Positions 1-64,000 of a stretch of DNA of 64,000 nucleotides are shown one piece after another. The notes below the pieces were generated by a model that was not told the origin of the DNA, did not search any database, and saw only the letters and a program-made list of their open reading frames with translations. The position numbers were made by a program, and so were the translations under genes. Each line of letters begins with the position of its first letter. Position 1 is the first letter of the stretch. The stretch is from an uncultured Lachnospiraceae bacterium. GTDB taxonomy: Bacteria; Bacillota; Clostridia; Lachnospirales; Lachnospiraceae. Location: assembly GCA_902762955.1 (NCBI GenBank), contig CACWQH010000006.1, positions 1 to 64,000 on the forward strand, given 5' to 3'.

Positions 1-3000
1 GGAAAAGAATATGAGCAAATCAGACTACTTCTTGATAAAATCAAAGCAATTGATAGTTTGCCGAGGTATATATGGCATAATTTACGTTTTCTCACTGAAA
101 GGTTGGATTCTTATCGTAATGAAACAATATCGGATTATATAATCCCGGATGAGATTGAATATATACAAGATAAATTTATTCCGGATGATGTTACAAATAG
201 GGTGTTATGTACAGGAAGCGGATATAGTGATGGAAAATTCAGAATATACAGATATTTCACTCAAAAATATGCTTATGATAGGAATATTACGGCTGCCGCT
301 GATTTTTTAAAGAATGAATATGGAACAGGCGGGCATAGTGGTCCCGGTTCAGATAATCTTGATGTAACTTATGACGCAAAGGGGATAGTTATTAGAAAGA
401 TTATTCTTAGTGATAATGATACCAGGGTTATAAAGTTAAATTGGAGTAATGTTGCAAGAATAATAAACAGAATAATAGAAAAAGGTTCCTTTTTCGATGA
501 AAAGGCGTTGGTAAAATATAATGATGTGTTAAATGAGTGGGAGGATTTTGAAGATAAGGCGAAAAAACCTATATCACAGGATGAAATCGACAGTATATTT
601 AGCAAGTATCCGGTTTTTGGAATAGAAAGCAGTAAAGAATTAGTTGAAATATTTAATAAAAATAAGGATAAATCTGACAAAGATTTGGCCTTATTTTTTT
701 CTGATTATTTAAATAGTAAGGATTCGGCACATATTTCAAGAAATACATATGATGGACTAATGATTAAGGCAACATATAAATATAATAGAAACTCAGATAA
801 TTCGGGTTTTGACGAAAAGTACGAAGGTATTGAAATTTCAAGAAATATGTTTAAGTTCGGTATGTATGGTGAAGCTGCAAGTATATCATATGAACCATAC
901 GAATTTTTTGAAATGGTTGCTTCTTTGATACGAAATAATCATTTTACGATTGAACCAACAGTAGATGATAATGTAAATGAGGATATTGTTGAAGATAATA
1001 TTGAAGAATCAAAAAATTATTTGGAAAATGATATATCAAAAAATGTTGTTCTAAAAAATTATAAGATTAAATCGGACGAGTTAACAAGTACGTTTTCTCC
1101 GAGAATAAGATTTAGAGATAATGTTAATGCGATTAAGCTTATAAATGAGCTTGAAGTTGAAAATAGACAACCGACAGAAGCCGAAAAAAACGTTTTAGCA
1201 AAATATGTAGGATGGGGCGGTTTATCTGATGCCTTTGATACAAGAAAAGATAATTGGCATAGTGAATATGTCGAACTACAGGAATTATTATCTGATTCGG
1301 AATATGCAGCTGCAAGAGAATCTACAATGACAGCATTTTATACTTCTCCTGTTGTTATAAATGCTATGTATAAAGCACTTTACAATATGGGATTTAATGA
1401 GGGGGATATACTTGAACCTGCATGTGGTATAGGCAATTTTATAGGTTCTGTGCCTGATAATATAAATGCCACGTTTACCGGAGTGGAGCTTGATGATATA
1501 TCCGGTAAAATTGCAAAGTATCTGTACCCGGAGTCTGATATATATGTCAAAGGCTTTGAAAAAACAGATTTGAAGAAGAAATATGATGTTGCAATAGGAA
1601 ATGTACCTTTTGGCAATTTTAAGATTTTTGACGCAAATCATCCTGATTGGAGTTTTTCTATTCATAATTATTTTTTTGCTAAAGCTCTTGAGAACGTTCA
1701 TGAGGGAGGATTATTAGCGTTTATTACCTCATCATACACTATGGATTCTGAAAATCCTGACTTTAGACAATATATATCTGAAAGGGCAGAGTTTCTTGGT
1801 GCAATAAGACTTCCAAATACTGCATTTAAAGGAAACGCCGGAACAGATGTTGTATCCGATATAGTTTTTCTTAAAAAAAGACCTGTACCAACAACAGAAT
1901 TAGATGAGGAATTTGTTTTTGCAGCAAAAACAGATAATTATGAATATGAATACAACATAAATCAATATTTTATAAATCATCCTGAAATGGTTTTGGGTGA
2001 TTATAAGGAAACAACGGGACAATATGGAAGACATATTCTTACTGTTGAGCCTAAAGAGGATATAAGTCTTGAAGAATGCCTTGATGAAGCCATTGTTAAT
2101 ATTAACGGGCAATTTGAAAAGAGTATTAATAAAATTGTTTCTGTTGAAGAAGATGTACTTGATGAAATACCTGCATCTCCGGATATTGATAATCTTACAT
2201 ATGGAATTATTGATGACGTGATTTATTATAGACAAGCAAACGTTATGAAACGTGTAACCGGCTTAAGTCAGGCAGATTATAACAGATTAAAAATGCTTGT
2301 TGAAATGCGGCAGATTCAAAAGAAACTTATTAATACTCAGTTACAATTACCAAATGATGAAATAGAAGCTGCGTTGGTTAAACTTCGTGGTGAACTAAAT
2401 AGTAAATATGATGTATTTGTAAAAAAGTATGGATATATAAATAGTAAAAAGAATCAAAGAATATTAGAGGCTGATGGTGGAAAATATTGCCTTTTTGCTA
2501 TTGAAAATCCGATAGGTGATAATAAGTATTCTAAAGCAGATATTTTCTTTCATAGAACTGTTCAGCCTATTTTGCCTGTAACAAGCTGCGATTCAATAGA
2601 AGACGCTTTAACGTTATCAAGGGCAGAAAAGGGATTTGTGGACATTAATTATATTTCGTCGCTCACGAATAAAGACAATGATTCAGTTATTAACGAGTTA
2701 ATAAATATGAATTTGATTTATAATGTCCCGAATACTGACGAATATCAGACAGCTGATGAGTATTTGTCCGGTAACATAAGAAAGAAACTTGATACTGCAA
2801 AAATAGCTTCAGAATCTGATACAAAGTATCAAAGAAATGTTGAAGCACTTGAAAAGGCTATGCCAGAACGTATTTTGGCTAAGGACATAAGTCTTCGATT
2901 GGGCTCCACATGGATTCCTCTTGAGTATTACCAGCAGTTTATGGAAGAAGTGTTTGAAACACCTAATTATTTTAAAGATTCCATTAAAATTACATATATA

Positions 3001-5949
3001 CCTTTTAATAATGAATATTACATATCTAACAAGAACATTTTTCACTCAACTTTGGTATCTTCAACATATGGAACTGACGATAAGAGTGCTTTTGAAATAC
3101 TTGAAGCTTCATTAAACTTGAAAGACGTTAAGGTGACAAAAATCATTGAAACACCGATAGGAACAGAAAAAAGAGTCACGGATAAAGAAAAAACGTTGCT
3201 TGCTCAAAGCAAACAGGAATCTTTAAAAAACAAGTTTGAGGAATGGATATGGTCGGATCCTCGAAGAGCTGCTGAATTGGAGGAACTTTATAACAATACA
3301 TTTAATACTGTAAGAAACAGGGAATATGATGGTAGTTTTTTGACGCTGCCTGGTTCTAATACGGATATAAAACTTAAAGACCATCAGTTAAATGCTGTTG
3401 CAAGGATTGTATTTGGTGGAAATACCTTGCTTGCTCATGTTGTTGGTGCAGGAAAAACTTTTGAAATGATTGCAGGTGCAATGGAAAGTAAAAGACTTGG
3501 ATTAAGTAATAAACCTATGTTTGTAGTCCCGAATCATTTAACATTACAATGGGCATCTGAATTTATGCGATTATATCCTACGGCAAAGATTCTTGTTGCA
3601 AATAAAACAGATTTTGAACCGGGAAACAGAAAAAAGTTTTGTTCAAGAATTGCAATGGGTAATTATGATGCTGTTATTATAGGACACTCACAATTTGAAA
3701 AAATACCATTATCATTTGAAAAACAGGAAGAATACATAAATCAAGAGATTGAAATGCTTGAGGAAGCGATTACAAATATAAATAATTCAAGGCGTTCTCG
3801 TTTTGCGAGTTTGGAAAAGGGACAGGAAATGTCTGTGAAAAAGCTTGAAAAGGCAAAGAAAACATTAAAGACACGGTTGGAAAAGCTTCAAAATGAGGTG
3901 AATAAAAAACAAGATAATGTTGTTTTCTTTGAGCAGCTTGGTGTTGATAGGTTATACGTTGATGAAGCTCATTACTATAAAAACTTATATACATATACAA
4001 AAATGACAAGAGTGGGTGGCATACAGACTACTAATGCTCAAAAAAGTTTTGATATGTATATGAAAACTAAATATATAAATGATATGACGGATGAAAAGGG
4101 AATTATATTTGCAACGGGTACACCTATATCAAACAGTATGGTTGAAATGTATACTTTACAAAGGTATTTAAGCCCGTCAATTCTTAAAGAACGTGGAATA
4201 GAAGATTTTGATTCCTGGGCAAGTACATTCGGTTCAACTGTTACATCTATGGAACTAAAACCAGAAGGTTCAGGATTCCAAACAAAAACAAGATTTGCAA
4301 AATTCTTCAATCTTCCTGAACTTATGACTTTATTTAAGGAATTTGCTGATGTTAAGACATCTGACATGCTTAATTTAGACGTACCGGAAGCAAACTATCA
4401 TAATGTTGAGATTGAAGCAAGTGAATTTCAAAAGACTTTGCTTGAGAAGCTATCAGAAAGAGCTGAAGCAATACGTGGAGGAAATGTTAATCCTAAAGAT
4501 GATAATATGTTAAAAATCACATCGGATGGTCGTAAACTTGCTCTGGATCAGAGGATAGTTAGCCCGACATTGCCTGATTATGATGATTCCAAAATAAACA
4601 CATTGGTTAAAAAAGCTATGAACATTTATAGAGATTACGATGAGGAAAAAGCTACACAGCTTATCTTTTCTGATATAAGTACTCCATCAGGAGATAATTC
4701 GAAAAATTATGATAAGGATGAATTTTCAAATGCATATTTGGATATTAAGAACAAATTAATACAAAATGGTGTCCCTGAGAGTGAAATAGCATTTATACAT
4801 GACGCAAATACAGAACTTAAGAAGTCTGAATTATTTGAAAAGGTAAATAAAGGAAGTGTAAGATTTCTTCTTGGTTCCACATCTAAACTTGGAGCTGGAA
4901 CTAACGTTCAAAATAGGCTTATAGCATTACATCATCTTGATGTACCGTGGAAACCGTCAGATATTGAGCAGCAAGAGGGAAGAATTATAAGACAAGGAAA
5001 TATGTTTGATAATGTGCATATTTACAGATATATAACAAAAGGAACGTTTGACGCATATTCATGGCAGATTATTGAAAATAAACAGAAATTCATTAGTCAG
5101 ATTATGACAAGTAAATCTCCGGTTCGTGTCGCAGATGATATAGACGAAACAGCTCTTTCTTATGCGGAAATAAAGGCTTTAGCTACAGGTAATCCGCATA
5201 TTAAGGAAAAAATGGAACTTGATATGGACATCGCTAAGCTTAAAATGCTACAGAGTAATTATCTCGAGAACATAAGAAACCTAAAAAATAAGATTGAACG
5301 TACCTTGCCGAAAGATATTGAATTAACTGAATGTAGACTTAAGTATCTTAAGTATGATTTGGAAATAGCTAACAAACAGAATATGGGTGAATTTTCCGGA
5401 TTATATATAGGTAAAAACGTATATATGGATTCAAAAGAAGCTGGAGAGAAGCTTCTTAAAGTTGTAAGAGAAAATAAAACACCAAATGTGGAATTTATGA
5501 TAGGTACTTACCGAGGCTTTGAACTATATATTAGTTATGAGCCTTTTTCTTTTGGCGTTAATGACTCTGATAAACTTCCTTATAAAGCTATATTAAAGGG
5601 AGCAACAAAACATTATGTTGAACTTGGAAGGTCTGAACTTGGAAATATTGTAAGACTTGATAATGAAATTAAGCGAATACAAGAAAAAGTAGATAACTGT
5701 GAACATCGATTAGCAGAATTGAAAAATGACCTTGAATTAGCAAAAATAGAAGTTGAAAAGCCTTTTTCAAAGGAACAAGAGTTAAATGATAAATTGACAA
5801 GGGCTAAGGAGCTTGAACATGAGCTTGGCTTGGATGAAGAGGTAAAAGAAAATGAGGTGGATGATGTTTATGAGGAGGATATTGAACAAAACGAAATACA
5901 ACATCAGGATGAAATTCGGAAAAATGAAAAAACGAGTGCAATATTATAA
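1..5949 (+). CDS. Giant mobile-element DNA methylase/helicase, 5' end cut by window
   Basis: The reading frame is open from base 1, so the gene begins left of the window; the TTG at 58 is only the first in-frame start codon here. At least 1,980 residues are visible. Counting from 58, an element-associated N-terminal region includes GGHSGPGSDN near residue 92. An N6-adenine methyltransferase-like core follows (EPACGIGNF near 452, motif IV variant GNVPFG near 514). A long SF2/SNF2-type helicase has Walker A GAGKT near 1130, DEAH in YVDEAHYYKN near 1300, motif III FATGTPISN and motif VI QQEGRIIRQG near 1640. The last ~260 residues look coiled-coil and acidic. Such methylase-helicase fusions are typical cargo of integrative conjugative elements and large plasmids, where they are thought to act on element DNA. 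The IV variant has V-P in place of P-P, so methylation activity is uncertain. Confidence 0.85.
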   Translation, partial: GKEYEQIRLLLDKIKAIDSLPRYIWHNLRFLTERLDSYRNETISDYIIPDEIEYIQDKFIPDDVTNRVLCTGSGYSDGKFRIYRYFTQKYAYDRNITAAADFLKNEYGTGGHSGPGSDNLDVTYDAKGIVIRKIILSDNDTRVIKLNWSNVARIINRIIEKGSFFDEKALVKYNDVLNEWEDFEDKAKKPISQDEIDSIFSKYPVFGIESSKELVEIFNKNKDKSDKDLALFFSDYLNSKDSAHISRNTYDGLMIKATYKYNRNSDNSGFDEKYEGIEISRNMFKFGMYGEAASISYEPYEFFEMVASLIRNNHFTIEPTVDDNVNEDIVEDNIEESKNYLENDISKNVVLKNYKIKSDELTSTFSPRIRFRDNVNAIKLINELEVENRQPTEAEKNVLAKYVGWGGLSDAFDTRKDNWHSEYVELQELLSDSEYAAARESTMTAFYTSPVVINAMYKALYNMGFNEGDILEPACGIGNFIGSVPDNINATFTGVELDDISGKIAKYLYPESDIYVKGFEKTDLKKKYDVAIGNVPFGNFKIFDANHPDWSFSIHNYFFAKALENVHEGGLLAFITSSYTMDSENPDFRQYISERAEFLGAIRLPNTAFKGNAGTDVVSDIVFLKKRPVPTTELDEEFVFAAKTDNYEYEYNINQYFINHPEMVLGDYKETTGQYGRHILTVEPKEDISLEECLDEAIVNINGQFEKSINKIVSVEEDVLDEIPASPDIDNLTYGIIDDVIYYRQANVMKRVTGLSQADYNRLKMLVEMRQIQKKLINTQLQLPNDEIEAALVKLRGELNSKYDVFVKKYGYINSKKNQRILEADGGKYCLFAIENPIGDNKYSKADIFFHRTVQPILPVTSCDSIEDALTLSRAEKGFVDINYISSLTNKDNDSVINELINMNLIYNVPNTDEYQTADEYLSGNIRKKLDTAKIASESDTKYQRNVEALEKAMPERILAKDISLRLGSTWIPLEYYQQFMEEVFETPNYFKDSIKITYIPFNNEYYISNKNIFHSTLVSSTYGTDDKSAFEILEASLNLKDVKVTKIIETPIGTEKRVTDKEKTLLAQSKQESLKNKFEEWIWSDPRRAAELEELYNNTFNTVRNREYDGSFLTLPGSNTDIKLKDHQLNAVARIVFGGNTLLAHVVGAGKTFEMIAGAMESKRLGLSNKPMFVVPNHLTLQWASEFMRLYPTAKILVANKTDFEPGNRKKFCSRIAMGNYDAVIIGHSQFEKIPLSFEKQEEYINQEIEMLEEAITNINNSRRSRFASLEKGQEMSVKKLEKAKKTLKTRLEKLQNEVNKKQDNVVFFEQLGVDRLYVDEAHYYKNLYTYTKMTRVGGIQTTNAQKSFDMYMKTKYINDMTDEKGIIFATGTPISNSMVEMYTLQRYLSPSILKERGIEDFDSWASTFGSTVTSMELKPEGSGFQTKTRFAKFFNLPELMTLFKEFADVKTSDMLNLDVPEANYHNVEIEASEFQKTLLEKLSERAEAIRGGNVNPKDDNMLKITSDGRKLALDQRIVSPTLPDYDDSKINTLVKKAMNIYRDYDEEKATQLIFSDISTPSGDNSKNYDKDEFSNAYLDIKNKLIQNGVPESEIAFIHDANTELKKSELFEKVNKGSVRFLLGSTSKLGAGTNVQNRLIALHHLDVPWKPSDIEQQEGRIIRQGNMFDNVHIYRYITKGTFDAYSWQIIENKQKFISQIMTSKSPVRVADDIDETALSYAEIKALATGNPHIKEKMELDMDIAKLKMLQSNYLENIRNLKNKIERTLPKDIELTECRLKYLKYDLEIANKQNMGEFSGLYIGKNVYMDSKEAGEKLLKVVRENKTPNVEFMIGTYRGFELYISYEPFSFGVNDSDKLPYKAILKGATKHYVELGRSELGNIVRLDNEIKRIQEKVDNCEHRLAELKNDLELAKIEVEKPFSKEQELNDKLTRAKELEHELGLDEEVKENEVDDVYEEDIEQNEIQHQDEIRKNEKTSAIL

Positions 5950-5991
5950 AAACAACTAAAGGTATCAATTTAAAACAAAATAAAAAAATAA

Positions 5992-6044
5992 AAAACGTTA
6001 TAGTGGTCTTGGAGTCCTATCCTCCTTAAGCACTATAACGTTTT
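5992..6044 (+). terminator. Long stem-loop after the helicase gene
   Basis: A perfect 14-bp inverted repeat (arms 5992-6005 and 6031-6044) encloses a 25-nt loop that can pair further (CTTGGAG with CTCCTTAAG, bulged). The right arm ends in TTTT but the T-run is short. It lies 40 bp after the stop codon, so a rho-independent terminator or 3' processing hairpin is likely. Confidence 0.55.
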
Positions 6045-6140
6045 CTGGTTTCAGTGAAATTATAAATTATAAGAAAAACATTGTCAATATCTAAGTAAGC
6101 ACAGTAAAGTTCAACTTTATAATATATTGGAGGGATTGCT

Positions 6141-8045
6141 ATGGATAATGAATTTATAAAAAATTTAAAAATTAAAATTGATGAGGATAGACTGGCAGCT
6201 CAGATAGAAAGTATATTTAATGGAAGTTTTGAAAGCAGAGATAATATCAAAATTTGCAATGAAACTCCGATAGAATTACAATCGATTGGTTGCGAAAAAT
6301 TACCTGTTTTTTACACAGTAAAACATTTTAATGATGCTATAAAATCCAAAGATAAACATTCTCATAAACACGGATTGGATATTTCTTTGATAAAAAAAAT
6401 ACCAACACTAATATATAATCCTGTTATGATTTTTGACTCTACTACTAAACAAGATAGTATCATAATCGTTACAGAAGAATTTGATAGCGATATGCTTCCT
6501 ATAGTTATTAGTCTTAAACCAAATGGAACAGCTGTTTATCAATTAAATGAGGTAGATTCGAATTTTTTGACAAGTATATACGGAAGAAATCATTTTATAA
6601 ACTTTGTTAATAACAGCTTAATTAATGATAGCTTATTATACATAAATAAAATAAAAAGCCAAGCATTATTGAATGGTCTTGGACTACAATCATCCGCAAG
6701 CATTCAACTGCCTGACTCTAATGGTATTATACATCCGAGTAGGAATATTGTCAATACGCAAAATATAGAGAAAATAAAAAAATTTAAAGAAAAAACAAAT
6801 AAGTGTTTTAATTTGATTAATGGCAAATATCCTAAAGATTTTGAGATTTTTGCAATGGATTTATGTCGTCAAATCGCTGATAATTATTTCCCGGGTGATG
6901 TAGAAATACTTAATGCCGCTGTTGTAGGAAGAAGAAGTAGAGGTTTTGAAAATAGATTTTCTGATATAGATGTAGCCTTAAGTTATAAGGGAACTACAAG
7001 TGAAGAAAAATTTGGTAATTATATATCTAAGCACAAAATAATACCATTTGGAATAAAGATGAATATTGTCCCTATAAGAGAGCAAAAACAAGGAATATTT
7101 GTTGATTATTTAAAAGAAACAGAAAAACAGCTACAGGAAGAGAGAACATCGATTTTTAAAGAAAAATACTGCATAGAGGACAAACCAAAGCTTTGTTTAA
7201 CAAATGAACCAATTTCATTTGAATTGTATAACATAATTGATAAGCTTAATAGAGGAGAATTCGTTGATATCAATGAAATAAAATCCACAAAAGAAATAAG
7301 GCTTGCAGAATCCTTTATTGATGATGGCTCACAAAGTATTGATAAGGAGGATAGAGTTGAATTTGACCTATCAATTGTTAATCAGCTTAACGATAAAATA
7401 AAATCTGTGACGATTGACAAACATGGTAAAGTGGGTTATAATGGCATTGTCGAAAAGGGCAATCGCCTTGATATTGTAATCGGTCTTCCGGGAGCGGGAA
7501 AATCTTCGGCAATTTCAAATATAATTTCATATAATTATAAGTCACGGATTATTGACTCTGATGAAGCTAAAAAAATGATTCCTGAATATAATGATGGATG
7601 GGGAGCTTCAATTGTTCATAGAGAGAGCCAAATAATTGAAAGATTTCAGTTTAATGAGGCTGTCGAAAAAGGTGAAAACATTGTCCTGTCAAAGGTCGGA
7701 AGTGATGCCTGTAAGCTTGAAAAGTATATTGATGACGCAAAAGCTAAAGGATATGTTGTTAATATTCACTATTTGGAATTAGACAGAAATAAGGCTATTG
7801 CAAGAGTATTAAACAGATTTATTTCAGAGGGTAGATATATAGCACTTGATGTGATTAATAAATATGATAATCCAGTAGATGGTTGTAAAATAGAAAAGAC
7901 ATATGAAACATTAAAAAATGATTCAAGAATAAATGAGTTTTCAAGGTGGAATAATGATGTTCCAAAAGGCGATAGTCCGAGACTTGTTGAAGGGAAGGGG
8001 GATAGTGTCTTTATAAAACATCATCTGGATAATAAAAAAATATAA
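6141..8045 (+). CDS. Polyvalent protein: MuF-C-like, nucleotidyltransferase-like and zeta-kinase-like domains
   Basis: A 634-residue protein with RBS GGAGGG 7 nt before ATG 6141. Residues ~45-200 resemble the phage MuF C-terminal (BECR-fold nuclease-like) domain seen in polyvalent proteins, with a conserved-looking IPTLIYNPVMIF stretch and SIYGRNHFINFV. Residues ~255-340 carry a nucleotidyltransferase signature, GRRSRGFENRFSDID, followed by a segment typical of element-borne NTase-like domains. Residues ~440-600 resemble zeta toxin kinases: Walker A GLPGAGKSS, then DSDEAKK and RVLNRF. Zeta kinases phosphorylate UDP-N-acetylglucosamine; no epsilon-type antitoxin is recognisable next to it. Its position between the methylase/helicase and the repeat protein suggests cargo injected or co-transferred during conjugation, which is inference. 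The MuF-C call is the least certain of the three. Confidence 0.7.
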   Translation: MDNEFIKNLKIKIDEDRLAAQIESIFNGSFESRDNIKICNETPIELQSIGCEKLPVFYTVKHFNDAIKSKDKHSHKHGLDISLIKKIPTLIYNPVMIFDSTTKQDSIIIVTEEFDSDMLPIVISLKPNGTAVYQLNEVDSNFLTSIYGRNHFINFVNNSLINDSLLYINKIKSQALLNGLGLQSSASIQLPDSNGIIHPSRNIVNTQNIEKIKKFKEKTNKCFNLINGKYPKDFEIFAMDLCRQIADNYFPGDVEILNAAVVGRRSRGFENRFSDIDVALSYKGTTSEEKFGNYISKHKIIPFGIKMNIVPIREQKQGIFVDYLKETEKQLQEERTSIFKEKYCIEDKPKLCLTNEPISFELYNIIDKLNRGEFVDINEIKSTKEIRLAESFIDDGSQSIDKEDRVEFDLSIVNQLNDKIKSVTIDKHGKVGYNGIVEKGNRLDIVIGLPGAGKSSAISNIISYNYKSRIIDSDEAKKMIPEYNDGWGASIVHRESQIIERFQFNEAVEKGENIVLSKVGSDACKLEKYIDDAKAKGYVVNIHYLELDRNKAIARVLNRFISEGRYIALDVINKYDNPVDGCKIEKTYETLKNDSRINEFSRWNNDVPKGDSPRLVEGKGDSVFIKHHLDNKKI

Positions 8046-8062
8046 ATAAGGAGGTTCTTGGT

Positions 8063-8662
8063 ATGGATATGTTAATGGAAAAATGGGATGTATATGATTC
8101 TGATAAAAAAGAAAGAGGGGAAATGATAGATAAGTATCTTGAATACAGAATACTTCATCATAGTGAATTTGATGGTCTTTCTATGGAAGATAAAATTAAA
8201 AAAGCATATAATGTGTTTAATATTATTGAGCATAATCTTATATATGAAAAACTTGATGATGAAGAAGATAAGAAAAGTATGAAGTTACAGGATAGGAATT
8301 GGAAAAACTATGATTATCAGATAGCTCTCACAGATGAAATGATGGTACGTGCTTTTGAATATGAAAAAGAACATCCGGAAGAATTTGATAATTTATCAGG
8401 AGAGGAACTGAATAGAAAGGAAGCTGAACTTTTTAACAGAATAAAAAAAGAATTAGTAGAAAGTGGCTTTGAGTATGAACATTTAGTTTCAGAAGGGAAA
8501 ATAGTACATGACGAATGGAACTATTTTGAAATGTTAATTAGAGAAGCTGAACCTGTTATGGAAGCAGAATATCAGTACGAAAAAGAACATCCTGAAGAGT
8601 TTGCTGGTTTGTCTGCAAAAGACAAATTAAATAAGATATCAGAAATCATTGATAAAATCTAA
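8063..8662 (+). CDS. Acidic repeat protein of unknown function
   Basis: A 199-residue, strongly acidic protein with no signal peptide or membrane segment. An AAGGAGG site lies 9 nt before ATG 8063, and the gene follows the polyvalent protein by 17 bp, so they are probably co-transcribed. Three copies of a helical repeat are visible at residues ~24-58, 96-130 and 167-199, about 72 residues apart. The core reads EYEKEHPEEFDNLSGEEL in copy 2, YEKEHPEEFAGLSAKDKL in copy 3 and YRILHHSEFDGLSMEDKI in copy 1. Nothing in it identifies a function. Possibilities are an antitoxin or immunity protein for the neighbour, an acidic DNA mimic, or an element structural protein. Confidence 0.7.
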   Translation: MDMLMEKWDVYDSDKKERGEMIDKYLEYRILHHSEFDGLSMEDKIKKAYNVFNIIEHNLIYEKLDDEEDKKSMKLQDRNWKNYDYQIALTDEMMVRAFEYEKEHPEEFDNLSGEELNRKEAELFNRIKKELVESGFEYEHLVSEGKIVHDEWNYFEMLIREAEPVMEAEYQYEKEHPEEFAGLSAKDKLNKISEIIDKI

Positions 8663-8694
8663 TGTTTACAGTTATCTAAAAACGCAAAAATAGA

Positions 8695-8723
8695 TTGTCT
8701 AAAATTATAAAAAATAGTATTAT
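8695..8723 (+). promoter_or_regulatory. Probable sigma-A promoter of the transposase
   Basis: TTGTCT at 8695-8700 and TATTAT at 8718-8723 are separated by 17 bp, about 58 bp before the transposase ATG. This is a sequence match only. Confidence 0.45.
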
Positions 8724-8780
8724 ATAAGAATATCCACTTTGACAATATTTGGGTTAAATGGAATAGGAGGATATAATACT

Positions 8781-9851
8781 ATGGGGAAAAAGTTTAAGCA
8801 TTTATCATTTGCAGATAGAGTAAAAATTGAAGTGTTGCTTAAAGAAGGAAAGCCTGTTAAATATATTGCTGATTATGTTGGTGTACACAGGTCAACAATA
8901 TATAGAGAAATAAAAAGAGGGGTTTTTGAAGCTTTAAATACTGATTTGACTACTGAAATGAGGTATAGTCCTGATATTGCAGACGAAAAATATCATTATA
9001 ATTTAGCAGCAAAGGGTCCGGAACTTAAAATTGGAAAGGACTTGAAGTATGCTAACTTTCTTGAAACTATGATTTTGGAAAATGATTATAGTCCTGAAGC
9101 AGTTTTGGGTTATATCATTGCAAATAATATGCAAAAAGAATTTACAGTTTCAATATGTAAAACAACTTTCTATAGCTATATTGAAAAAGGTCTTTTTCTC
9201 AATCTTACAAATAAGAATCTACCAGTTTTAGGAAAGAAAAAAAGGAAGTATAAAAAGGTAAGAAAAAATCAATCAAAAGCTGCGGCAGGTAGAAGCATTG
9301 AGAAACGTCCGGAACACATTAATGATAGAAAAGAGTTCGGGCATTGGGAAATGGATACAGTAATAGGTAAGAAAAGTTCAAAGAAAAGTCTTCTTGTTCT
9401 AACAGAAAGAAAAACAAGGGATGAATTAATATTCCTATTAAATAGACATACAGCTGCAGAGGTTGTTAGTAAAATTGATATTCTTGAAGAAAAATTAGGA
9501 GAGGACTTTTCTGAAATTTTCAAATCAATTACTGTTGATAATGGAACAGAGTTTTCTTATGCTGAAGAACTTGAAATGTCAAAAATACAGGAAGGAAATC
9601 GTACAGAACTTTACTATTGCCACCCTTATACAAGCTGCGAAAGAGGAACGAATGAAGTAACAAATAAAATGATACGTAGGAAAGTTCCTAAAGGAATTAG
9701 TTTTGATGATAAAACTGATGAGTATATTAAGGAAGTTCAAGAATGGATTAATTCTTATCCAAGACCATTACATAAATATCAAAATGCTGGAGAGGTCTTT
9801 AGAAAGGAATTAGCCGATATTGGATTTGAAAAGTATGCAGCTATATTTTAA
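8781..9851 (+). CDS. IS30-family transposase
   Basis: A 356-residue DDE transposase that catalyses cut-and-join of its own IS. The start is ATG 8781, because AGGAGG ends 10 nt upstream; an in-frame TTG at 8739 has no ribosome site. The N-terminus has an IS30-type helix-turn-helix (FADRVKIEVLLKEG, then HRSTIYREIKRG). The catalytic D-D-E residues lie in HWEMDTVIGKK, TVDNGTEFS and ERGTNEVTNKMIRRKVPKG, the last being the family signature. The protein appears complete and unmutated, so the element may be active. It sits exactly at the edge between mobile and chromosomal genes. Confidence 0.93.
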   Translation: MGKKFKHLSFADRVKIEVLLKEGKPVKYIADYVGVHRSTIYREIKRGVFEALNTDLTTEMRYSPDIADEKYHYNLAAKGPELKIGKDLKYANFLETMILENDYSPEAVLGYIIANNMQKEFTVSICKTTFYSYIEKGLFLNLTNKNLPVLGKKKRKYKKVRKNQSKAAAGRSIEKRPEHINDRKEFGHWEMDTVIGKKSSKKSLLVLTERKTRDELIFLLNRHTAAEVVSKIDILEEKLGEDFSEIFKSITVDNGTEFSYAEELEMSKIQEGNRTELYYCHPYTSCERGTNEVTNKMIRRKVPKGISFDDKTDEYIKEVQEWINSYPRPLHKYQNAGEVFRKELADIGFEKYAAIF

Positions 9852-10139
9852 TAATATGTCTTAACACTCACAATGTGATCTAAATTGTTTCAATAACATA
9901 CTAAGCATATGTTGTTTTCAATTTATTCAGTTGATATTATATTTTTATCCATATGTTTCGATTCAAATAACAGTAAAATGCATAAAAATAGTCAAAATTT
10001 AATTTTTTTAAAAATTGTCGCATTTAATATTGACATTTTCATTTTCATAATTTAGGCATTTTTATGTGGAAATTTTTCTTATTATAATATATAATTGCTA
10101 TGTTTGTATTTTATTTTAAAAGAAATGGAGAGATTTAAG
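9852..10139. other. AT-rich boundary region between IS30 and ABC transporter
   Basis: 288 bases with no supportable gene. TATAAT at 10083-10088, 51 bp before the binding-protein ATG, is a plausible -10 box, but the matching -35 is poor. TTGACA at 10030-10035 is too far from it. The right end of the mobile element probably lies here or just to the left, but no attachment repeat is visible within the window. Confidence 0.4.
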
Positions 10140-10931
10140 ATGAAGAACTTTAAAAAGACTAAGTATTTATTGGTTGCAGCATGTATTATTTCAATGTTCT
10201 CGCTTGTAGCTTGTGGTTCAAAGAGAAAGAAGATTGAAACCATTGATGACCTTGAAGGAGCACGTATCGGTGTTCAGCTTGGAACAACAGGCGATATCTA
10301 TGCTTCAGACTATGAGGGTGATGAGAAAGGTACCGAGGTTATAAGATATAATGCCGGTGTTGATGCTGTTGAAGCTTTAAAGCAGGGTAAGATCGATGCT
10401 GTTATTATTGACGAGCAGCCTGCTAAGGTTTTTGTTGAGAAGAATTCTGATTTAAAGATTTTAAATGAGGAATTTACTGATGAAGATTATGCTGCAGTTA
10501 TAGCTAAGGATAACGAAGAGTTATTAAACGATGTAAATAAGGCTATTGAAGAATTAAAGGCAGATGGAACAATTCAAAAGCTTGAGGATACATATATCAA
10601 TAAGACGGATGATTTCCATTATACTCAGACAGTAACTGACGGAGAGAAGCTTGTTATGGCAACTAATGCTTATTTCCCACCTTATGAGTATTATGATGGT
10701 GGTACAATTATGGGATATGATGTTGAGCTTGGATATGCTATAGCAGATAAGCTTGGTATGGTTCTTGAGATTGAGGATATGGAGTTTGATGCTATTATCA
10801 ATGCTGTAAGTTCAGGTAAGGCTGATATCGGATTAGCAGGCTTTACAGTTACTGAGGAAAGATTAAAGAGTATCAATTTCTCAGATACTTATATTACTTC
10901 AAAACAGGTTATTATTGTATACGATAAGTAA
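10140..10931 (+). CDS. Amino-acid ABC transporter binding lipoprotein, circularly permuted
   Basis: A 263-residue lipoprotein of the family 3 amino-acid binding proteins. ATG 10140 is chosen because GGAGAG lies 9 nt upstream and it starts the signal peptide; the lipobox LVAC has Cys25. The order of segments is reversed relative to the family. The part usually C-terminal comes first (TIDDLEGARIGVQLGTTGD at ~34-52, then ALKQGKIDAVIIDEQPA). The part usually N-terminal comes last (LVMATNAYFPPYEYYDGG at ~170, TVTEERLKSINFSDTY, ending KQVIIVYDK). Ligand-contact motifs (NAYFPPYE, TEER) are kept, so it should fold and bind an amino acid. It is followed by its permease and ATPase. The substrate cannot be assigned. 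Confidence 0.9.
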   Translation: MKNFKKTKYLLVAACIISMFSLVACGSKRKKIETIDDLEGARIGVQLGTTGDIYASDYEGDEKGTEVIRYNAGVDAVEALKQGKIDAVIIDEQPAKVFVEKNSDLKILNEEFTDEDYAAVIAKDNEELLNDVNKAIEELKADGTIQKLEDTYINKTDDFHYTQTVTDGEKLVMATNAYFPPYEYYDGGTIMGYDVELGYAIADKLGMVLEIEDMEFDAIINAVSSGKADIGLAGFTVTEERLKSINFSDTYITSKQVIIVYDK

Positions 10932-10959
10932 AATATAAGTATTATAAAAACTTATGTTT
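10931..10959 (+). promoter_or_regulatory. Stem-loop between binding protein and permease
   Basis: Arms 10931-10940 and 10950-10959 form a 10-bp stem with one G-U pair and a 9-nt loop, starting at the stop codon of the binding protein. Such hairpins often stabilise the upstream message or cause partial termination, giving more binding protein than permease. No long T-run follows. Confidence 0.45.
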
Positions 10960-10978
10960 TATGACGGGAGATAAGTTG

Positions 10979-11755
10979 ATGAAGCAGTTTACGGATAAAA
11001 CTAAAAAACATATCATATTAATGATTTTATTTGCTGTTTCTGCATTTTCACTGACAGGATGCAGTTTTAATGAATTTTCGGAAAAATTTAATGACAATTT
11101 TATAAAAGAGCAAAGATATCAATATATATTGGACGGATTAAAAAATACATTTATTATAACAATTCTTGCCGGACTTATAGGTATATTTTTAGGTTTTATC
11201 CTTGCTGTTATAAGAGTTACACACGATAAAAAAGGAAGCTTGAAAATCCTTGATTTGGTTGCAAAGCTTTATCTTACGGTTATAAGAGGAACCCCTGTTA
11301 TGGTTCAGCTTATTATAATCTATTATGTTATATTTGCATCCGTAAATATCAACAAGATTCTTGTAGCTGTAATTGCCTTTGGTCTTAACTCTGCAGCCTA
11401 TGTGGCGGAGATAATAAGATCGGGTATCATGTCGATAGATGTCGGACAGTTTGAAGCAGGGCACAGTCTTGGACTTAAGTATTCTACCGTTATGGTTAGT
11501 ATTATTTTGCCACAGGCTTTAAAAAATGTTTTACCTGCGCTTGCCAATGAGTTTATAACCTTACTTAAAGAAACTTCAATAAGCGGTTATATAGGCTTAA
11601 GTGACCTTACACGAGGCGGTATGATAATAAGAAGTATAACCTATGAGGCGATGTTCCCGCTTTTGTTGGTTGCATTTATCTATCTTGTGTTGGTAGTTGG
11701 CCTATCATCCTTGGTGTCAAAGCTTGAGAGGAGTCTTAAGAAAAATGAAAGATGA
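10979..11755 (+). CDS. Amino-acid ABC transporter permease (HisM/GlnP type) with lipobox-like N-terminus
   Basis: A 258-residue inner-membrane permease. ATG 10979 has GGGAG 9 nt upstream and is preferred over ATG 10961. The family core has several membrane helices and the EAA-type loop near [20 protein letters not shown], with [15 protein letters not shown] before it. Unusually, the first 28 residues look like a lipoprotein signal ([18 protein letters not shown]), with a lipobox Cys28, before the first permease helix. HisM-type permeases have their N-terminus outside, so a processed and lipidated start would be topologically consistent; this is inference. The gene overlaps the ATPase gene by 11 nt, indicating translational coupling. 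Confidence 0.9.
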
Positions 11756-12485
11756 TAATATTATTATACATACAGAACATCTTAATAAAACCTATGGTGA
11801 TGAGGTTGTACTTGAGGATATAAATATTGATATAAAAAAAGGCGAGGTTATAGCGGTTATAGGACCTTCAGGCTGTGGTAAAAGTACCTTTATCAGAACA
11901 CTTAATCTGCTTGAAAAGCCGACAAGCGGTGATATATATTTTGATGATATATGCATTACCGATAAAAAAACAGATGTTTATGAAGTGCTGCCCAAGATGG
12001 GTATGGTATTTCAGCAGTTTAATCTTTTCAATAATATGACTATTGAGAAGAATATAACCTTTGCACCTATCAAGCATAATCTTATGTCAGAGGAAGAAGC
12101 AAAGGAAAAGGCAAAGGAGCTATTGGAAAGAGTAGGTCTTTCGGATAAGGGTGATGCTTATCCATCCCAGCTTTCCGGTGGTCAAAAGCAGCGTGTGGCT
12201 ATCGCCAGGGCGCTTGCCATGAATCCTGATATTATTCTCTTTGATGAACCTACATCTGCACTTGATCCTGAGATGGTAAACGAGGTTCTTAATATCATGA
12301 AGGAACTGGCTAAAGGCGGTATGACCATGGTTATCGTAACACATGAGATGGGATTTGCAAGAGAGGTTGCAAGTCGTGTGCTCTTTATAGACGATAAGGG
12401 CATAAAGGAAGATGGAACACCTAAAGAGGTTTTGGATAATCCGAAGAGTGAAAGATTAAAAGGATTTCTTGAAAGTGTTCTTTAA
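11745..12485 (+). CDS. Amino-acid ABC transporter ATPase (GlnQ/HisP type)
   Basis: A 246-residue cytoplasmic ATPase that energises polar amino-acid uptake with the two preceding proteins. ATG 11745 is preferred to the in-frame start at 11697, because GAGGAG lies 11 nt upstream and residue 1 then aligns with the family. Visible motifs are Walker [11 protein letters not shown]-loop region MVFQQFNLF, signature LSGGQKQR, Walker [13 protein letters not shown] and the H-loop VTHEMGFA. Length is normal for the family. It is the last gene of the operon and is followed by a strong terminator. Confidence 0.96.
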
Positions 12486-12529
12486 GTAAATATAATTGAT
12501 ATTGCCTTTTAGAGTAGGTAAAATCTTAT

Positions 12530-12566
12530 AAAAACAGTCGTAATGCTTTGTGTTGCGGCTGTTTTT
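12530..12566 (+). terminator. Rho-independent terminator of the ABC operon
   Basis: A 14-bp stem (12530-12543 with 12553-12566) with two G-U pairs, a 9-nt loop and a terminal GTTTTT tract, 45 bp after the ATPase stop codon. Confidence 0.85.
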
Positions 12567-12592
12567 ATCTAATAGTCTTTATGTTTTTTATG

Positions 12593-12621
12593 TTGAAATA
12601 TATAAGGATTTAGCTTATAAT
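12593..12621 (+). promoter_or_regulatory. Consensus promoter of the miaB-mutS-mutL operon
   Basis: TTGAAA at 12593-12598 and TATAAT at 12616-12621 are separated by exactly 17 bp, 36 bp before the chosen miaB start. It follows the preceding terminator, as expected for a new transcription unit, and rules out translation from the upstream in-frame start at 12550. Confidence 0.75.
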
Positions 12622-12657
12622 TTAAAGGTATTTTTTAAGGATGATAAGGATAATTTT

Positions 12658-14064
12658 ATGGATAATAAAACTCTTGATATAAATTTAATGGAACCTGACC
12701 GACAGCTTTACTTCATAAATCTTTGTAAGGAGCTTGTGCTTGAAAGAAAAAAAGAGCTTGGACGTAACCTTACATATTGCGTTGTAACCTTTGGCTGCCA
12801 GATGAATGCACATGATTCTGAAAAGCTTAAAGGAATTCTTGACGAGATAGGCTATGAAGAGGTTGAGGACGAAAAGGCGGATTTTATAATATATAATACC
12901 TGTACGGTTAGGGAAAATGCCAATCTTAAGTTGTATGGACATCTCGGTCATCTTAAGAATCTTAAGGCGAAAAATCCGGAAATGATAGTCTGCCTTTGCG
13001 GTTGCATGATGCAGGAGTCGCATGTTATTGAAAATATAAGACAAAAATATAAGTTTGTTGATATTGTATTCGGAACCCATAATATATATAAGCTTGCGGA
13101 GCTTATATATACATATAAAACCTTGGGTAAATCAGTTATAGAGGTTCTTGAAAAGAGTGATGAGATAGTCGAGGCTCTTCCTCAAAAGAGAAAATATAAC
13201 TTTAAATCCGGCGTAAATATTATGTTTGGATGTAACAATTTTTGTACATACTGCATCGTTCCTTATGTAAGAGGCAGGGAAAAGAGCAGAAAGCCTGAAG
13301 AGATACTTGCTGAGGTTGAGGCATTGGCGAGAGTCGGAGTAAAGGAAATTATGCTTTTGGGACAGAATGTTAATTCCTATGACGGCGGCATAAGCTTTCC
13401 CGAATTACTTGAAAGGGTATGTAAGATTGACGGAATTAAAAGAGTTCGTTTTATGACCAGTCATCCAAAGGACCTCTCTGTCGAGCTTATTAGCGTTATG
13501 GCACGGGAGGATAAGATATGCAAGCATTTGCATCTGCCTGTTCAATCCGGTTCGACAGAGATTTTGAAAAGGATGAACAGAAGGTATACGAAGGAAAGCT
13601 ATCTTAATCTTGTTGATAAGATAAAGAAGGCTATGCCGGATATATCCCTCACAACGGATATAATTGTCGGTTTTCCGGGTGAAACAGAAGAGGATTTTCA
13701 GGACACACTGGATGTTGTAAAAAAGGTCGGTTATGATCAGGCCTATACCTTTATATATTCAAAGCGAACAGGAACTCCGGCTGCAGATTATGATAATCAG
13801 GTGCCTGAGGATGTAATTAAAGAGAGGTTTCCGAGACTTCTTAAGGCAGTAAGTGAAAATAATAATATTAAAAGGTACGAGGGACAGATAAAAGAGGTAC
13901 TCGTAGAAGAAATAAACGGGCAGGATAAAAGCCTTGTTTCCGGAAAGACAGAGGAAAGCCTGACGGTACATTTTAAAGGAAATGCGGAGTTAATAGGTGA
14001 ATTTGTAAATGTAAGACTTGATGAATGCAAGGGTTTTTACTTTATGGGAACAAAGGAGGACTAG
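12658..14064 (+). CDS. miaB: tRNA-2-methylthio-N6-dimethylallyladenosine synthase MiaB
   Basis: A 468-residue radical-SAM methylthiotransferase that adds the ms2 group to i6A37 of tRNAs, acting after MiaA, encoded nearby. ATG 12658 is chosen because it lies downstream of the promoter. The N-terminal domain carries the auxiliary cluster cysteines in TFGCQMNAHDSEK, YNTCTV and CLCGCMM. The radical-SAM motif is CNNFCTYC. The specificity signature QMNAHDSE and the C-terminal TRAM-like region identify MiaB rather than MtaB or RimO. It is followed after 3 bp by mutS, a conserved arrangement in Firmicutes. Confidence 0.96.
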   Translation: MDNKTLDINLMEPDRQLYFINLCKELVLERKKELGRNLTYCVVTFGCQMNAHDSEKLKGILDEIGYEEVEDEKADFIIYNTCTVRENANLKLYGHLGHLKNLKAKNPEMIVCLCGCMMQESHVIENIRQKYKFVDIVFGTHNIYKLAELIYTYKTLGKSVIEVLEKSDEIVEALPQKRKYNFKSGVNIMFGCNNFCTYCIVPYVRGREKSRKPEEILAEVEALARVGVKEIMLLGQNVNSYDGGISFPELLERVCKIDGIKRVRFMTSHPKDLSVELISVMAREDKICKHLHLPVQSGSTEILKRMNRRYTKESYLNLVDKIKKAMPDISLTTDIIVGFPGETEEDFQDTLDVVKKVGYDQAYTFIYSKRTGTPAADYDNQVPEDVIKERFPRLLKAVSENNNIKRYEGQIKEVLVEEINGQDKSLVSGKTEESLTVHFKGNAELIGEFVNVRLDECKGFYFMGTKED

Positions 14065-14067
14065 ATT

Positions 14068-16704
14068 GTGGCAAAGCTTTCTCCTATGATGGAGCAATAT
14101 TTAGCAACTAAAGAGCAATACAAGGATTGTATATTGTTTTACAGATTGGGCGATTTTTATGAGATGTTTTTTGATGATGCGCTTCTTGCATCTAAAGAGC
14201 TTGAACTTACTCTGACCGGTAAGGACTGCGGCTTGGAGGAGCGTGCACCTATGTGTGGTGTGCCTCATCATGCAGCGGATATATATATAAACCGCCTTAT
14301 TGAAAAGGGATATAAGGTGGCAATCGGTGAGCAGGTTGAGGATCCGAAGCTTGCCAAAGGGCTTGTCAAACGAGAGGTTATCCGTATAGTTACTCCGGGT
14401 ACCAATATGTCGCAGGAAACCCTTGATGAAACAAAGAATAATTATCTTATGTGTATATCATATCATAATTTTAAGTATGGTATATCTGTCGCTGATTTAT
14501 CTACAGGTGTATTTAAGACATGCACTATATCGACTGCTGAAAAAGTAATTGATGAAATCAATAAATATCAGCCTTCGGAAATAATTTATCAGGATACCTT
14601 TTTAAGCTCGGGAATTGATATAAGCTTAACTGTTGATAAGTTAAACATAGCGGTATCAGAGGCTCCGGAGCATTATTTTAATTATGATTCCTGTGAAGAT
14701 AATTTAAAGAGACATTTCAATATATCATCTATATCGGGGCTTGGCTTAAATGATTTTCCGGAGCTTGTGGTTTCCTCCGGTGCCATGCTTTTTTATCTAT
14801 ATGATACTCAGATGAGTTCACTTAAGCATATTAATCATATCGAGCTTTATTCTGTTGATTCATACATGATTATTGATTCTTCGACAAGAAGAAATCTTGA
14901 GCTAACAGAGACGCTTCGCGATAAACAAAAGAAGGGTTCTTTGCTTTGGGTTTTGGATAAGACAAAAACGGCTATGGGTGCCCGTAAGCTTAGAGAGTTT
15001 ATAGAACAGCCTTTGGTAGATATAAGTTTGATAGAAAGACGTTTTGATGCTATAGAAGCACTCAATAATTCTCTTATTACAAGAGAGGAATTGAGAGAAT
15101 ATCTTAATTCTATCTATGATCTGGAAAGACTTATGACAAGGATTTCTCTTAAGACTGCCAATCCGAGAGATATGCTTGCTTTTAAAAATTCAATTATTTA
15201 TCTGCCGGATATAAAGCATCTTTTAAAAGAACTTGATTGCGACGTATTTAATGAAATCTATGGTGATTTGGACGAGCTTACTGACCTTTATGAGCTTCTT
15301 GATGCTGCCATAGTTGAAGAGCCTCCTATAGCCATAAAAGAGGGCGGAATCTTTAAATCCGGTTATATGGAAGAGATTGACAGACTTAAGGTTGCAAAAA
15401 GCGAATGCAAAAACTGGCTCGCAGAGCTTGAGGATGCAGAGCGTGAGGCTACGGGAATTAAGAACCTGAGAATTAAATATAATAAGGTGTTCGGCTATTA
15501 TTTTGAAGTTACCAATTCCTTTAAAAATATGGTACCTGAATACTTTATCAGAAAACAGACCTTAACAAATGCTGAAAGATATACAACGGATAAACTCGAT
15601 GATTTATCAAATACAATACTTGGCGCAGAGGATAAGCTTTTTGCTTTAGAGTATGAAACATATGTAGCGCTTCGTGATAAAATAGGTGAGGCTATAACAA
15701 GGGTTCAGAAAACTGCACATTATATAGCCGAAATAGATGCATTTGCATCTCTTTCCTATGTAGCGGAGAAGAATAATTATGTCAGACCGTCTCTAAATGA
15801 CAAAGGTATAATAGATATTGAAAACGGAAGACATCCTGTGGTTGAAAAGGTTTTAGGAAATGATATGTTTGTTTCAAATGATACATATCTTGATAATGAG
15901 GACAACCGTATATCAATTATTACAGGACCAAATATGGCAGGTAAATCGACATATATGAGACAGACTGCGCTTATAGTACTTATGGCACAGCTTGGTTCGT
16001 TTGTCCCTGCTGATGCTGCGGATATTGGCATTGTTGACAGGATATTTACCAGAGTCGGTGCATCGGATGACCTTGCTTCCGGTCAGTCTACATTTATGAT
16101 AGAAATGAATGAGGTTGCAAATATCCTTAGAAATGCTACTAAGGACAGCTTGCTTATTCTTGACGAGATAGGCCGTGGAACATCAACCTTTGATGGTTTA
16201 AGCATAGCCTGGGCTGTAGTTGAATATATAGCCAACACGGAGCTTCTCGGTGCAAAAACCTTATTTGCGACACATTATCATGAACTCACCGAGCTTGAGG
16301 GCAAGCTTTCGTCTGTAAATAATTATTGTATAGCTATTAAGGAAAAGGGCGATGATATAGTATTCTTGCGTAAAATCATAAAGGGCGGTGCTGACAGAAG
16401 CTACGGTATTCAGGTTGCAAGACTTGCCGGTGTACCGGATATGGTTCTTAAGCGTGCAGGAGAGATATGTAATCAGCTCATAGCTTCGGATATAGCCAAT
16501 CAGGTTAAAAATATAGATGTAGAAGGAAGCTATGATAATCTTAAAAACAAGTCAAAAAATGAAGCTTACGAGCAGATGTCACTTTTTAGTGTTAATGCCG
16601 AAGCAGAGGTTATTGATGAGATAAAAGCTATGGATTTAAATAATCTAACACCTATAAATGCCATGCTTTGTCTACAGGATTTACAGAAAAAATTGCGGGG
16701 ATAA
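14068..16704 (+). CDS. mutS: DNA mismatch repair protein MutS
   Basis: An 878-residue mismatch sensor, normal length. It starts at GTG 14068 with AAGGAGGA 7 nt upstream. The mismatch-binding Phe-X-Glu lies in LGDFYEMFFDD near residue 31. The ATPase domain has Walker A GPNMAGKSTYMRQ, Walker B/signature DEIGRGTSTFDG and the ATHYHEL segment. The C-terminus has a dimerisation and clamp-binding tail. It binds mispairs and recruits MutL, encoded next. Only 3 bp separate it from miaB, so the three genes are probably one message. Confidence 0.97.
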   Translation: MAKLSPMMEQYLATKEQYKDCILFYRLGDFYEMFFDDALLASKELELTLTGKDCGLEERAPMCGVPHHAADIYINRLIEKGYKVAIGEQVEDPKLAKGLVKREVIRIVTPGTNMSQETLDETKNNYLMCISYHNFKYGISVADLSTGVFKTCTISTAEKVIDEINKYQPSEIIYQDTFLSSGIDISLTVDKLNIAVSEAPEHYFNYDSCEDNLKRHFNISSISGLGLNDFPELVVSSGAMLFYLYDTQMSSLKHINHIELYSVDSYMIIDSSTRRNLELTETLRDKQKKGSLLWVLDKTKTAMGARKLREFIEQPLVDISLIERRFDAIEALNNSLITREELREYLNSIYDLERLMTRISLKTANPRDMLAFKNSIIYLPDIKHLLKELDCDVFNEIYGDLDELTDLYELLDAAIVEEPPIAIKEGGIFKSGYMEEIDRLKVAKSECKNWLAELEDAEREATGIKNLRIKYNKVFGYYFEVTNSFKNMVPEYFIRKQTLTNAERYTTDKLDDLSNTILGAEDKLFALEYETYVALRDKIGEAITRVQKTAHYIAEIDAFASLSYVAEKNNYVRPSLNDKGIIDIENGRHPVVEKVLGNDMFVSNDTYLDNEDNRISIITGPNMAGKSTYMRQTALIVLMAQLGSFVPADAADIGIVDRIFTRVGASDDLASGQSTFMIEMNEVANILRNATKDSLLILDEIGRGTSTFDGLSIAWAVVEYIANTELLGAKTLFATHYHELTELEGKLSSVNNYCIAIKEKGDDIVFLRKIIKGGADRSYGIQVARLAGVPDMVLKRAGEICNQLIASDIANQVKNIDVEGSYDNLKNKSKNEAYEQMSLFSVNAEAEVIDEIKAMDLNNLTPINAMLCLQDLQKKLRG

Positions 16705-16782
16705 AATAAATACCTGAACCGAAAAGCAGAGCAGAAATAATAAAGTGAATGTTTGACGGTTCAATGAAAGGAAAATTTTATC

Positions 16783-18783
16783 ATGATAAGACTTCTTGAC
16801 AAAAATGTAGTTGATAAAATTGCGGCAGGTGAGGTTATTGAACGTCCATCATCTGTTGTAAAGGAGCTTTTGGAAAATTCCATTGATGCCGGTGCAAAAG
16901 ATATTACGGTTGAGATAAAGGATGGCGGTACTTCCTTTATAAGGGTAACCGACAATGGCTGCGGTATACCTAAAGAAGAGGTAAGAACCGCATATATGAG
17001 ACATGCAACCAGCAAAATTGAAAATGAGGATGATTTATCGCGTATTTCATCTCTTGGTTTTAGAGGAGAGGCTTTATCGACCATAGCTGCAGTTGCACAG
17101 ACAGAGATGATTACCAAGACCTCCGATTCTCTTACAGGAATTAAATATGTTATCCATGGTGGAGTAGAGGTTGAATATAAGGAGGTAGGTGTCCCTGATG
17201 GAACAACAATAGTTGTCAGAAATCTGTTTTTTAATACACCTGCCAGAAAAAAATTCTTGAAAACAGCTATGACAGAGGGCTCATATATTAATGATCTGGT
17301 ATTAAAGCTTGCTCTAAGCCATCCTGAAATATCCTTTAAATTTATAACTAACGGTAAAACTAACATTTCCACATCGGGAAATGGTAATATAAAGGATAAT
17401 ATTTACCAGCTTTTCGGTCGGGATATAAGTAATAATCTTATGCCGATAAATTATGACGGAGACAATATTAAAATAAGCGGCTATGTTGGAAAACCGTTTA
17501 TTTCACGCGGAAACAGAGGCTTTGAAAACTATTTTATTAATAACAGATATATTAAGAGTAATATTATAAATCGTGCCATAGAAGAAGGCTATAAAACCTT
17601 TGTTATGCAGCACAGATTTCCGTTTACGGTTATTTACATTGAGCTCCCAAAGGATAAGATAGATGTAAATGTTCATCCGACCAAGATGGAATTCAAATAT
17701 GATAATGAAAGAGAGCTTTTTGAGGTTATTACAAAATCAGTCCGTGAAGCTCTTTTGCAGACAGATCTGATTCCGAAGACTAATTATAATGAGAACGAAA
17801 AAAAGCGTGATAAGGTGCTTGGTGCAGGAGCTGATATTGATAAAAACGCTCCAAAGCCGGTTGAACCTTTTGAAGAAAAACGTGCAGGTGCTGTTTCTGA
17901 TACTATTAAGCCATCACCGGTTGATAAGGTTAAAAATTATGGTTCATCCTATAATATCCTTAATTCTCTGAAAGAAGCTGAACCGGATGAGCCAATATAT
18001 AATATGTTAAATGATAAGGGTGTAGCTTATCAGGCAACCGGACAAGGTAAATCAGAGCAGGGTAATATATCTTCAAAGGCTATGGAAGATATTCAGGCTG
18101 ATGAAAGACGTGCTAAAGCCTTTGAAACCTATGACAGCAATAAAATGCCTAAACGGCCGGAGCAGATGGCATTTGAAAATGATGATTTTATTAGTAAACA
18201 GGCAAGAGCTAAGCATAGGCTTATCGGTCAGGTATTTGGAACTTACTGGCTTATGGAATATGAAGATAAGCTTTATATAATGGATCAACATGCTGCACAT
18301 GAGAAGGTCAATTATGAAAGACTTATACATAATCTAAATACCAAGCAGGTTTTATCACAGCAGCTTATGCCGCCGATGGTAATTACAGTTACATATGCAG
18401 AAAGACAGGCCATACTTGATAACTATGACTTGTTTATGAAGATAGGTTATGACATAGTTGAGTTTGGTGGAAATGAGTTTAAGATAAATGCTGTTCCGTC
18501 GAATCTTTTCGGACTTCACGGAAGAGAAATGTTTATGGAGTTTGTCGGCTCACTCATTAATAATGCAGGATATATGTCCAATGATGTTTTTGTAAGCAAG
18601 CTTGCTACCATGGCTTGTAAGGCAGCAATCAAGGGCAATACACCTATTACTTTTCAGGAGGCTGATGCGTTAATTGATGAGCTGCTCGAGCTTGAAAACC
18701 CATATACCTGTCCTCATGGAAGACCTACTATAATTTCAATGAGCCAGACCGAGCTCGATAAAAAGTTCAAGAGAATTGTATAA
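16783..18783 (+). CDS. mutL: DNA mismatch repair endonuclease MutL
   Basis: A 666-residue partner of MutS. The GHKL ATPase domain shows LLENSIDAGA, DNGCGIP, RHATSKI and SLGFRGEALSTIA. A low-complexity linker covers ~335-470. The C-terminal domain has the endonuclease metal motif DQHAAHEKVNYE, plus ACKAAIKGN and CPHGRPTI, so this is the nicking type of MutL found in bacteria without MutH. ATG 16783 has AAAGGAAA upstream. It follows mutS by 78 bp with no terminator, so co-expression is expected. Confidence 0.97.
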   Translation: MIRLLDKNVVDKIAAGEVIERPSSVVKELLENSIDAGAKDITVEIKDGGTSFIRVTDNGCGIPKEEVRTAYMRHATSKIENEDDLSRISSLGFRGEALSTIAAVAQTEMITKTSDSLTGIKYVIHGGVEVEYKEVGVPDGTTIVVRNLFFNTPARKKFLKTAMTEGSYINDLVLKLALSHPEISFKFITNGKTNISTSGNGNIKDNIYQLFGRDISNNLMPINYDGDNIKISGYVGKPFISRGNRGFENYFINNRYIKSNIINRAIEEGYKTFVMQHRFPFTVIYIELPKDKIDVNVHPTKMEFKYDNERELFEVITKSVREALLQTDLIPKTNYNENEKKRDKVLGAGADIDKNAPKPVEPFEEKRAGAVSDTIKPSPVDKVKNYGSSYNILNSLKEAEPDEPIYNMLNDKGVAYQATGQGKSEQGNISSKAMEDIQADERRAKAFETYDSNKMPKRPEQMAFENDDFISKQARAKHRLIGQVFGTYWLMEYEDKLYIMDQHAAHEKVNYERLIHNLNTKQVLSQQLMPPMVITVTYAERQAILDNYDLFMKIGYDIVEFGGNEFKINAVPSNLFGLHGREMFMEFVGSLINNAGYMSNDVFVSKLATMACKAAIKGNTPITFQEADALIDELLELENPYTCPHGRPTIISMSQTELDKKFKRIV

Positions 18784-18858
18784 AAGTCATAAAATTGATA
18801 TAATCTGCTAATTAATTATTATATTATAAGTAAAATAATTTAAACTTAGGAGGTTACT

Positions 18859-19884
18859 ATGAAAAAATTTGCAGGCTATGAAAAGGGAGTTAATTTTGGC
18901 GGTTGGTTTTCACAGTGTGATTATTCAAAGGATAGATTTGATAATTTTATAACCGAGAAGGACTTTAAAAAGGTTTCGGATTGGGGACTTGATCATGTAA
19001 GAATCCCTATTGATTATAACTTGGTTGAGGATGAGGAAGGAAACTACCTTGATTCAGGTATCGCTTATATACAAAATGCCATAGATTTGTGTGAAAAATA
19101 TGGTTTAAATATGATTTTGGATGTGCATAAGACATTAGGCTTTTCCTTTGATAACGGAGAAAATGAAGAAGGCTTTTTTGAAAGTGATGAGCTTCAGGAG
19201 CATTTTTATAAGCTGTGGGAGATGCTTGCCGGTAACTTTGGTAAGTATCATAAAAGAGTTGCATTTGAACTCTTAAATGAAGTAACCGATAAGGCATTTT
19301 CGGATAAGTGGAATGAGATTGCTTTAAATTGCATTAAGAGAATAAGAGCAATCTGTCCTGATGTTTACATTTTGGTAGGTGGCTATTGGAATAACAGTAT
19401 CGAAGCGATAAAAGATATTGCTATGCCTTATGATGATAAAATTGTATATAATTTTCACTGCTATGAGCCTCTTATATTTACACATCAGGGGGCTTACTGG
19501 ATACCGGATATGCCATCGGATTTAAGGCTTAATTATCCTGATACGGTTGAAAACTATAAGAAAGAGCATGCCAAGATAGCATCAAGCAGTCTGTCAATAT
19601 ACGACTTCCTTAAAACGGAAAATGCAGATGTTTCATTGTTTGAAGAGCTATTTGCTGAAGCTATAAAGATTGCAGAGGAAAGAAATGTGGCCCTTTATTG
19701 TGGTGAATACGGAGTTATTAATCTTGCAGACACAGAGAGTACCTTAAAATGGTTTAAGGATATAAACTCAGTTTTCGTAAAGTACGGAATCGGTCGAGCT
19801 GCATGGAGTTTTAAAGAGATGGATTTTGGACTTGATGATGAACATATGAAGCCTATTATTGACGAGGTTGTAAAATACCTGTAA
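18859..19884 (+). CDS. Glycoside hydrolase family 5 (endoglucanase-like), intracellular
   Basis: A 341-residue TIM-barrel glycosidase. The acid/base Glu lies in AFELLNEVTD near residue 138 and the nucleophile Glu in LYCGEYGVI near 279. GVNFGGWFSQCDY and DHVRIPIDY are typical family 5 segments. AGGAGG precedes ATG 18859. There is no signal peptide, so it probably acts in the cytoplasm on imported beta-glucan or manno-oligosaccharides; the exact substrate is unknown. It lies between mutL and miaA with no metabolic relation to them and is closed by a hairpin at 19901, so it looks like an inserted gene. Confidence 0.88.
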   Translation: MKKFAGYEKGVNFGGWFSQCDYSKDRFDNFITEKDFKKVSDWGLDHVRIPIDYNLVEDEEGNYLDSGIAYIQNAIDLCEKYGLNMILDVHKTLGFSFDNGENEEGFFESDELQEHFYKLWEMLAGNFGKYHKRVAFELLNEVTDKAFSDKWNEIALNCIKRIRAICPDVYILVGGYWNNSIEAIKDIAMPYDDKIVYNFHCYEPLIFTHQGAYWIPDMPSDLRLNYPDTVENYKKEHAKIASSSLSIYDFLKTENADVSLFEELFAEAIKIAEERNVALYCGEYGVINLADTESTLKWFKDINSVFVKYGIGRAAWSFKEMDFGLDDEHMKPIIDEVVKYL

Positions 19885-19896
19885 ATGTTGTACAAT
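19868..19896 (+). promoter_or_regulatory. Probable promoter of miaA
   Basis: TTGTAA at 19868-19873 and TACAAT at 19891-19896 are spaced by 17 bp and overlap the end of the glycosidase gene. The predicted start of transcription (~19903) falls at the beginning of the following hairpin. Confidence 0.5.
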
Positions 19897-19900
19897 GTGT

Positions 19901-19940
19901 TGTGTCAACGGAAATATCCGTTGACACATTTTATATTTTT
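19901..19940 (+). terminator. Perfect 12-bp hairpin with T-tract between GH5 and miaA
   Basis: Arms 19901-19912 and 19917-19928 pair perfectly around an AATA tetraloop, followed by TTTTATATTTTT. It should terminate the glycosidase transcript, and it would also lie at the 5' end of the miaA message if the promoter at 19868 is used. Confidence 0.85.
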
Positions 19941-19951
19941 ATGGAGTTATT

Positions 19952-20896
19952 ATGAAAGACAGTTTGATAATTTTAACCGGTCCTACCGCAGTAGGAAAGA
20001 CGGATTTATCAATTAAATTAGCAAAGGCAGTAAAAGGGGAGATTATCTCAGCTGACTCTATTCAGGTATATAAATATATGGATATAGGGTCGGCAAAAAT
20101 CACACAAAAGGAGATGCAGGGAGTACCACATCATCTGATTGACGTGTTAAACCCTAACGAAGATTTCAATGTTGTTTTGTTTAAGAATATGGCAAATAAA
20201 GCTATAAAAGAAATATTGGACCGGGGACATATCCCGATAATAACAGGTGGAACCGGTTTTTATATTCAGGCAGTTTTATATGATATTGACTTTAAGGAAA
20301 ATGAAGATGATGGTTACAGAAGTTCTTTAGAAAAGCTTTTGGAGGAAAAGGGAGCGGTATATCTTCATGATATGCTAAAGGAAATTGATGAAAAATCAGC
20401 CGAGGATATACATTTTAATAATGCTAAAAAGGTTATAAGGGCTCTTGAATATTATCACCAGACAGGTGAAAAAATATCCGAACATAATGAGTTGGAGCGG
20501 GCAAAAAGCTCACCGTATAATTTTGCTTATTTTGTCCTTAATTGTGAAAGGGCAAAGCTTTATCAAAGGATTGAAAAAAGAGTTGATATTATGCTTGAAC
20601 AAGGGCTTGTCGACGAGGTAAAAAACCTTATAGATAAGTATAAGCTTACCGCGGATATGGTATCGATGCAGGGACTCGGATACAAAGAGATTTATTCTTA
20701 TCTGATGGGAGAGATAAGTCTTGATGAGGCGGTTTATATATTAAAGAGAGATACAAGACATTTTGCCAAAAGGCAGCTTACATGGTTCAGACGTGAAAAA
20801 GATGTTACATGGGTTGATAAGGATGTTTATGATACTGATGAAAAGTGCCTTGAGTATATGTTAAGTGTTTTAAAAGATAAAAATATTATTTTATAA
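19952..20896 (+). CDS. miaA: tRNA dimethylallyltransferase MiaA
   Basis: A 314-residue enzyme that transfers the dimethylallyl group to A37 of tRNAs reading UNN codons, producing the substrate of MiaB. The P-loop is GPTAVGKTDLS, followed by DSIQVYKYMDIGSAK and GGTGFYIQAVLYDI, all family hallmarks. ATG 19952 has TGGAG upstream. Length is normal. It is separated from its usual neighbours by the glycosidase and its terminator, and therefore needs its own promoter, for which 19868-19896 is the candidate. Confidence 0.96.
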   Translation: MKDSLIILTGPTAVGKTDLSIKLAKAVKGEIISADSIQVYKYMDIGSAKITQKEMQGVPHHLIDVLNPNEDFNVVLFKNMANKAIKEILDRGHIPIITGGTGFYIQAVLYDIDFKENEDDGYRSSLEKLLEEKGAVYLHDMLKEIDEKSAEDIHFNNAKKVIRALEYYHQTGEKISEHNELERAKSSPYNFAYFVLNCERAKLYQRIEKRVDIMLEQGLVDEVKNLIDKYKLTADMVSMQGLGYKEIYSYLMGEISLDEAVYILKRDTRHFAKRQLTWFRREKDVTWVDKDVYDTDEKCLEYMLSVLKDKNIIL

Positions 20897-20998
20897 AATT
20901 AATATAAAAGATAATTATTTTATTATATTTATCAGAAGAATTAACGATAAAAACATTATGTAAACTATTTTTTAAAAATTATAAATTTGGAGTGAAAA

Positions 20999-22309
20999 AT
21001 GAACAATAATCAAAGTGATAAAAATTTAAGTGATTTAAAAAAATACTACCTTGAGCTCGGCATCAATGAAAGGGTTTATGACTTTTGCAGTGAAATAGAG
21101 TTATCGCTTAAAGACAGATTTGAAAGAATAGATAAAACAGCCGAGCAAAATCAGATTAAGGTTATTAAAGCCATGCAGGAGGCTAAATTTGCCGAAGCTC
21201 ATTTAAATGGAACAACAGGATATGGGTATAATGATATTGGAAGGGATGCAATCGAAGAGGTTTATGCTCATATCTTTAAAACCGAGGATGCCCTTGTAAG
21301 ACAGCAGATTACCTGTGGAACACATGCATTAACCATTGCTTTGTCCGGTAATTTAAGACCTGGAGATGAAATTCTTTCACCTTGTGGTAAGGTTTACGAT
21401 ACGCTTGAGGGTGTAATAGGTGTAAGAGAGTCTAAGGGCTCCTTGGCAGAGTTTGGGATTACTTATAAACAGGTTGATTTACTTCCTGATGGAAGCTTTG
21501 ATTATGATAATATTAGAAACAGTATAAATGAACATACCAAATTGATAGAAATTCAGCGTTCAAAGGGCTATGATACAAGACATACACTTTCTGTTGCTGA
21601 AATAGGTGATATTATAAGCTTTATCAAGAACATTAAACCGGATGTTATATGTATGGTTGATAATTGCTACGGTGAATTTGTTGAAATAATTGAGCCCTCC
21701 GAGGTTGGTGCGGATATGGTTGTCGGTTCATTGATTAAGAATCCGGGTGGCGGACTTGCTCCGATTGGTGGATATATCTGTGGAACAAAGGAATGTATTG
21801 AAAACTGTGCATACAGATTAACAAGTCCCGGGCTTGGAAAGGAAGTCGGAGCTTCACTTGGAGTTACAAGAAGTATCGCACAGGGTATATTTATGGCACC
21901 TACAGTTACCGCATCTGCATTAAAGGGAGCTGTATTTGCTGCAAATGTATATGAAAAGCTTGGTTTTAAGGCTGTTCCGGATGCAACAGAGGAAAGATAT
22001 GATATAATCCAGGCTATAGAATTCGGTAAGCCTGAACTTATACAGGCATTTTGTGAGGGTATACAGGCTGCTGCGCCGGTAGATAGCTTTGTCACACCTG
22101 TTCCGTGGGATATGCCGGGGTATGACAGTCAGGTAATTATGGCTGCCGGAGCATTTGTATCAGGTGCATCCATTGAGCTTAGTGCCGATGCTCCTATGAA
22201 GGAACCTTATGCGGTGTATTTTCAGGGTGGTCTTACCTATCCTCATGCTAAGTTTGGAATTATGATGTCACTTCAAAAAATGATGGAAAAAGGGCTTGTT
22301 TTGTGTTAA
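20999..22309 (+). CDS. Methionine gamma-lyase family PLP enzyme (YnbB type)
   Basis: A 436-residue fold-type I PLP enzyme of the group formerly called aluminium resistance protein. The PLP-binding Lys is in GSLIKNPGGGLAP near residue 246, with TCGTHALTIALSGNLRPGDE earlier and VDNCYGEF as the cofactor Asp region. The TGYGYNDIGRD segment is typical. ATG 20999 has TGGAG 7 nt upstream. The gene commonly follows miaA in Clostridia and Bacilli, but its physiological substrate is not settled. Sulphur amino-acid lyase activity is a family guess. Confidence 0.9.
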   Translation: MNNNQSDKNLSDLKKYYLELGINERVYDFCSEIELSLKDRFERIDKTAEQNQIKVIKAMQEAKFAEAHLNGTTGYGYNDIGRDAIEEVYAHIFKTEDALVRQQITCGTHALTIALSGNLRPGDEILSPCGKVYDTLEGVIGVRESKGSLAEFGITYKQVDLLPDGSFDYDNIRNSINEHTKLIEIQRSKGYDTRHTLSVAEIGDIISFIKNIKPDVICMVDNCYGEFVEIIEPSEVGADMVVGSLIKNPGGGLAPIGGYICGTKECIENCAYRLTSPGLGKEVGASLGVTRSIAQGIFMAPTVTASALKGAVFAANVYEKLGFKAVPDATEERYDIIQAIEFGKPELIQAFCEGIQAAAPVDSFVTPVPWDMPGYDSQVIMAAGAFVSGASIELSADAPMKEPYAVYFQGGLTYPHAKFGIMMSLQKMMEKGLVLC

Positions 22310-22370
22310 AATAATAGATTGAGAATTGTTATCTCTATGCACTCCGGAGAGGTGAAAGGGAGATGACAAA

Positions 22371-23060
22371 ATGAGTAATTTAATTAAAGATATCGCAAGC
22401 TGTGAAAGACCTTATGAAAAGGCAATTGTTTACGGAATTGATACGCTTACCGATGCTGAACTTCTGGCAGTTATTTTGAGAACAGGTACAAAAGAGGAAA
22501 GCTCTATTGATCTGGCAAACAAAATTCTTAACAGACATGATGTTCATAAAGGGCTGAACGGACTGTTTTTTATGCGAAGGGAAGATTTTCTCGGTATAAA
22601 AGGTGTAGGGGATACAAAAGCTACGCAGCTTTTGGCTGTAACCGAACTAAGCAAACGAATTAATGAGTCCAGACTTAAAAAAGACATATGTTTCAGCAAT
22701 CCTGATGCTATTGCGGCGTATTATATGGAAAAATGCAAGTATCTTACCAAAGAAAGAGTTTATCTAATGCTTTTTTCCAATTCTCATATGTTAATTAAAG
22801 AGATTATGCTTTCAGAAGGTACGGTAAGTTCATCTTCGATATCGCCCAGAGAAATATTTATAGAAGCTTTAAAATATGAGGCTGTTAATTTTATTATAGT
22901 ACATAATCATCCTTCAGGCTTGCCTGAACCGAGTAATTCGGATATAGCAGCTACAATAAAAATAAAAGAAGCTGCCCAAATTATGGATATCAATTTATCA
23001 GACCATATAATTGTCGGAAATGATTGTTATATAAGTCTGGCTGAAAGAGGAATTATCTGA
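22371..23060 (+). CDS. radC: RadC family JAMM-motif protein
   Basis: A 229-residue protein with N-terminal helix-hairpin-helix DNA-binding segments (FLGIKGVGDTKATQLLAV) and a C-terminal JAMM metal-site motif, VHNHPSGLPEPSNSD. The biochemical role of RadC proteins is unclear despite the name. ATG 22371 has AAGGGAG 9 nt upstream. Its stop codon overlaps the mreC start (TGATG), so it heads the cell-shape operon, as in many Firmicutes. Confidence 0.94.
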   Translation: MSNLIKDIASCERPYEKAIVYGIDTLTDAELLAVILRTGTKEESSIDLANKILNRHDVHKGLNGLFFMRREDFLGIKGVGDTKATQLLAVTELSKRINESRLKKDICFSNPDAIAAYYMEKCKYLTKERVYLMLFSNSHMLIKEIMLSEGTVSSSSISPREIFIEALKYEAVNFIIVHNHPSGLPEPSNSDIAATIKIKEAAQIMDINLSDHIIVGNDCYISLAERGII

Positions 23061-23896
23061 TGAGATATGATAGAAAGAAAGATATAAGTCCTAAATACCT
23101 GCTTCTGGCACTTACGATAATCTGTGTTGCATTTATGATTATTTCTTTTTTTGCGGGAGATAAGATTGCATTTATAAAAAGATATACCAATATGGTTGTT
23201 TCGCCTATCCAGCAGGGAATCAATAAGATAGGAATCTGGACTGATTCAAAGCTCGAAAATTTAAAAGAAATAGAAGCTTTAAATAAAGAAAATGAAGAGC
23301 TTCAAAAAGAGATAGATGAGTATAAGGAGCAGATAACCATATACCAGAACAAGATGGCAGAGCTTGAAGAGCTTCGTGCACTTTATGATCTGGATGAGTC
23401 ATATCCGGATTACAATAAAACCGCAGCTCATGTATTTGCCAAGGATTCCACCTCATGGTTCTCAATCTTTTATATTGACAAGGGTACTGATGACGGAATG
23501 TTTGTCGGTGCAAATGTTATGTGTCATGACGGACTGGCAGGCATAATCATAGAATGCTATGATGATTATTCGAAGGTCAGAGCAGTGATAGACGATAATT
23601 CCAATATCAGCGCCAAGATAATGCCTTCAAATGCATTATGCACAGTGGAGGGTAATCTTAATACGTATCAGGATGGTGTGCTTGTCGTTAAAAATATTGA
23701 CAAGGATGCAAAAATTTCAGTAGGTGACAAGGTGGTTACTTCACATATCTCAGAAAGATTTCATCAGGGTATTACAGTAGGGTATATATCTGAAATCACA
23801 TACGATACCAATAATCTGACTATAACTGCAACCATAACACCTGCAGTTGATTTTAATAATATCTCGGATGTGCTTGTAATAACCGATAAGAAGTAA
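23060..23896 (+). CDS. mreC: Rod shape-determining protein MreC
   Basis: A 278-residue single-pass membrane protein of the elongation complex. A membrane helix at ~12-30 (LLLALTIICVAFMIISFFAG) is followed by a coiled coil (~60-105) and the extracytoplasmic beta domains with FYIDKGTDDGMFVG and NALCTVEGNL. It links the synthases PBP2 and RodA to the cytoskeleton. The start codon overlaps the radC stop. mreB, usually just upstream, is not in this cluster. Confidence 0.95.
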   Translation: MRYDRKKDISPKYLLLALTIICVAFMIISFFAGDKIAFIKRYTNMVVSPIQQGINKIGIWTDSKLENLKEIEALNKENEELQKEIDEYKEQITIYQNKMAELEELRALYDLDESYPDYNKTAAHVFAKDSTSWFSIFYIDKGTDDGMFVGANVMCHDGLAGIIIECYDDYSKVRAVIDDNSNISAKIMPSNALCTVEGNLNTYQDGVLVVKNIDKDAKISVGDKVVTSHISERFHQGITVGYISEITYDTNNLTITATITPAVDFNNISDVLVITDKK

Positions 23897-23910
23897 AAGC
23901 GGAGGCAATA

Positions 23911-24423
23911 ATGAGAAGAGTTTTAACACTTGCGGTTCTCATAATTATAAATTTCACACTGCAGTCAACAATCTTTGGTTTTCATGATATTAATTGCATA
24001 ACACCAAACCTTCTTCTTATCCTTACTATGTCCTTTGGACTTATGCGTGGAAGAAAGGAAGGACTTCTTGTAGGTTTTTTCTCTGGATTTATGGTTGACT
24101 GTTTTATGTCAAATATAATGGGCCCGTTTATGTTTTTGTATATGATTATTGGCTATATAAACGGCTTCTTTCACAAAAATTATATGATAGAAGATGTTCT
24201 TTTGCCGTTAATAGTTATCATTGTTGATGATATTGCGTTTAATTTTATGGTATATATTATATATTTTCTTCTTCACAGAAGACTTGAGCTTTCAGATTAT
24301 TTCTTAAATATTATGATTCCGGAGGCTCTTATAACTGCGCTTCTTACAGTTATTATTTATAAGTTTTATGTTGCCTGCAACAGACATTTGAAAGAAAAAA
24401 GCAGAGGTAAGGAAGCTAAATGA
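23911..24423 (+). CDS. mreD: Rod shape-determining protein MreD
   Basis: A 170-residue integral membrane protein with about five hydrophobic helices and little else, as usual for MreD. The identification rests on length, hydrophobicity, the MRRVLTLAVLIIINFTLQST start and its place between mreC and pbp2. GCGGAGG lies 7 nt before ATG 23911. Its end overlaps the next start by 4 nt (ATGA), indicating coupling. Confidence 0.92.
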   Translation: MRRVLTLAVLIIINFTLQSTIFGFHDINCITPNLLLILTMSFGLMRGRKEGLLVGFFSGFMVDCFMSNIMGPFMFLYMIIGYINGFFHKNYMIEDVLLPLIVIIVDDIAFNFMVYIIYFLLHRRLELSDYFLNIMIPEALITALLTVIIYKFYVACNRHLKEKSRGKEAK

Positions 24424-27263
24424 TTCGTGAAATATTATCTTCCATAAAGGAAATTATACTGGATTATATAAAACACAGGCTTTTTCCTGTCACAGTTGTA
24501 GTTATTGTTATTTTTTCAATTCTGATAAGACGTCTTTTTGTGCTTCAGATTATCGAAGGTCAGGAGCATATGGATAACTTTATCTATAAATCCGAAAAGA
24601 CATTGAATATTGATTCAGTGCGTGGAAATATCTATGACAGAAACGGTAAGCTTCTCGCATACAATGAGCTTTCGTATTCTGTTATCTATGGTAATGATCC
24701 TAATATTTCTAACAAAGCCGAAGAACTGGATATGTCCGAAAATGATTTGAAAAATCAGATTTTGTATAAGACTATCAATATTCTCGAATCAAATGGTGAT
24801 GAAATATATGTTGATTTTCCTATAGAATTAACGGATACAGGTGAATATAAATTTACCGTTAAGGACAGCCAGCTTAAAAATTTCAAGAAAAATGTATATT
24901 CTGCGACAAATTTTGATGATTTAACCGATGCCCAGAAAAATGCATCGGCCAAAGATATAATTGATTTTTTAAGGGATGAAAGGTTTGAGGTTTCTGATAT
25001 TTATACAGAAGAAGAAACCATGGAAATACTTTCCTGCAGATATAAGCTTTGGTTAAACAGATACCAACAGTATGTACCGGTGACTATTGCTTATGATGTA
25101 AGTGAACAGAGTAATGCTGCCATAACAGAGTACGGCGATGAGCTTCTTGGAATGGAGGTAAGTGTTAAATCCTTAAGGAGATATAATGATGCGGTTTATT
25201 TTGCGCACATAATCGGATATGTTGGCAGGATTTCCAACGAAGAGCTTGCGGAATATAATAAAAGCTTATCGGATGATGAAAAATACAATGGTGAAGAGGT
25301 TGTAGGAAAAACCGGTATAGAGCAGTATTGCGAGTCGGAACTAAGAGGAAAAGCCGGTTATGAAACCATGTATGTAGATAATCTTGGCAAGGTTATCGAA
25401 ACTATTGATTCAAAGTCAGCAGAAGCAGGAAATGATGTATATCTTACCATAGATGCTGACTTACAAAAGTATTGCTATGATACACTTGAAAAGGAGATTG
25501 CATCGATTATTCTTGCAAATCTCGCACCTGTTTCATCTGTAGAGGAAGGCGAAAATGTCAAGATTCCTATAACCGATGTGTATTTCGGACTTTTCAATAA
25601 TAACTATCTTTCAATAGATGCCATGACAAGGTCTGATGCATCAAATCTTGAGAAGGATATATATAACAGATTTGATTCAAGAAAAAGTGATACACTTTCT
25701 GAAATAGATAAGATACTTACAAAGGATTTTACGCCACTTTCGGCATTATCAAATGAATATCAGGATTACATGGAGTATATCTGTGAAATACTCAGCAAGA
25801 ATGATGTATTTAACAGTTCGCTTATAGCAGTTGATGATCCTGAATTTATAAAATATACCAATAATGAAACTTCTTTAGAGCATTATCTTAAATATGCCAT
25901 TAGCATAGAAGCAATTGATATCTCAAAGCTTGAAGCAAAGAGTGATTATTATGACTCTGATGAGATATATGTTTTATTGTGTGATTATGTAAATAATTAT
26001 CTGGCTTTAGATACTGAATTCGACAAACTTATAGTAAAGAATATGATAAAATCAAACGAAATTTCAGGTGATAATGTTGTAAATTTATTGTATTTACAGG
26101 GTGTGCTTAATCCTGACATGGACAAAGAGCTGGAAGAGTATAATAATGGACAATATGGTCCTTATGAATTTATGTTCAAAAAAATATCAAACCTTGACAT
26201 TACTCCGGCTATGCTTGCGCTTGATCCATGTTCCGGTTCTATTGTTGTAACAGATGTAAGAACCGGTGATGTATTGGCTATGGTTAGCTATCCGAGCTAT
26301 GATAATAACTATATGACCAATGAGGTTGATGCGGAATATTACAATATGCTCCTTGAGGATAAAACCACACCGCTTTATAACCGTGCCTGCCAGCAAAAGC
26401 TTGCACCGGGTTCAACCTATAAGGTGCTTTCATCAGTAGCCGGTCTTTCTGAAGGAGTAATAGATCAGGGATCATATGTCTATTGCCCGGGTGAATTTGA
26501 TAAAATTGATCCGGCGCCAAAATGCTGGATATATCCGAGCGGACATGGTGGACTGGATGTAGAAGCTGCTATACAGCGTTCCTGTAATGTATTCTTTTAT
26601 CAGGTTGGTTATTCTCTTGCATGGACAAGCGACGGATACTATAGTGATTCTTATGGCTTAAGCCGGCTTGAAAAATATGCAAAGATGTTTGGATTGGGTG
26701 ATTTATCAGGTGTTGAGCTTCCGGAAATTTCACCAAGCATATCGGACAACGATGTAGTAAGAAGTGCCATTGGTCAGGGTAGAAATTCTTATGCACCGGT
26801 TCAGCTTTCCAGATATGTTTCAACGGTTGCCAATAGCGGTACCTGCTATAATTTGACTTTAATAGATAAGGTTACTGATTACGAAGGAAATATTCTGGTT
26901 GATAATCAGGCTGAGGTATTGAATGAGTTATCCATAGCGCAATCAACCTGGGATTCGGTTCACAATGGAATGAGAAGGGTTATAACGTTAAATACAGCCG
27001 GTAGTGAGCTTGTTAATAGGGTAAATGTTGCGGTTGCCGGTAAATCCGGAACAGCCCAGGAGAGTGAAACAAGACCGGACCATGCGTTATTTATCTCTTA
27101 TGCACCTTATGATAATCCGGAGGTATCGGTTACCTGTGTATTGCAAAACGGCTATTCATCCGGTAATGCTATAGAACTTGCAGGCTTTGTATATGCATAT
27201 ATGTATGATCCGGACAAGCTTAACGGAGCCGAGATGAAGGGTAATGTTATTAATTCAGATTAA
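24420..27263 (+). CDS. mrdA: Penicillin-binding protein 2 (elongation transpeptidase), enlarged
   Basis: A 947-residue class B PBP that cross-links peptidoglycan during elongation together with RodA. One N-terminal membrane helix (~22-40) is followed by the pedestal motif RGNIYDRNGKLLAYNE. The transpeptidase domain has SxxK as STYK near 665, SxN as SCN near 721 and KSGT near 875. The family is usually 600-720 residues; the extra length lies between TIDADLQKYCYDTLEK (~343) and LDPCSGSIVVTDVRTGD (~598), a ~235-residue acidic insertion with no recognised motif. The catalytic set is intact, so the protein should be active. Confidence 0.94.
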   Translation: MIREILSSIKEIILDYIKHRLFPVTVVVIVIFSILIRRLFVLQIIEGQEHMDNFIYKSEKTLNIDSVRGNIYDRNGKLLAYNELSYSVIYGNDPNISNKAEELDMSENDLKNQILYKTINILESNGDEIYVDFPIELTDTGEYKFTVKDSQLKNFKKNVYSATNFDDLTDAQKNASAKDIIDFLRDERFEVSDIYTEEETMEILSCRYKLWLNRYQQYVPVTIAYDVSEQSNAAITEYGDELLGMEVSVKSLRRYNDAVYFAHIIGYVGRISNEELAEYNKSLSDDEKYNGEEVVGKTGIEQYCESELRGKAGYETMYVDNLGKVIETIDSKSAEAGNDVYLTIDADLQKYCYDTLEKEIASIILANLAPVSSVEEGENVKIPITDVYFGLFNNNYLSIDAMTRSDASNLEKDIYNRFDSRKSDTLSEIDKILTKDFTPLSALSNEYQDYMEYICEILSKNDVFNSSLIAVDDPEFIKYTNNETSLEHYLKYAISIEAIDISKLEAKSDYYDSDEIYVLLCDYVNNYLALDTEFDKLIVKNMIKSNEISGDNVVNLLYLQGVLNPDMDKELEEYNNGQYGPYEFMFKKISNLDITPAMLALDPCSGSIVVTDVRTGDVLAMVSYPSYDNNYMTNEVDAEYYNMLLEDKTTPLYNRACQQKLAPGSTYKVLSSVAGLSEGVIDQGSYVYCPGEFDKIDPAPKCWIYPSGHGGLDVEAAIQRSCNVFFYQVGYSLAWTSDGYYSDSYGLSRLEKYAKMFGLGDLSGVELPEISPSISDNDVVRSAIGQGRNSYAPVQLSRYVSTVANSGTCYNLTLIDKVTDYEGNILVDNQAEVLNELSIAQSTWDSVHNGMRRVITLNTAGSELVNRVNVAVAGKSGTAQESETRPDHALFISYAPYDNPEVSVTCVLQNGYSSGNAIELAGFVYAYMYDPDKLNGAEMKGNVINSD

Positions 27264-27291
27264 CAGATATTTTGAAAGGTGAAAATTAAAT

Positions 27292-27786
27292 ATGGAGAAT
27301 CCCGTTATTATTAAGGGTAATAAAGAGGGTATTCGTCTGATAATTTCGTCTGAAGCTTCATTTAATGAAATAAAAGAAGAACTCAATAAAAAACTTCAGA
27401 ATAAAAAACATTATTATACGAATGCAAAACCTATAGATGTTACCTTTGAAGAAAAAATATTAACGGATGATGAAATTAAAGAGATACTATCCCTTTTAAA
27501 AGATAAAGGGTTAAATATAAATATTAACAGAAATAAAAAAACTAAAGAATGTAAGGATAAATGCTTTACTGATTTACAAGCCGATAAAGATGGACTGTTT
27601 TATATCGGTAATCTTAAACCCGGACAGTCTATCAATGCAGCCACGAGCATAATAATTGTTGGCAACATTGAACAGGGCGCATCAGTTGTATCGAAGGGGA
27701 ACATTATCGTAATTGGCGAGCTAAACGGCTATGCCAAGGCCGGTGCTTCGGGCAACAATAACGCTTTTGTTTATAAAGTGTATTAG
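27292..27786 (+). CDS. minC: Septum site-determining protein MinC, short form
   Basis: A 164-residue FtsZ-assembly inhibitor. The N-terminal domain is followed by a linker at ~80-98 and the C-terminal beta-helix with GNLKPGQSI, GNIEQGASVVSKGNIIVIGELNGYAKAG (shown here as two adjoining motifs). It ends at NAFVYKVY, ~40-50 residues earlier than most MinC proteins, so the last turns of the beta-helix, used for dimerisation and MinD binding, are reduced. The stop is clean and the minD start follows after 12 bp, so this looks natural rather than a frameshift. Confidence 0.88.
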   Translation: MENPVIIKGNKEGIRLIISSEASFNEIKEELNKKLQNKKHYYTNAKPIDVTFEEKILTDDEIKEILSLLKDKGLNININRNKKTKECKDKCFTDLQADKDGLFYIGNLKPGQSINAATSIIIVGNIEQGASVVSKGNIIVIGELNGYAKAGASGNNNAFVYKVY

Positions 27787-27798
27787 GAGGAATTGTAA

Positions 27799-28614
27799 AT
27801 GAGTGAAGTAATAGTTGTAACAAGCGGAAAGGGTGGTGTAGGAAAAACAACTACAACCGCCAATATAGGAAGTGCCTTGGCAAATTTAGGCTTTAAGGTT
27901 TTGCTGATAGATACGGATATAGGTCTTCGTAATCTCGATGTTGTCATGGGCCTTGAAAACAGAATTGTTTATAATATCGTAGATGTAATAGAGGGAAGCT
28001 GTAAGGCAAAGCAGGCCATTATAAAGGATAAAGGCTGCCCGAGACTTGCACTTTTACCAGCAGCCCAGACAAGAGATAAAACCGCTATAGCTCCTGAACA
28101 GATGAAGAAGCTTATAGAGGAGCTAAAGCCTGATTATGATTATATAATAATTGATTGTCCTGCAGGCATAGAGCACGGCTTTAAAAATGCAATAGCTGCT
28201 GCCGAAAGAGCGATTATTGTTACAACACCCGAGGTTTCGGCTATCAGGGATGCAGACAGAATAATCGGTATATTGAATTCCTGTGAGATGCCGAGAATTG
28301 ATCTTGTAATCAATAAAATCAGGATGAACATGGTAAGACGTGGAGATATGATGTCTGTTGATGATGTGGTTGATATATTGTCGATTAATCTTATAGGCAC
28401 AATTATGGATGATGAATCTATAGTAATTTCGACAAATCGCGGAGAAATGGTCGCAGGAAACAGAACCAAATCCGGCAAAACTTATACATATATTGCTAAG
28501 AGAATAGCAGGTGAAACTACAGAAAATGCATATGATGATTACGGCTTAAATATATTTAAGCTTTTAAAGAAGAAGGATAAAAATGTTCACAAAATTCAGT
28601 CTCAAGGATTATAA
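27799..28614 (+). CDS. minD: Septum site-determining ATPase MinD
   Basis: A 271-residue deviant-Walker ATPase that recruits MinC to the membrane. Visible are SGKGGVGKTTTTANIG, LLIDTDIGLRNLDVVMGLEN, and YIIIDCPAGIEHGF. The C-terminal NIFKLLKKKDK stretch is an amphipathic, basic membrane-targeting candidate. An AGGAGG site lies 9 nt before ATG 27799. Its last 32 nt overlap rodA. No minE follows, so pole-to-pole oscillation is not expected from this locus. Confidence 0.96.
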   Translation: MSEVIVVTSGKGGVGKTTTTANIGSALANLGFKVLLIDTDIGLRNLDVVMGLENRIVYNIVDVIEGSCKAKQAIIKDKGCPRLALLPAAQTRDKTAIAPEQMKKLIEELKPDYDYIIIDCPAGIEHGFKNAIAAAERAIIVTTPEVSAIRDADRIIGILNSCEMPRIDLVINKIRMNMVRRGDMMSVDDVVDILSINLIGTIMDDESIVISTNRGEMVAGNRTKSGKTYTYIAKRIAGETTENAYDDYGLNIFKLLKKKDKNVHKIQSQGL

Positions 28615-29704
28615 TTTTAAATTGTTAATTATGGTAATTGCTGTTATGATAATCGGAGTTGTAGCTGTAAACAGCGCAGATGAAAGCTTTACGTTTAAGC
28701 AGGCAGTCGGTGTCGGAATGGGCTTTGTTGTTATGCTCATAATATCAGTAATAGATTATCATTTTATATGTAAGTTCAGTTATGCGATATATATTGTAAA
28801 TGCTGTATTGCTTATATTGGTTTTACTTTTTGGTGTAAATGTAAATAATGCAACAAGATGGATTAATATAGGTGGTGAAAACGGAATCCAGATACAGCCT
28901 TCAGAGCTATCTAAGGTTCTTATGATAATATTTGTTGCAGCATTACTGGGTAAATATAATGAAAAGAACAAGATAAATTCACTTAAATGTATATTGGCTT
29001 TTACAGGATATGTCGGTTTAGGACTGATGCTTATAGCTGCAGAGCCGGATCTTTCAACAACCGTGTGTCTTTTTATGGTGCTTGTTACAATGCTGTATGT
29101 GTCCGGATTAAGCTATAAAATCATAGGACTTGTTTTATTGATATTAATTCCTGTTGCAGGTAGCTTTTTGTGGTATATACAGCTTCCGGGAGATAAAAAA
29201 TTGTTAAAGCCGTATCAGATTAACAGAATTTTATCCTTTGTATATCCATCAAAATATGGAGATGATTTTTCTCAGCAGAATAATTCAATTATGGCAATAG
29301 GTTCCGGACAGCTGACCGGAAAAGGTTTTAACTCTTCAACTATAGCTACTGTTAAGGATGCTAATTTCATTTCCGAGCAGCAGACAGATTTCATTTTTTC
29401 AATAATAGGTGAAGAATTAGGCTTTATAGGAAGTGTAATTATTATTGCAATTATATTATTAATAGTGTTACAATGTATAAAGATTGCAAGAAGATCCAAA
29501 GATACCTGCGGTATGCTCTTGGCATCCGGTGTCGGAACGCTTATAGCATACCAGTCATTTATCAATATTGGAGTTGCAACGGGGGTTTTGCCTAATACAG
29601 GTATACCATTGCCATTTATAAGCTATGGTCTTAGTTCGCTTTTGAGTATATCGTTAGGCATAGGTATTGTACTTAATGTAAGCCTGCAAAAGGCGTTTTA
29701 CTAA
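28583..29704 (+). CDS. rodA: Rod shape peptidoglycan glycosyltransferase RodA
   Basis: A 373-residue SEDS-family polymerase with about ten membrane helices, which extends glycan strands from lipid II with PBP2. Family segments include WINIGGENGIQIQPSELSK, AAEPDLSTTV and, near the end, TGIPLPFISYGLSS. ATG 28583 lies inside the end of minD, with AGAAGGA upstream. FtsW or SpoVE are alternatives, but position next to mreCD and pbp2 favours RodA. Confidence 0.93.
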   Translation: MFTKFSLKDYNFKLLIMVIAVMIIGVVAVNSADESFTFKQAVGVGMGFVVMLIISVIDYHFICKFSYAIYIVNAVLLILVLLFGVNVNNATRWINIGGENGIQIQPSELSKVLMIIFVAALLGKYNEKNKINSLKCILAFTGYVGLGLMLIAAEPDLSTTVCLFMVLVTMLYVSGLSYKIIGLVLLILIPVAGSFLWYIQLPGDKKLLKPYQINRILSFVYPSKYGDDFSQQNNSIMAIGSGQLTGKGFNSSTIATVKDANFISEQQTDFIFSIIGEELGFIGSVIIIAIILLIVLQCIKIARRSKDTCGMLLASGVGTLIAYQSFINIGVATGVLPNTGIPLPFISYGLSSLLSISLGIGIVLNVSLQKAFY

Positions 29705-29722
29705 AGGATAGGAGACAAGGTG

Positions 29723-30121
29723 ATGAACATTGGGTTAATAGCACATGATGCTAAGAAGAAACTTATGCAAAATTTCTGTATAGCGTACAGAGGGGTAATG
29801 TCAAAGCATGAACTTTATGCTACAGGAACAACAGGTCGAATGATAGAAGAGGTATCTAACCTTACGGTACATAAGTTCCTTGCCGGTCACACAGGCGGAG
29901 AACAACAGCTAGGTTCTATGATTGAAAATAATTCGATTGATTTGATGATATTTTTGAGAGATCCTGAAACTAAGAAGTCCCATGAGGTGGATATAAATAA
30001 TATTTTTACTCTTTGTGATATACATAATATTCCTCTGGCAACCAATCTTGCAACTGCCGAGCTTATGATAAAGGCACTTGAAAGAGGAGATTTGGAATGG
30101 AGAGAGCTTTTTAAGCACTAA
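29723..30121 (+). CDS. mgsA: Methylglyoxal synthase
   Basis: A 132-residue cytoplasmic enzyme that converts dihydroxyacetone phosphate to methylglyoxal and phosphate, relieving sugar-phosphate stress. Motifs are IGLIAHDAKKKLM, ATGTTGRMI, AGHTGGEQQLGSMI and the catalytic-Asp region FLRDP. ATG 29723 is preferred; GTG 29720 just before it is a possible alternative start, and GGAG lies 8 nt before the ATG. It follows rodA by 18 bp, an arrangement common in Lachnospiraceae. Confidence 0.95.
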   Translation: MNIGLIAHDAKKKLMQNFCIAYRGVMSKHELYATGTTGRMIEEVSNLTVHKFLAGHTGGEQQLGSMIENNSIDLMIFLRDPETKKSHEVDINNIFTLCDIHNIPLATNLATAELMIKALERGDLEWRELFKH

Positions 30122-30126
30122 AGAAA

Positions 30127-31119
30127 ATGAGAGAGATTAGGGATTTATTTAAATCAATAATAATATTACTGGCTATATGCCTTGTATTTGCTATATTTAT
30201 TAAATTTAATAATAATATAGATAATCCTCACAGTGAGGATAAAAGTATAATTCCCGTAGCCTTTGACGGTTCACTTTCATACGGAGAGCTTGACGCAGCC
30301 TTTGATGATGTTGTGATTTATCGCGATAATAATATCAACAGTGAGCTGCTTGGAAATTGTTATTATGGGCTTTTTGTAAATGAGACGGATAAATATGCTT
30401 ATGCATCTAAAAATGTTTTTAAACGTATGTATCCTGCAAGTATGACGAAGCTTATGACAGCTATGGTTGTACTTGACAAGGTCAATTCAAAACAGATAAG
30501 CCTTGATGATGTTGTAACTGTTTCTAACTATTATGATTTGTCTGCCGAGGGTGGCGGAATTAATCCGTTGGTGATAGGTTCAGAGATAACCGTTAAGGAT
30601 TTATTGTATACTCTTTTAATCCAATCAAATAACTATTATGCACTTATACTTGCGGATTATGTCGCCGGAAGTGAGAGTGCTTTTTGTGATTTAATGAACG
30701 AAAAAGCAAAGTCTATCGGTGCAACCAATACACATTTTGTTAATCCTCATGGATTGGATGATGTAGATCATTATACAACTGCATATGATATGTATCTTAT
30801 AATTAAAGAGGCTGAAAGCTACAGTGTTATAAATGATATAGACAGCCATGAAACGTATAATTATGTTTATACCAACTCTTCGGGTGTACCTATTGAGGCA
30901 GATATAGCTGCTACAAATTATTTTATCGCCGGTTTAGCCAAGCTGCCTGCCAATTATGAAATTAAGGTATGGAAAACCGGAACAACTGACGGAGCGGGAA
31001 ATGCTCTTGCCATGTATCTTAAAAAGGATGATAAGGAATATGTCGTTGTAGCTTCATGCGGAGAATCAAAACCACTTTTGTATGATGCAATTGTTACTAT
31101 GCTTTGCCTTGTAAACTAA
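30127..31119 (+). CDS. D-alanyl-D-alanine carboxypeptidase (serine-type)
   Basis: A 330-residue low-molecular-weight PBP anchored by an N-terminal membrane segment (IIILLAICLVFAIFIKF). It removes the terminal D-Ala of the stem peptide. Catalytic motifs are SxxK in PASMTKLMTAM, SxN in QSNNYYALI and KTGTTDGAG. The C-terminal extension of DacA is missing, making it a short, single-domain form. It starts 5 bp after mgsA and belongs to the same run of envelope genes. Confidence 0.92.
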   Translation: MREIRDLFKSIIILLAICLVFAIFIKFNNNIDNPHSEDKSIIPVAFDGSLSYGELDAAFDDVVIYRDNNINSELLGNCYYGLFVNETDKYAYASKNVFKRMYPASMTKLMTAMVVLDKVNSKQISLDDVVTVSNYYDLSAEGGGINPLVIGSEITVKDLLYTLLIQSNNYYALILADYVAGSESAFCDLMNEKAKSIGATNTHFVNPHGLDDVDHYTTAYDMYLIIKEAESYSVINDIDSHETYNYVYTNSSGVPIEADIAATNYFIAGLAKLPANYEIKVWKTGTTDGAGNALAMYLKKDDKEYVVVASCGESKPLLYDAIVTMLCLVN

Positions 31120-31136
31120 GGCTTTGGTGATTACAT

Positions 31137-32528
31137 ATGGATAAAAATAAGAAAATTATAAAAATAAATAAGGATATTAAGTTTAATATAGCAAGTGCAG
31201 TTGTGGCTTGTTTCTTTTTGTATGTTGTAATAACACTTATATTATCCTTGAGGAAAGAACCGGTTACAACTTATAATGTCAATAAAACAGATATTAATAA
31301 TAATATTATTATTGAAGGTCTTGTGGTTCGTGATGAACTTGTTCTAAACTCTGAAAAATCAGGTTACGTATGCTATTACATACGTGATGGCGAAAAGATC
31401 AAAAAAAATTCCATGGTATGTACAATAGATGAAACAGGACAGGTATATAATACAATAAGTGATTCAGAAAGCTATGATGGACTCCTTTCATCTGATGATT
31501 ATAATGAAGTCAGAAATCTTATATCATTATATAAGATTTCTTATAAGGATGCCTCTTTTTACAATGCGTATAATTTTGAAAATACTTTAAATAATAAGGT
31601 CCTTGAGCTTACAAATGAGGTTTTGATGCAACAGGTTGGTCAAAGCACGGGTACATCGCTTGCGGCTGTTTCTTCGCCTGAAAGCGGACTGGTTACATAT
31701 TATATCGATGGTTATGAAAACTATAATATTTCAAATGTAAGTAAATCTGATTTTGATAAATCAAATTATAAAAAGGATACTTTAAAAACGGGAGATATTA
31801 TCTCTGCCGGAACACCTGTAGTTAAAATAATTCCAAGTGAAAAGTGGAATATAATCCTTCCGATTACTGATGATCAGGCAGCGACCATAAACTCGGTTTA
31901 CAGTGAAGAGGGCGAAAGGCTTCTTTTTAAGATAAATAATTCGTCGTATGATGTAAGTATGCCTTTTGAGATAATTTACGGAAATGATGGAAAATATCTC
32001 AATATAAGTCTTGATAAATTTATGTTGAACTATATGGCTGAGAGATTTGTTACTGTTGAGATTATTCTTGAGGATGATACAGGTCTTAAGGTTCCGGTTT
32101 CTGCCCTTACCGAAAAAGAAGTTTATCAGATACCGATTTCTTACCTTTCCGGAGGAGGAAATCAGAGCAGTAATATCAAGCTTAATGTGCAGGTTATGGG
32201 TGATAATAATGAGATAACTATAAAGCAGGTATCACCTACTATTTATAAAACCGATGAGGAATATTGTTATGTGGATCCTCTGGTCTTTGATGATACGGAT
32301 GTATTGCTTAATATCGATTCAAATGAGACAACTGCAGTATCGGTTGTACCCAGAGTTAATATTGAAGGTGTTTATTCGGCAAACAGAGGTATTGCTGAAT
32401 TTAGAATGGTAACAGTTATTAAGACGATTGATGATTTTGCGCTTGTAAAAAGTGATGAAGCATTAAATATTTATGATAATATAATTCTTGATTCATCAAA
32501 GGTGCATGAAAATCAGATTATATACTAA
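31137..32528 (+). CDS. HlyD-like membrane protein of unknown partner
   Basis: A 463-residue protein with one N-terminal membrane helix (~17-38) and a large outer domain. Segments such as IIEGLVVRDELVLNSEKSGY and IRDGEKIKKNSMVCTIDE resemble the lipoyl-like hairpin of periplasmic adaptor proteins, but the long coiled-coil hairpin is short. Similar proteins sit upstream of yggS-sepF in Clostridia without a transporter beside them, and no transporter is seen here either. A role in envelope assembly is inferred only from neighbours. Confidence 0.75.
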   Translation: MDKNKKIIKINKDIKFNIASAVVACFFLYVVITLILSLRKEPVTTYNVNKTDINNNIIIEGLVVRDELVLNSEKSGYVCYYIRDGEKIKKNSMVCTIDETGQVYNTISDSESYDGLLSSDDYNEVRNLISLYKISYKDASFYNAYNFENTLNNKVLELTNEVLMQQVGQSTGTSLAAVSSPESGLVTYYIDGYENYNISNVSKSDFDKSNYKKDTLKTGDIISAGTPVVKIIPSEKWNIILPITDDQAATINSVYSEEGERLLFKINNSSYDVSMPFEIIYGNDGKYLNISLDKFMLNYMAERFVTVEIILEDDTGLKVPVSALTEKEVYQIPISYLSGGGNQSSNIKLNVQVMGDNNEITIKQVSPTIYKTDEEYCYVDPLVFDDTDVLLNIDSNETTAVSVVPRVNIEGVYSANRGIAEFRMVTVIKTIDDFALVKSDEALNIYDNIILDSSKVHENQIIY

Positions 32529-32540
32529 GGTGGTGAGCAT

Positions 32541-33233
32541 ATGCTTAAGGAAAATCTTGATAATGTAATGGCAAATATTAAAGCTTCATGTGAAAAAAGC
32601 GGCAGGGATGTGAATGAAGTCACATTGATAGCTGTTAGTAAGACTAAGCCTTTGTCCGATATAGAGGAGCTTATGACATATGGAGTGAAGGAATACGGAG
32701 AAAACAAGGTTCAGGAGCTTTGCGATAAATATGAAAATGTTTCAAGTCCGGTGAACTGGCATCTTATCGGACACCTTCAAACCAACAAGGTAAAATATAT
32801 AGTTGATAAAGCTTGCCTTATTCATTCTGTTGATTCCGTTCATCTGGCTTCGGAAATTGAAAAGCAGGCAGAAAAGAAGGATGTTACTGCTAATATTTTG
32901 ATTCAGGTTAATATTGCACATGAGGATACAAAATTTGGAATTGATGAGAATAATATCTATGAAATAATAGATGAAATAAAGGATTTTGAGCATATCAAGG
33001 TTAAAGGTCTTATGACAATAGCTCCTTTTGTTGAAAATCCTGAGGATAATAGAGTGTATTTTAGAAAAATGCACCAATTATTACTTGACATAAAATCAAA
33101 AAACATTGATAATATTGATATGAGTATACTCTCAATGGGTATGACCAATGATTATATGGTTGCGATTGAAGAGGGTGCCACTATGGTTCGAGTTGGAACC
33201 GGTATTTTTGGAGAGCGCAATTATAATATATGA
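32541..33233 (+). CDS. yggS: Pyridoxal phosphate homeostasis protein YggS
   Basis: A 230-residue PLP-binding, alanine-racemase-like barrel without known catalysis, which buffers free PLP. The PLP Lys is in LIAVSKTKP near residue 33; other family marks are YGENKVQEL, WHLIGHLQTNK, SVDSVHLA and LSMGMTNDY. ATG 32541 has AAGGTGG upstream. It precedes sepF, the widespread Gram-positive order. Confidence 0.96.
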   Translation: MLKENLDNVMANIKASCEKSGRDVNEVTLIAVSKTKPLSDIEELMTYGVKEYGENKVQELCDKYENVSSPVNWHLIGHLQTNKVKYIVDKACLIHSVDSVHLASEIEKQAEKKDVTANILIQVNIAHEDTKFGIDENNIYEIIDEIKDFEHIKVKGLMTIAPFVENPEDNRVYFRKMHQLLLDIKSKNIDNIDMSILSMGMTNDYMVAIEEGATMVRVGTGIFGERNYNI

Positions 33234-33266
33234 AAATAAAACATTTTATGAGGAGATAATGTAGTT

Positions 33267-33902
33267 ATGGCTAAAGATTCAAGTAAAAGAAGCTTTTTGG
33301 ATTTCTTTAAAATGAAGGATTTAGATGATGATGACGAGTTCGAGGATGATTTATTTGACGAAGTTGATGACGAGGATGATTTTGAACCGGCCAAGCCTAA
33401 AAATTCATATGTAAAAAACAGACCGGCTGAAAAATCACAAAATTACTCGAGAACTTCCAATTATTCTGCTTCACAGGTTCAATCATCAAGCAGAGCCGTA
33501 CAAAGTCAGCAGGGTTCCTACACACAAACCAGAGCGCAGGCAAGACCTCAAAATAATAATTTAGTTGACTTTAATTCAAATAAACAGCAAAGATCAAATA
33601 ATTACAGGGGTGGAAGTGAAGTGTACGTAATTAAACCACAGGAAATAAGTGAATCTCAGACAGTAGCGGATTTTCTTAATGCAGGTAAGACAATTGTTAT
33701 AAATATGGAAGGCCTTGAGCTTGCACCTGCTCAGAGAATTATTGATTTTATTGGTGGTGCCTGCTATGCAATAGGAGGTTCCCTTCAGGCTATATCAGCC
33801 AATATATTTATAGCTGCACCAAAATCTATTGAGGTTTCGGGAGATTTAAGAGAAGAAATTTTAAATGAAACAACAGTTTCACCACAGCTTGGACAATACT
33901 AA
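33267..33902 (+). CDS. sepF: Cell division protein SepF
   Basis: A 211-residue FtsZ partner that anchors and bundles the division ring. It has a short N-terminal membrane-binding stretch (SFLDFFKMKD), an acidic patch, a Ser/Gln/Asn-rich linker (~50-120) and the conserved C-terminal domain with VIKPQEISESQTVADFLNAG and IDFIGGACYAIGGSLQ. The linker is longer than in Bacillus. GAGGAG lies upstream of ATG 33267. A ylmG gene is not present between sepF and divIVA. Confidence 0.94.
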   Translation: MAKDSSKRSFLDFFKMKDLDDDDEFEDDLFDEVDDEDDFEPAKPKNSYVKNRPAEKSQNYSRTSNYSASQVQSSSRAVQSQQGSYTQTRAQARPQNNNLVDFNSNKQQRSNNYRGGSEVYVIKPQEISESQTVADFLNAGKTIVINMEGLELAPAQRIIDFIGGACYAIGGSLQAISANIFIAAPKSIEVSGDLREEILNETTVSPQLGQY

Positions 33903-33959
33903 TGATAACGATATATGCTTTTGAAGGTATAAATCTAACTATAACGGGGGAATAATAAG

Positions 33960-35237
33960 ATGCTAACACCGGTTGATATTCAACAAAAGAAGTTCAGAAC
34001 AGGCTTGGGTTACGAGAAAAAGGATGTTAATGCTTTTTTTGATATAGTAGCTGATTCTTATGAAAAATTGTATCGATCCAATGCGGAGCTAAAGGAAAAG
34101 GTTTTAACCTTAACAGACGGTTTGCAAAATTATAAGTCCAAGGAAGCTGAACTTGAAAAGTCCATAATGATAGCTGAAAAGGATTCTGAGGATACTAAGT
34201 CAAAAGCACAGCAGGAAGCTAAGAATATCAAGCTTGATGCTAAGAATCAGGCTAAAAATATTCTTGCAGATGCTCAGAAGGAGCTTGAAGAAATTACACA
34301 AAAGATAACCGATCTTGAAACCCAATATGCTGCATATAAGTCAAATTTTGTTTATTTTATGAAAAAACAATTTGAACTTCTTGGTGAAGAGGATTTTGAT
34401 CCAAAGTCATATATTGATGAAAGATCTCTTCAGACTATTGGTGCAAGCGGATCATCCGGTTCATATAAATCAAGCGGGTCAAATATGCCTTTTGGATCTT
34501 TTGAAGGCGATCCTCAGATGAGAGATGAGTCTACGTTGGGCGGATTTAATGGTGGTAGTAGCGGAATGTCCATGAATCCTGAAGATAGGGTTAGTACAAG
34601 TGCAGTATATACATCAAATCTTAGCGCAGGAGAGAATTTTGTTGATCCGTTTAATCCTGATGCCAATAAAAATAATGGAAGATATAATCCATATGATGGA
34701 CGTACCGTAACAGAAAAGAAAAAAGGTGAGCCGTCATTTACCGTTAATAAAGATGGAATGGGTAGTGGCAAATACTCATCAAAGTCAGGCTCAAGGGGTG
34801 GTCAGACCAAGAAAACAGGCAGTTCTTCACAGTCATCAGGCAGTAAAACAGCTTCATCTGATAAGACAGCAGATAAAAAGACAGAGCCTGCTCCTGATTT
34901 AAAAGCAGAGGCTAAAGCTAAAGCTGCAGCAGATGAGAAGATAAAGGACATAGTTGGTTCTAAAACTGAAAGCAAGACTGAAGAAAAGAAAACATCATCT
35001 TCAAGTCAGGCTGAAGAAAAGCCTAAAAAACCTGTTGTAGATAATATATTTACATTTGAAAAGGATATTAAGCCTGCAGAAGAAAAAGCAAAGGAAGAGT
35101 CATCAGATGAAACCACTGAAGATATTCCAACTTTAAACTTTGGTGAGGACGATGTTGAGGTAGAGGTTGAAACCGTTAATGATAAAAATCTTCTTGGTGA
35201 CGGTGATGATGGTTCAGACGGATTTGAATTCGTTTAA
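33960..35237 (+). CDS. divIVA: DivIVA family protein with long low-complexity tail
   Basis: A 425-residue polar/septal scaffold. The N-terminus matches the membrane-curvature-sensing domain (MLTPVDIQQKKFRTGLGY, YEKKDVNAFFD). A coiled coil spans ~30-135. The remaining ~280 residues are low complexity, rich in Ser, Gly, Lys, Ala and Glu, and end in a very acidic stretch. Bacillus DivIVA is about 160 residues. It may recruit MinCD or wall enzymes encoded nearby, which is inference. It stands alone 57 bp after sepF. Confidence 0.92.
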   Translation: MLTPVDIQQKKFRTGLGYEKKDVNAFFDIVADSYEKLYRSNAELKEKVLTLTDGLQNYKSKEAELEKSIMIAEKDSEDTKSKAQQEAKNIKLDAKNQAKNILADAQKELEEITQKITDLETQYAAYKSNFVYFMKKQFELLGEEDFDPKSYIDERSLQTIGASGSSGSYKSSGSNMPFGSFEGDPQMRDESTLGGFNGGSSGMSMNPEDRVSTSAVYTSNLSAGENFVDPFNPDANKNNGRYNPYDGRTVTEKKKGEPSFTVNKDGMGSGKYSSKSGSRGGQTKKTGSSSQSSGSKTASSDKTADKKTEPAPDLKAEAKAKAAADEKIKDIVGSKTESKTEEKKTSSSSQAEEKPKKPVVDNIFTFEKDIKPAEEKAKEESSDETTEDIPTLNFGEDDVEVEVETVNDKNLLGDGDDGSDGFEFV

Positions 35238-35262
35238 ATAAATTAAATGAGGAGAATGTAAT

Positions 35263-36366
35263 ATGTTAATAAAGGATTTAACTGTTCATGTAGATGATAA
35301 GCCTGTATATAACATAACATTCCAAAATTCTTATGATAATTTGCCGGTTTCTATTGAGGAACTTGGCTTTACCGGAAAGAAAATATGTATAGTATCTGAA
35401 ACAAATGTAGCATCCATATTTTTGGATGCTATATTAGTTTCATTAAAGACTTCCGAGAAATTCAGCAAGGTTGTTTCATATGTATTTAATGCCGGAGAAG
35501 AAAATAAGAATCTGGATGTTGTAAGAGACTTATATGAAAAGCTTATTATAGAGAAATTTGACAGAAACGATTTGCTCATAGCTTTAGGTGGCGGAGTTAC
35601 CGGGGATTTAACCGGCTTTGCCGCAGCAACATACCTTAGAGGGATTGATTTTATACAGGTTCCAACAAGTCTTTTATCACAGGTTGATTCAAGTATAGGC
35701 GGTAAAACAGGCGTTGATTTTGCATCATATAAAAATATGGTTGGTGCATTTCATATGCCACGCCTCGTATATATGAATCAGAATTCTTTAAAAACACTTG
35801 ATAAAAGGCAGTTTATATCAGGCATGGGTGAGGTAATTAAGCACGGACTTATACTTGATAAGGATTATTATAATTGGCTTAAGGACAATTATGAAAAAAT
35901 TAATTCATATGATTATGACAGCTTGTGTGAGCTTGTTTACAGAAGCTGCAGGATTAAGAGAATTGTAGTGGAAGAGGATCCTACAGAAAAGGGTAAGAGA
36001 GCTCTTCTTAACTTTGGACATACTCTTGGACATGCCTTGGAAAAATATATGAACTTTGAACTGCTTCATGGTGAATGTGTCCTCATTGGCTCTATTCTTG
36101 CATCTATAATATCCTATAATAAGGGCAATATAAGCAGTGAAACTCTAAATGACATAGTTACAGCTATAAAGATGTATGATATTCCTTCATTGCCTTTGGA
36201 TATAGATATAGATAAAATCATTGAATATACCAGAAATGATAAAAAGGTAGTGGGAGATAAGATAAAATTTATACTCCTTAAGGATATCGGAGATGCATAT
36301 ATAGATATGGAAGTAACAGCAGAGGATATGAAAAAAGCATTTAAGGATTATTTGTCGGGAATATAG
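35263..36366 (+). CDS. aroB: 3-dehydroquinate synthase
   Basis: A 367-residue shikimate-pathway enzyme that cyclises DAHP to 3-dehydroquinate using NAD and a divalent metal. Motifs are ALGGGVTGDLTGFAAATYLR, PTSLLSQVDSSIGGKTG, GEVIKHG, LNFGHTLGHALE and LLHGECV, containing the Lys and metal-binding Glu and His residues. GAGGAGA lies before ATG 35263. Other aro genes are not nearby. Confidence 0.96.
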   Translation: MLIKDLTVHVDDKPVYNITFQNSYDNLPVSIEELGFTGKKICIVSETNVASIFLDAILVSLKTSEKFSKVVSYVFNAGEENKNLDVVRDLYEKLIIEKFDRNDLLIALGGGVTGDLTGFAAATYLRGIDFIQVPTSLLSQVDSSIGGKTGVDFASYKNMVGAFHMPRLVYMNQNSLKTLDKRQFISGMGEVIKHGLILDKDYYNWLKDNYEKINSYDYDSLCELVYRSCRIKRIVVEEDPTEKGKRALLNFGHTLGHALEKYMNFELLHGECVLIGSILASIISYNKGNISSETLNDIVTAIKMYDIPSLPLDIDIDKIIEYTRNDKKVVGDKIKFILLKDIGDAYIDMEVTAEDMKKAFKDYLSGI

Positions 36367-36370
36367 ATGT

Positions 36371-36967
36371 ATGAAAGAAAAAAAAGTTAAAATAATGATA
36401 CTTCCCATAATTGTTATAGCTTTACTTACATCTTTGGATCAGTTTACCAAATTTGTGATTAAAAGTAAGTTCAAGCTGTATGAATCAAAGGAAGTAATAA
36501 AAAAAGTGTTTGCAATTACATATATTCAAAATAAAGGTGCAGCCTGGGGCGTTATGCAGGGAAAGAGAATTTTCTTTTTGATACTTACGGTTCTGGTTGT
36601 AATAGGATGTTTTTATATTTTATATAACATAATTGATAACCGTAAATATATTATGTTAACAATTTGCGTAATATTTCTTATTTCCGGAGCAGTAGGCAAT
36701 ATGATTGACAGATTTAAGCTCGGATATGTTGTGGATTTTTTTGATTTTAAGCTGATTGATTTTCCGGTTTTTAACGTTGCGGATATATATGTTACGGTAA
36801 GCTTATTTTTGATTTTGTTTCTTATGATTTTTATATATAAGGAAGAAGATTTTGATGAGATTATTGGAAAGAAAAGTATTATAGAAGCTGATGAAAAAAC
36901 TGTTTTAGATGTGAAAGATGATGAATTGGTTGATAATGACATATTGGAGGACTCAGACAAGGATTAA
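36371..36967 (+). CDS. lspA: Lipoprotein signal peptidase LspA, with acidic tail
   Basis: A 198-residue membrane aspartyl protease that removes signal peptides from prolipoproteins such as the binding protein at 10140 and the DUF3048 protein at 50785. Four membrane helices are visible. The catalytic Asp residues lie in NMIDRFKLGYVVDF and FNVADIYVTV. About 40 acidic residues follow the last helix (ending DILEDSDKD), beyond the usual 150-165-residue length. It is 4 bp after aroB and 6 bp before rluD. Confidence 0.94.
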   Translation: MKEKKVKIMILPIIVIALLTSLDQFTKFVIKSKFKLYESKEVIKKVFAITYIQNKGAAWGVMQGKRIFFLILTVLVVIGCFYILYNIIDNRKYIMLTICVIFLISGAVGNMIDRFKLGYVVDFFDFKLIDFPVFNVADIYVTVSLFLILFLMIFIYKEEDFDEIIGKKSIIEADEKTVLDVKDDELVDNDILEDSDKD

Positions 36968-36973
36968 ATCAAT

Positions 36974-37912
36974 ATGGAAGATTTAAGAATTATTGCAGAT
37001 GAAAATTATAATGAGATTTTGGGAAACAGGATAGATAAATTCCTTTCTGAGGAGCTTTCCGATTATTCCAGAGCATATATCCAGAAATTGATTGAAAATG
37101 GCTGTATAACAGTTAATTTAAAGCCGGTTAAAGCAAATTATAAGATAAAATCGAGCGATATAATCGACATAGATATTCCTGAACCTGAAATAATCGAGAT
37201 TGTTCCAAAGGATATCCCAATTAATATTGTTTATGAGGATAAGGATATTATTATCGTTGATAAACCTAAGGGTATGGTTGTTCATCCGGCTCCCGGACAC
37301 TTTGATGATACGCTCGTAAATGCACTTATGTATCATTGTAAGGATTTATCGACCATAAACGGCATTATGAGGCCGGGAATTGTCCACAGAATCGATATGG
37401 ATACTTCAGGACTTTTATTGGTATGTAAAAATGATACCTCACATAGAATTATGGCTGAAAAATTTAAAGTCCACGATATCAATAGAATTTATACAGCGAT
37501 TTGCTATAATCATTTTAATGAAACTGACGGTACAATCGATAAACCTATTGCCAGACATAAAACAGATCGTAAAAAGATGGCGGTTGATCCTAAGGGCAGA
37601 AGAGCCGTTACTCATTATCATGTAATCAAAAATCTTAAGGATAATATGTCGTTAATCGAATGTAAGCTTGAAACCGGACGCACACATCAGATAAGGGTTC
37701 ATATGGCGAGTATCAATCATCCGTTGCTTGGCGATGAAGTATACGGAACCAGATCAAAAAAATTTAATTTAAACGGTCAGGTTTTACATGCCGGTGTTCT
37801 TGGATTTAATCATCCGAAAACAAATGAATATATGGAATTTAAATCAGAACTTCCGGAATATTTTAATAAAATTTTAAATGTACTTGATGATTCATCATTA
37901 CCAAACGCATAA
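36974..37912 (+). CDS. rluD: RluA-family pseudouridine synthase (RluD-like)
   Basis: A 312-residue rRNA pseudouridine synthase. The N-terminal S4 domain (IDKFLSEELSDYSRAYIQKL) is followed by the catalytic domain with HRIDMDTSGL (catalytic Asp), GRTHQIRVHMA and HPLLGDEVYG. It usually follows lspA in Firmicutes, where it is often called YlyB. The exact target uridines cannot be told from sequence. Its last codons form part of the following terminator stem. Confidence 0.94.
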   Translation: MEDLRIIADENYNEILGNRIDKFLSEELSDYSRAYIQKLIENGCITVNLKPVKANYKIKSSDIIDIDIPEPEIIEIVPKDIPINIVYEDKDIIIVDKPKGMVVHPAPGHFDDTLVNALMYHCKDLSTINGIMRPGIVHRIDMDTSGLLLVCKNDTSHRIMAEKFKVHDINRIYTAICYNHFNETDGTIDKPIARHKTDRKKMAVDPKGRRAVTHYHVIKNLKDNMSLIECKLETGRTHQIRVHMASINHPLLGDEVYGTRSKKFNLNGQVLHAGVLGFNHPKTNEYMEFKSELPEYFNKILNVLDDSSLPNA

Positions 37913-37945
37913 CACAAATAACAAAAATGTGTTATGCGTATTTTT
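37905..37945 (+). terminator. Terminator of the sepF-rluD run
   Basis: A perfect 12-bp stem (37905-37916 with 37928-37939) followed by ATTTTTG. The left arm overlaps the last codons and stop codon of the pseudouridine synthase gene. Confidence 0.88.
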
Positions 37946-37988
37946 GATTAATAACATTAAAAAAAGTTAGATTTTATGCGGATTTTCC

Positions 37989-38017
37989 TTGACAAGAGGA
38001 GTGCAATATGATATATT
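37989..38017 (+). promoter_or_regulatory. Consensus promoter of the tyrosine recombinase
   Basis: TTGACA at 37989-37994 and TATATT at 38012-38017 are separated by 17 bp, giving a ~75-nt leader before the recombinase start at 38102. Confidence 0.75.
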
Positions 38018-38033
38018 AAAAGTAATCCAATTA

Positions 38034-38057
38034 TTCGCAAAACTCAGGTTTTACGAA
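38034..38057. repeat. Inverted repeat in the recombinase leader
   Basis: Ten-base arms 38034-38043 (TTCGCAAAAC) and 38048-38057 (GTTTTACGAA) surround a TCAG spacer, with one mismatch. It lies just after the predicted transcription start and could be a 5' hairpin, an operator, or a recombinase-binding core site. Confidence 0.5.
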
Positions 38058-38101
38058 GAGATAGGCACAGAAAAACGTGATAGTACTAAGGAGGTACTCT
38101 T

Positions 38102-39151
38102 ATGGCTGAATTAACATATCAACAACAAATTGACATGCAAAACATAGATTTGATCAGAAACATTTCCAAGGAGCTTCCGGATTATATGCGTCACTTCTTT
38201 CGCTCAATCCAGCAAAGCAAATCCTCACGCACCAGACTTGGTTATGCACGTGACATAAAAAACTTTTTTGAATACATTGTTGAGGCTTATACGGATGCGC
38301 CCTTAAATTCGCCTAAGGATGTAACTCTCGATATTCTTTCGTCCATAAATGCGATTTTCATTGAGGATTACGAGGATTATCTTCAAAAGTACACTAAAAA
38401 CGGCCGGATTTACACTAACGATAAAGCATCAATTAAGCGTAAATTATGCTCTCTTAGTGTTATGTATACCTATTTTTATAAAAATGACATGGTTTCCGGC
38501 AATCCTATCAATAAAATCGAGCGTCCGCGTCTTAAAGATAAACAAATCACCCGTATGGACTATGATGAGGTTGCAAACTTCCTTGATACTGTCGAATACG
38601 GCGTTAATTTGACCGATAAGCAATTACAATATCATGGTAAGGCTAAAAATCGCGATTTGGCACTTTTAACGCTTATGTTAAGTACAGGTATCCGTATATC
38701 CGAATGTGTAGGTTTAAACATAAATGATGTTGATTTCAAGAATATGTGCATAAAGGTTACCCGAAAAGGTGGCAAGGAAGCTCTTGTTTATTTTAGTGAT
38801 GAAGCTGCCGGGCCTCTAAGTACTTATATTGATGAAAGAAAGAAAATCGCTGCCGTTTCCGGTCACGAAAATGCTCTTTTTCTATCTTCTCAAAGAAAAC
38901 GAATCAGCGTTCGTACCGTTGAAAATATGGTTAAAAAATACGCTCAGTCTTCGGTTCCTTTAAAGCATATTACGCCACATAAGCTTCGAAGCACCTACGG
39001 AACCAATCTTTACCGCGAAACCGACGACATCTACCTGGTTGCCGATGTTTTAGGCCATAGCGACGTAAATACAACCAGAAAACACTATGCCGATATGGAT
39101 GATGACCGTAAACGCCGCGCAAGAAATAAGGTTACTCTCAGGGAAAGTTGA
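38102..39151 (+). CDS. Tyrosine recombinase (XerC/D-like), solitary
   Basis: A 349-residue site-specific recombinase. The N-terminal SAM-like domain (~10-150) is followed by the catalytic domain with the first Arg in LSTGIRISECVGL, HKLRSTYGTNLYRE and LGHSDVNTTRKHYADMD, containing the His, Arg, His and nucleophile Tyr. AAGGAGG precedes ATG 38102. Codon use is visibly richer in C-ending codons (CGC, ACC, GCC) than neighbouring genes. It sits alone between the rluD terminator and a decayed toxin-antitoxin locus. It could be a chromosomal Xer-type protein or the relic of an integrated element. Confidence 0.9.
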   Translation: MAELTYQQQIDMQNIDLIRNISKELPDYMRHFFRSIQQSKSSRTRLGYARDIKNFFEYIVEAYTDAPLNSPKDVTLDILSSINAIFIEDYEDYLQKYTKNGRIYTNDKASIKRKLCSLSVMYTYFYKNDMVSGNPINKIERPRLKDKQITRMDYDEVANFLDTVEYGVNLTDKQLQYHGKAKNRDLALLTLMLSTGIRISECVGLNINDVDFKNMCIKVTRKGGKEALVYFSDEAAGPLSTYIDERKKIAAVSGHENALFLSSQRKRISVRTVENMVKKYAQSSVPLKHITPHKLRSTYGTNLYRETDDIYLVADVLGHSDVNTTRKHYADMDDDRKRRARNKVTLRES

Positions 39152-39215
39152 ATTATCTTTATAAATATTACCATAATAATATTATGTAAACAAATTTATA
39201 ATTACTAAAATTATA

Positions 39216-39250
39216 AGGGAATATTCTTAAATAAATTAAGATTATTCCCT
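39216..39250. terminator. Convergent (bidirectional) hairpin
   Basis: Fifteen-base arms 39216-39230 and 39236-39250 with a short mismatch and a 5-nt loop, between the convergent recombinase and HEPN remnant. It probably ends transcripts from both sides. Confidence 0.65.
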
Positions 39251-39254
39251 ATAT

Positions 39255-39461
39255 TTAATCTATATTAATTAAATATTTTTTTATTGTATCATAAAACAAT
39301 TCAGCGTTAGAAACCTGTTATGCTCTGTTTGTTGCATCTTCATATAATTCATGTTCCAATAATGTTTTTGCAGCCTGTAAACAATTTTTTGCTTTTTCTA
39401 AACGGTATTTTGATAAATCTTTTTTAGTATTTATATTATTAACATCATCAGCGCTGTTCAT
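39255..39461 (-). pseudogene. HEPN toxin remnant (internal deletion)
   Basis: On the minus strand, ATG 39461 overlaps the end of the MNT gene by 14 nt, the usual MNT-HEPN layout. The first 47 codons read as a normal HEPN start (DLSKYRLEKAKNCLQAAKTL then EDATNRA) and stop at 39318-39320. The same frame continues after the stop with QVSNAELFYDTIKKYLINID, which resembles the end of HEPN proteins. The middle of the domain, where the family has its R-x4-6-H catalytic motif, is missing. The simplest reading is an internal deletion that removed about half of the toxin. The intact product would be about 125-135 residues by family comparison. Confidence 0.72.
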
Positions 39462-39786
39462 ATAATACCACCCCGTCTTTCTGAACATTTTGGTAAAATG
39501 GCAAGATACTCATTTTGCTGTAAAATGTATCTTTATCATTCACAATTAGTGTTACAGTTACATTGTTTTCCAAACTTGCATCACTTGATACTGTTGAAAG
39601 ACATTTTCTGTATTTAGGTAAATCAACTCTCGGACAATTTAACAAAAACATAATATCTACATCTGAATCATCTTCAAAATCACCTCTTGCATATGAACCA
39701 AAAAGTATAATTTTGAAAATTATATCTCCTAAAGAATCAATGCTTTTTTTCACTACATCTTTTTTTACAACTTCTAAATCTGCCAT
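39448..39786 (-). CDS. MNT-type nucleotidyltransferase antitoxin
   Basis: A 112-residue minimal nucleotidyltransferase with the complete GS-x10-DxD motif in FGSYARGDFEDDSDVDI. In type VII toxin-antitoxin systems such proteins neutralise a HEPN RNase by AMPylating it. AAGGTGG lies 7 nt before ATG 39786. The partner encoded immediately downstream is broken, leaving this as an orphan antitoxin. The catalytic residues are all present, so decay has affected only the toxin. Confidence 0.85.
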   Translation of the reverse strand: MADLEVVKKDVVKKSIDSLGDIIFKIILFGSYARGDFEDDSDVDIMFLLNCPRVDLPKYRKCLSTVSSDASLENNVTVTLIVNDKDTFYSKMSILPFYQNVQKDGVVLYEQR

Positions 39787-39903
39787 ATTATCACCACCTT
39801 TTGTTATATTATAATTAGTATAACTTAAACATAAGGAAATATTAATTTATGATTATGTTCGGATTTGTTTTTTTTAGATTTATTAGGCATTAAAATATAC
39901 TCC

Positions 39904-40521
39904 TTAATCCATCGAATTAATAACATCTATAATATAATCAACTGTTTTATCTATATCCATAAGACTGCTGTTTACGAATATATCATAGCTGTCTAAAGAA
40001 GCCCATTTCTTTGATGTATAATAATTATAATATGAAGCACGTCCTTTATCTTCTTTAATAATCTGACTTCTTGCTTTATCTTCCGATAAATCAAAACGAT
40101 TCATTATTGTTTCGATACGTTTTTCAAGAGGTGCAAATATGAACAATCGAACAAGGTTTTCATTATGTCTTAAAGCATAATCGGCACATCTTCCTACAAA
40201 TACACAAGGTCCTTCTTCTGCGATGCTTTTAATTGTATCATAGGTTGCCTGAAATGCCTGTTGATTTAAGTTGGCATGATAACCTGTACTTGTAAAACCA
40301 TAACTGTAAGGATCCATTACAAGTGAATATAAAAAACTTTTTGATGGTTTTTCGTCCAAGCTTTTAAGTAAATTCTCGCTCAATCCGCTTTTTTTGGCGG
40401 TTTCATTTAAGAGCTCCTTATCATAAAATGTGTAACCCAGCTTTTCTGCAAGTTTTCTTCCGATTTCACGTCCGTTACTTCCAAATTGTCTTCCTATAGT
40501 TATAACTGTTTTTTTCCCCAT
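39904..40521 (-). CDS. Cytidylate kinase-like protein
   Basis: A 205-residue protein of the AAK6/cytidylate-kinase-like family. The P-loop variant is GRQFGSNGREIGRKLAEKLG and is followed by FYDKELL; VFVGRCADYAL and RLFIFAPLEKRIE are also typical. These proteins are frequent accessory genes in Clostridia and their substrate is unknown; true CMP kinase function should not be assumed. GGGGG-rich RBS sequence precedes ATG 40521. Transcription comes after a long AT-rich hairpin, so its promoter must be close by. Confidence 0.85.
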   Translation of the reverse strand: MGKKTVITIGRQFGSNGREIGRKLAEKLGYTFYDKELLNETAKKSGLSENLLKSLDEKPSKSFLYSLVMDPYSYGFTSTGYHANLNQQAFQATYDTIKSIAEEGPCVFVGRCADYALRHNENLVRLFIFAPLEKRIETIMNRFDLSEDKARSQIIKEDKGRASYYNYYTSKKWASLDSYDIFVNSSLMDIDKTVDYIIDVINSMD

Positions 40522-40546
40522 AACAAAGACCCCCTTTTAAAGAAAT

Positions 40547-40595
40547 AAAAATGATATAATTATCTTTTTTTAGATAAAATAATTATATCATTTTT
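40547..40595. terminator. AT-rich 16-bp perfect hairpin
   Basis: Arms 40547-40562 and 40580-40595 pair perfectly around a 17-nt loop. T-runs flank both sides, so it may terminate the XRE transcript on the minus strand. Both arms contain TATAAT-like sequence. Confidence 0.65.
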
Positions 40596-40687
40596 TTCTA
40601 TATAAATCTATATTTTTATTTATGAGAGTTTATCTTAATTATAGTTTGCTTTAATGAGATTTTTTTTAATATCCATAATAAACTTTA

Positions 40688-40825
40688 TCAAATATTTGCA
40701 TATCCACCGGTTAATAATATTTTCTCTTTTAGCTTTCCTGCAGATTTAAAGCCACTGTCAATCAGTTCATTAGCAGCATTATTAATTGCACCTTCAATTT
40801 CAATATATACATCAAGTTTAATCAT
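40688..40825 (-). CDS. Small 45-residue protein downstream of XRE regulator
   Basis: An open frame starting ATG 40825, 7 bp after the XRE stop, with GAGG upstream. It reads MIKLDVYIEIEGAINNAA at the start and KEKILLTGGYANI at the end. It is not recognised. Position suggests the second gene of a regulator-partner pair, or a truncated remnant of one. Confidence 0.4.
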   Translation of the reverse strand: MIKLDVYIEIEGAINNAANELIDSGFKSAGKLKEKILLTGGYANI

Positions 40826-40832
40826 TTATAAT

Positions 40833-41045
40833 TCAACCTCGTTCATTTAATACTACATCGATTCCCAAAAGGTTAGCCAGATATATAGCTTTACCTATTT
40901 CGATAGTGGCCTTACCATTCTCCAAATCAGATATAAAGCTTGCACTTATACCGCTTACATCACTAACATATTTTTGTGTATATCCAAGTTTTTTCCTTCT
41001 TTTCTTAATTATTTCTCCAAAAGATTTAGTGTCATTGATTTTCAT
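40833..41045 (-). CDS. XRE-family DNA-binding regulator (HipB-like)
   Basis: A 70-residue helix-turn-helix protein: FGEIIKKRRKKLGYTQKYVS, then GISASFISDLENGKATIEIG, ending VVLNERG. This size and ending are typical of antitoxin-type repressors such as HipB or Y4mF. AGGAGGAG lies just before ATG 41045. Three palindromic sites with a CGTACG core upstream, one lying inside the promoter, strongly suggest autorepression. No recognisable toxin follows; only a 45-codon frame does. Confidence 0.88.
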   Translation of the reverse strand: MKINDTKSFGEIIKKRRKKLGYTQKYVSDVSGISASFISDLENGKATIEIGKAIYLANLLGIDVVLNERG

Positions 41046-41060
41046 CTACTCCTCCTGACA

Positions 41061-41074
41061 TAGCCGTACGGCTA
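41061..41074. promoter_or_regulatory. XRE operator site 1
   Basis: Perfect 14-bp palindrome TAGCCGTACGGCTA, 16 bp before the regulator ATG, overlapping neither promoter element. Confidence 0.65.
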
Positions 41075-41099
41075 AATTTGAAATTTAATGCAATAAAAA

Positions 41100-41113
41100 T
41101 AGTCGTACGCCTA
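41100..41113. promoter_or_regulatory. XRE operator site 2
   Basis: TAGTCGTACGCCTA, two changes from site 1 and starting exactly 39 bp from it. It lies just downstream of the predicted transcription start. Confidence 0.6.
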
Positions 41114-41128
41114 TATTTTATAAATCCT

Positions 41129-41158
41129 ATTATAAATTAGGTCGTACGGCTATGTCAA
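41129..41158 (-). promoter_or_regulatory. Promoter of the XRE regulator
   Basis: On the minus strand TTGACA (41153-41158) and TATAAT (41129-41134) are separated by 18 bp. The spacer is occupied by operator site 3. The -35 box forms the last codons of the surface-protein gene. Confidence 0.8.
41139..41152. promoter_or_regulatory. XRE operator site 3
   Basis: AGGTCGTACGGCTA, starting exactly 39 bp from site 2 and placed between the -35 and -10 boxes. Its CGTACGGCTA half is identical to site 1. Confidence 0.6.
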
Positions 41159-41941
41159 GTGCCTTCTATTTTTTGATAAAGAGTTTGTAATTTTTAGATA
41201 TATTGCTGCCATGGCTGAATACATCATAAGCATTGCTATTACACAAAAATCAGTCTTATCTCCTGTTTTTGGAACTTCGGCTATCGATGTATCTGTATTA
41301 GCATCCGGTGCTTCATTTGCCAAATAAAATGTATTGGTATCAGATGAAAAGGTTACAGAGGACAGATTAAGCTTAATAGCCGGACGAACACCAAGCATTT
41401 TAAACACATATGTGCCATATTCTTCCACGTTTCCGTCTTCGCCGTAGACGCACGCTGCAACCATATCATGACTGCCGGCCGAATTAAGCCACCAATAATT
41501 GAAATCTGTTCCGGTATATTGGGAACATTTTAGTACATCGGCATTTAATTCTTTTGCCTGTTCGGTTGTAAGAAGAAACATCCCATCACCATCTACTGCA
41601 GTCTTTGCATCTGACGATACATTGTAATCATAATAATTATTTACGGCAGTTTCTACTGTAGAACCGCTATATGTATTGTTTGAACCAAACTCTGATGCAA
41701 CAACACATTCTTTTGAAAGTAACGTTACCGTACTTTCATCATAATCAATAAGATACCAGTTCTTTTCATCAAAATATACCACTTCCCGAGTGTTTTTTAG
41801 GCCTGTATAACTCGCAGTTTCTTCTGCCATAGCCGGAAGTATTGTTGCCATAACAGACATAATTATGGTAAACGAAAACACAATACTAAATATAAGCACA
41901 ATGTTAATATTTTTCTTTCCGGTTATCTTTATTTGCCTCAT
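41150..41941 (-). CDS. Surface-anchored DUF6273-like protein with sortase-type tail
   Basis: A 263-residue exported protein. It has a signal peptide (~15-40, cleavage likely after PAMAEE region), a compact domain with YWWLNSAGS and LGVRPAIKLNLSS typical of DUF6273, and a C-terminal sorting signal: VPKTGD, a hydrophobic stretch (CVIAMLMMYSAMAAIYL) and a basic tail KNRRHLT. VPKTG departs from LPxTG at the first residue. The function of the domain is unknown; it is often found in surface proteins of gut Clostridia. The stop codon lies inside the next gene's promoter. Confidence 0.8.
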   Translation of the reverse strand: MRQIKITGKKNINIVLIFSIVFSFTIIMSVMATILPAMAEETASYTGLKNTREVVYFDEKNWYLIDYDESTVTLLSKECVVASEFGSNNTYSGSTVETAVNNYYDYNVSSDAKTAVDGDGMFLLTTEQAKELNADVLKCSQYTGTDFNYWWLNSAGSHDMVAACVYGEDGNVEEYGTYVFKMLGVRPAIKLNLSSVTFSSDTNTFYLANEAPDANTDTSIAEVPKTGDKTDFCVIAMLMMYSAMAAIYLKITNSLSKNRRHLT

Positions 41942-41998
41942 AAAAGACTGCCTCGCTGCCTAATTTCGGTGCATTATCTTATTGTTCTATTATTTGCC

Positions 41999-43198
41999 TT
42001 ACCTTGGCGCCATAAGCTTGGTGATTCCTGCTTTTAGCCCGTCTATTGTAAGCGGATACATATCGTAAATCTCTGCTAAGGTTCGTTCCGATTCCATCCA
42101 TGCAAGATCGTTTAGCTTGCCATGGAATCTCGGGTTAAGCCATATGGCTTTCTTATATTTGTCGCGCAGAAGCTTGTTCCATTCATAACCGCTTCGTCCG
42201 TCGTTAGGTCCGCGGTAATTGCCGTTTACATCAAATAATTCCTCGGGTGCCATCTGTGCATCACCTACGATTATAACCTTATAATCCTTGTCGGTATGTC
42301 TGAAAAGGTAATCCAGATCAACCCAGTTTCCCATCTCACATTCCGCATCCTTATAAACCTTACTGTAGATACAGTTATGGAAATAATAGGTTTTTACATC
42401 CTTGAAATGATTTGCCTTGTGAACCGCCTGAAATAAGTCATTACAAAGCTCAGAAAAAGGCATCATGGTTCCGCCACAGTCAAATAAAAGCAAAAGCTTG
42501 ACGGAGTTCTTACGTGGTTTGTCAAATTCAAGTTTAAGATAGCCGCCGTTATTGCAGGTGGAATCTATGGTTTTATCAAGGTCAAGTTCAGTTTTAGCTA
42601 CATCAAGCCTGGCGGAAAACTGTCTTAATCTTCTGAAAGCCATCTGAAACTGCCTTATATCAAGGGTTTTATCATGTCTGAAATCCTGATATTTACGCTC
42701 TCCCATTACCTGAAAGGCTGACTGCTGGCCGGGATGTCCGCCGATACGAAGTCCGCCGGGATTACGTCCACTGTGACCAAAGGCTGAACCGCCACTGGTT
42801 CCAATCCAGTAATTACCGCCGTTATGCTCCTGATTTTGTTCGGTAACACGCTCGCGGTACATTCTCTTGGTTTCTGCCATATCGCGCTTTTGTATATAGC
42901 TGTAGATATCGGCATTAAGCTTTGAGGTATCCATTTCTCCCTTATCAAGGAATTTCATTATGATTTCCGGAGGCATCTCCATATCTATATGGACATTTTT
43001 AAAATACTCCATAAATGCCATATCGAACTTATCATAGTCTGATTCAGTTTTAACGAGTATCATTCTGCCGAGATTATAAAGTCCCTCGAGGGATGAGTAA
43101 GCAAGTCCCTTATCTAAAGCATCCATAAAGGTTATCCACTCGGTAAGCGATACATTTAATCCCTTCTCGCGAAGTACATACAAAAAATCAGTAAACAA
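41999..43198 (-). CDS. VWA-domain protein partnered with MoxR ATPase
   Basis: A 399-residue cytoplasmic protein. The N-terminal region (MFTDFLYVLREKGLNVSLTE) and the C-terminal von Willebrand A domain match the CoxE-like group. The metal site is the group's variant LLFDCGGTMMPF rather than DxSxS. A Gly-rich linker (~135-165) joins the two parts. The MoxR ATPase gene precedes it by 46 bp, and such pairs work together as chaperone-like remodelers. The target here is not evident. Confidence 0.88.
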   Translation of the reverse strand: MFTDFLYVLREKGLNVSLTEWITFMDALDKGLAYSSLEGLYNLGRMILVKTESDYDKFDMAFMEYFKNVHIDMEMPPEIIMKFLDKGEMDTSKLNADIYSYIQKRDMAETKRMYRERVTEQNQEHNGGNYWIGTSGGSAFGHSGRNPGGLRIGGHPGQQSAFQVMGERKYQDFRHDKTLDIRQFQMAFRRLRQFSARLDVAKTELDLDKTIDSTCNNGGYLKLEFDKPRKNSVKLLLLFDCGGTMMPFSELCNDLFQAVHKANHFKDVKTYYFHNCIYSKVYKDAECEMGNWVDLDYLFRHTDKDYKVIIVGDAQMAPEELFDVNGNYRGPNDGRSGYEWNKLLRDKYKKAIWLNPRFHGKLNDLAWMESERTLAEIYDMYPLTIDGLKAGITKLMAPR

Positions 43199-43244
43199 TT
43201 AATAAATTCTCCTTTAATATCTTTTCCGGTTAAATATTTTTCTT

Positions 43245-44063
43245 CTAATAAATTTTCTTCTTATTAACTATCTCAACATCCTCATCTTTCTTAATCAATA
43301 CACCAAGATAAGGAAGCTTGGTTCTTATTATTTCAGGGTCGATACCGCCTATGGTAAGTGCATTAAGCCAGTCAATAAGTTCAGATGTACTTGGCTTTTT
43401 CCTGACCTCCTTTATGCTTCTTATCCAGTAAAAGGTATCCATAGCCTGCTTTAAAAGGTTTTCATCTATATTATCAAAATGAACTCTTACGATTTCATCC
43501 ATTTCCTCCTTCTCAGGAAATGCAATATAATGGAATATACATCTTCTAAGAAATGCGTCAGGAAGCTCCTTTTCGGCATTTGAGGTGATAATTACAATAG
43601 GTCTTGTCTTAGCCTTTATGGTTTCCCTTGTTTCATGTATATAAAATTCCATCTTATCAAGCTCCCAAAGTAAGTCGTTAGGGAACTCAAGGTCTGCCTT
43701 ATCAATTTCGTCTATAAGGAGGATTACCTGTTCTTCAGACTTAAATGCTTCACCGAGCTTACCGAGCTTGATATATCTTTTTATATCATCAACGCCTTCT
43801 TCACCGAATTGACTGTCATAAAGTCTTTGGATGGTATCATATACATAAAGTCCATCCTGAGCCTTTGTGGTTGATTTGATATTCCATATATAAAGAGGCA
43901 TATTAAATGCCTGGCTTATAGCCTCTGCAAGCATGGTTTTTCCGGTTCCCGGTTCACCCTTTATAAGTAATGGCTTCTCTAAAGCTCTTGCAACATCAAC
44001 CGCAGCCATAAGCTCCGGAGATGCAACGTATTCCTTAGAACCCGTAAATTTCATTTCGTTCAT
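43245..44063 (-). CDS. MoxR-family AAA+ ATPase
   Basis: A 272-residue AAA+ protein with Walker A GEPGTGKTMLAEAISQ, Walker B LLIDEIDKADLEFP, sensor-1 region IVITSNAEKELPDAFLRRC and a C-terminal lid. AGGAAAGGAG precedes ATG 44063. It forms a unit with the downstream VWA protein; such pairs insert cofactors or remodel complexes in several pathways. A long palindrome separates it from proA. Confidence 0.93.
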   Translation of the reverse strand: MNEMKFTGSKEYVASPELMAAVDVARALEKPLLIKGEPGTGKTMLAEAISQAFNMPLYIWNIKSTTKAQDGLYVYDTIQRLYDSQFGEEGVDDIKRYIKLGKLGEAFKSEEQVILLIDEIDKADLEFPNDLLWELDKMEFYIHETRETIKAKTRPIVIITSNAEKELPDAFLRRCIFHYIAFPEKEEMDEIVRVHFDNIDENLLKQAMDTFYWIRSIKEVRKKPSTSELIDWLNALTIGGIDPEIIRTKLPYLGVLIKKDEDVEIVNKKKIY

Positions 44064-44087
44064 ACTAATAATTCTCCTTTCCTTTCT

Positions 44088-44179
44088 TGTTCATACTGTT
44101 ATGAGAAATATAAGTACACGCATAGCTCGCTGTCGCTCACGCTATGCTTAGCACTTTATTTCTCATAACAGTATGAACA
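44088..44179. repeat. 92-bp palindromic element between proA and moxR
   Basis: Perfect 23-bp outer arms (44088-44110 and 44157-44179) surround an imperfect middle and a second perfect 7-bp stem (44120-44126 with 44141-44147), with a GC-rich TCGCTGTCGCTCAC tip. No T-run follows on the minus strand, so it is not a standard terminator. Confidence 0.85.
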
Positions 44180-44201
44180 TTTACATTTCACAATAATATT
44201 T

Positions 44202-45443
44202 CTATACTCTAACCTGTCCGTTTCCGTAGATTATATATTTGGTAGATGTAAGTGCCAAAAGCCCCATAGGACCGCGTGCGTGAAGCTTCTGGGTGGATAT
44301 TCCGAGTTCAGCACCGAAACCGAACTCAAATCCATCGGTAAATCTTGTGGAAGCATTTACATATACGCAGGCTGAATCAATTTCATCAAGAAATCTTTGA
44401 GCATTTTCGTAGCTTTCTGTAATTATTGCCTCTGAATGTCCGGTACTGTATTTGTTAATATGTTCGATTGCTTCATCTAAACTGCCTACCACCTTTGCCG
44501 AGATTATCTTGGCAAGATATTCGGTTCCGAAATCTTCTTTGGTTGCAGGTTTAATATATGATGATATGGATACAGATGCTTCATCGCCCCTTATCTCACA
44601 ATCATTAGCAGAAAGCATATCAACGATAAGAGGAATTGCTTTGTCGGCGATATCCTTATGTATTACTAGGGATTCACAGGCATTGCACACACCGAGTCTT
44701 TGAAGCTTGGCATTTTTAATAATCGGAATAGCTTTATCAAGATCTGCCGAGCTGTCTATAAAAATATGGCAATTTCCGGTACCTGTTTCAATTACCGGTA
44801 TAGTTGCATTTTCAACAACGGTTCTGATAAGTCCCGCACCGCCTCGTGGAATAAGTAAATCCACGTATTTATTAAGCTTCATAAATTGTCTTGCTATTTC
44901 TCTGTCTGTATTTTCGATAAGATTTATCGCATCCTCGGTAATGCCTTCATTTTTTAAAACTTCTTTTATAACCTTTACAAGTGCGATATTGGAATTAATG
45001 CAATCACTTCCGCCTCTTAAAATGATGGCATTTCCGGTTTTAAAGGTAAGAGCAAATCCATCAACCGTTACGTTAGGTCTTGATTCATATATAAAACCGA
45101 TAACTCCCATAGGGACACGCTTTTGACCTATCATAAGACCGTTAGGACGCTTTTTCATGGATAATACTTCGCCTATCGGGTCATCCAAAGCTACTACTTC
45201 TCTCACACCCTCTGCAATTCCTTCCAGTCTTTTCTTTGAAAGCTTAAGCCTGTCAAGAAGTGCCTCAGACATACCTTTATTTTTGGCATATTCCATATCC
45301 TTACTGTTTTCTGTAATTATTTCATCTGCATGTGCTACAAGTGCATCGGCAACCTTAAGCAATGCATTGTTCTTTTCATTTTGTCCAAGCTTTGCCAAAA
45401 GTCTTGATGCAGCCTTGGCTTTTATTCCTAATTCTTCAAGCAT
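44202..45443 (-). CDS. proA: Glutamate-5-semialdehyde dehydrogenase (gamma-glutamyl phosphate reductase)
   Basis: A 413-residue NADPH-dependent enzyme that reduces gamma-glutamyl phosphate in proline synthesis, using the product of ProB encoded upstream in the same run. The catalytic Cys is in [16 protein letters not shown], and [23 protein letters not shown] and [20 protein letters not shown] are family segments. Length is normal. It ends 23 bp before a 92-bp palindrome. Confidence 0.96.
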
Positions 45444-45523
45444 ATTTTTTCTCCTTATATTATTTTTTTATGATTATCTTAAATAAGTGATTATCTCATA
45501 TAAATCAGTGAAATACTTAACTA

Positions 45524-46072
45524 TTACTCGATTATCCGTTCTTCTGTTACTATTATTTCAGGCTTTATGTCATAAGTCTCTGTCGGTATATCCGGGAAAA
45601 TCTGCAGTTCATAGCAAACTGCAACCGTGTGGCACTCGGGGTGTTCGGACAAATATCTGTCATAGTAGCCTCCGCCGTATCCGATTCTTTCTTTATTCTC
45701 CGAATATACTGCTCCGGGCATGATTATAAGTGTGTTTTCATTTGGAACAAGCTTCATTTCCGAATCCGGCTCCAATATGCCGAAAGCACCGCTTATAAGC
45801 TTAGTATTCGTATCATAGCTGTAAAAATCCATATGCTTATCCATAACTCTCGGAAGCCATACACGCTTACCGTCTTTAAAGGAAGCCTCCATTAAACAAT
45901 CAAGATAAACCTCATTGTTAATGGACATATATAGGCAGATATCCGTAGCTTTTTCATATATATCAAGCTCGATTACATCCTGACATATACCTCTTGATAT
46001 ATATTCTGCCTCTTTTTTATCAAGTGAATTTCTAAGAAATAAAACACTTTCGCGTATATCCTTTTTGGTCAT
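45524..46072 (-). CDS. 5-formyltetrahydrofolate cyclo-ligase
   Basis: A 182-residue enzyme that converts 5-formyl-THF to 5,10-methenyl-THF with ATP. ATG 46072 is preferred over 46090 because AAGAGG lies 6 nt upstream of it. The signature GYGGGYYDRYLSEHP is intact, and the Arg/Lys-rich nucleotide-binding start (MTKKDIRESVLFLRNSL) is typical. It lies between proA and DUF896 in the proline cluster, as in other Lachnospiraceae. Confidence 0.93.
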   Translation of the reverse strand: MTKKDIRESVLFLRNSLDKKEAEYISRGICQDVIELDIYEKATDICLYMSINNEVYLDCLMEASFKDGKRVWLPRVMDKHMDFYSYDTNTKLISGAFGILEPDSEMKLVPNENTLIIMPGAVYSENKERIGYGGGYYDRYLSEHPECHTVAVCYELQIFPDIPTETYDIKPEIIVTEERIIE

Positions 46073-46122
46073 AATATACCTCTTATTCATAAATACAAAT
46101 TTGTTGATAAAACAGATATATT

Positions 46123-46347
46123 CTACTTTTTCTTTTTAAGCGGTATATCCTTAACATGAGTTATGGAACCGTCTTTTTCCTGTATATTTATATTATCAAG
46201 CTGGCTTTTTAAGTTGCCCTTGACACTGTCTATAAATTCTCGTCTTAAAACTGCCTGTTCCTTTTTTTCCTCCTCGGTTAAACCCTCGGGGGTTTTGCTT
46301 TTATGAGCAAGCTCATTTATTCTTTTTATCTTCTCATCTGTCATCAT
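46123..46347 (-). CDS. DUF896 (YnzC-like) small protein
   Basis: A 74-residue cytoplasmic protein. The whole length matches DUF896: MTDEKIKRINELAHKSK, LTEEEKKEQAVLRREFID, VKGNLKSQLDNI. It ends in a basic PLKKKK tail. The family is widespread in Firmicutes; YnzC of Bacillus is linked to the SOS region, but function is unknown. Two adjacent ATG codons (46347 and 46344) are possible starts. Confidence 0.9.
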   Translation of the reverse strand: MMTDEKIKRINELAHKSKTPEGLTEEEKKEQAVLRREFIDSVKGNLKSQLDNINIQEKDGSITHVKDIPLKKKK

Positions 46348-46413
46348 ATACTGACACTCCTGAATCTCACAACATATTTAATAAATACATTCGTTAAAAT
46401 AACAAATATAACT

Positions 46414-47265
46414 TTAATTCTTGTAACCCTTATTTACTATGAAATCAAAGGTATCAAAGGCTTCTGAATCATGAGCAATAAATAAGGTTCCTACATCCTC
46501 ACCATCTATAAGCTGATTTATAACCTCAAGATTTTCAGCACTAAGTATAGCCATATCAGCACCTGAATCTGTAGCTATTCGTGCAGCGGATATCTTGGTT
46601 GACATACCGCCTGTTCCATACATTGAAATGGCATCCTTTGCCATGCCATCTATCTTTTCATTTATTTCTTCAACCACAGAGAGCTTTTTAGCATCCGGAT
46701 TTTTATGCGGATCATCCGTATATAGTCCGTCGATATCAGACAAAATGATTAATAAATCAGCATTAATCAGATGAGCAACGATAGCTGAAAGTGTATCATT
46801 GTCACCAAATTCTATCTCCTCTGTAGCAACTGTATCATTTTCATTTACGATAGGGATTATACCCTGCTGTAATATCTCATTTAAGGCATTTTGGGCATTT
46901 TGTCTTCTTTCATCATTGGTTATGGCATCAAAGGTTAAAAGTACCTGAGCAGCAAGATGATTATACTCCATAAACAGCTTTTGATACATCATCATAAGCT
47001 GTGCCTGTCCGACTGAAGCACATGCCTGCTTGAGGGAAACAGTCTTTGGCTTATAATTAAGCTTAAGTGTCTGTCTTCCGACAGCTATAGCTCCGGAAGA
47101 AACAAGAATTACATCCTTATCCTGATTCTTAAGGTCACATATAATGCGAACCAGCTGCTCCATTCTTCTGAAATTAACAAGACCGGTTTCTTCATGCATA
47201 AGGGATGAAGAACCAATCTTTATAACAATTTTCTTTTTATCCTTTAACTGTGCTCTGTAGTCCAT
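46414..47265 (-). CDS. proB: Glutamate 5-kinase (short form without PUA domain)
   Basis: A 283-residue amino-acid kinase catalysing the first step of proline synthesis, the gamma-phosphorylation of glutamate. Motifs are VIKIGSSSLMHEETG, VSSGAIAVGRQTL, IVNENDTVATEEIEFGDND and GTGGMSTKISAARIA. The C-terminal PUA domain of E. coli ProB is absent, as in many Firmicutes. It leads the proB-DUF896-fthC-proA run. Confidence 0.95.
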   Translation of the reverse strand: MDYRAQLKDKKKIVIKIGSSSLMHEETGLVNFRRMEQLVRIICDLKNQDKDVILVSSGAIAVGRQTLKLNYKPKTVSLKQACASVGQAQLMMMYQKLFMEYNHLAAQVLLTFDAITNDERRQNAQNALNEILQQGIIPIVNENDTVATEEIEFGDNDTLSAIVAHLINADLLIILSDIDGLYTDDPHKNPDAKKLSVVEEINEKIDGMAKDAISMYGTGGMSTKISAARIATDSGADMAILSAENLEVINQLIDGEDVGTLFIAHDSEAFDTFDFIVNKGYKN

Positions 47266-47308
47266 TTTTATCCTTCCATATTTTGAATAATTTTAATATT
47301 AGCAGTCA

Positions 47309-49027
47309 TTAATATACCAGATTATATAAATACTCTGCAACCGCTTCTGCAACCTTTATTCCATCGACTGCAGCTGATGTAATTCCGCCGGCATAGCCAC
47401 ATCCCTCACCACATGGAAATATTCCTTTAAGATTACTCATAAACTGTTCGTTTCTCGGTATCTTAACGGGTGAAGAGGTTCTGGTTTCCACTCCTGAAAG
47501 AACAACATTATCACCGCCAAAGCCCTTTAATTTACGGTCATAGTCGGCAATTGCTTCAATTATAGCATTATTTACATAGGCTGGCAAACAATTATTAAGA
47601 TTTCCAAGTGAATATTTTCCTTTTATGTCAGGCTTGATATCCTCAAGTGATGTTGATGCTTTATTATCCTTATAATCCTTAAATGTTTGAACAGGGATAG
47701 AACCTTTACCTTCATCATATGCGGCTTTCTCAAATTTTTTCTGAAACTCAACTCCTGACAATACACCGTACTCTCCGAAGCCTTCATTTATATAATCCTC
47801 GGGAGTAACATTGCAAACTATGGCACTGTTGGAATTACGACCGTCTCTTGCGTGATTACTCATACCGTTTACAACACTTTGAATATCATCGGATGAGGCA
47901 TTGACTACATAGCCGCCGGGACACATACAAAAGCTGTAGACATTTCTTCCGTTTGAGGAATGGTAGGTCATCTTATAATCAGCGGTTGGTAAGCCTTTAT
48001 TAAGATTGTTTTCGCCATATTGTGCTTTATTTATCAAATCAGACGGATGCTCGATTCTAAGACCGATGGCAAAAGGCTTGGATTCCATATTAATCTCAGT
48101 ATCATTAAGATATTTGAAGGTATCCCTTGCACTGTGGCCCATGGCCAGTATAATGGAGTTGGTTTTTATATGACCTGCTTGCCCGTCGATGTTGGAAATG
48201 TATTCTAAAGACAGGCTGCAATTTGAAGCTATACTTTTACCTGTCAGATTGTTATCATTTAAAATATTAATATAAGAAAAACCTGTGAATCTGGTACTAA
48301 ACATTACGCGTCCGCCAAGTCTTTCAATCTCCGAACGCATATTTCGCATAACATTTTTAAGTTCATCGGTTCCTATGTGAGGCTTTGAAAGGTAGCTTAT
48401 GTCAAAGGGTGCACCAAAACTTATAAAATCATCTATAACAGCACGAATTCTACCGGTTTTATCCTTTACACCCGTATTTAGTTTTCCGTCAGAAAATGTA
48501 CCGGCACCGCCCTCGCCAAAGGAAACATTTGACTCAGGATTTATTGCATTTCCATCCCAAAAGCTTTCCACGTCTTTGGTTCGCTCGTCAACAGACTTAC
48601 CTCGCTCCATAATTATCGGTTTTAAACCCATGCGTGCAAGATAAAGTCCGGCAAAGTATCCTGCCGGTCCCGATCCTATTATTACAGGTGAGATTATTTC
48701 TTTTTCTGAAAAATCGAAGTTTGGAAGCTTGTAAATAATATCATTAGTAGACATAATATTGTTATTGTTACCTGATTTGGATAAAATATAATTTTCAGAA
48801 TCTGCTTTAATATCTAAAGCAAGTATGTACTGAAGCTTATTCTTATCCCTTGCATCCAGTGAAAGCTTTACAAGTCTGTTAATTTGAAAGGAAGATGTTT
48901 TAATTATGTCTTTAATTTTTTTATTTAAAGCCTGATTATTGTTTAATACTTCAACAATATTATCTTTTGATGATTCTTTTATATCCAGATGCTCTATACC
49001 AAGCTTAATCTGATTTAATCTTATCAT
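47309..49027 (-). CDS. FAD-dependent dehydrogenase (COG2509 type)
   Basis: A 572-residue flavoprotein. After an N-terminal domain (~1-95), a Rossmann FAD site (GSGPAGYFAGLYLARMG) lies at ~118, followed by FGEGGAGTFSDGKLNTG and, at the C-terminus, FPCGEGCGYAGGITSAAVDG, all typical of COG2509 uncharacterised dehydrogenases. The substrate is unknown. Its first 23 nt overlap the end of the preceding flavoprotein gene, so the two are translationally coupled. Confidence 0.93.
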   Translation of the reverse strand: MIRLNQIKLGIEHLDIKESSKDNIVEVLNNNQALNKKIKDIIKTSSFQINRLVKLSLDARDKNKLQYILALDIKADSENYILSKSGNNNNIMSTNDIIYKLPNFDFSEKEIISPVIIGSGPAGYFAGLYLARMGLKPIIMERGKSVDERTKDVESFWDGNAINPESNVSFGEGGAGTFSDGKLNTGVKDKTGRIRAVIDDFISFGAPFDISYLSKPHIGTDELKNVMRNMRSEIERLGGRVMFSTRFTGFSYINILNDNNLTGKSIASNCSLSLEYISNIDGQAGHIKTNSIILAMGHSARDTFKYLNDTEINMESKPFAIGLRIEHPSDLINKAQYGENNLNKGLPTADYKMTYHSSNGRNVYSFCMCPGGYVVNASSDDIQSVVNGMSNHARDGRNSNSAIVCNVTPEDYINEGFGEYGVLSGVEFQKKFEKAAYDEGKGSIPVQTFKDYKDNKASTSLEDIKPDIKGKYSLGNLNNCLPAYVNNAIIEAIADYDRKLKGFGGDNVVLSGVETRTSSPVKIPRNEQFMSNLKGIFPCGEGCGYAGGITSAAVDGIKVAEAVAEYLYNLVY

Positions 49028-50246
49028 ATATACCCTTTCCCGCTCTTATTCCGGATATTATTGCATAAGTTAGATTATATCCTCCACAAATTCCGTCTAT
49101 ATCTGTTAATTCGCCTACTGCATATAAGCCCGGCATATCCTTTATGCTCATATCTGATGGATTGATTATATCAAGTGCTATACCACCGGAGGTTACCTGT
49201 GCATTGTCAAAATCACGAAGCTCTTTTATTTCAAGCTTAAAGATATGTAAGGCATAAATCAAAGCCGAAATATTGTCTTCGGTATAATTATTGCTGTATA
49301 TTTCAGCATTTAAGTTTGTATTATCTATAACAAAGCCTGCAAGCTTATCATTTATAAAATTATTTAAAACGGCTTTTGCCTTACGTTTCTTGCCTTTTTC
49401 AAATGCACTGTAGATTGCTTTATCACTTATATCAGGAAGGAAGTCTATCATAACATAAGGTTTTTCACTGTTACTTATCATTCTTCCTGCCTTTCCCGAA
49501 AGGTTAAAGGTCATAATACCCGATATGCCGTAATCCGTAAATTGAAGCTCGCCTTCTTCTTTGCATATCGGATTACCGTTTTCGGAAAAAAGAGTTGCTT
49601 TTGATTTTACTCTGACTCCGGAGATACTGTTAGTATCCTCCTCGGTTACAAGTCCGCAAAGAGAAGGTCTTATATCAGTCAGTTGAAGCTTTAAGCTTTC
49701 GGCAAGCTTGTATCCTTTATCGGAACCGCCTAAGTTGGCATAGCTTGCTCCACCGCATGCTAAAACTACGTTTAAAGCCTCAATTTGCTCGTTTTGAGTC
49801 TTTATAATATAAATACCGTCATTTGTACATATTTCTAAAGCACAGGCCTTTAAAAGTGTTTTAACGCCTAATTCGGTCAACTCATCATTTAACGCCCACA
49901 TAACGGATGAACTCTGTAAAGAATGGGGATACACATAATTATTGATATCGTATGTAACAATTCCTATAGAATATAGAAAATCAATAATTTCCTTATCGGG
50001 ATTTTGCGTCTCGAAGAGCTTGCTTAAAAATGCAGCATAATCATCATATTCGGAATTGTAGTATGTGGAATAATCCTCATCAAAGCTGTGGTTGGTTATA
50101 TTACATCTTCCGTTACCTGTTGCATATATTTTCTTACCAAGTTTATCTTCCTTTTCAAGTATTATACAGCTAAGTCCCTTTCGGGCAGCAGTTATGGCGC
50201 ATGCTATACCCGATGCGCCACCGCCGATTATACATATATCGTACAT
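49005..50246 (-). CDS. HI0933/BaiN-type NAD(P)/FAD-dependent oxidoreductase
   Basis: A 413-residue flavoprotein. The FAD site is IIGGGASGIACAITAARKG at the N-terminus, followed by GNGRCNITNH, LACGGASYANLGGSDKGY and the C-terminal YNLTYAIISGIRAG. The HI0933 family includes BaiN, reported to reduce bile-acid intermediates in gut Clostridia, but most members have no assigned substrate and none is claimed here. It overlaps the next flavoprotein gene, suggesting linked functions. Confidence 0.93.
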   Translation of the reverse strand: MYDICIIGGGASGIACAITAARKGLSCIILEKEDKLGKKIYATGNGRCNITNHSFDEDYSTYYNSEYDDYAAFLSKLFETQNPDKEIIDFLYSIGIVTYDINNYVYPHSLQSSSVMWALNDELTELGVKTLLKACALEICTNDGIYIIKTQNEQIEALNVVLACGGASYANLGGSDKGYKLAESLKLQLTDIRPSLCGLVTEEDTNSISGVRVKSKATLFSENGNPICKEEGELQFTDYGISGIMTFNLSGKAGRMISNSEKPYVMIDFLPDISDKAIYSAFEKGKKRKAKAVLNNFINDKLAGFVIDNTNLNAEIYSNNYTEDNISALIYALHIFKLEIKELRDFDNAQVTSGGIALDIINPSDMSIKDMPGLYAVGELTDIDGICGGYNLTYAIISGIRAGKGIYDKIKSD

Positions 50247-50300
50247 AAGCTCTCCTAATAATATATTATCTTTGTTATCACCAATCTGTTTTGGCTTATA

Positions 50301-50741
50301 CTAACTGGAAATTGATTCAAGAAAATCAAATAAATCTTCTATAGAATCAAATGAAATATTATCCTTGATTTTTTCGTATTGTTCCTTATCCAATAAACTA
50401 AGCACACCGGCATCAATATCGGTAAATTCGTAAATTGTATCCAAATCATTAAAATATACGATAACATAGCCGTCCTTAATGCCGAGTATATATTTATCAT
50501 TTGAGGAAAATTTATCAGTTTTATTGTTTATAAATGAATTGAAGCTTTCGGAATATTCATCATTATAGTCATATGACAACATATCCTCATCTTCAATATC
50601 ATAATCGTCTATTACATTTTCAGTCAATACTATATCCTCTTTTGGATTTTTTCTACTGTGATTGTATATAGCAAAAGCAATATAGTAAGATACAACAAAA
50701 ATAGTAATTAATAAACTGATATATAAAAATAATTTCTTCAT
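50301..50741 (-). CDS. Membrane-anchored BofC-like C-terminal domain protein
   Basis: A 146-residue protein. ATG 50741 is preferred to 50750 for its 8-nt spacing from GGAG. One N-terminal membrane helix (LFLYISLLITIFVVSYYIAF) is followed by a very acidic linker rich in Asp and Tyr and a C-terminal domain with YILGIKDGYVIVYF and TIYEFTDIDAGVL. That domain resembles the C-terminal part of BofC as seen in Lachnospiraceae. Neighbouring the DUF3048 lipoprotein, it probably works at the outer membrane face. The function is not known. Confidence 0.7.
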   Translation of the reverse strand: MKKLFLYISLLITIFVVSYYIAFAIYNHSRKNPKEDIVLTENVIDDYDIEDEDMLSYDYNDEYSESFNSFINNKTDKFSSNDKYILGIKDGYVIVYFNDLDTIYEFTDIDAGVLSLLDKEQYEKIKDNISFDSIEDLFDFLESISS

Positions 50742-50784
50742 GGCATTCACTCCCTGAAGAAATTATTTCCTATATTGTATAAAA

Positions 50785-51888
50785 TTATTCAATAACTATG
50801 GCAGCAGGAATTGTATAATCAAATACGGTTATAAATGTATTTCCCGGATTTAATTTAAGTTCTGAACCATCCTCATAGAAGAATTTAGGCACACCGTTTA
50901 CCATACTCCAATTAACCTTGATATATTCTCCGTCTGTAAAATAAAATGCATATAAGCCACTGTCACGCCATGATACGAAATGGTAGTATCCTTCTTCATC
51001 GGTAGTATATTCAACCATCATAATAAGAACATTTTTATAGCTTAACTGCTCTCCGGTTACAGCATCAATCTGTGGACCGCCATACTGATATCTATAGTAT
51101 CTGCCATCTTCTGTATTGTATTCAAAGGTAGGTGTACGGCTATCACTAAATGCGGTACATACCTTTAACCCCGGTTCACCATTTTCAAGAGGCTTGTCCT
51201 TGATATTGAAGCTAAACATTTTTTCATAGCTGTCATTGTGATTATAATCATATCCTTTATAATCAATACCTGCTGCTATAAGCTCACTGTTGGTAAAAAC
51301 GTTATGTGGAGCCGGCTTATCACTTGAACGATAATACATTATATCTCCAAGATATATACCATTTAAAGAATTAATACTTGAATCTCCCTCTATCATTTCC
51401 TGAGCTGTTGGTGACCAGCCGTAATGAGCAAAAAATCCATCATACATCTTTGCAAGCTGAACAAAAGGAACTCTGGCACTTCTTATCGGACCAAGCTTTT
51501 CTATATTATCATATTGGTCAAATACACACAAAAATCTGGTGATTCCTCCTTCAACAAGAATTTCATAGGTTATTGCAGCCTGTGATAAACCTGATTGAGG
51601 CATTGCTTCTGAAATGTTATTTATCATAATACAGAATGGTCTTTGATTAGCGTATTTTTCGTCAATCCACTCACCTGTAAGGTCACTTAATATATATCCA
51701 TCTCTCGAAACAACCGTAATATCCTCGGCAGAATCTTCCATGGTAGCAATTGGTTTAATGTCTATAGATGGTTGAGTAGTTGTTACATCTTCGGTCTCCT
51801 TCTTTTTTCCGCATCCGGATAACAGCAAAGAGGCTGCCATAACACCTACAAGCAATGTACTTTTTCTTTTAGTTTTCTTCATAATCAC
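50785..51888 (-). CDS. DUF3048 (YerB-like) lipoprotein
   Basis: A 367-residue lipoprotein with signal VGVMAASLLLSGC (lipobox LSGC), a Thr-rich spacer and a DUF3048 N- and C-domain pair: RPFCIMINNISEAMPQSGLS, FLCVFDQYDNIEKLGPIRSA, NVFTNSELI. GTG 51888 has AAAGGA 7 nt upstream; ATG 51882 is the alternative. YerB-type proteins are not well characterised. The start overlaps the ybeY end by 20 nt. Confidence 0.9.
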   Translation of the reverse strand: MIMKKTKRKSTLLVGVMAASLLLSGCGKKKETEDVTTTQPSIDIKPIATMEDSAEDITVVSRDGYILSDLTGEWIDEKYANQRPFCIMINNISEAMPQSGLSQAAITYEILVEGGITRFLCVFDQYDNIEKLGPIRSARVPFVQLAKMYDGFFAHYGWSPTAQEMIEGDSSINSLNGIYLGDIMYYRSSDKPAPHNVFTNSELIAAGIDYKGYDYNHNDSYEKMFSFNIKDKPLENGEPGLKVCTAFSDSRTPTFEYNTEDGRYYRYQYGGPQIDAVTGEQLSYKNVLIMMVEYTTDEEGYYHFVSWRDSGLYAFYFTDGEYIKVNWSMVNGVPKFFYEDGSELKLNPGNTFITVFDYTIPAAIVIE

Positions 51889-52381
51889 GAGTATATCCTT
51901 TCATGTTTAATATTTCTTCCTGCTTTTCTTCCATGATAATACGCTCATCATCATCTATATGGTCATATCCAAAAAGATGAAGCATACTGTGTGCGGTTAA
52001 AAAAGCAAGTTCTCTTGATATTGAATGATTAAATTCATCAGCCTGGGACTTTATTCTGTCTACATTTAAAATGATATCGCCAAGCATAAGCTCTCCACTG
52101 TCCTGATTAAAATTATCAACCGAATCGTTTTCGACTATATTAAAATCGGCAGCAGTCTCATATTCTATTAAAGGGAAGGATAAAACATCTGTAGGAGCAT
52201 CTATATTACGAAATTCTTTATTTATGGTACGAATACCTTCGTTATCGGTAAATATAACGTTAATTTCGCATTCATATGGACAGCTTACATAGTCCATAGC
52301 TGCTGATATAATTTCGTTGACTATTTCCCGATATCTTATGGGTAATTCATAATCAAGTTCATTTTCAATATAAACGCTCAT
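51869..52381 (-). CDS. ybeY: Endoribonuclease YbeY
   Basis: A 170-residue zinc-dependent RNase involved in 16S rRNA 3'-end maturation. The metal motif HSMLHLFGYDHIDDDE has its three His residues. NKEFRNIDAPTDVLSFPL is also typical. A promoter at 52407-52435 lies just before it, although the usual upstream neighbour phoH is also present, so it can be expressed apart from phoH. Confidence 0.96.
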   Translation of the reverse strand: MSVYIENELDYELPIRYREIVNEIISAAMDYVSCPYECEINVIFTDNEGIRTINKEFRNIDAPTDVLSFPLIEYETAADFNIVENDSVDNFNQDSGELMLGDIILNVDRIKSQADEFNHSISRELAFLTAHSMLHLFGYDHIDDDERIIMEEKQEEILNMKGYTRDYEEN

Positions 52382-52406
52382 TATTATCCCCTCATCTAAC
52401 TTTTAC

Positions 52407-52435
52407 ATTATACACTAAATCTGCTGTATAATCAA
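52407..52435 (-). promoter_or_regulatory. Promoter of ybeY
   Basis: On the minus strand TTGATT (52430-52435) and TATAAT (52407-52412) are 17 bp apart, 26 bp before the ybeY start. Confidence 0.7.
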
Positions 52436-52468
52436 GCACATTACCACATATATTGTACTTTGATATAA

Positions 52469-53470
52469 TTATTTGCCTTTTTTCGATTGAGATTTATTAT
52501 TTTTCAACCGGTTCTCATATGTTTCATAGGCATTGACTATTTTTTGAACCAAAGGATGTCTGACAACATCATCACTTGTGAAATTAATTACAGCTATTTC
52601 ATCTATCTTGTTTAATACCGATAAAGCAACCTCCAGACCGGATTTTTCGTTTGGAGACAAATCCTTTTGTGAAAGATCTCCTGTTATAATTGCTTTAGAG
52701 CCAAAACCGATTCTGGTTAAGAACATTTTCATCTGCGCGGGAGTTGTATTTTGGGCTTCATCCAAAACTATATAGGCATTATCCAGTGTTCTTCCTCGCA
52801 TATATGCTAAAGGAGCTACCTCTATAAGTCCTTTTTCCATATTTTTCATAAAGCTTTCCGCACCCATAATTTCATATAAAGCATCATATAAAGGTCTAAG
52901 ATACGGATCTACCTTACTTTGCAGATCTCCCGGTAAAAATCCGAGCTTTTCACCTGCTTCTATAGCAGGTCTTGTAAGTATAATACGGTTTACCTCATTA
53001 TTTTTAAATGCAGTAATTGCTTTTGCCATGGCAAGATAGGTTTTGCCGGTTCCGGCAGGGCCTGTACCAAAAACAATCATATTTTTATCAATGGCGTCAA
53101 CATATTTTTTTTGTCCTAAAGTCTTTGCTTTTACAGGCTTTCCGTTTATGGTATGACATATGATATTGGTATCCTTATCAAGCTCACTAATGGCACTGAC
53201 ATCAGTATCCTTTGACTTGGTAAGGGATACGGCATAGTTTATCTCCTGCTCGGTAATTGTGTTTCCATGCTTTGAAAGGTTTATCATCTGTTCTATTACA
53301 GATGTTGCTCTTTTGACATTTTCTTCAACACCGACGATTCTTAGAGAGTCATCACGTAAAACGATGGTAACATTATATGCTTTTTCAATATTTTTTATAT
53401 TCTTATCATACTGTCCGAAAATGTTTTGGATATGCTCTTCCGGAACAGTTATTGTTTCCATATATGCCAT
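52469..53470 (-). CDS. phoH: PhoH-like ATPase
   Basis: A 333-residue cytoplasmic P-loop protein. An N-terminal KH-like domain (~20-75) is followed by Walker A GPAGTGKTYLAMAKAI, Walker B YIVLDEAQN and the family RPAIEAGEKLGFLPGD segment. It is probably an RNA-associated ATPase related to RNase YbeY, its neighbour. It follows yqfD by 4 bp. Confidence 0.95.
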   Translation of the reverse strand: MAYMETITVPEEHIQNIFGQYDKNIKNIEKAYNVTIVLRDDSLRIVGVEENVKRATSVIEQMINLSKHGNTITEQEINYAVSLTKSKDTDVSAISELDKDTNIICHTINGKPVKAKTLGQKKYVDAIDKNMIVFGTGPAGTGKTYLAMAKAITAFKNNEVNRIILTRPAIEAGEKLGFLPGDLQSKVDPYLRPLYDALYEIMGAESFMKNMEKGLIEVAPLAYMRGRTLDNAYIVLDEAQNTTPAQMKMFLTRIGFGSKAIITGDLSQKDLSPNEKSGLEVALSVLNKIDEIAVINFTSDDVVRHPLVQKIVNAYETYENRLKNNKSQSKKGK

Positions 53471-53474
53471 TTAT

Positions 53475-54686
53475 TTATTCTTCTCCTTGATTGATAATTG
53501 TGATATCGGCAGGTACACCGATTCGCTCTTTGGTAACAATAGTACCGCTTGATGTGCATATATCATCACCAATCTCTATTTTAACATTATTTTCAAGTAT
53601 TTCTACCCCTTTTTTACTTAATTCATCAATATAGCTGTTTAATTTCATTTGAGCTTTACTTTGAGCTTCTTCCGTAGTATAAGTCATAAGTACAGGTTCG
53701 TATTCATCTATTATATTTTCTTTCAGGGAAAATGGTAAATAAAAAACATTTCCAAGCTTTAGCTTTTTATCATTTTGTGTTAAATCATAGTTATTGTAGT
53801 TGGTTTTAGGTTTATATGGCTCAATTACATTATTTGCAATACATAAACCATAATATTTTTTGCTTTCACCGGTATATTCCTTTTCATAATGAGAAAGTTC
53901 AAAGGTATCATTGTAATCATATGAAACAATTGCATATATTTCTCCGTTTGCAGGGACGTATGAGGTCTCGATAAGCTCGTCGTAATCATTATAAAGGTTT
54001 ATTGCACCTGTAATTAAAATATCCCCTTTTTTTACCTCATCCCCCTTATTCATTACCTTTGTTCCTGATTCAACATATATATCCGTTATTATTCCGTCTT
54101 TAACAGCAATTATATTGCAGGGCTTTTCGTTTTCCTTTATGTTCTCCGGGAGAATCGTTTCATTTATGCTGATATTTAATCTTGTTCCTTTAAGCTCACA
54201 GCTTATCCAGGCTATATCCTCATAATCGTCCCTTAACATCTTTTCCAGCGTAGAACAATTAATCTTTGATTTTGGTGTACCTAATTTGATATCATATTCC
54301 TTAAGCTTCTTAATGATTTGTTCATCGGTATATATTTCTTCTCCTGTTATGTTGATGTCCCATATAAAAAACGAAAAGGAATAAATAAGACCGATAAATA
54401 AAAGCAGTCCCAACAAAAATATCTTTCTTTTTTTGTATCTGTAAAAAATATAAGGCAGGCCCTTTTTGTTTAGTATTTCAAGCTCAACACCTGATTTTTT
54501 TATATATTGTTCAAGGTCTTTAAAGGATTTTGCTGATATTCTAAATGTCCTGCAATTGTTATCTTCGCAGATATTCCAAAGATTTAGATTGTTTTTCATA
54601 CAAAGATTGATGAATCTGTCACAGGAAATTCCTTTAACTTTGAGAATTAGATAGCCTTTAAGCCAGGTTAGGATTTTTTTGAACAT
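53475..54686 (-). CDS. yqfD: Sporulation-associated membrane protein YqfD
   Basis: A 403-residue protein: a ~90-residue N-terminal cytoplasmic domain (VKGISCDRFINLCMKNNLN), a membrane helix near 92-112 (IFLLGLLLFIGLIYSFSFFI), and an outer domain with WISCELKGTRLNISINE. It belongs to the YqfD family needed in sporulation of Bacillus. The phoH-yqfD-yqfC order is kept. Presence does not prove that the organism forms spores. Confidence 0.9.
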   Translation of the reverse strand: MFKKILTWLKGYLILKVKGISCDRFINLCMKNNLNLWNICEDNNCRTFRISAKSFKDLEQYIKKSGVELEILNKKGLPYIFYRYKKRKIFLLGLLLFIGLIYSFSFFIWDINITGEEIYTDEQIIKKLKEYDIKLGTPKSKINCSTLEKMLRDDYEDIAWISCELKGTRLNISINETILPENIKENEKPCNIIAVKDGIITDIYVESGTKVMNKGDEVKKGDILITGAINLYNDYDELIETSYVPANGEIYAIVSYDYNDTFELSHYEKEYTGESKKYYGLCIANNVIEPYKPKTNYNNYDLTQNDKKLKLGNVFYLPFSLKENIIDEYEPVLMTYTTEEAQSKAQMKLNSYIDELSKKGVEILENNVKIEIGDDICTSSGTIVTKERIGVPADITIINQGEE

Positions 54687-54690
54687 ATTG

Positions 54691-54894
54691 TTAATCTGAC
54701 CAGCTTATATCATTTATGGTTCCGCTTATAACCATATATACTGATGTGAATGAATCTATTCTAAGGTTACAGCCTCTTATAATCAGGTCTTTTTCTTTAC
54801 ATTTTACGGATAGCTGCTTGGAGGTGAAATTGTTAATACATTTGTAACCATCAATATGTACGGATTTGTTGCCATGTAATATAATCTGAGTCAT
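54691..54894 (-). CDS. yqfC: YqfC family sporulation protein
   Basis: A 67-residue protein related to YabP/YqfC: MTQIILHGNKSVHIDGYKC at the start, then IIRGCNLRIDSFTSVYMVIS. ATG 54894 is chosen because CGGAG is 6 nt upstream; an in-frame start at 54993 would run through the rpsU terminator. It is 4 bp ahead of yqfD. Confidence 0.85.
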   Translation of the reverse strand: MTQIILHGNKSVHIDGYKCINNFTSKQLSVKCKEKDLIIRGCNLRIDSFTSVYMVISGTINDISWSD

Positions 54895-54948
54895 ATAAAA
54901 CTCCGTTTTCTTACAATGTATGTAAAAGAATAAAAAAATATGAATAAA

Positions 54949-54972
54949 AAAGAGAGCCATTAAGCTCTCTTT
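54949..54972 (-). terminator. Terminator (or attenuator) after rpsU
   Basis: A 9-bp perfect stem (54949-54957 with 54964-54972) with a 6-nt loop, followed on the minus strand by a T-rich tract. It lies between rpsU and yqfC, so it should lower expression of yqfC-yqfD-phoH relative to rpsU. Confidence 0.8.
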
Positions 54973-54993
54973 ATATTGTGAATAAATAATCAA

Positions 54994-55173
54994 TTATTTA
55001 TTATATTTACGTTTTCTAGCAGCTTCTGATTTCTTCTTACGCTTTACGCTAGGCTTCTCGTAATGCTCTCTCTTACGAATCTCTTGCTGAATACCAGCCT
55101 TCTGACAATTTCTCTTGAATCTGCGAAGCGCGCTATCCAAAGTTTCGTTTTCTTTAACTATTACGTTTGACAT
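54994..55173 (-). CDS. rpsU: Ribosomal protein S21
   Basis: A 59-residue basic protein of the small subunit, near the Shine-Dalgarno-binding region of 16S rRNA. It reads [20 protein letters not shown] at the start, followed by [20 protein letters not shown] and ending AARKRKYNK, a complete S21. GGAGG with a further GAGGAT lies upstream of ATG 55173. It is driven by the promoter at 55259-55286 and followed by a hairpin. Confidence 0.97.
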
Positions 55174-55258
55174 TCTATCCTCAACCTCCCTCCAGTTGCA
55201 AAATATCTTATGTTTGTGCTAAACAACTGTTTGGGTACATCCAAATCGCACAGAGACT

Positions 55259-55286
55259 ATTATAACACATTATATCGATTCGTCAA
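55259..55286 (-). promoter_or_regulatory. Promoter of rpsU
   Basis: On the minus strand TTGACG (55281-55286) and TATAAT (55259-55264) are 16 bp apart, giving a ~78-nt leader before rpsU. Confidence 0.78.
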
Positions 55287-55316
55287 CCAAAAAATGAAAT
55301 ATATTGTAAAAAATTT

Positions 55317-56708
55317 CTAATTTTCAATGTTTTTTGGCGTAACAACAAACATATCGCCGTCTATACTATAATCCAGACTGCCCTTTGCTACTACAACTTC
55401 AATAACGTGATCCTTGGCAAAATTAATTCTGTTCCAATCATTTTCTGATAGAAAACTGTAATCTGATTGATGATTGTATGCTTCAAGAACAGGTATTACA
55501 CCAATTGTGGAATCGGTCCAATAAACATATGTTGGCTCAACCTTAACCTGAGTTACAGTATTTACAGACTTTCCATCCACAAATTCTTTTGTAAAGGTAA
55601 AATCGGTTATTATACCTAAATCCTTGTTAACACCATCATATCTCTGGCTGGATACAAAATTACCAAACGAATAAACCACCCATCCTGTTCTTGTGGTTCC
55701 GTCAGGGTTTTCGATGGTTCTTACATCGATAGGTTCTACTACATGAGGATGTCCGCCAAATATAACATCTGCTCCAGCTTCAAATAATCCGTCAACAACC
55801 ATTTCCTGCCAGGAATCCGGAACCTCTGTATATTCGGTTCCAAAATGGATCAAAGGACATACAAAATCAACTCCTGCTTCGTCCAGTTCCCGAACCTTTT
55901 GATACATTTCTTCCAGCTTGGCATTGTCATAATTATCTAAAGTATTTATGCAATACGGACTTTCGGAAGGAACAGGTAAACCGTTGGTTCCGTAGGTGTA
56001 AGCGACAAATCCAAAGGTAATGCCGTTTATCTCTATTATGCACTGTTTATCACATTCTTCCTGTGACTTAAATGTACCTGTATGAGGTATACCGATTGAG
56101 TCAAGATAATCTATCGTTGCATATATACCATCTTCCCAGGCATCAAGAGAATGATTGTTTGCTGTTTGCAAAAAATCAACTCCCGCATCCTGAAGATTGT
56201 TTGCCAATATTTCAGGTGAAGAAAACATAGGATAATCCGAATATCCAAGAACATCGTTTATTGCACCGTTATATCTACCCGGTAATGTGGTTTCCAGATT
56301 AGCTATTGTATAATCAGCATGTGAAAGATAGTCTTTAACATAAGTAAAGCTGTCAGACACATCAAAGGAATCGGTTGCAGGATCATAGCTTCTTTGTATC
56401 TGCCATGAGTGCATCATTACATCACCGACTACCGTCATTGTAACCTCGCGCTTTTGAGCAGGAATATCAATATCTGTTCTTTCTATCATCGGAGGCTTGC
56501 TAATATTGATAGTATAATCAAGAGGCTTAGGAGCTGTTATATGACCTGCAAGCTTTATTGCACCCCATACTATACCAACGATAACCATAAGAAATACAGT
56601 CATAATCATGGCAATCTGTATCTTTCTTACTCTTCTTTTACGTTGGTTTATTAATCTTCTTTGCTCTTTTAATTCATTGATTCTCTTTTGCTTTTCTTCG
56701 TTTGTCAT
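55317..56708 (-). CDS. CapA family membrane-anchored metallophosphatase-like protein
   Basis: A 463-residue protein with an N-terminal basic stretch, a membrane helix (~31-52) and a CapA-type domain outside: VVGDVMMHSWQ, ANLETTLPGR, NNHSLDAWEDG, GGHPHVVEPIDV and VYSFGNFVSS contain the metal-binding Asp, Asn and His residues. CapA/PgsA family members serve in poly-gamma-glutamate and related polymer export, but no capB/capC genes are nearby, so the role is open. It follows alaS by 12 bp. Confidence 0.9.
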   Translation of the reverse strand: MTNEEKQKRINELKEQRRLINQRKRRVRKIQIAMIMTVFLMVIVGIVWGAIKLAGHITAPKPLDYTINISKPPMIERTDIDIPAQKREVTMTVVGDVMMHSWQIQRSYDPATDSFDVSDSFTYVKDYLSHADYTIANLETTLPGRYNGAINDVLGYSDYPMFSSPEILANNLQDAGVDFLQTANNHSLDAWEDGIYATIDYLDSIGIPHTGTFKSQEECDKQCIIEINGITFGFVAYTYGTNGLPVPSESPYCINTLDNYDNAKLEEMYQKVRELDEAGVDFVCPLIHFGTEYTEVPDSWQEMVVDGLFEAGADVIFGGHPHVVEPIDVRTIENPDGTTRTGWVVYSFGNFVSSQRYDGVNKDLGIITDFTFTKEFVDGKSVNTVTQVKVEPTYVYWTDSTIGVIPVLEAYNHQSDYSFLSENDWNRINFAKDHVIEVVVAKGSLDYSIDGDMFVVTPKNIEN

Positions 56709-56720
56709 CCGTTTTTCCTC

Positions 56721-59375
56721 TTATGAAAGCTGTGCTTTTGCTTCTTCAACGCCGGCACACAATGCTTCCTTGATACCGGCAGGATTCTTTCCACCTGCCT
56801 GTGCCATATTAGGACGACCACCACCGCCGCCACCAACAAATCCGGCAATCTTTTTAATTATATTTCCGGCATGTGCTCCGTTTTTAACGGCATCATCTGT
56901 AGCCATAACAATAAGGTTAACCTTTCCTGCTGCTTCAGATGCAAGAATTACGACACCTGAACCAATCTTAACCTTCATATCATCTCCAAGATTTCTAAGA
57001 GCATTCATATCAATATCCTTAACATCAACAGGCAATATCTTAAATGAACCATGTTCAACAACATTACCCATTACGTCCTTTGCAGAATCCTTGGCAAGCT
57101 TATCTTTAAGCTTTTGATTTTCAGATTGAAGGGCTTTGATTTCAGACAAAAGTGAGTCAATCTTATCAGCAAGCTTGGATGGCTCGGTTTTTGCTTTAAT
57201 TGAAGCATTATTTAATTCATCTTCTATAGTCTTATAATAATCAAATGCACCTTTAGATGTAAGAGCTTCAATACGTCTTACACCGGCTGCAACTCCGGCT
57301 TCAGAGATAATCTTAAAGGTGTTGATTACGCCTGTACTTGGTACATGAGTACCACCACAAAGCTCCTTTGAGAAATCTCCGATGCTTACTACTCGTACAG
57401 ATTCTCCGTACTTTTCACCAAAAAGAGCCATGGCACCGGTCTTTTTAGCATCTTCAAGACTCATAATATCCGTAGTAACTGCTGTATCTTTTTCTATTTC
57501 AGAATTAACTATCTCTTCTACTTTAGCAATTTCTTCTCTTGTCATAGGCTTATTGTAGGTAAAGTCAAAACGAAGTCTGTCCATAGCAACATATGAACCT
57601 GCCTGCTCAACCTGAGGACCGAGAACAATTTTAAGAGCCTTCTGTAAAAGGTGTGTTGCAGAGTGATTTTTACATGTAAGTGCTCTCTGATTGGCATCAA
57701 CATTAAGCTTGACTTCATCACCAAGCTTTATACTTCCTTTGCTCACATAACCGATATGCGCAGTTTTACCGCCGACAACCTTGATTGTATCCTGAACGAT
57801 GAATTCACCGTCTGCAGAGGTTATGATACCTGAATCTCCGCACTGACCACCCATTGTAGCATAAAATGGAGTTCCGGCAACGAAAATCGAACCGTTCTCA
57901 CCCTCGCGAAGTTCTTTGACAACTTCTTTATCAGTAGTCAAAGCATTGACCTTTGATTTATGGGTAAGATTATCATAGCCTACAAAAAGATTGTCCAATG
58001 TAAGAGGAATCTGTTCATATACTGTTGCGTCAGCACCCATATAGTTGGTTGTCTTTCTTGCATTTCTGGCTTTTACTCTTTGTTCGTCCATACATGAATT
58101 AAAGCCGTTTTCATCAACCTCAATTCCTGCTTCTTCAAGAATTTCTTTAGTTAAATCAAGAGGGAATCCGTAAGTATCATAAAGCTTAAAGGCTCTCTCA
58201 CCGGATAAGCTTTTACCATCGGAATTTTTAATCTCATCTATATATCCGTTTAAGATTGAAAGTCCCTGGTCTATGGTTTTATTGAAGTTTTCTTCCTCGG
58301 TATTTAATATTGAGAATATATGCTCTTTCTTTTCTTCAAGCTCAGGATATGCATCTCTTGAGCACTCGATAACAGTCTTTGAAAGCTCTGCCAAAAAACT
58401 GCCCTTTATACCGAGTAAACGACCATGTCTTGCAGCACGACGAAGTAATCTTCTTAAGACATAACCACGTCCCTCGTTTGACGGAAGGATGCCGTCAGAG
58501 GTCATAAATGTAACTGAACGAATATGGTCAGTTATAAGTCTTATGGATATATCATTTTTCTCATTTTCCTTATAGGTTACGTGAGCCATCTCACATACCT
58601 TATCTCTAAGAGCTTTGATTGTATCAACATCAAATATGGAGTCAACATCCTGAACTACAACTGCAAGACGCTCAAGTCCCATACCCGTATCGATATTCTT
58701 ATTTTCAAGTAATGTATAATTACCCTTTCCGTCATTTTCAAACTGGGTAAATACGTTGTTCCAGACTTCCATATATCTGTCACAATCGCAGCCTACCTTA
58801 CAATCAGGCTTACCACATCCGTATCTTTCGCCACGATCATAGTAAATTTCAGAGCATGGACCACAAGGACCTGCACCGTGCTCCCAGAAGTTATCCTCCT
58901 TACCGAATTTGTAAATTCTGTCGGCAGGGATACCAACCTCTTTATTCCAAATATTAAATGCTTCATCATCATCAAGATAAACAGACGGATATAATCTGTC
59001 AGCATCAAGACCAACTACTTCAGTTAAAAATTCCCAGCTCCAGGCGATAGCCTCATGCTTAAAATAATCACCAAAGGAGAAATTACCAAGCATTTCAAAG
59101 AAGGTACCATGTCTTGCGGTTTTACCTACATTTTCAATATCACCGGTTCTGATACATTTCTGACATGTAGTAACTCTTCTTCTAGGCGGGATTTCCTGAC
59201 CTGTAAAATATGGCTTAAGCGGTGCCATACCGGCATTGATAAGCAGCAAGCTGTTATCATTATGTGGAATCAATGAAAAGCTCTTCATCTTAAGATGACC
59301 TTTGCTTTCAAAAAAATCCAGATACATTGATCTTAATTCATTTACTCCGTACTTTTTCACGATTATATCCTCCAA
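56721..59375 (-). CDS. alaS: Alanyl-tRNA synthetase
   Basis: An 884-residue class II synthetase, full length. The catalytic domain (motif 1 region MAPLKPYFTGQEIPPRRR), the tRNA-recognition domain, the editing domain with HSATHLLQKAL and CGGTHVPSTG metal ligands, and the C-terminal glycine-rich domain (IAGFVGGGGGGRPNMAQAGG) are all visible. No T-box leader is visible directly upstream, where a small membrane-protein gene ends 2 bp away, so it is part of a larger message. Confidence 0.98.
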   Translation of the reverse strand: MEDIIVKKYGVNELRSMYLDFFESKGHLKMKSFSLIPHNDNSLLLINAGMAPLKPYFTGQEIPPRRRVTTCQKCIRTGDIENVGKTARHGTFFEMLGNFSFGDYFKHEAIAWSWEFLTEVVGLDADRLYPSVYLDDDEAFNIWNKEVGIPADRIYKFGKEDNFWEHGAGPCGPCSEIYYDRGERYGCGKPDCKVGCDCDRYMEVWNNVFTQFENDGKGNYTLLENKNIDTGMGLERLAVVVQDVDSIFDVDTIKALRDKVCEMAHVTYKENEKNDISIRLITDHIRSVTFMTSDGILPSNEGRGYVLRRLLRRAARHGRLLGIKGSFLAELSKTVIECSRDAYPELEEKKEHIFSILNTEEENFNKTIDQGLSILNGYIDEIKNSDGKSLSGERAFKLYDTYGFPLDLTKEILEEAGIEVDENGFNSCMDEQRVKARNARKTTNYMGADATVYEQIPLTLDNLFVGYDNLTHKSKVNALTTDKEVVKELREGENGSIFVAGTPFYATMGGQCGDSGIITSADGEFIVQDTIKVVGGKTAHIGYVSKGSIKLGDEVKLNVDANQRALTCKNHSATHLLQKALKIVLGPQVEQAGSYVAMDRLRFDFTYNKPMTREEIAKVEEIVNSEIEKDTAVTTDIMSLEDAKKTGAMALFGEKYGESVRVVSIGDFSKELCGGTHVPSTGVINTFKIISEAGVAAGVRRIEALTSKGAFDYYKTIEDELNNASIKAKTEPSKLADKIDSLLSEIKALQSENQKLKDKLAKDSAKDVMGNVVEHGSFKILPVDVKDIDMNALRNLGDDMKVKIGSGVVILASEAAGKVNLIVMATDDAVKNGAHAGNIIKKIAGFVGGGGGGRPNMAQAGGKNPAGIKEALCAGVEEAKAQLS

Positions 59376-59377
59376 GC

Positions 59378-59527
59378 TTATTCGTTACTGCCGTTTTCAG
59401 CAGTCTCGATTTTTTCATCTTTTCTTTTTCTTAATACCTTGCCAACCTGTATACCTAAAAACGCGCATACAATCATGGCAACAAATTTGATTAAATAGCT
59501 TACTATCTCTGTTAATAAAGCACTCAT
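59378..59527 (-). CDS. Small single-helix membrane protein
   Basis: A 49-residue protein: MSALLTEIVSYLIKFVAMIV then CAFLGIQVGKVLRKRKDEK and a Glu/Asn-rich end. One membrane helix (~8-28) is followed by a basic stretch and a charged tail. CGGAGG lies 7 nt before ATG 59527, and the stop is 2 bp from the alaS start, so it is translationally linked to alaS. Function is unknown; comparable small proteins occur widely in Lachnospiraceae. Confidence 0.72.
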   Translation of the reverse strand: MSALLTEIVSYLIKFVAMIVCAFLGIQVGKVLRKRKDEKIETAENGSNE

Positions 59528-59542
59528 ATACATACCTCCGTA

Positions 59543-60805
59543 TTATCTTCTATCAGCAAGTTCCTTTATTACCTCATTCCATGATACTCCACGTTCAACC
59601 ATAAGCACCATAAGATGATATAAGAAATCTGCTATCTCATACTTTATCTCTTCAGGATCGGGATTTTTTGCAGCTATAATTATCTCGGCAGCTTCCTCTC
59701 CGACCTTTTTCAGTATCTTATCTATGCCCTTATCAAAAAGATAATTTGTATAAGAGCCATCCTTTGGATTAGCCTTTCTATCCTCGATTATTGCATATTC
59801 TTCAAGGAAAACCTTTAATGGATTGGTATCATCATATTCCTTTTTAACCAAATCCTTAAAGAAGCAGGTTCTGCTTCCTGTATGACAGGCAGCTCCAATC
59901 TGTGAAACCTTGGCAAGTATCGTATCATTATCACAATCTATTGTAAGTTGTTTGACAAATTGGAAATGCCCGCTTGTCTCGCCTTTGGTCCAAAGCTCAT
60001 TTCTGCTGCGGCTAAAATATGTCATCCTTCCTGTTTCGATGGTTTTATTGAAGGATTCTTCGTTCATATAAGCCATCATTAAAACCTCAGAGGTTTTATA
60101 ATGTTGAACAATAACAGGTATAAGACCTTCTGAATTAAGCTTAAATTCTGAAAAATCAAGTGAACTTTCAAATAAATTCACAGGAATATTTTTTGCTTTG
60201 CAGGCCTGCTTAATCTCCATAACATCATGCTGCTTCAGGTTATACAGACTTATTGTTTCTGCATTTGTTGCCTCAAGCATATCAGCTATCTCGGATGGTA
60301 CTGTCGAGTAAGTGGATGCAACTATAGGAAGTCCGACTTCTTTTCTGATCTTTTTAACAAGCTCTATATAGTTATCAACCTTATTGTTATGTATAAGTAA
60401 AAGCTCACCTGCACCTGCTCTTTTTAAGGTTTTACCATATTCTACAGGATTCTCACATTCTGAAAGATCAATGGTTACAATTATTCGTTCAGAACCGAAT
60501 CTGTCAGAGGCTTCTTTAACTATGTCTATGTTCTCCAACGGAGCTGTCTTCATACATACCTTTGAAGCTCCGGCATATAAAAGCTTTTTTATATCCTCAA
60601 GCCTTCTGACTCCCCCGCAGGCTATAAGAGGAATGTCTAACTGCCTTGTGATTTCTTTTATGGTTGCAATATTTTTATCAATGTCTTCTCTTGCACATGA
60701 GCTGTCGAAAAACGCTATTTCATCTGCTCCGGTATCATTATAAAATAATGCTTCCTCTATAGGATTTTCAAGTGAAAGACAAGGTATTATCTTTTTGTAT
60801 CCCAT
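59543..60805 (-). CDS. hisIE: HisF-like / HisI / HisE fusion, N-terminal part degenerate
   Basis: A 420-residue fusion. Residues 1-~210 resemble a HisF/HisA barrel ([32 protein letters not shown]) but are shortened, and the catalytic Asp11 of HisF is Ser11 here; only the later Asp (VTIDLSE) remains. Residues ~226-318 are phosphoribosyl-AMP cyclohydrolase ([24 protein letters not shown]). Residues ~350-415 are phosphoribosyl-ATP pyrophosphatase ([26 protein letters not shown]). It therefore covers steps 2 and 3 of histidine synthesis, with a barrel that is probably structural or regulatory. A true HisF must be encoded elsewhere. Confidence 0.9.
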
Positions 60806-60820
60806 TTTATTCCTCCTCTA

Positions 60821-61414
60821 TTATAAGCTTCCCTTTGTAGAAAGTATCTTACCGTCTAATCTATCGTTATATCCGGTTGCAATATCGAGCGCTTTTGCAA
60901 AAGCCTTAAATGCAGCTTCGATTAAATGATGATTATTTTCTCCGGATATTTGCTTAATATGTATATTCATGCCGGCACTATATGAAACTGCATAGAAAAA
61001 TTCCTTAACCATTTCAGTATCCATATATCCGACTCTGTCGGTAGTGAAAGTCATATCAAAGCTAAGATACGGTCTTCCTGACAGATCAACCGCACAAAGA
61101 ACCAAAGCATCGTCCATAGGAAGAATAAATGAACCAAATCTTTCGATGCCTTCCTTGTCACCAAGTGCTTTAGCTATAGCCTGTCCAAGAACAATACCGG
61201 TGTCCTCGATTGTGTGGTGACAGTCAACCATAATATCGCCTATGGCTTTAACGTCAAGGTTAAAAAATCCGTGTCTTGCAAAGCTGTTCAACATATGGTC
61301 GAAAAAGCCTATGCCTGTATCAATTTCAGCATTGCCCATACCATCAATATCAAGTGTGAGCTTGATATCTGTCTCACTGGTTTTTCTTTCGATTGTGGCT
61401 GTTCTTTCTGACAT
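60821..61414 (-). CDS. hisB: Imidazoleglycerol-phosphate dehydratase
   Basis: A 197-residue manganese enzyme catalysing step 6 of histidine synthesis. ATG 61414 has GGAG 8 nt upstream; GTG 61423 is less likely. Metal-site motifs are FFDHMLNSFARHG, DCHHTIEDTGI and NNHHLIEAAFKAFA. It is the single-domain bacterial form, without the phosphatase domain of enterobacterial HisB. Confidence 0.96.
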   Translation of the reverse strand: MSERTATIERKTSETDIKLTLDIDGMGNAEIDTGIGFFDHMLNSFARHGFFNLDVKAIGDIMVDCHHTIEDTGIVLGQAIAKALGDKEGIERFGSFILPMDDALVLCAVDLSGRPYLSFDMTFTTDRVGYMDTEMVKEFFYAVSYSAGMNIHIKQISGENNHHLIEAAFKAFAKALDIATGYNDRLDGKILSTKGSL

Positions 61415-61485
61415 AAAAATCACTCCCTGATATTTTTTATTATTGTTAAAAGTCCTATTATTTCAACTGAAAAATCAGATATAAT

Positions 61486-61514
61486 ATTATAACACTTATT
61501 ACATATTTATTCAA
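61486..61514 (-). promoter_or_regulatory. Internal promoter before hisB
   Basis: On the minus strand TTGAAT (61509-61514) and TATAAT (61486-61491) are 17 bp apart. The -35 overlaps the hisD stop codon. It may support hisB-hisIE-alaS-capA expression independent of the upstream his genes. Confidence 0.6.
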
Positions 61515-62796
61515 ATCTTACTCTTATCGAGTTTGCATGGGCTGTGAGCTTCTCAGACTCCGCAAATGCGATAATATCCTTTGAAACAGGCTCTAAGGCC
61601 TCTCTTGAATAATATATAATGCTTGATTTTTTGATAAAATCATCTACACTGAGCGGTGAGAAAAACTTTGCCGTACCATTTGTAGGAAGTACATGATTAG
61701 GACCTGCAAAATAATCTCCCAAAGGTTCAGATGAGTATTCTCCGAGAAATATGGCACCGGCATTCTTTATCTTTGTCATGGTTTCAAAAGGATTAGCGGT
61801 AACAATTTCAAGATGCTCGCTTGCAATTTCATTTACGGTATCAATAGCATCCTGCATATTATCGGCAACCAGTATATATCCGTAGTTATCAACAGACTTC
61901 CTGATTATATCTTTTCTGGAAAGAACACTTATAAATTTTTCTGTTTCTTCAGATACCTTTTGTGCAAGGTCTAAAGAAGTTGTAACAAGGATTGATGATG
62001 CCATCTCATCATGCTCTGCCTGAGATAAAAGGTCAGCTGCAACATATCTTGGATTGGCAGTCTCATCTGCCAAAACCATTACCTCACTCGGGCCGGCAAC
62101 AGAATCTATGCTTACATGACCGAATACCATTCTCTTGGCAAGTGCCACAAAGATATTGCCCGGACCAACAATTTTGTCAACCTTAGGGATACTTTCAGTT
62201 CCATAAGCTAAAGCTGCTATAGCCTGTGCGCCTCCGGCTTTAAAAATGGTGTCAACGCCTGCTTCATTTGCAGCAACAAGGGTCATATCATAAACCTTAC
62301 CCTCTGCATCACATGGAGTTGTCATGATGATTTCATTTACTCCTGCAACCTTGGCAGGGATAACATTCATAAGAACAGAGGATGGATAAACGGCCTTTCC
62401 TCCCGGAACATATACACCGACTCTTTCAAGCGGAGTAACCTTCTGACCAAGCATAATTCCCTTATCTTCAGAATCAAACCAGCTGTATTGCTTTTGCTTT
62501 TCATGATAGGTTCTTATGTTATATATTGCCTTTCTTATAACCTCTATAAGCTCGTTATCGACTCTTGTATAAGCATCTTTAATCTCTTCTTTGGATACTT
62601 TTATATTTGATGCATCAATTTTGGCTTTATCAAACTTTTCAGTGTATTTAAACAAAGCCTCATCTTTATTTATATGTATATCTTCTACTATGTCCTTAAC
62701 TATGGCTTCATAATCGCCGTAATTGTCAGGACTTCTTTTTAACAGATTATTTAATATATCTTTCTTTGTTTCATCTGTAAGCTTTACTATTCTCAT
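61507..62796 (-). CDS. hisD: Histidinol dehydrogenase
   Basis: A 429-residue zinc enzyme performing the last two oxidations of histidine synthesis. Family segments are YVPGGKAVYPSSVLMN, VDKIVGPGNIFVALAKR, DSVAGPSEVMVLAD, LLSQAEHDEMASS (metal and catalytic His region) and LPTNGTAKFFSPLS. Its start overlaps the hisG stop by one base, indicating translational coupling. Confidence 0.97.
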   Translation of the reverse strand: MRIVKLTDETKKDILNNLLKRSPDNYGDYEAIVKDIVEDIHINKDEALFKYTEKFDKAKIDASNIKVSKEEIKDAYTRVDNELIEVIRKAIYNIRTYHEKQKQYSWFDSEDKGIMLGQKVTPLERVGVYVPGGKAVYPSSVLMNVIPAKVAGVNEIIMTTPCDAEGKVYDMTLVAANEAGVDTIFKAGGAQAIAALAYGTESIPKVDKIVGPGNIFVALAKRMVFGHVSIDSVAGPSEVMVLADETANPRYVAADLLSQAEHDEMASSILVTTSLDLAQKVSEETEKFISVLSRKDIIRKSVDNYGYILVADNMQDAIDTVNEIASEHLEIVTANPFETMTKIKNAGAIFLGEYSSEPLGDYFAGPNHVLPTNGTAKFFSPLSVDDFIKKSSIIYYSREALEPVSKDIIAFAESEKLTAHANSIRVRFE

Positions 62797-63443
62797 TATT
62801 CCTGCCTCCCAATAAGCTTATTTAACTCGTTTAGTATATTTCTTATACGTTCATGTTCCATCTTGAGACTTACCTGATTTACAACAACTCTTGCAGATAA
62901 AGGACAAATCTCTTCAAGAACCTCAAGACCGTTTTCCTTAAGCGTTGAACCGGTTTCAACTATATCGACTATAACCTCGGATAAATCTACAATCGGAGCA
63001 AGCTCTACGGAACCGTTAAGCTTTATTATTTCCACTGTCTGGTTTTTCTTGTTTTGGAAATAATCCTTGGCGATATTAGGATATTTGCTTGCAACACGGA
63101 TTATCTCGTTTTTGCTTAAAAGTTCTTTGGCAGATGCTGGTCCGCAGACACACATACGGCATTTTCCAAAACCAAGATCCATAACTTCATACAGATTTCT
63201 TCCTTCTTCAAGTATGGTATCCTTTCCCACTACTCCCACATCGGCAGCTCCGTACTCAACATAAGTAGGTACATCAGATGCTTTTGCAAGGAAAAATTTA
63301 ATCATATGTTCTTCATTTGTAAATATAAGCTTTCTTGTGTCCGGATCCTTTACCTCTTCACAGGTTATACCCATCTGTTCAAAAAGCTCTAAAGTCTTTT
63401 TTGCAAGTCTGCCCTTGGCAAGAGCAAAGGTTAAATATCTCAT
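62796..63443 (-). CDS. hisG: ATP phosphoribosyltransferase, short form
   Basis: A 215-residue catalytic subunit of the first step of histidine synthesis. It has the family start [33 protein letters not shown] and [17 protein letters not shown]. The short form lacks the C-terminal regulatory domain and needs HisZ, whose gene lies directly upstream. Confidence 0.96.
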
Positions 63444-63472
63444 AATTCTATCCTCATTCTATATCAGCTTAA

Positions 63473-64000
63473 TTAAAAGCTTTTTAGTGTTTTAATATCT
63501 GTTTCGGTAACATTTTCATTAATCAATGAATATATATCAAGCTTTTCATCATCCTTTACAACATATACACCTGAAAAATGAAGCTTTTTTGCATAATCGA
63601 TATAGTCTTCAATACTATGCTTTGCGGATTTTCTGATAAGCTCAATCTTCTTATCCTTCTCCCTGTAATAGGTTGCAAGCTCTATAGCGGCTTTTTGCTG
63701 TTCTCTTTCATACAATATTAGAATATTTGAATAATCAAGCTCAAGCTCTATCTTATTGCGTGAAATGGCACTCATAAGCTCATCAACATATATGGCAAAG
63801 CCTACAGCCGGAGCATCCTTGCCGAACTTGGCCATCAGATTATTATATCTGCCGCCCTTTACAATAGCATCGCCTGTTCCGTAGGTATAACCCCTGAAAA
63901 TAATTCCGGTATAGTAATTGTATCTGTTAATCATACTAAGGTCAAAGCTTACATATTGTTCGTATCCGTATGAGCGAAGTGCATTGTAAACACGTTTCAT
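63473..64000 (-). CDS. hisZ: ATP phosphoribosyltransferase regulatory subunit HisZ, C-terminal part
   Basis: At least 175 residues, with the stop at 63473; the frame is open to the right edge, so the gene starts outside the window and the ATG at 64000 is probably internal. It is a histidyl-tRNA-synthetase-like protein without aminoacylation activity: MINRYNYYTGIIFRGYTYGTG, here seen as INRYNYYTGIIFRGY, and VKGGRYNNLMAKFG, VGFAIYVDELM. It pairs with the short HisG next to it. True HisS is less likely given the position. Confidence 0.88.
   Translation of the reverse strand: MKRVYNALRSYGYEQYVSFDLSMINRYNYYTGIIFRGYTYGTGDAIVKGGRYNNLMAKFGKDAPAVGFAIYVDELMSAISRNKIELELDYSNILILYEREQQKAAIELATYYREKDKKIELIRKSAKHSIEDYIDYAKKLHFSGVYVVKDDEKLDIYSLINENVTETDIKTLKSF

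Follow-up and report, generated by a model that had tools for sequence, protein, structure and literature searches.

Circular permutation of binding proteins has mostly been the work of engineers, for use in biosensors. The canonical family 3 solute-binding proteins (PF00497, SBP_bac_3), among them AncQR (4zv1), T. maritima ArgBP (TmArgBP) and GlnH, can be split into three segments: 1a, the first part of lobe 1; 2, which is lobe 2; and 1b, the end of lobe 1. Their order is 1a-2-1b. The protein considered here, encoded in a 64-kb stretch of DNA (the whole of which we call the window), has the family, the residues at ligand positions and the predicted type II two-lobed fold in common with them, and is likewise a lipoprotein encoded in an operon with a permease and an ATPase; it differs in its order, 2-1b-1a (“CP1”), and in having its new ends in lobe 2.

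Nature has also circularly permuted TpMglB-2, a glucose-binding lipoprotein with homologues among Gram-positive bacteria, which like the window protein is a tethered binding protein of an ABC importer; as far as the account in PMC4990184 goes, it differs in having the type I sugar fold, where type II is predicted for the window protein, and another cut, and a fourth lobe crossing was required. The glycine-betaine binding proteins OpuAC and ProX are related by circular permutation (CPSARST, PMC2395249), and the proteins of this type compared in that source are less than 24% identical; the window protein, by contrast, shares up to 60-62% identity with proteins of the other two orders, and a single genus holds two orders of family 3. 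The last part of SBD1 and the first part of SBD2 in GlnPQ (6h30) together give the window order, but GlnPQ has two complete canonical domains in tandem, fused to the permease. Permutation of binding proteins is known as an event; in family 3, and in two rotations, it appears to be unreported in the literature searched, where titles and abstract openings, with few subscription journals covered, gave no natural permutation in this family.

Segment order of the binding protein

The gene starts with ATG and encodes 263 residues, and its lipobox, by the motif rule, is LVAC, with the cysteine at position 25; the features of the locus are collected in Table 1.

Table 1. Features of the permuted binding protein and its importer operon, in window coordinates.
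Feature	Position	Strand	Basis
Circularly permuted family 3 solute-binding lipoprotein, CP1	10140..10931	+	profile, solved-chain match, AlphaFold2, rotation scan
Signal peptide and lipobox LVAC, Cys25	10140..10214	+	sequence; motif rule
Segment 2 (lobe 2), residues 31-112, normally mid-protein	10230..10475	+	chain match; TmArgBP domain 2
Segment 1b, residues 113-158: second crossing strand and lobe 1 C-terminal helices, normally C-terminal	10476..10613	+	chain match, AlphaFold2 model
Linker from old C-terminus to old N-terminus, residues 159-168 (segment borders chosen in the analysis)	10614..10643	+	AlphaFold2 model, segment comparison
Segment 1a, residues 169-262: first part of lobe 1 and first crossing strand, normally N-terminal	10644..10925	+	chain match; TmArgBP domain 1
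ABC importer permease, likely start 10979, own lipobox FSLTGC ahead of membrane domain	10961..11755	+	ORF, domain search
ABC importer ATPase	11745..12485	+	ORF, domain search

Comparison with solved chains showed two blocks of the protein matching in reversed order: residues 171-260 align with chain positions 12-102 of 4zv1 (domain E-value 1.1e-20), and residues 31-152 with positions 108-230 of the same chain (domain E-value 1.4e-20). The sequence-only reading, which had placed the usual C-terminal segment directly after the lipobox and the usual N-terminal segment last, is borne out by these matches; its placing of the cut at the hinge strand was right as to the neighbourhood only, since the block matches end and start in such a way that the cut lies within the short stretch separating chain positions 102 and 108, a loop just past the first lobe-crossing strand and not within it.

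For a rotation scan we used a profile of 221 positions made from 120 canonical-order proteins only. The unrotated window protein scored 137 bits as its best single match, covering profile positions 1-92; rotated by 132-144 residues, it matched the full profile (1-221) with 283 bits. An unrotated canonical control relative, itself among the profile members, scored 278 bits. The best of 20 shuffled controls reached 3.2 bits, and the reversed match is therefore far beyond chance. The protein belongs to PF00497 by profile score (118.6 bits, in two stretches, against a curated cut-off of 26.4), and since its order is 2-1b-1a rather than 1a-2-1b it is a permuted variant of the family and not a canonical member. 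We are confident that a family 3 solute-binding protein has here been circularly permuted in nature; the product is predicted to have a two-lobed fold and is likely to deliver an amino acid to the adjoining permease and ATPase.

Distribution of the permuted orders

A further rotation, “CP2,” with the order 1b-1a-2 and the cut before the second crossing strand, is also found in nature. The survey of spread suggested by the sequence-only reading covered 37 genomes of the window genus: 14 have CP1 (eight unfused, six fused to the permease), 14 have CP2 and none has both, so that the window order is one of two different permutations within the same genus. Samples of the order and the class were drawn evenly and the segment order was verified for every match. 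At the level of the order, CP1 is present in 37 of 392 genomes (E ≤ 1e-45; 39 matches), the remaining two matches being a CP2 protein (G154) and a canonical array of three units, the junctions of which imitate the CP1 order (G381); for the class the figure is 23 of 391 genomes (E ≤ 1e-40; 32 matches, the other nine being CP2), and for the phylum there were matches in three of 398 genomes, all three from the window's family.

Among 121 homologues (the query and the best 120 of 7996 matches) there are 80 CP1 proteins (72 alone and eight with a permease), 33 with the five-segment order 2-1b-1a-2-1b, six with the order 1a-2-1b-1a, and two that are partial or odd. Eighty loci from named genome records were selected as best matches, and their proportions therefore say nothing about frequency. 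CP1 accounts for 79 of them (50 stand-alone, 26 permease fusions and three CP1-register arrays) and a canonical triple array for the last; a permease domain is found at all 80, and an ATPase at 76 within the examined stretch. CP1, with the same operon, is encoded by Roseburia hominis An869, Ruminococcus bromii YE282, Acetitomaculum ruminis DSM 5522 and Parasporobacterium paucivorans DSM 15970, as well as on the complete chromosome of Ruminococcus sp. FMBCY1 (L037).

Predicted fold and alternative readings

AlphaFold2 predicts a complete fold for the single chain of the window protein (pLDDT 89), with an unbroken C-terminal strand at residues 245-261. In a fold comparison with the 1000 chains ranked highest by Foldseek, residues 28-114 match domain 2 of TmArgBP (6gpm) and residues 166-257 match its domain 1 (6gpc); none of the 50 matches displayed from these chains was recognized by its title as sugar-type (type I). 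On this model the chain would fold into an ordinary two-lobed trap, the new ends sitting in the loop that follows crossing strand one, with a short linker to join the old ends. Both crossing strands would stay whole, and the hinge is therefore likely to be preserved. The lipid anchor would hang from lobe 2 instead of lobe 1, and in the fused relatives the permease would likewise be attached through lobe 2, not lobe 1. Residues D91, T236 and R241, together with GTTG at 48-51, are invariant in 46 CP1 proteins, and the first three face identical letters in the alignment with AncQR (4zv1); we take all of these to be ligand positions.

The completeness of the fold predicted at high confidence from one chain argues against the protein being the remnant of a tandem array, in which the end of one domain and the beginning of its neighbor were kept and could function, if they did so, only as a swapped dimer in which each half pairs with one from another copy. 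Permease-fused tandem arrays of these domains do exist, and the Foldseek top match is the GlnPQ SBD1-SBD2 tandem (6h30), whose best sequence stretch spans the junction of the two domains; however, neither the rest of the operon nor the PF00497 matches of the genome (89% complete) include a stray half, the boundaries are regular in 146 different stand-alone sequences (median linker 19 residues, median tail three), and the residues at the ligand positions are conserved. We regard a remnant as unlikely.

Of the sequential structural matches to the window protein OpuAC ranks first, and a glycine-betaine (OpuAC) type would have this topological order naturally. The PF00497 score given above speaks against that assignment, as do identities over aligned segments of up to 62% to canonical-order family 3 proteins, against 15% to OpuAC. 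We consider membership of the OpuAC type very improbable. PF04069 (OpuAC) is absent from the matches of the window protein at E ≤ 0.001, but a few relatives do carry the label. A sequencing or assembly rearrangement within the gene, which the sequence-only reading had named as grounds for rejecting it, has nothing in its favor, although the window lies in a draft genome of 81 contigs; it is refuted by the same order and the same operon in many genomes, including named isolates and a complete chromosome, and its probability is close to nil.

The importer operon and the history of order changes

The permease exceeds the cut-off of TIGR01726 (HEQRo_perm_3TM), indicating an amino-acid type. Capture of an amino acid by the window protein for the ABC importer is likely, judging from its family, operon and conserved residues, and it would hand the ligand to the permease and ATPase encoded alongside. 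A search for an upstream riboswitch gave no match to Rfam anywhere in the window; a promoter scan was uninformative, with 20 sites where 15.4 would be expected (sd 3.8).

In eight of eight same-clade genomes (L005-L012; a ninth locus, L025, seems to come from the same genome as L010) the permease carries a signal peptide of its own and a lipobox (LTGC or LTAC) a short way ahead of the membrane domain. Fusions of binding protein and permease occur elsewhere in the genus, so this lipobox may be the scar of a split fusion gene. Two other permeases adjoining permuted binding proteins (L026, 5029-6012; L027, 5442-6596) begin with what resembles a signal peptide and carry a long extension, rich in Ser and Glu, ahead of the membrane domain.

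Downstream of the ATPase, the ORFs at 12550 and 14068 were recognized by eye as miaB and mutS. These neighbors have no match at 17 CP2 and fused-CP1 loci in flanks of up to ~5 kb, and replacement of one order by another at the same locus is without support; the three unfused CP1 loci checked do match (L199, miaB only; L217; L218). Just upstream of the operon, at 8739-9851, is an ORF resembling a transposase, which matches HTH_38 and, weakly, an integrase core and is presumably of IS30 type, for which no match was found in the flanks of 20 related loci. Positions 1-8662 hold an ORF of at least 1982 residues entering from the window edge, and after it a protein containing MuF_C and Zeta_toxin domains, and are likely mobile-element cargo.

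Trees were built on segments rearranged into one common order. A quick tree of 119 rows needs six order changes, and a careful tree of 74 of these rows needs five, its rows having been picked after viewing the quick tree, thinned, and freed of three long canonical rows; canonical sampling is thin (13 rows) and the counts are undirected. The CP2 proteins form two groups, between which lies a branch with 98/98 support; canonical proteins of the Anaerotignum type cluster with one CP2 set (98/90), surrounded by CP1 rows. AU tests rejected all canonical proteins as one clade (p 0.0006) and, weakly, CP1 as one clade (p 0.032), whereas neither all CP2 (p 0.28) nor CP2b (p 0.29) as one clade was rejected. 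A single origin for each order is disfavored by the five to six changes and by the AU tests, and repeated order change is favored because one canonical clade and, weakly, one CP1 clade are rejected; for CP2 the tests are compatible with one origin.

Arrays with two or three binding domains in tandem, all fused to the permease, exist in both the permuted register (L077, L095 and L100) and the canonical one (L088 and L125/L189). One junction of L077 looks canonical, and a 1a segment could therefore pair with either neighbor. Because arrays occur in both registers, we suggest that rotations may arise through tandem gene duplication followed by trimming in another register. The five-segment proteins, at first thought to be duplication intermediates, are no longer used as evidence. 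They come from metagenome contigs (e.g., P0006-P0013 and P0015-P0031), and a search of P0006 against 295 genomes found separate CP1 or canonical pieces only and no full-length match; by eye, the start of P0006 closely matches the CP1 protein P0102 and then diverges inside segment 1a. On these grounds they and the 1a-2-1b-1a proteins may be assembly chimeras, the five-segment proteins being either that or rare intermediates.

We put forward only tentatively, as somewhat less probable than its negation, the joint proposal that family 3 proteins of this bacterial class have been rotated repeatedly, with all three lobe-boundary rotations in use and at least five changes on the best tree; that the Anaerotignum-type canonical branch, lying inside permuted ones, has perhaps returned to the old order; and that CP1 and CP2 stand in for one another as exchangeable components of a single importer type.

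Profile-based annotation hides the permutation, because both halves still match the family. For one family nature supplies the original order along with two permutations of it, the window protein being up to ~60% identical to members of each, and the effects of chain order and membrane anchor position on folding, closure and permease docking are therefore now testable.
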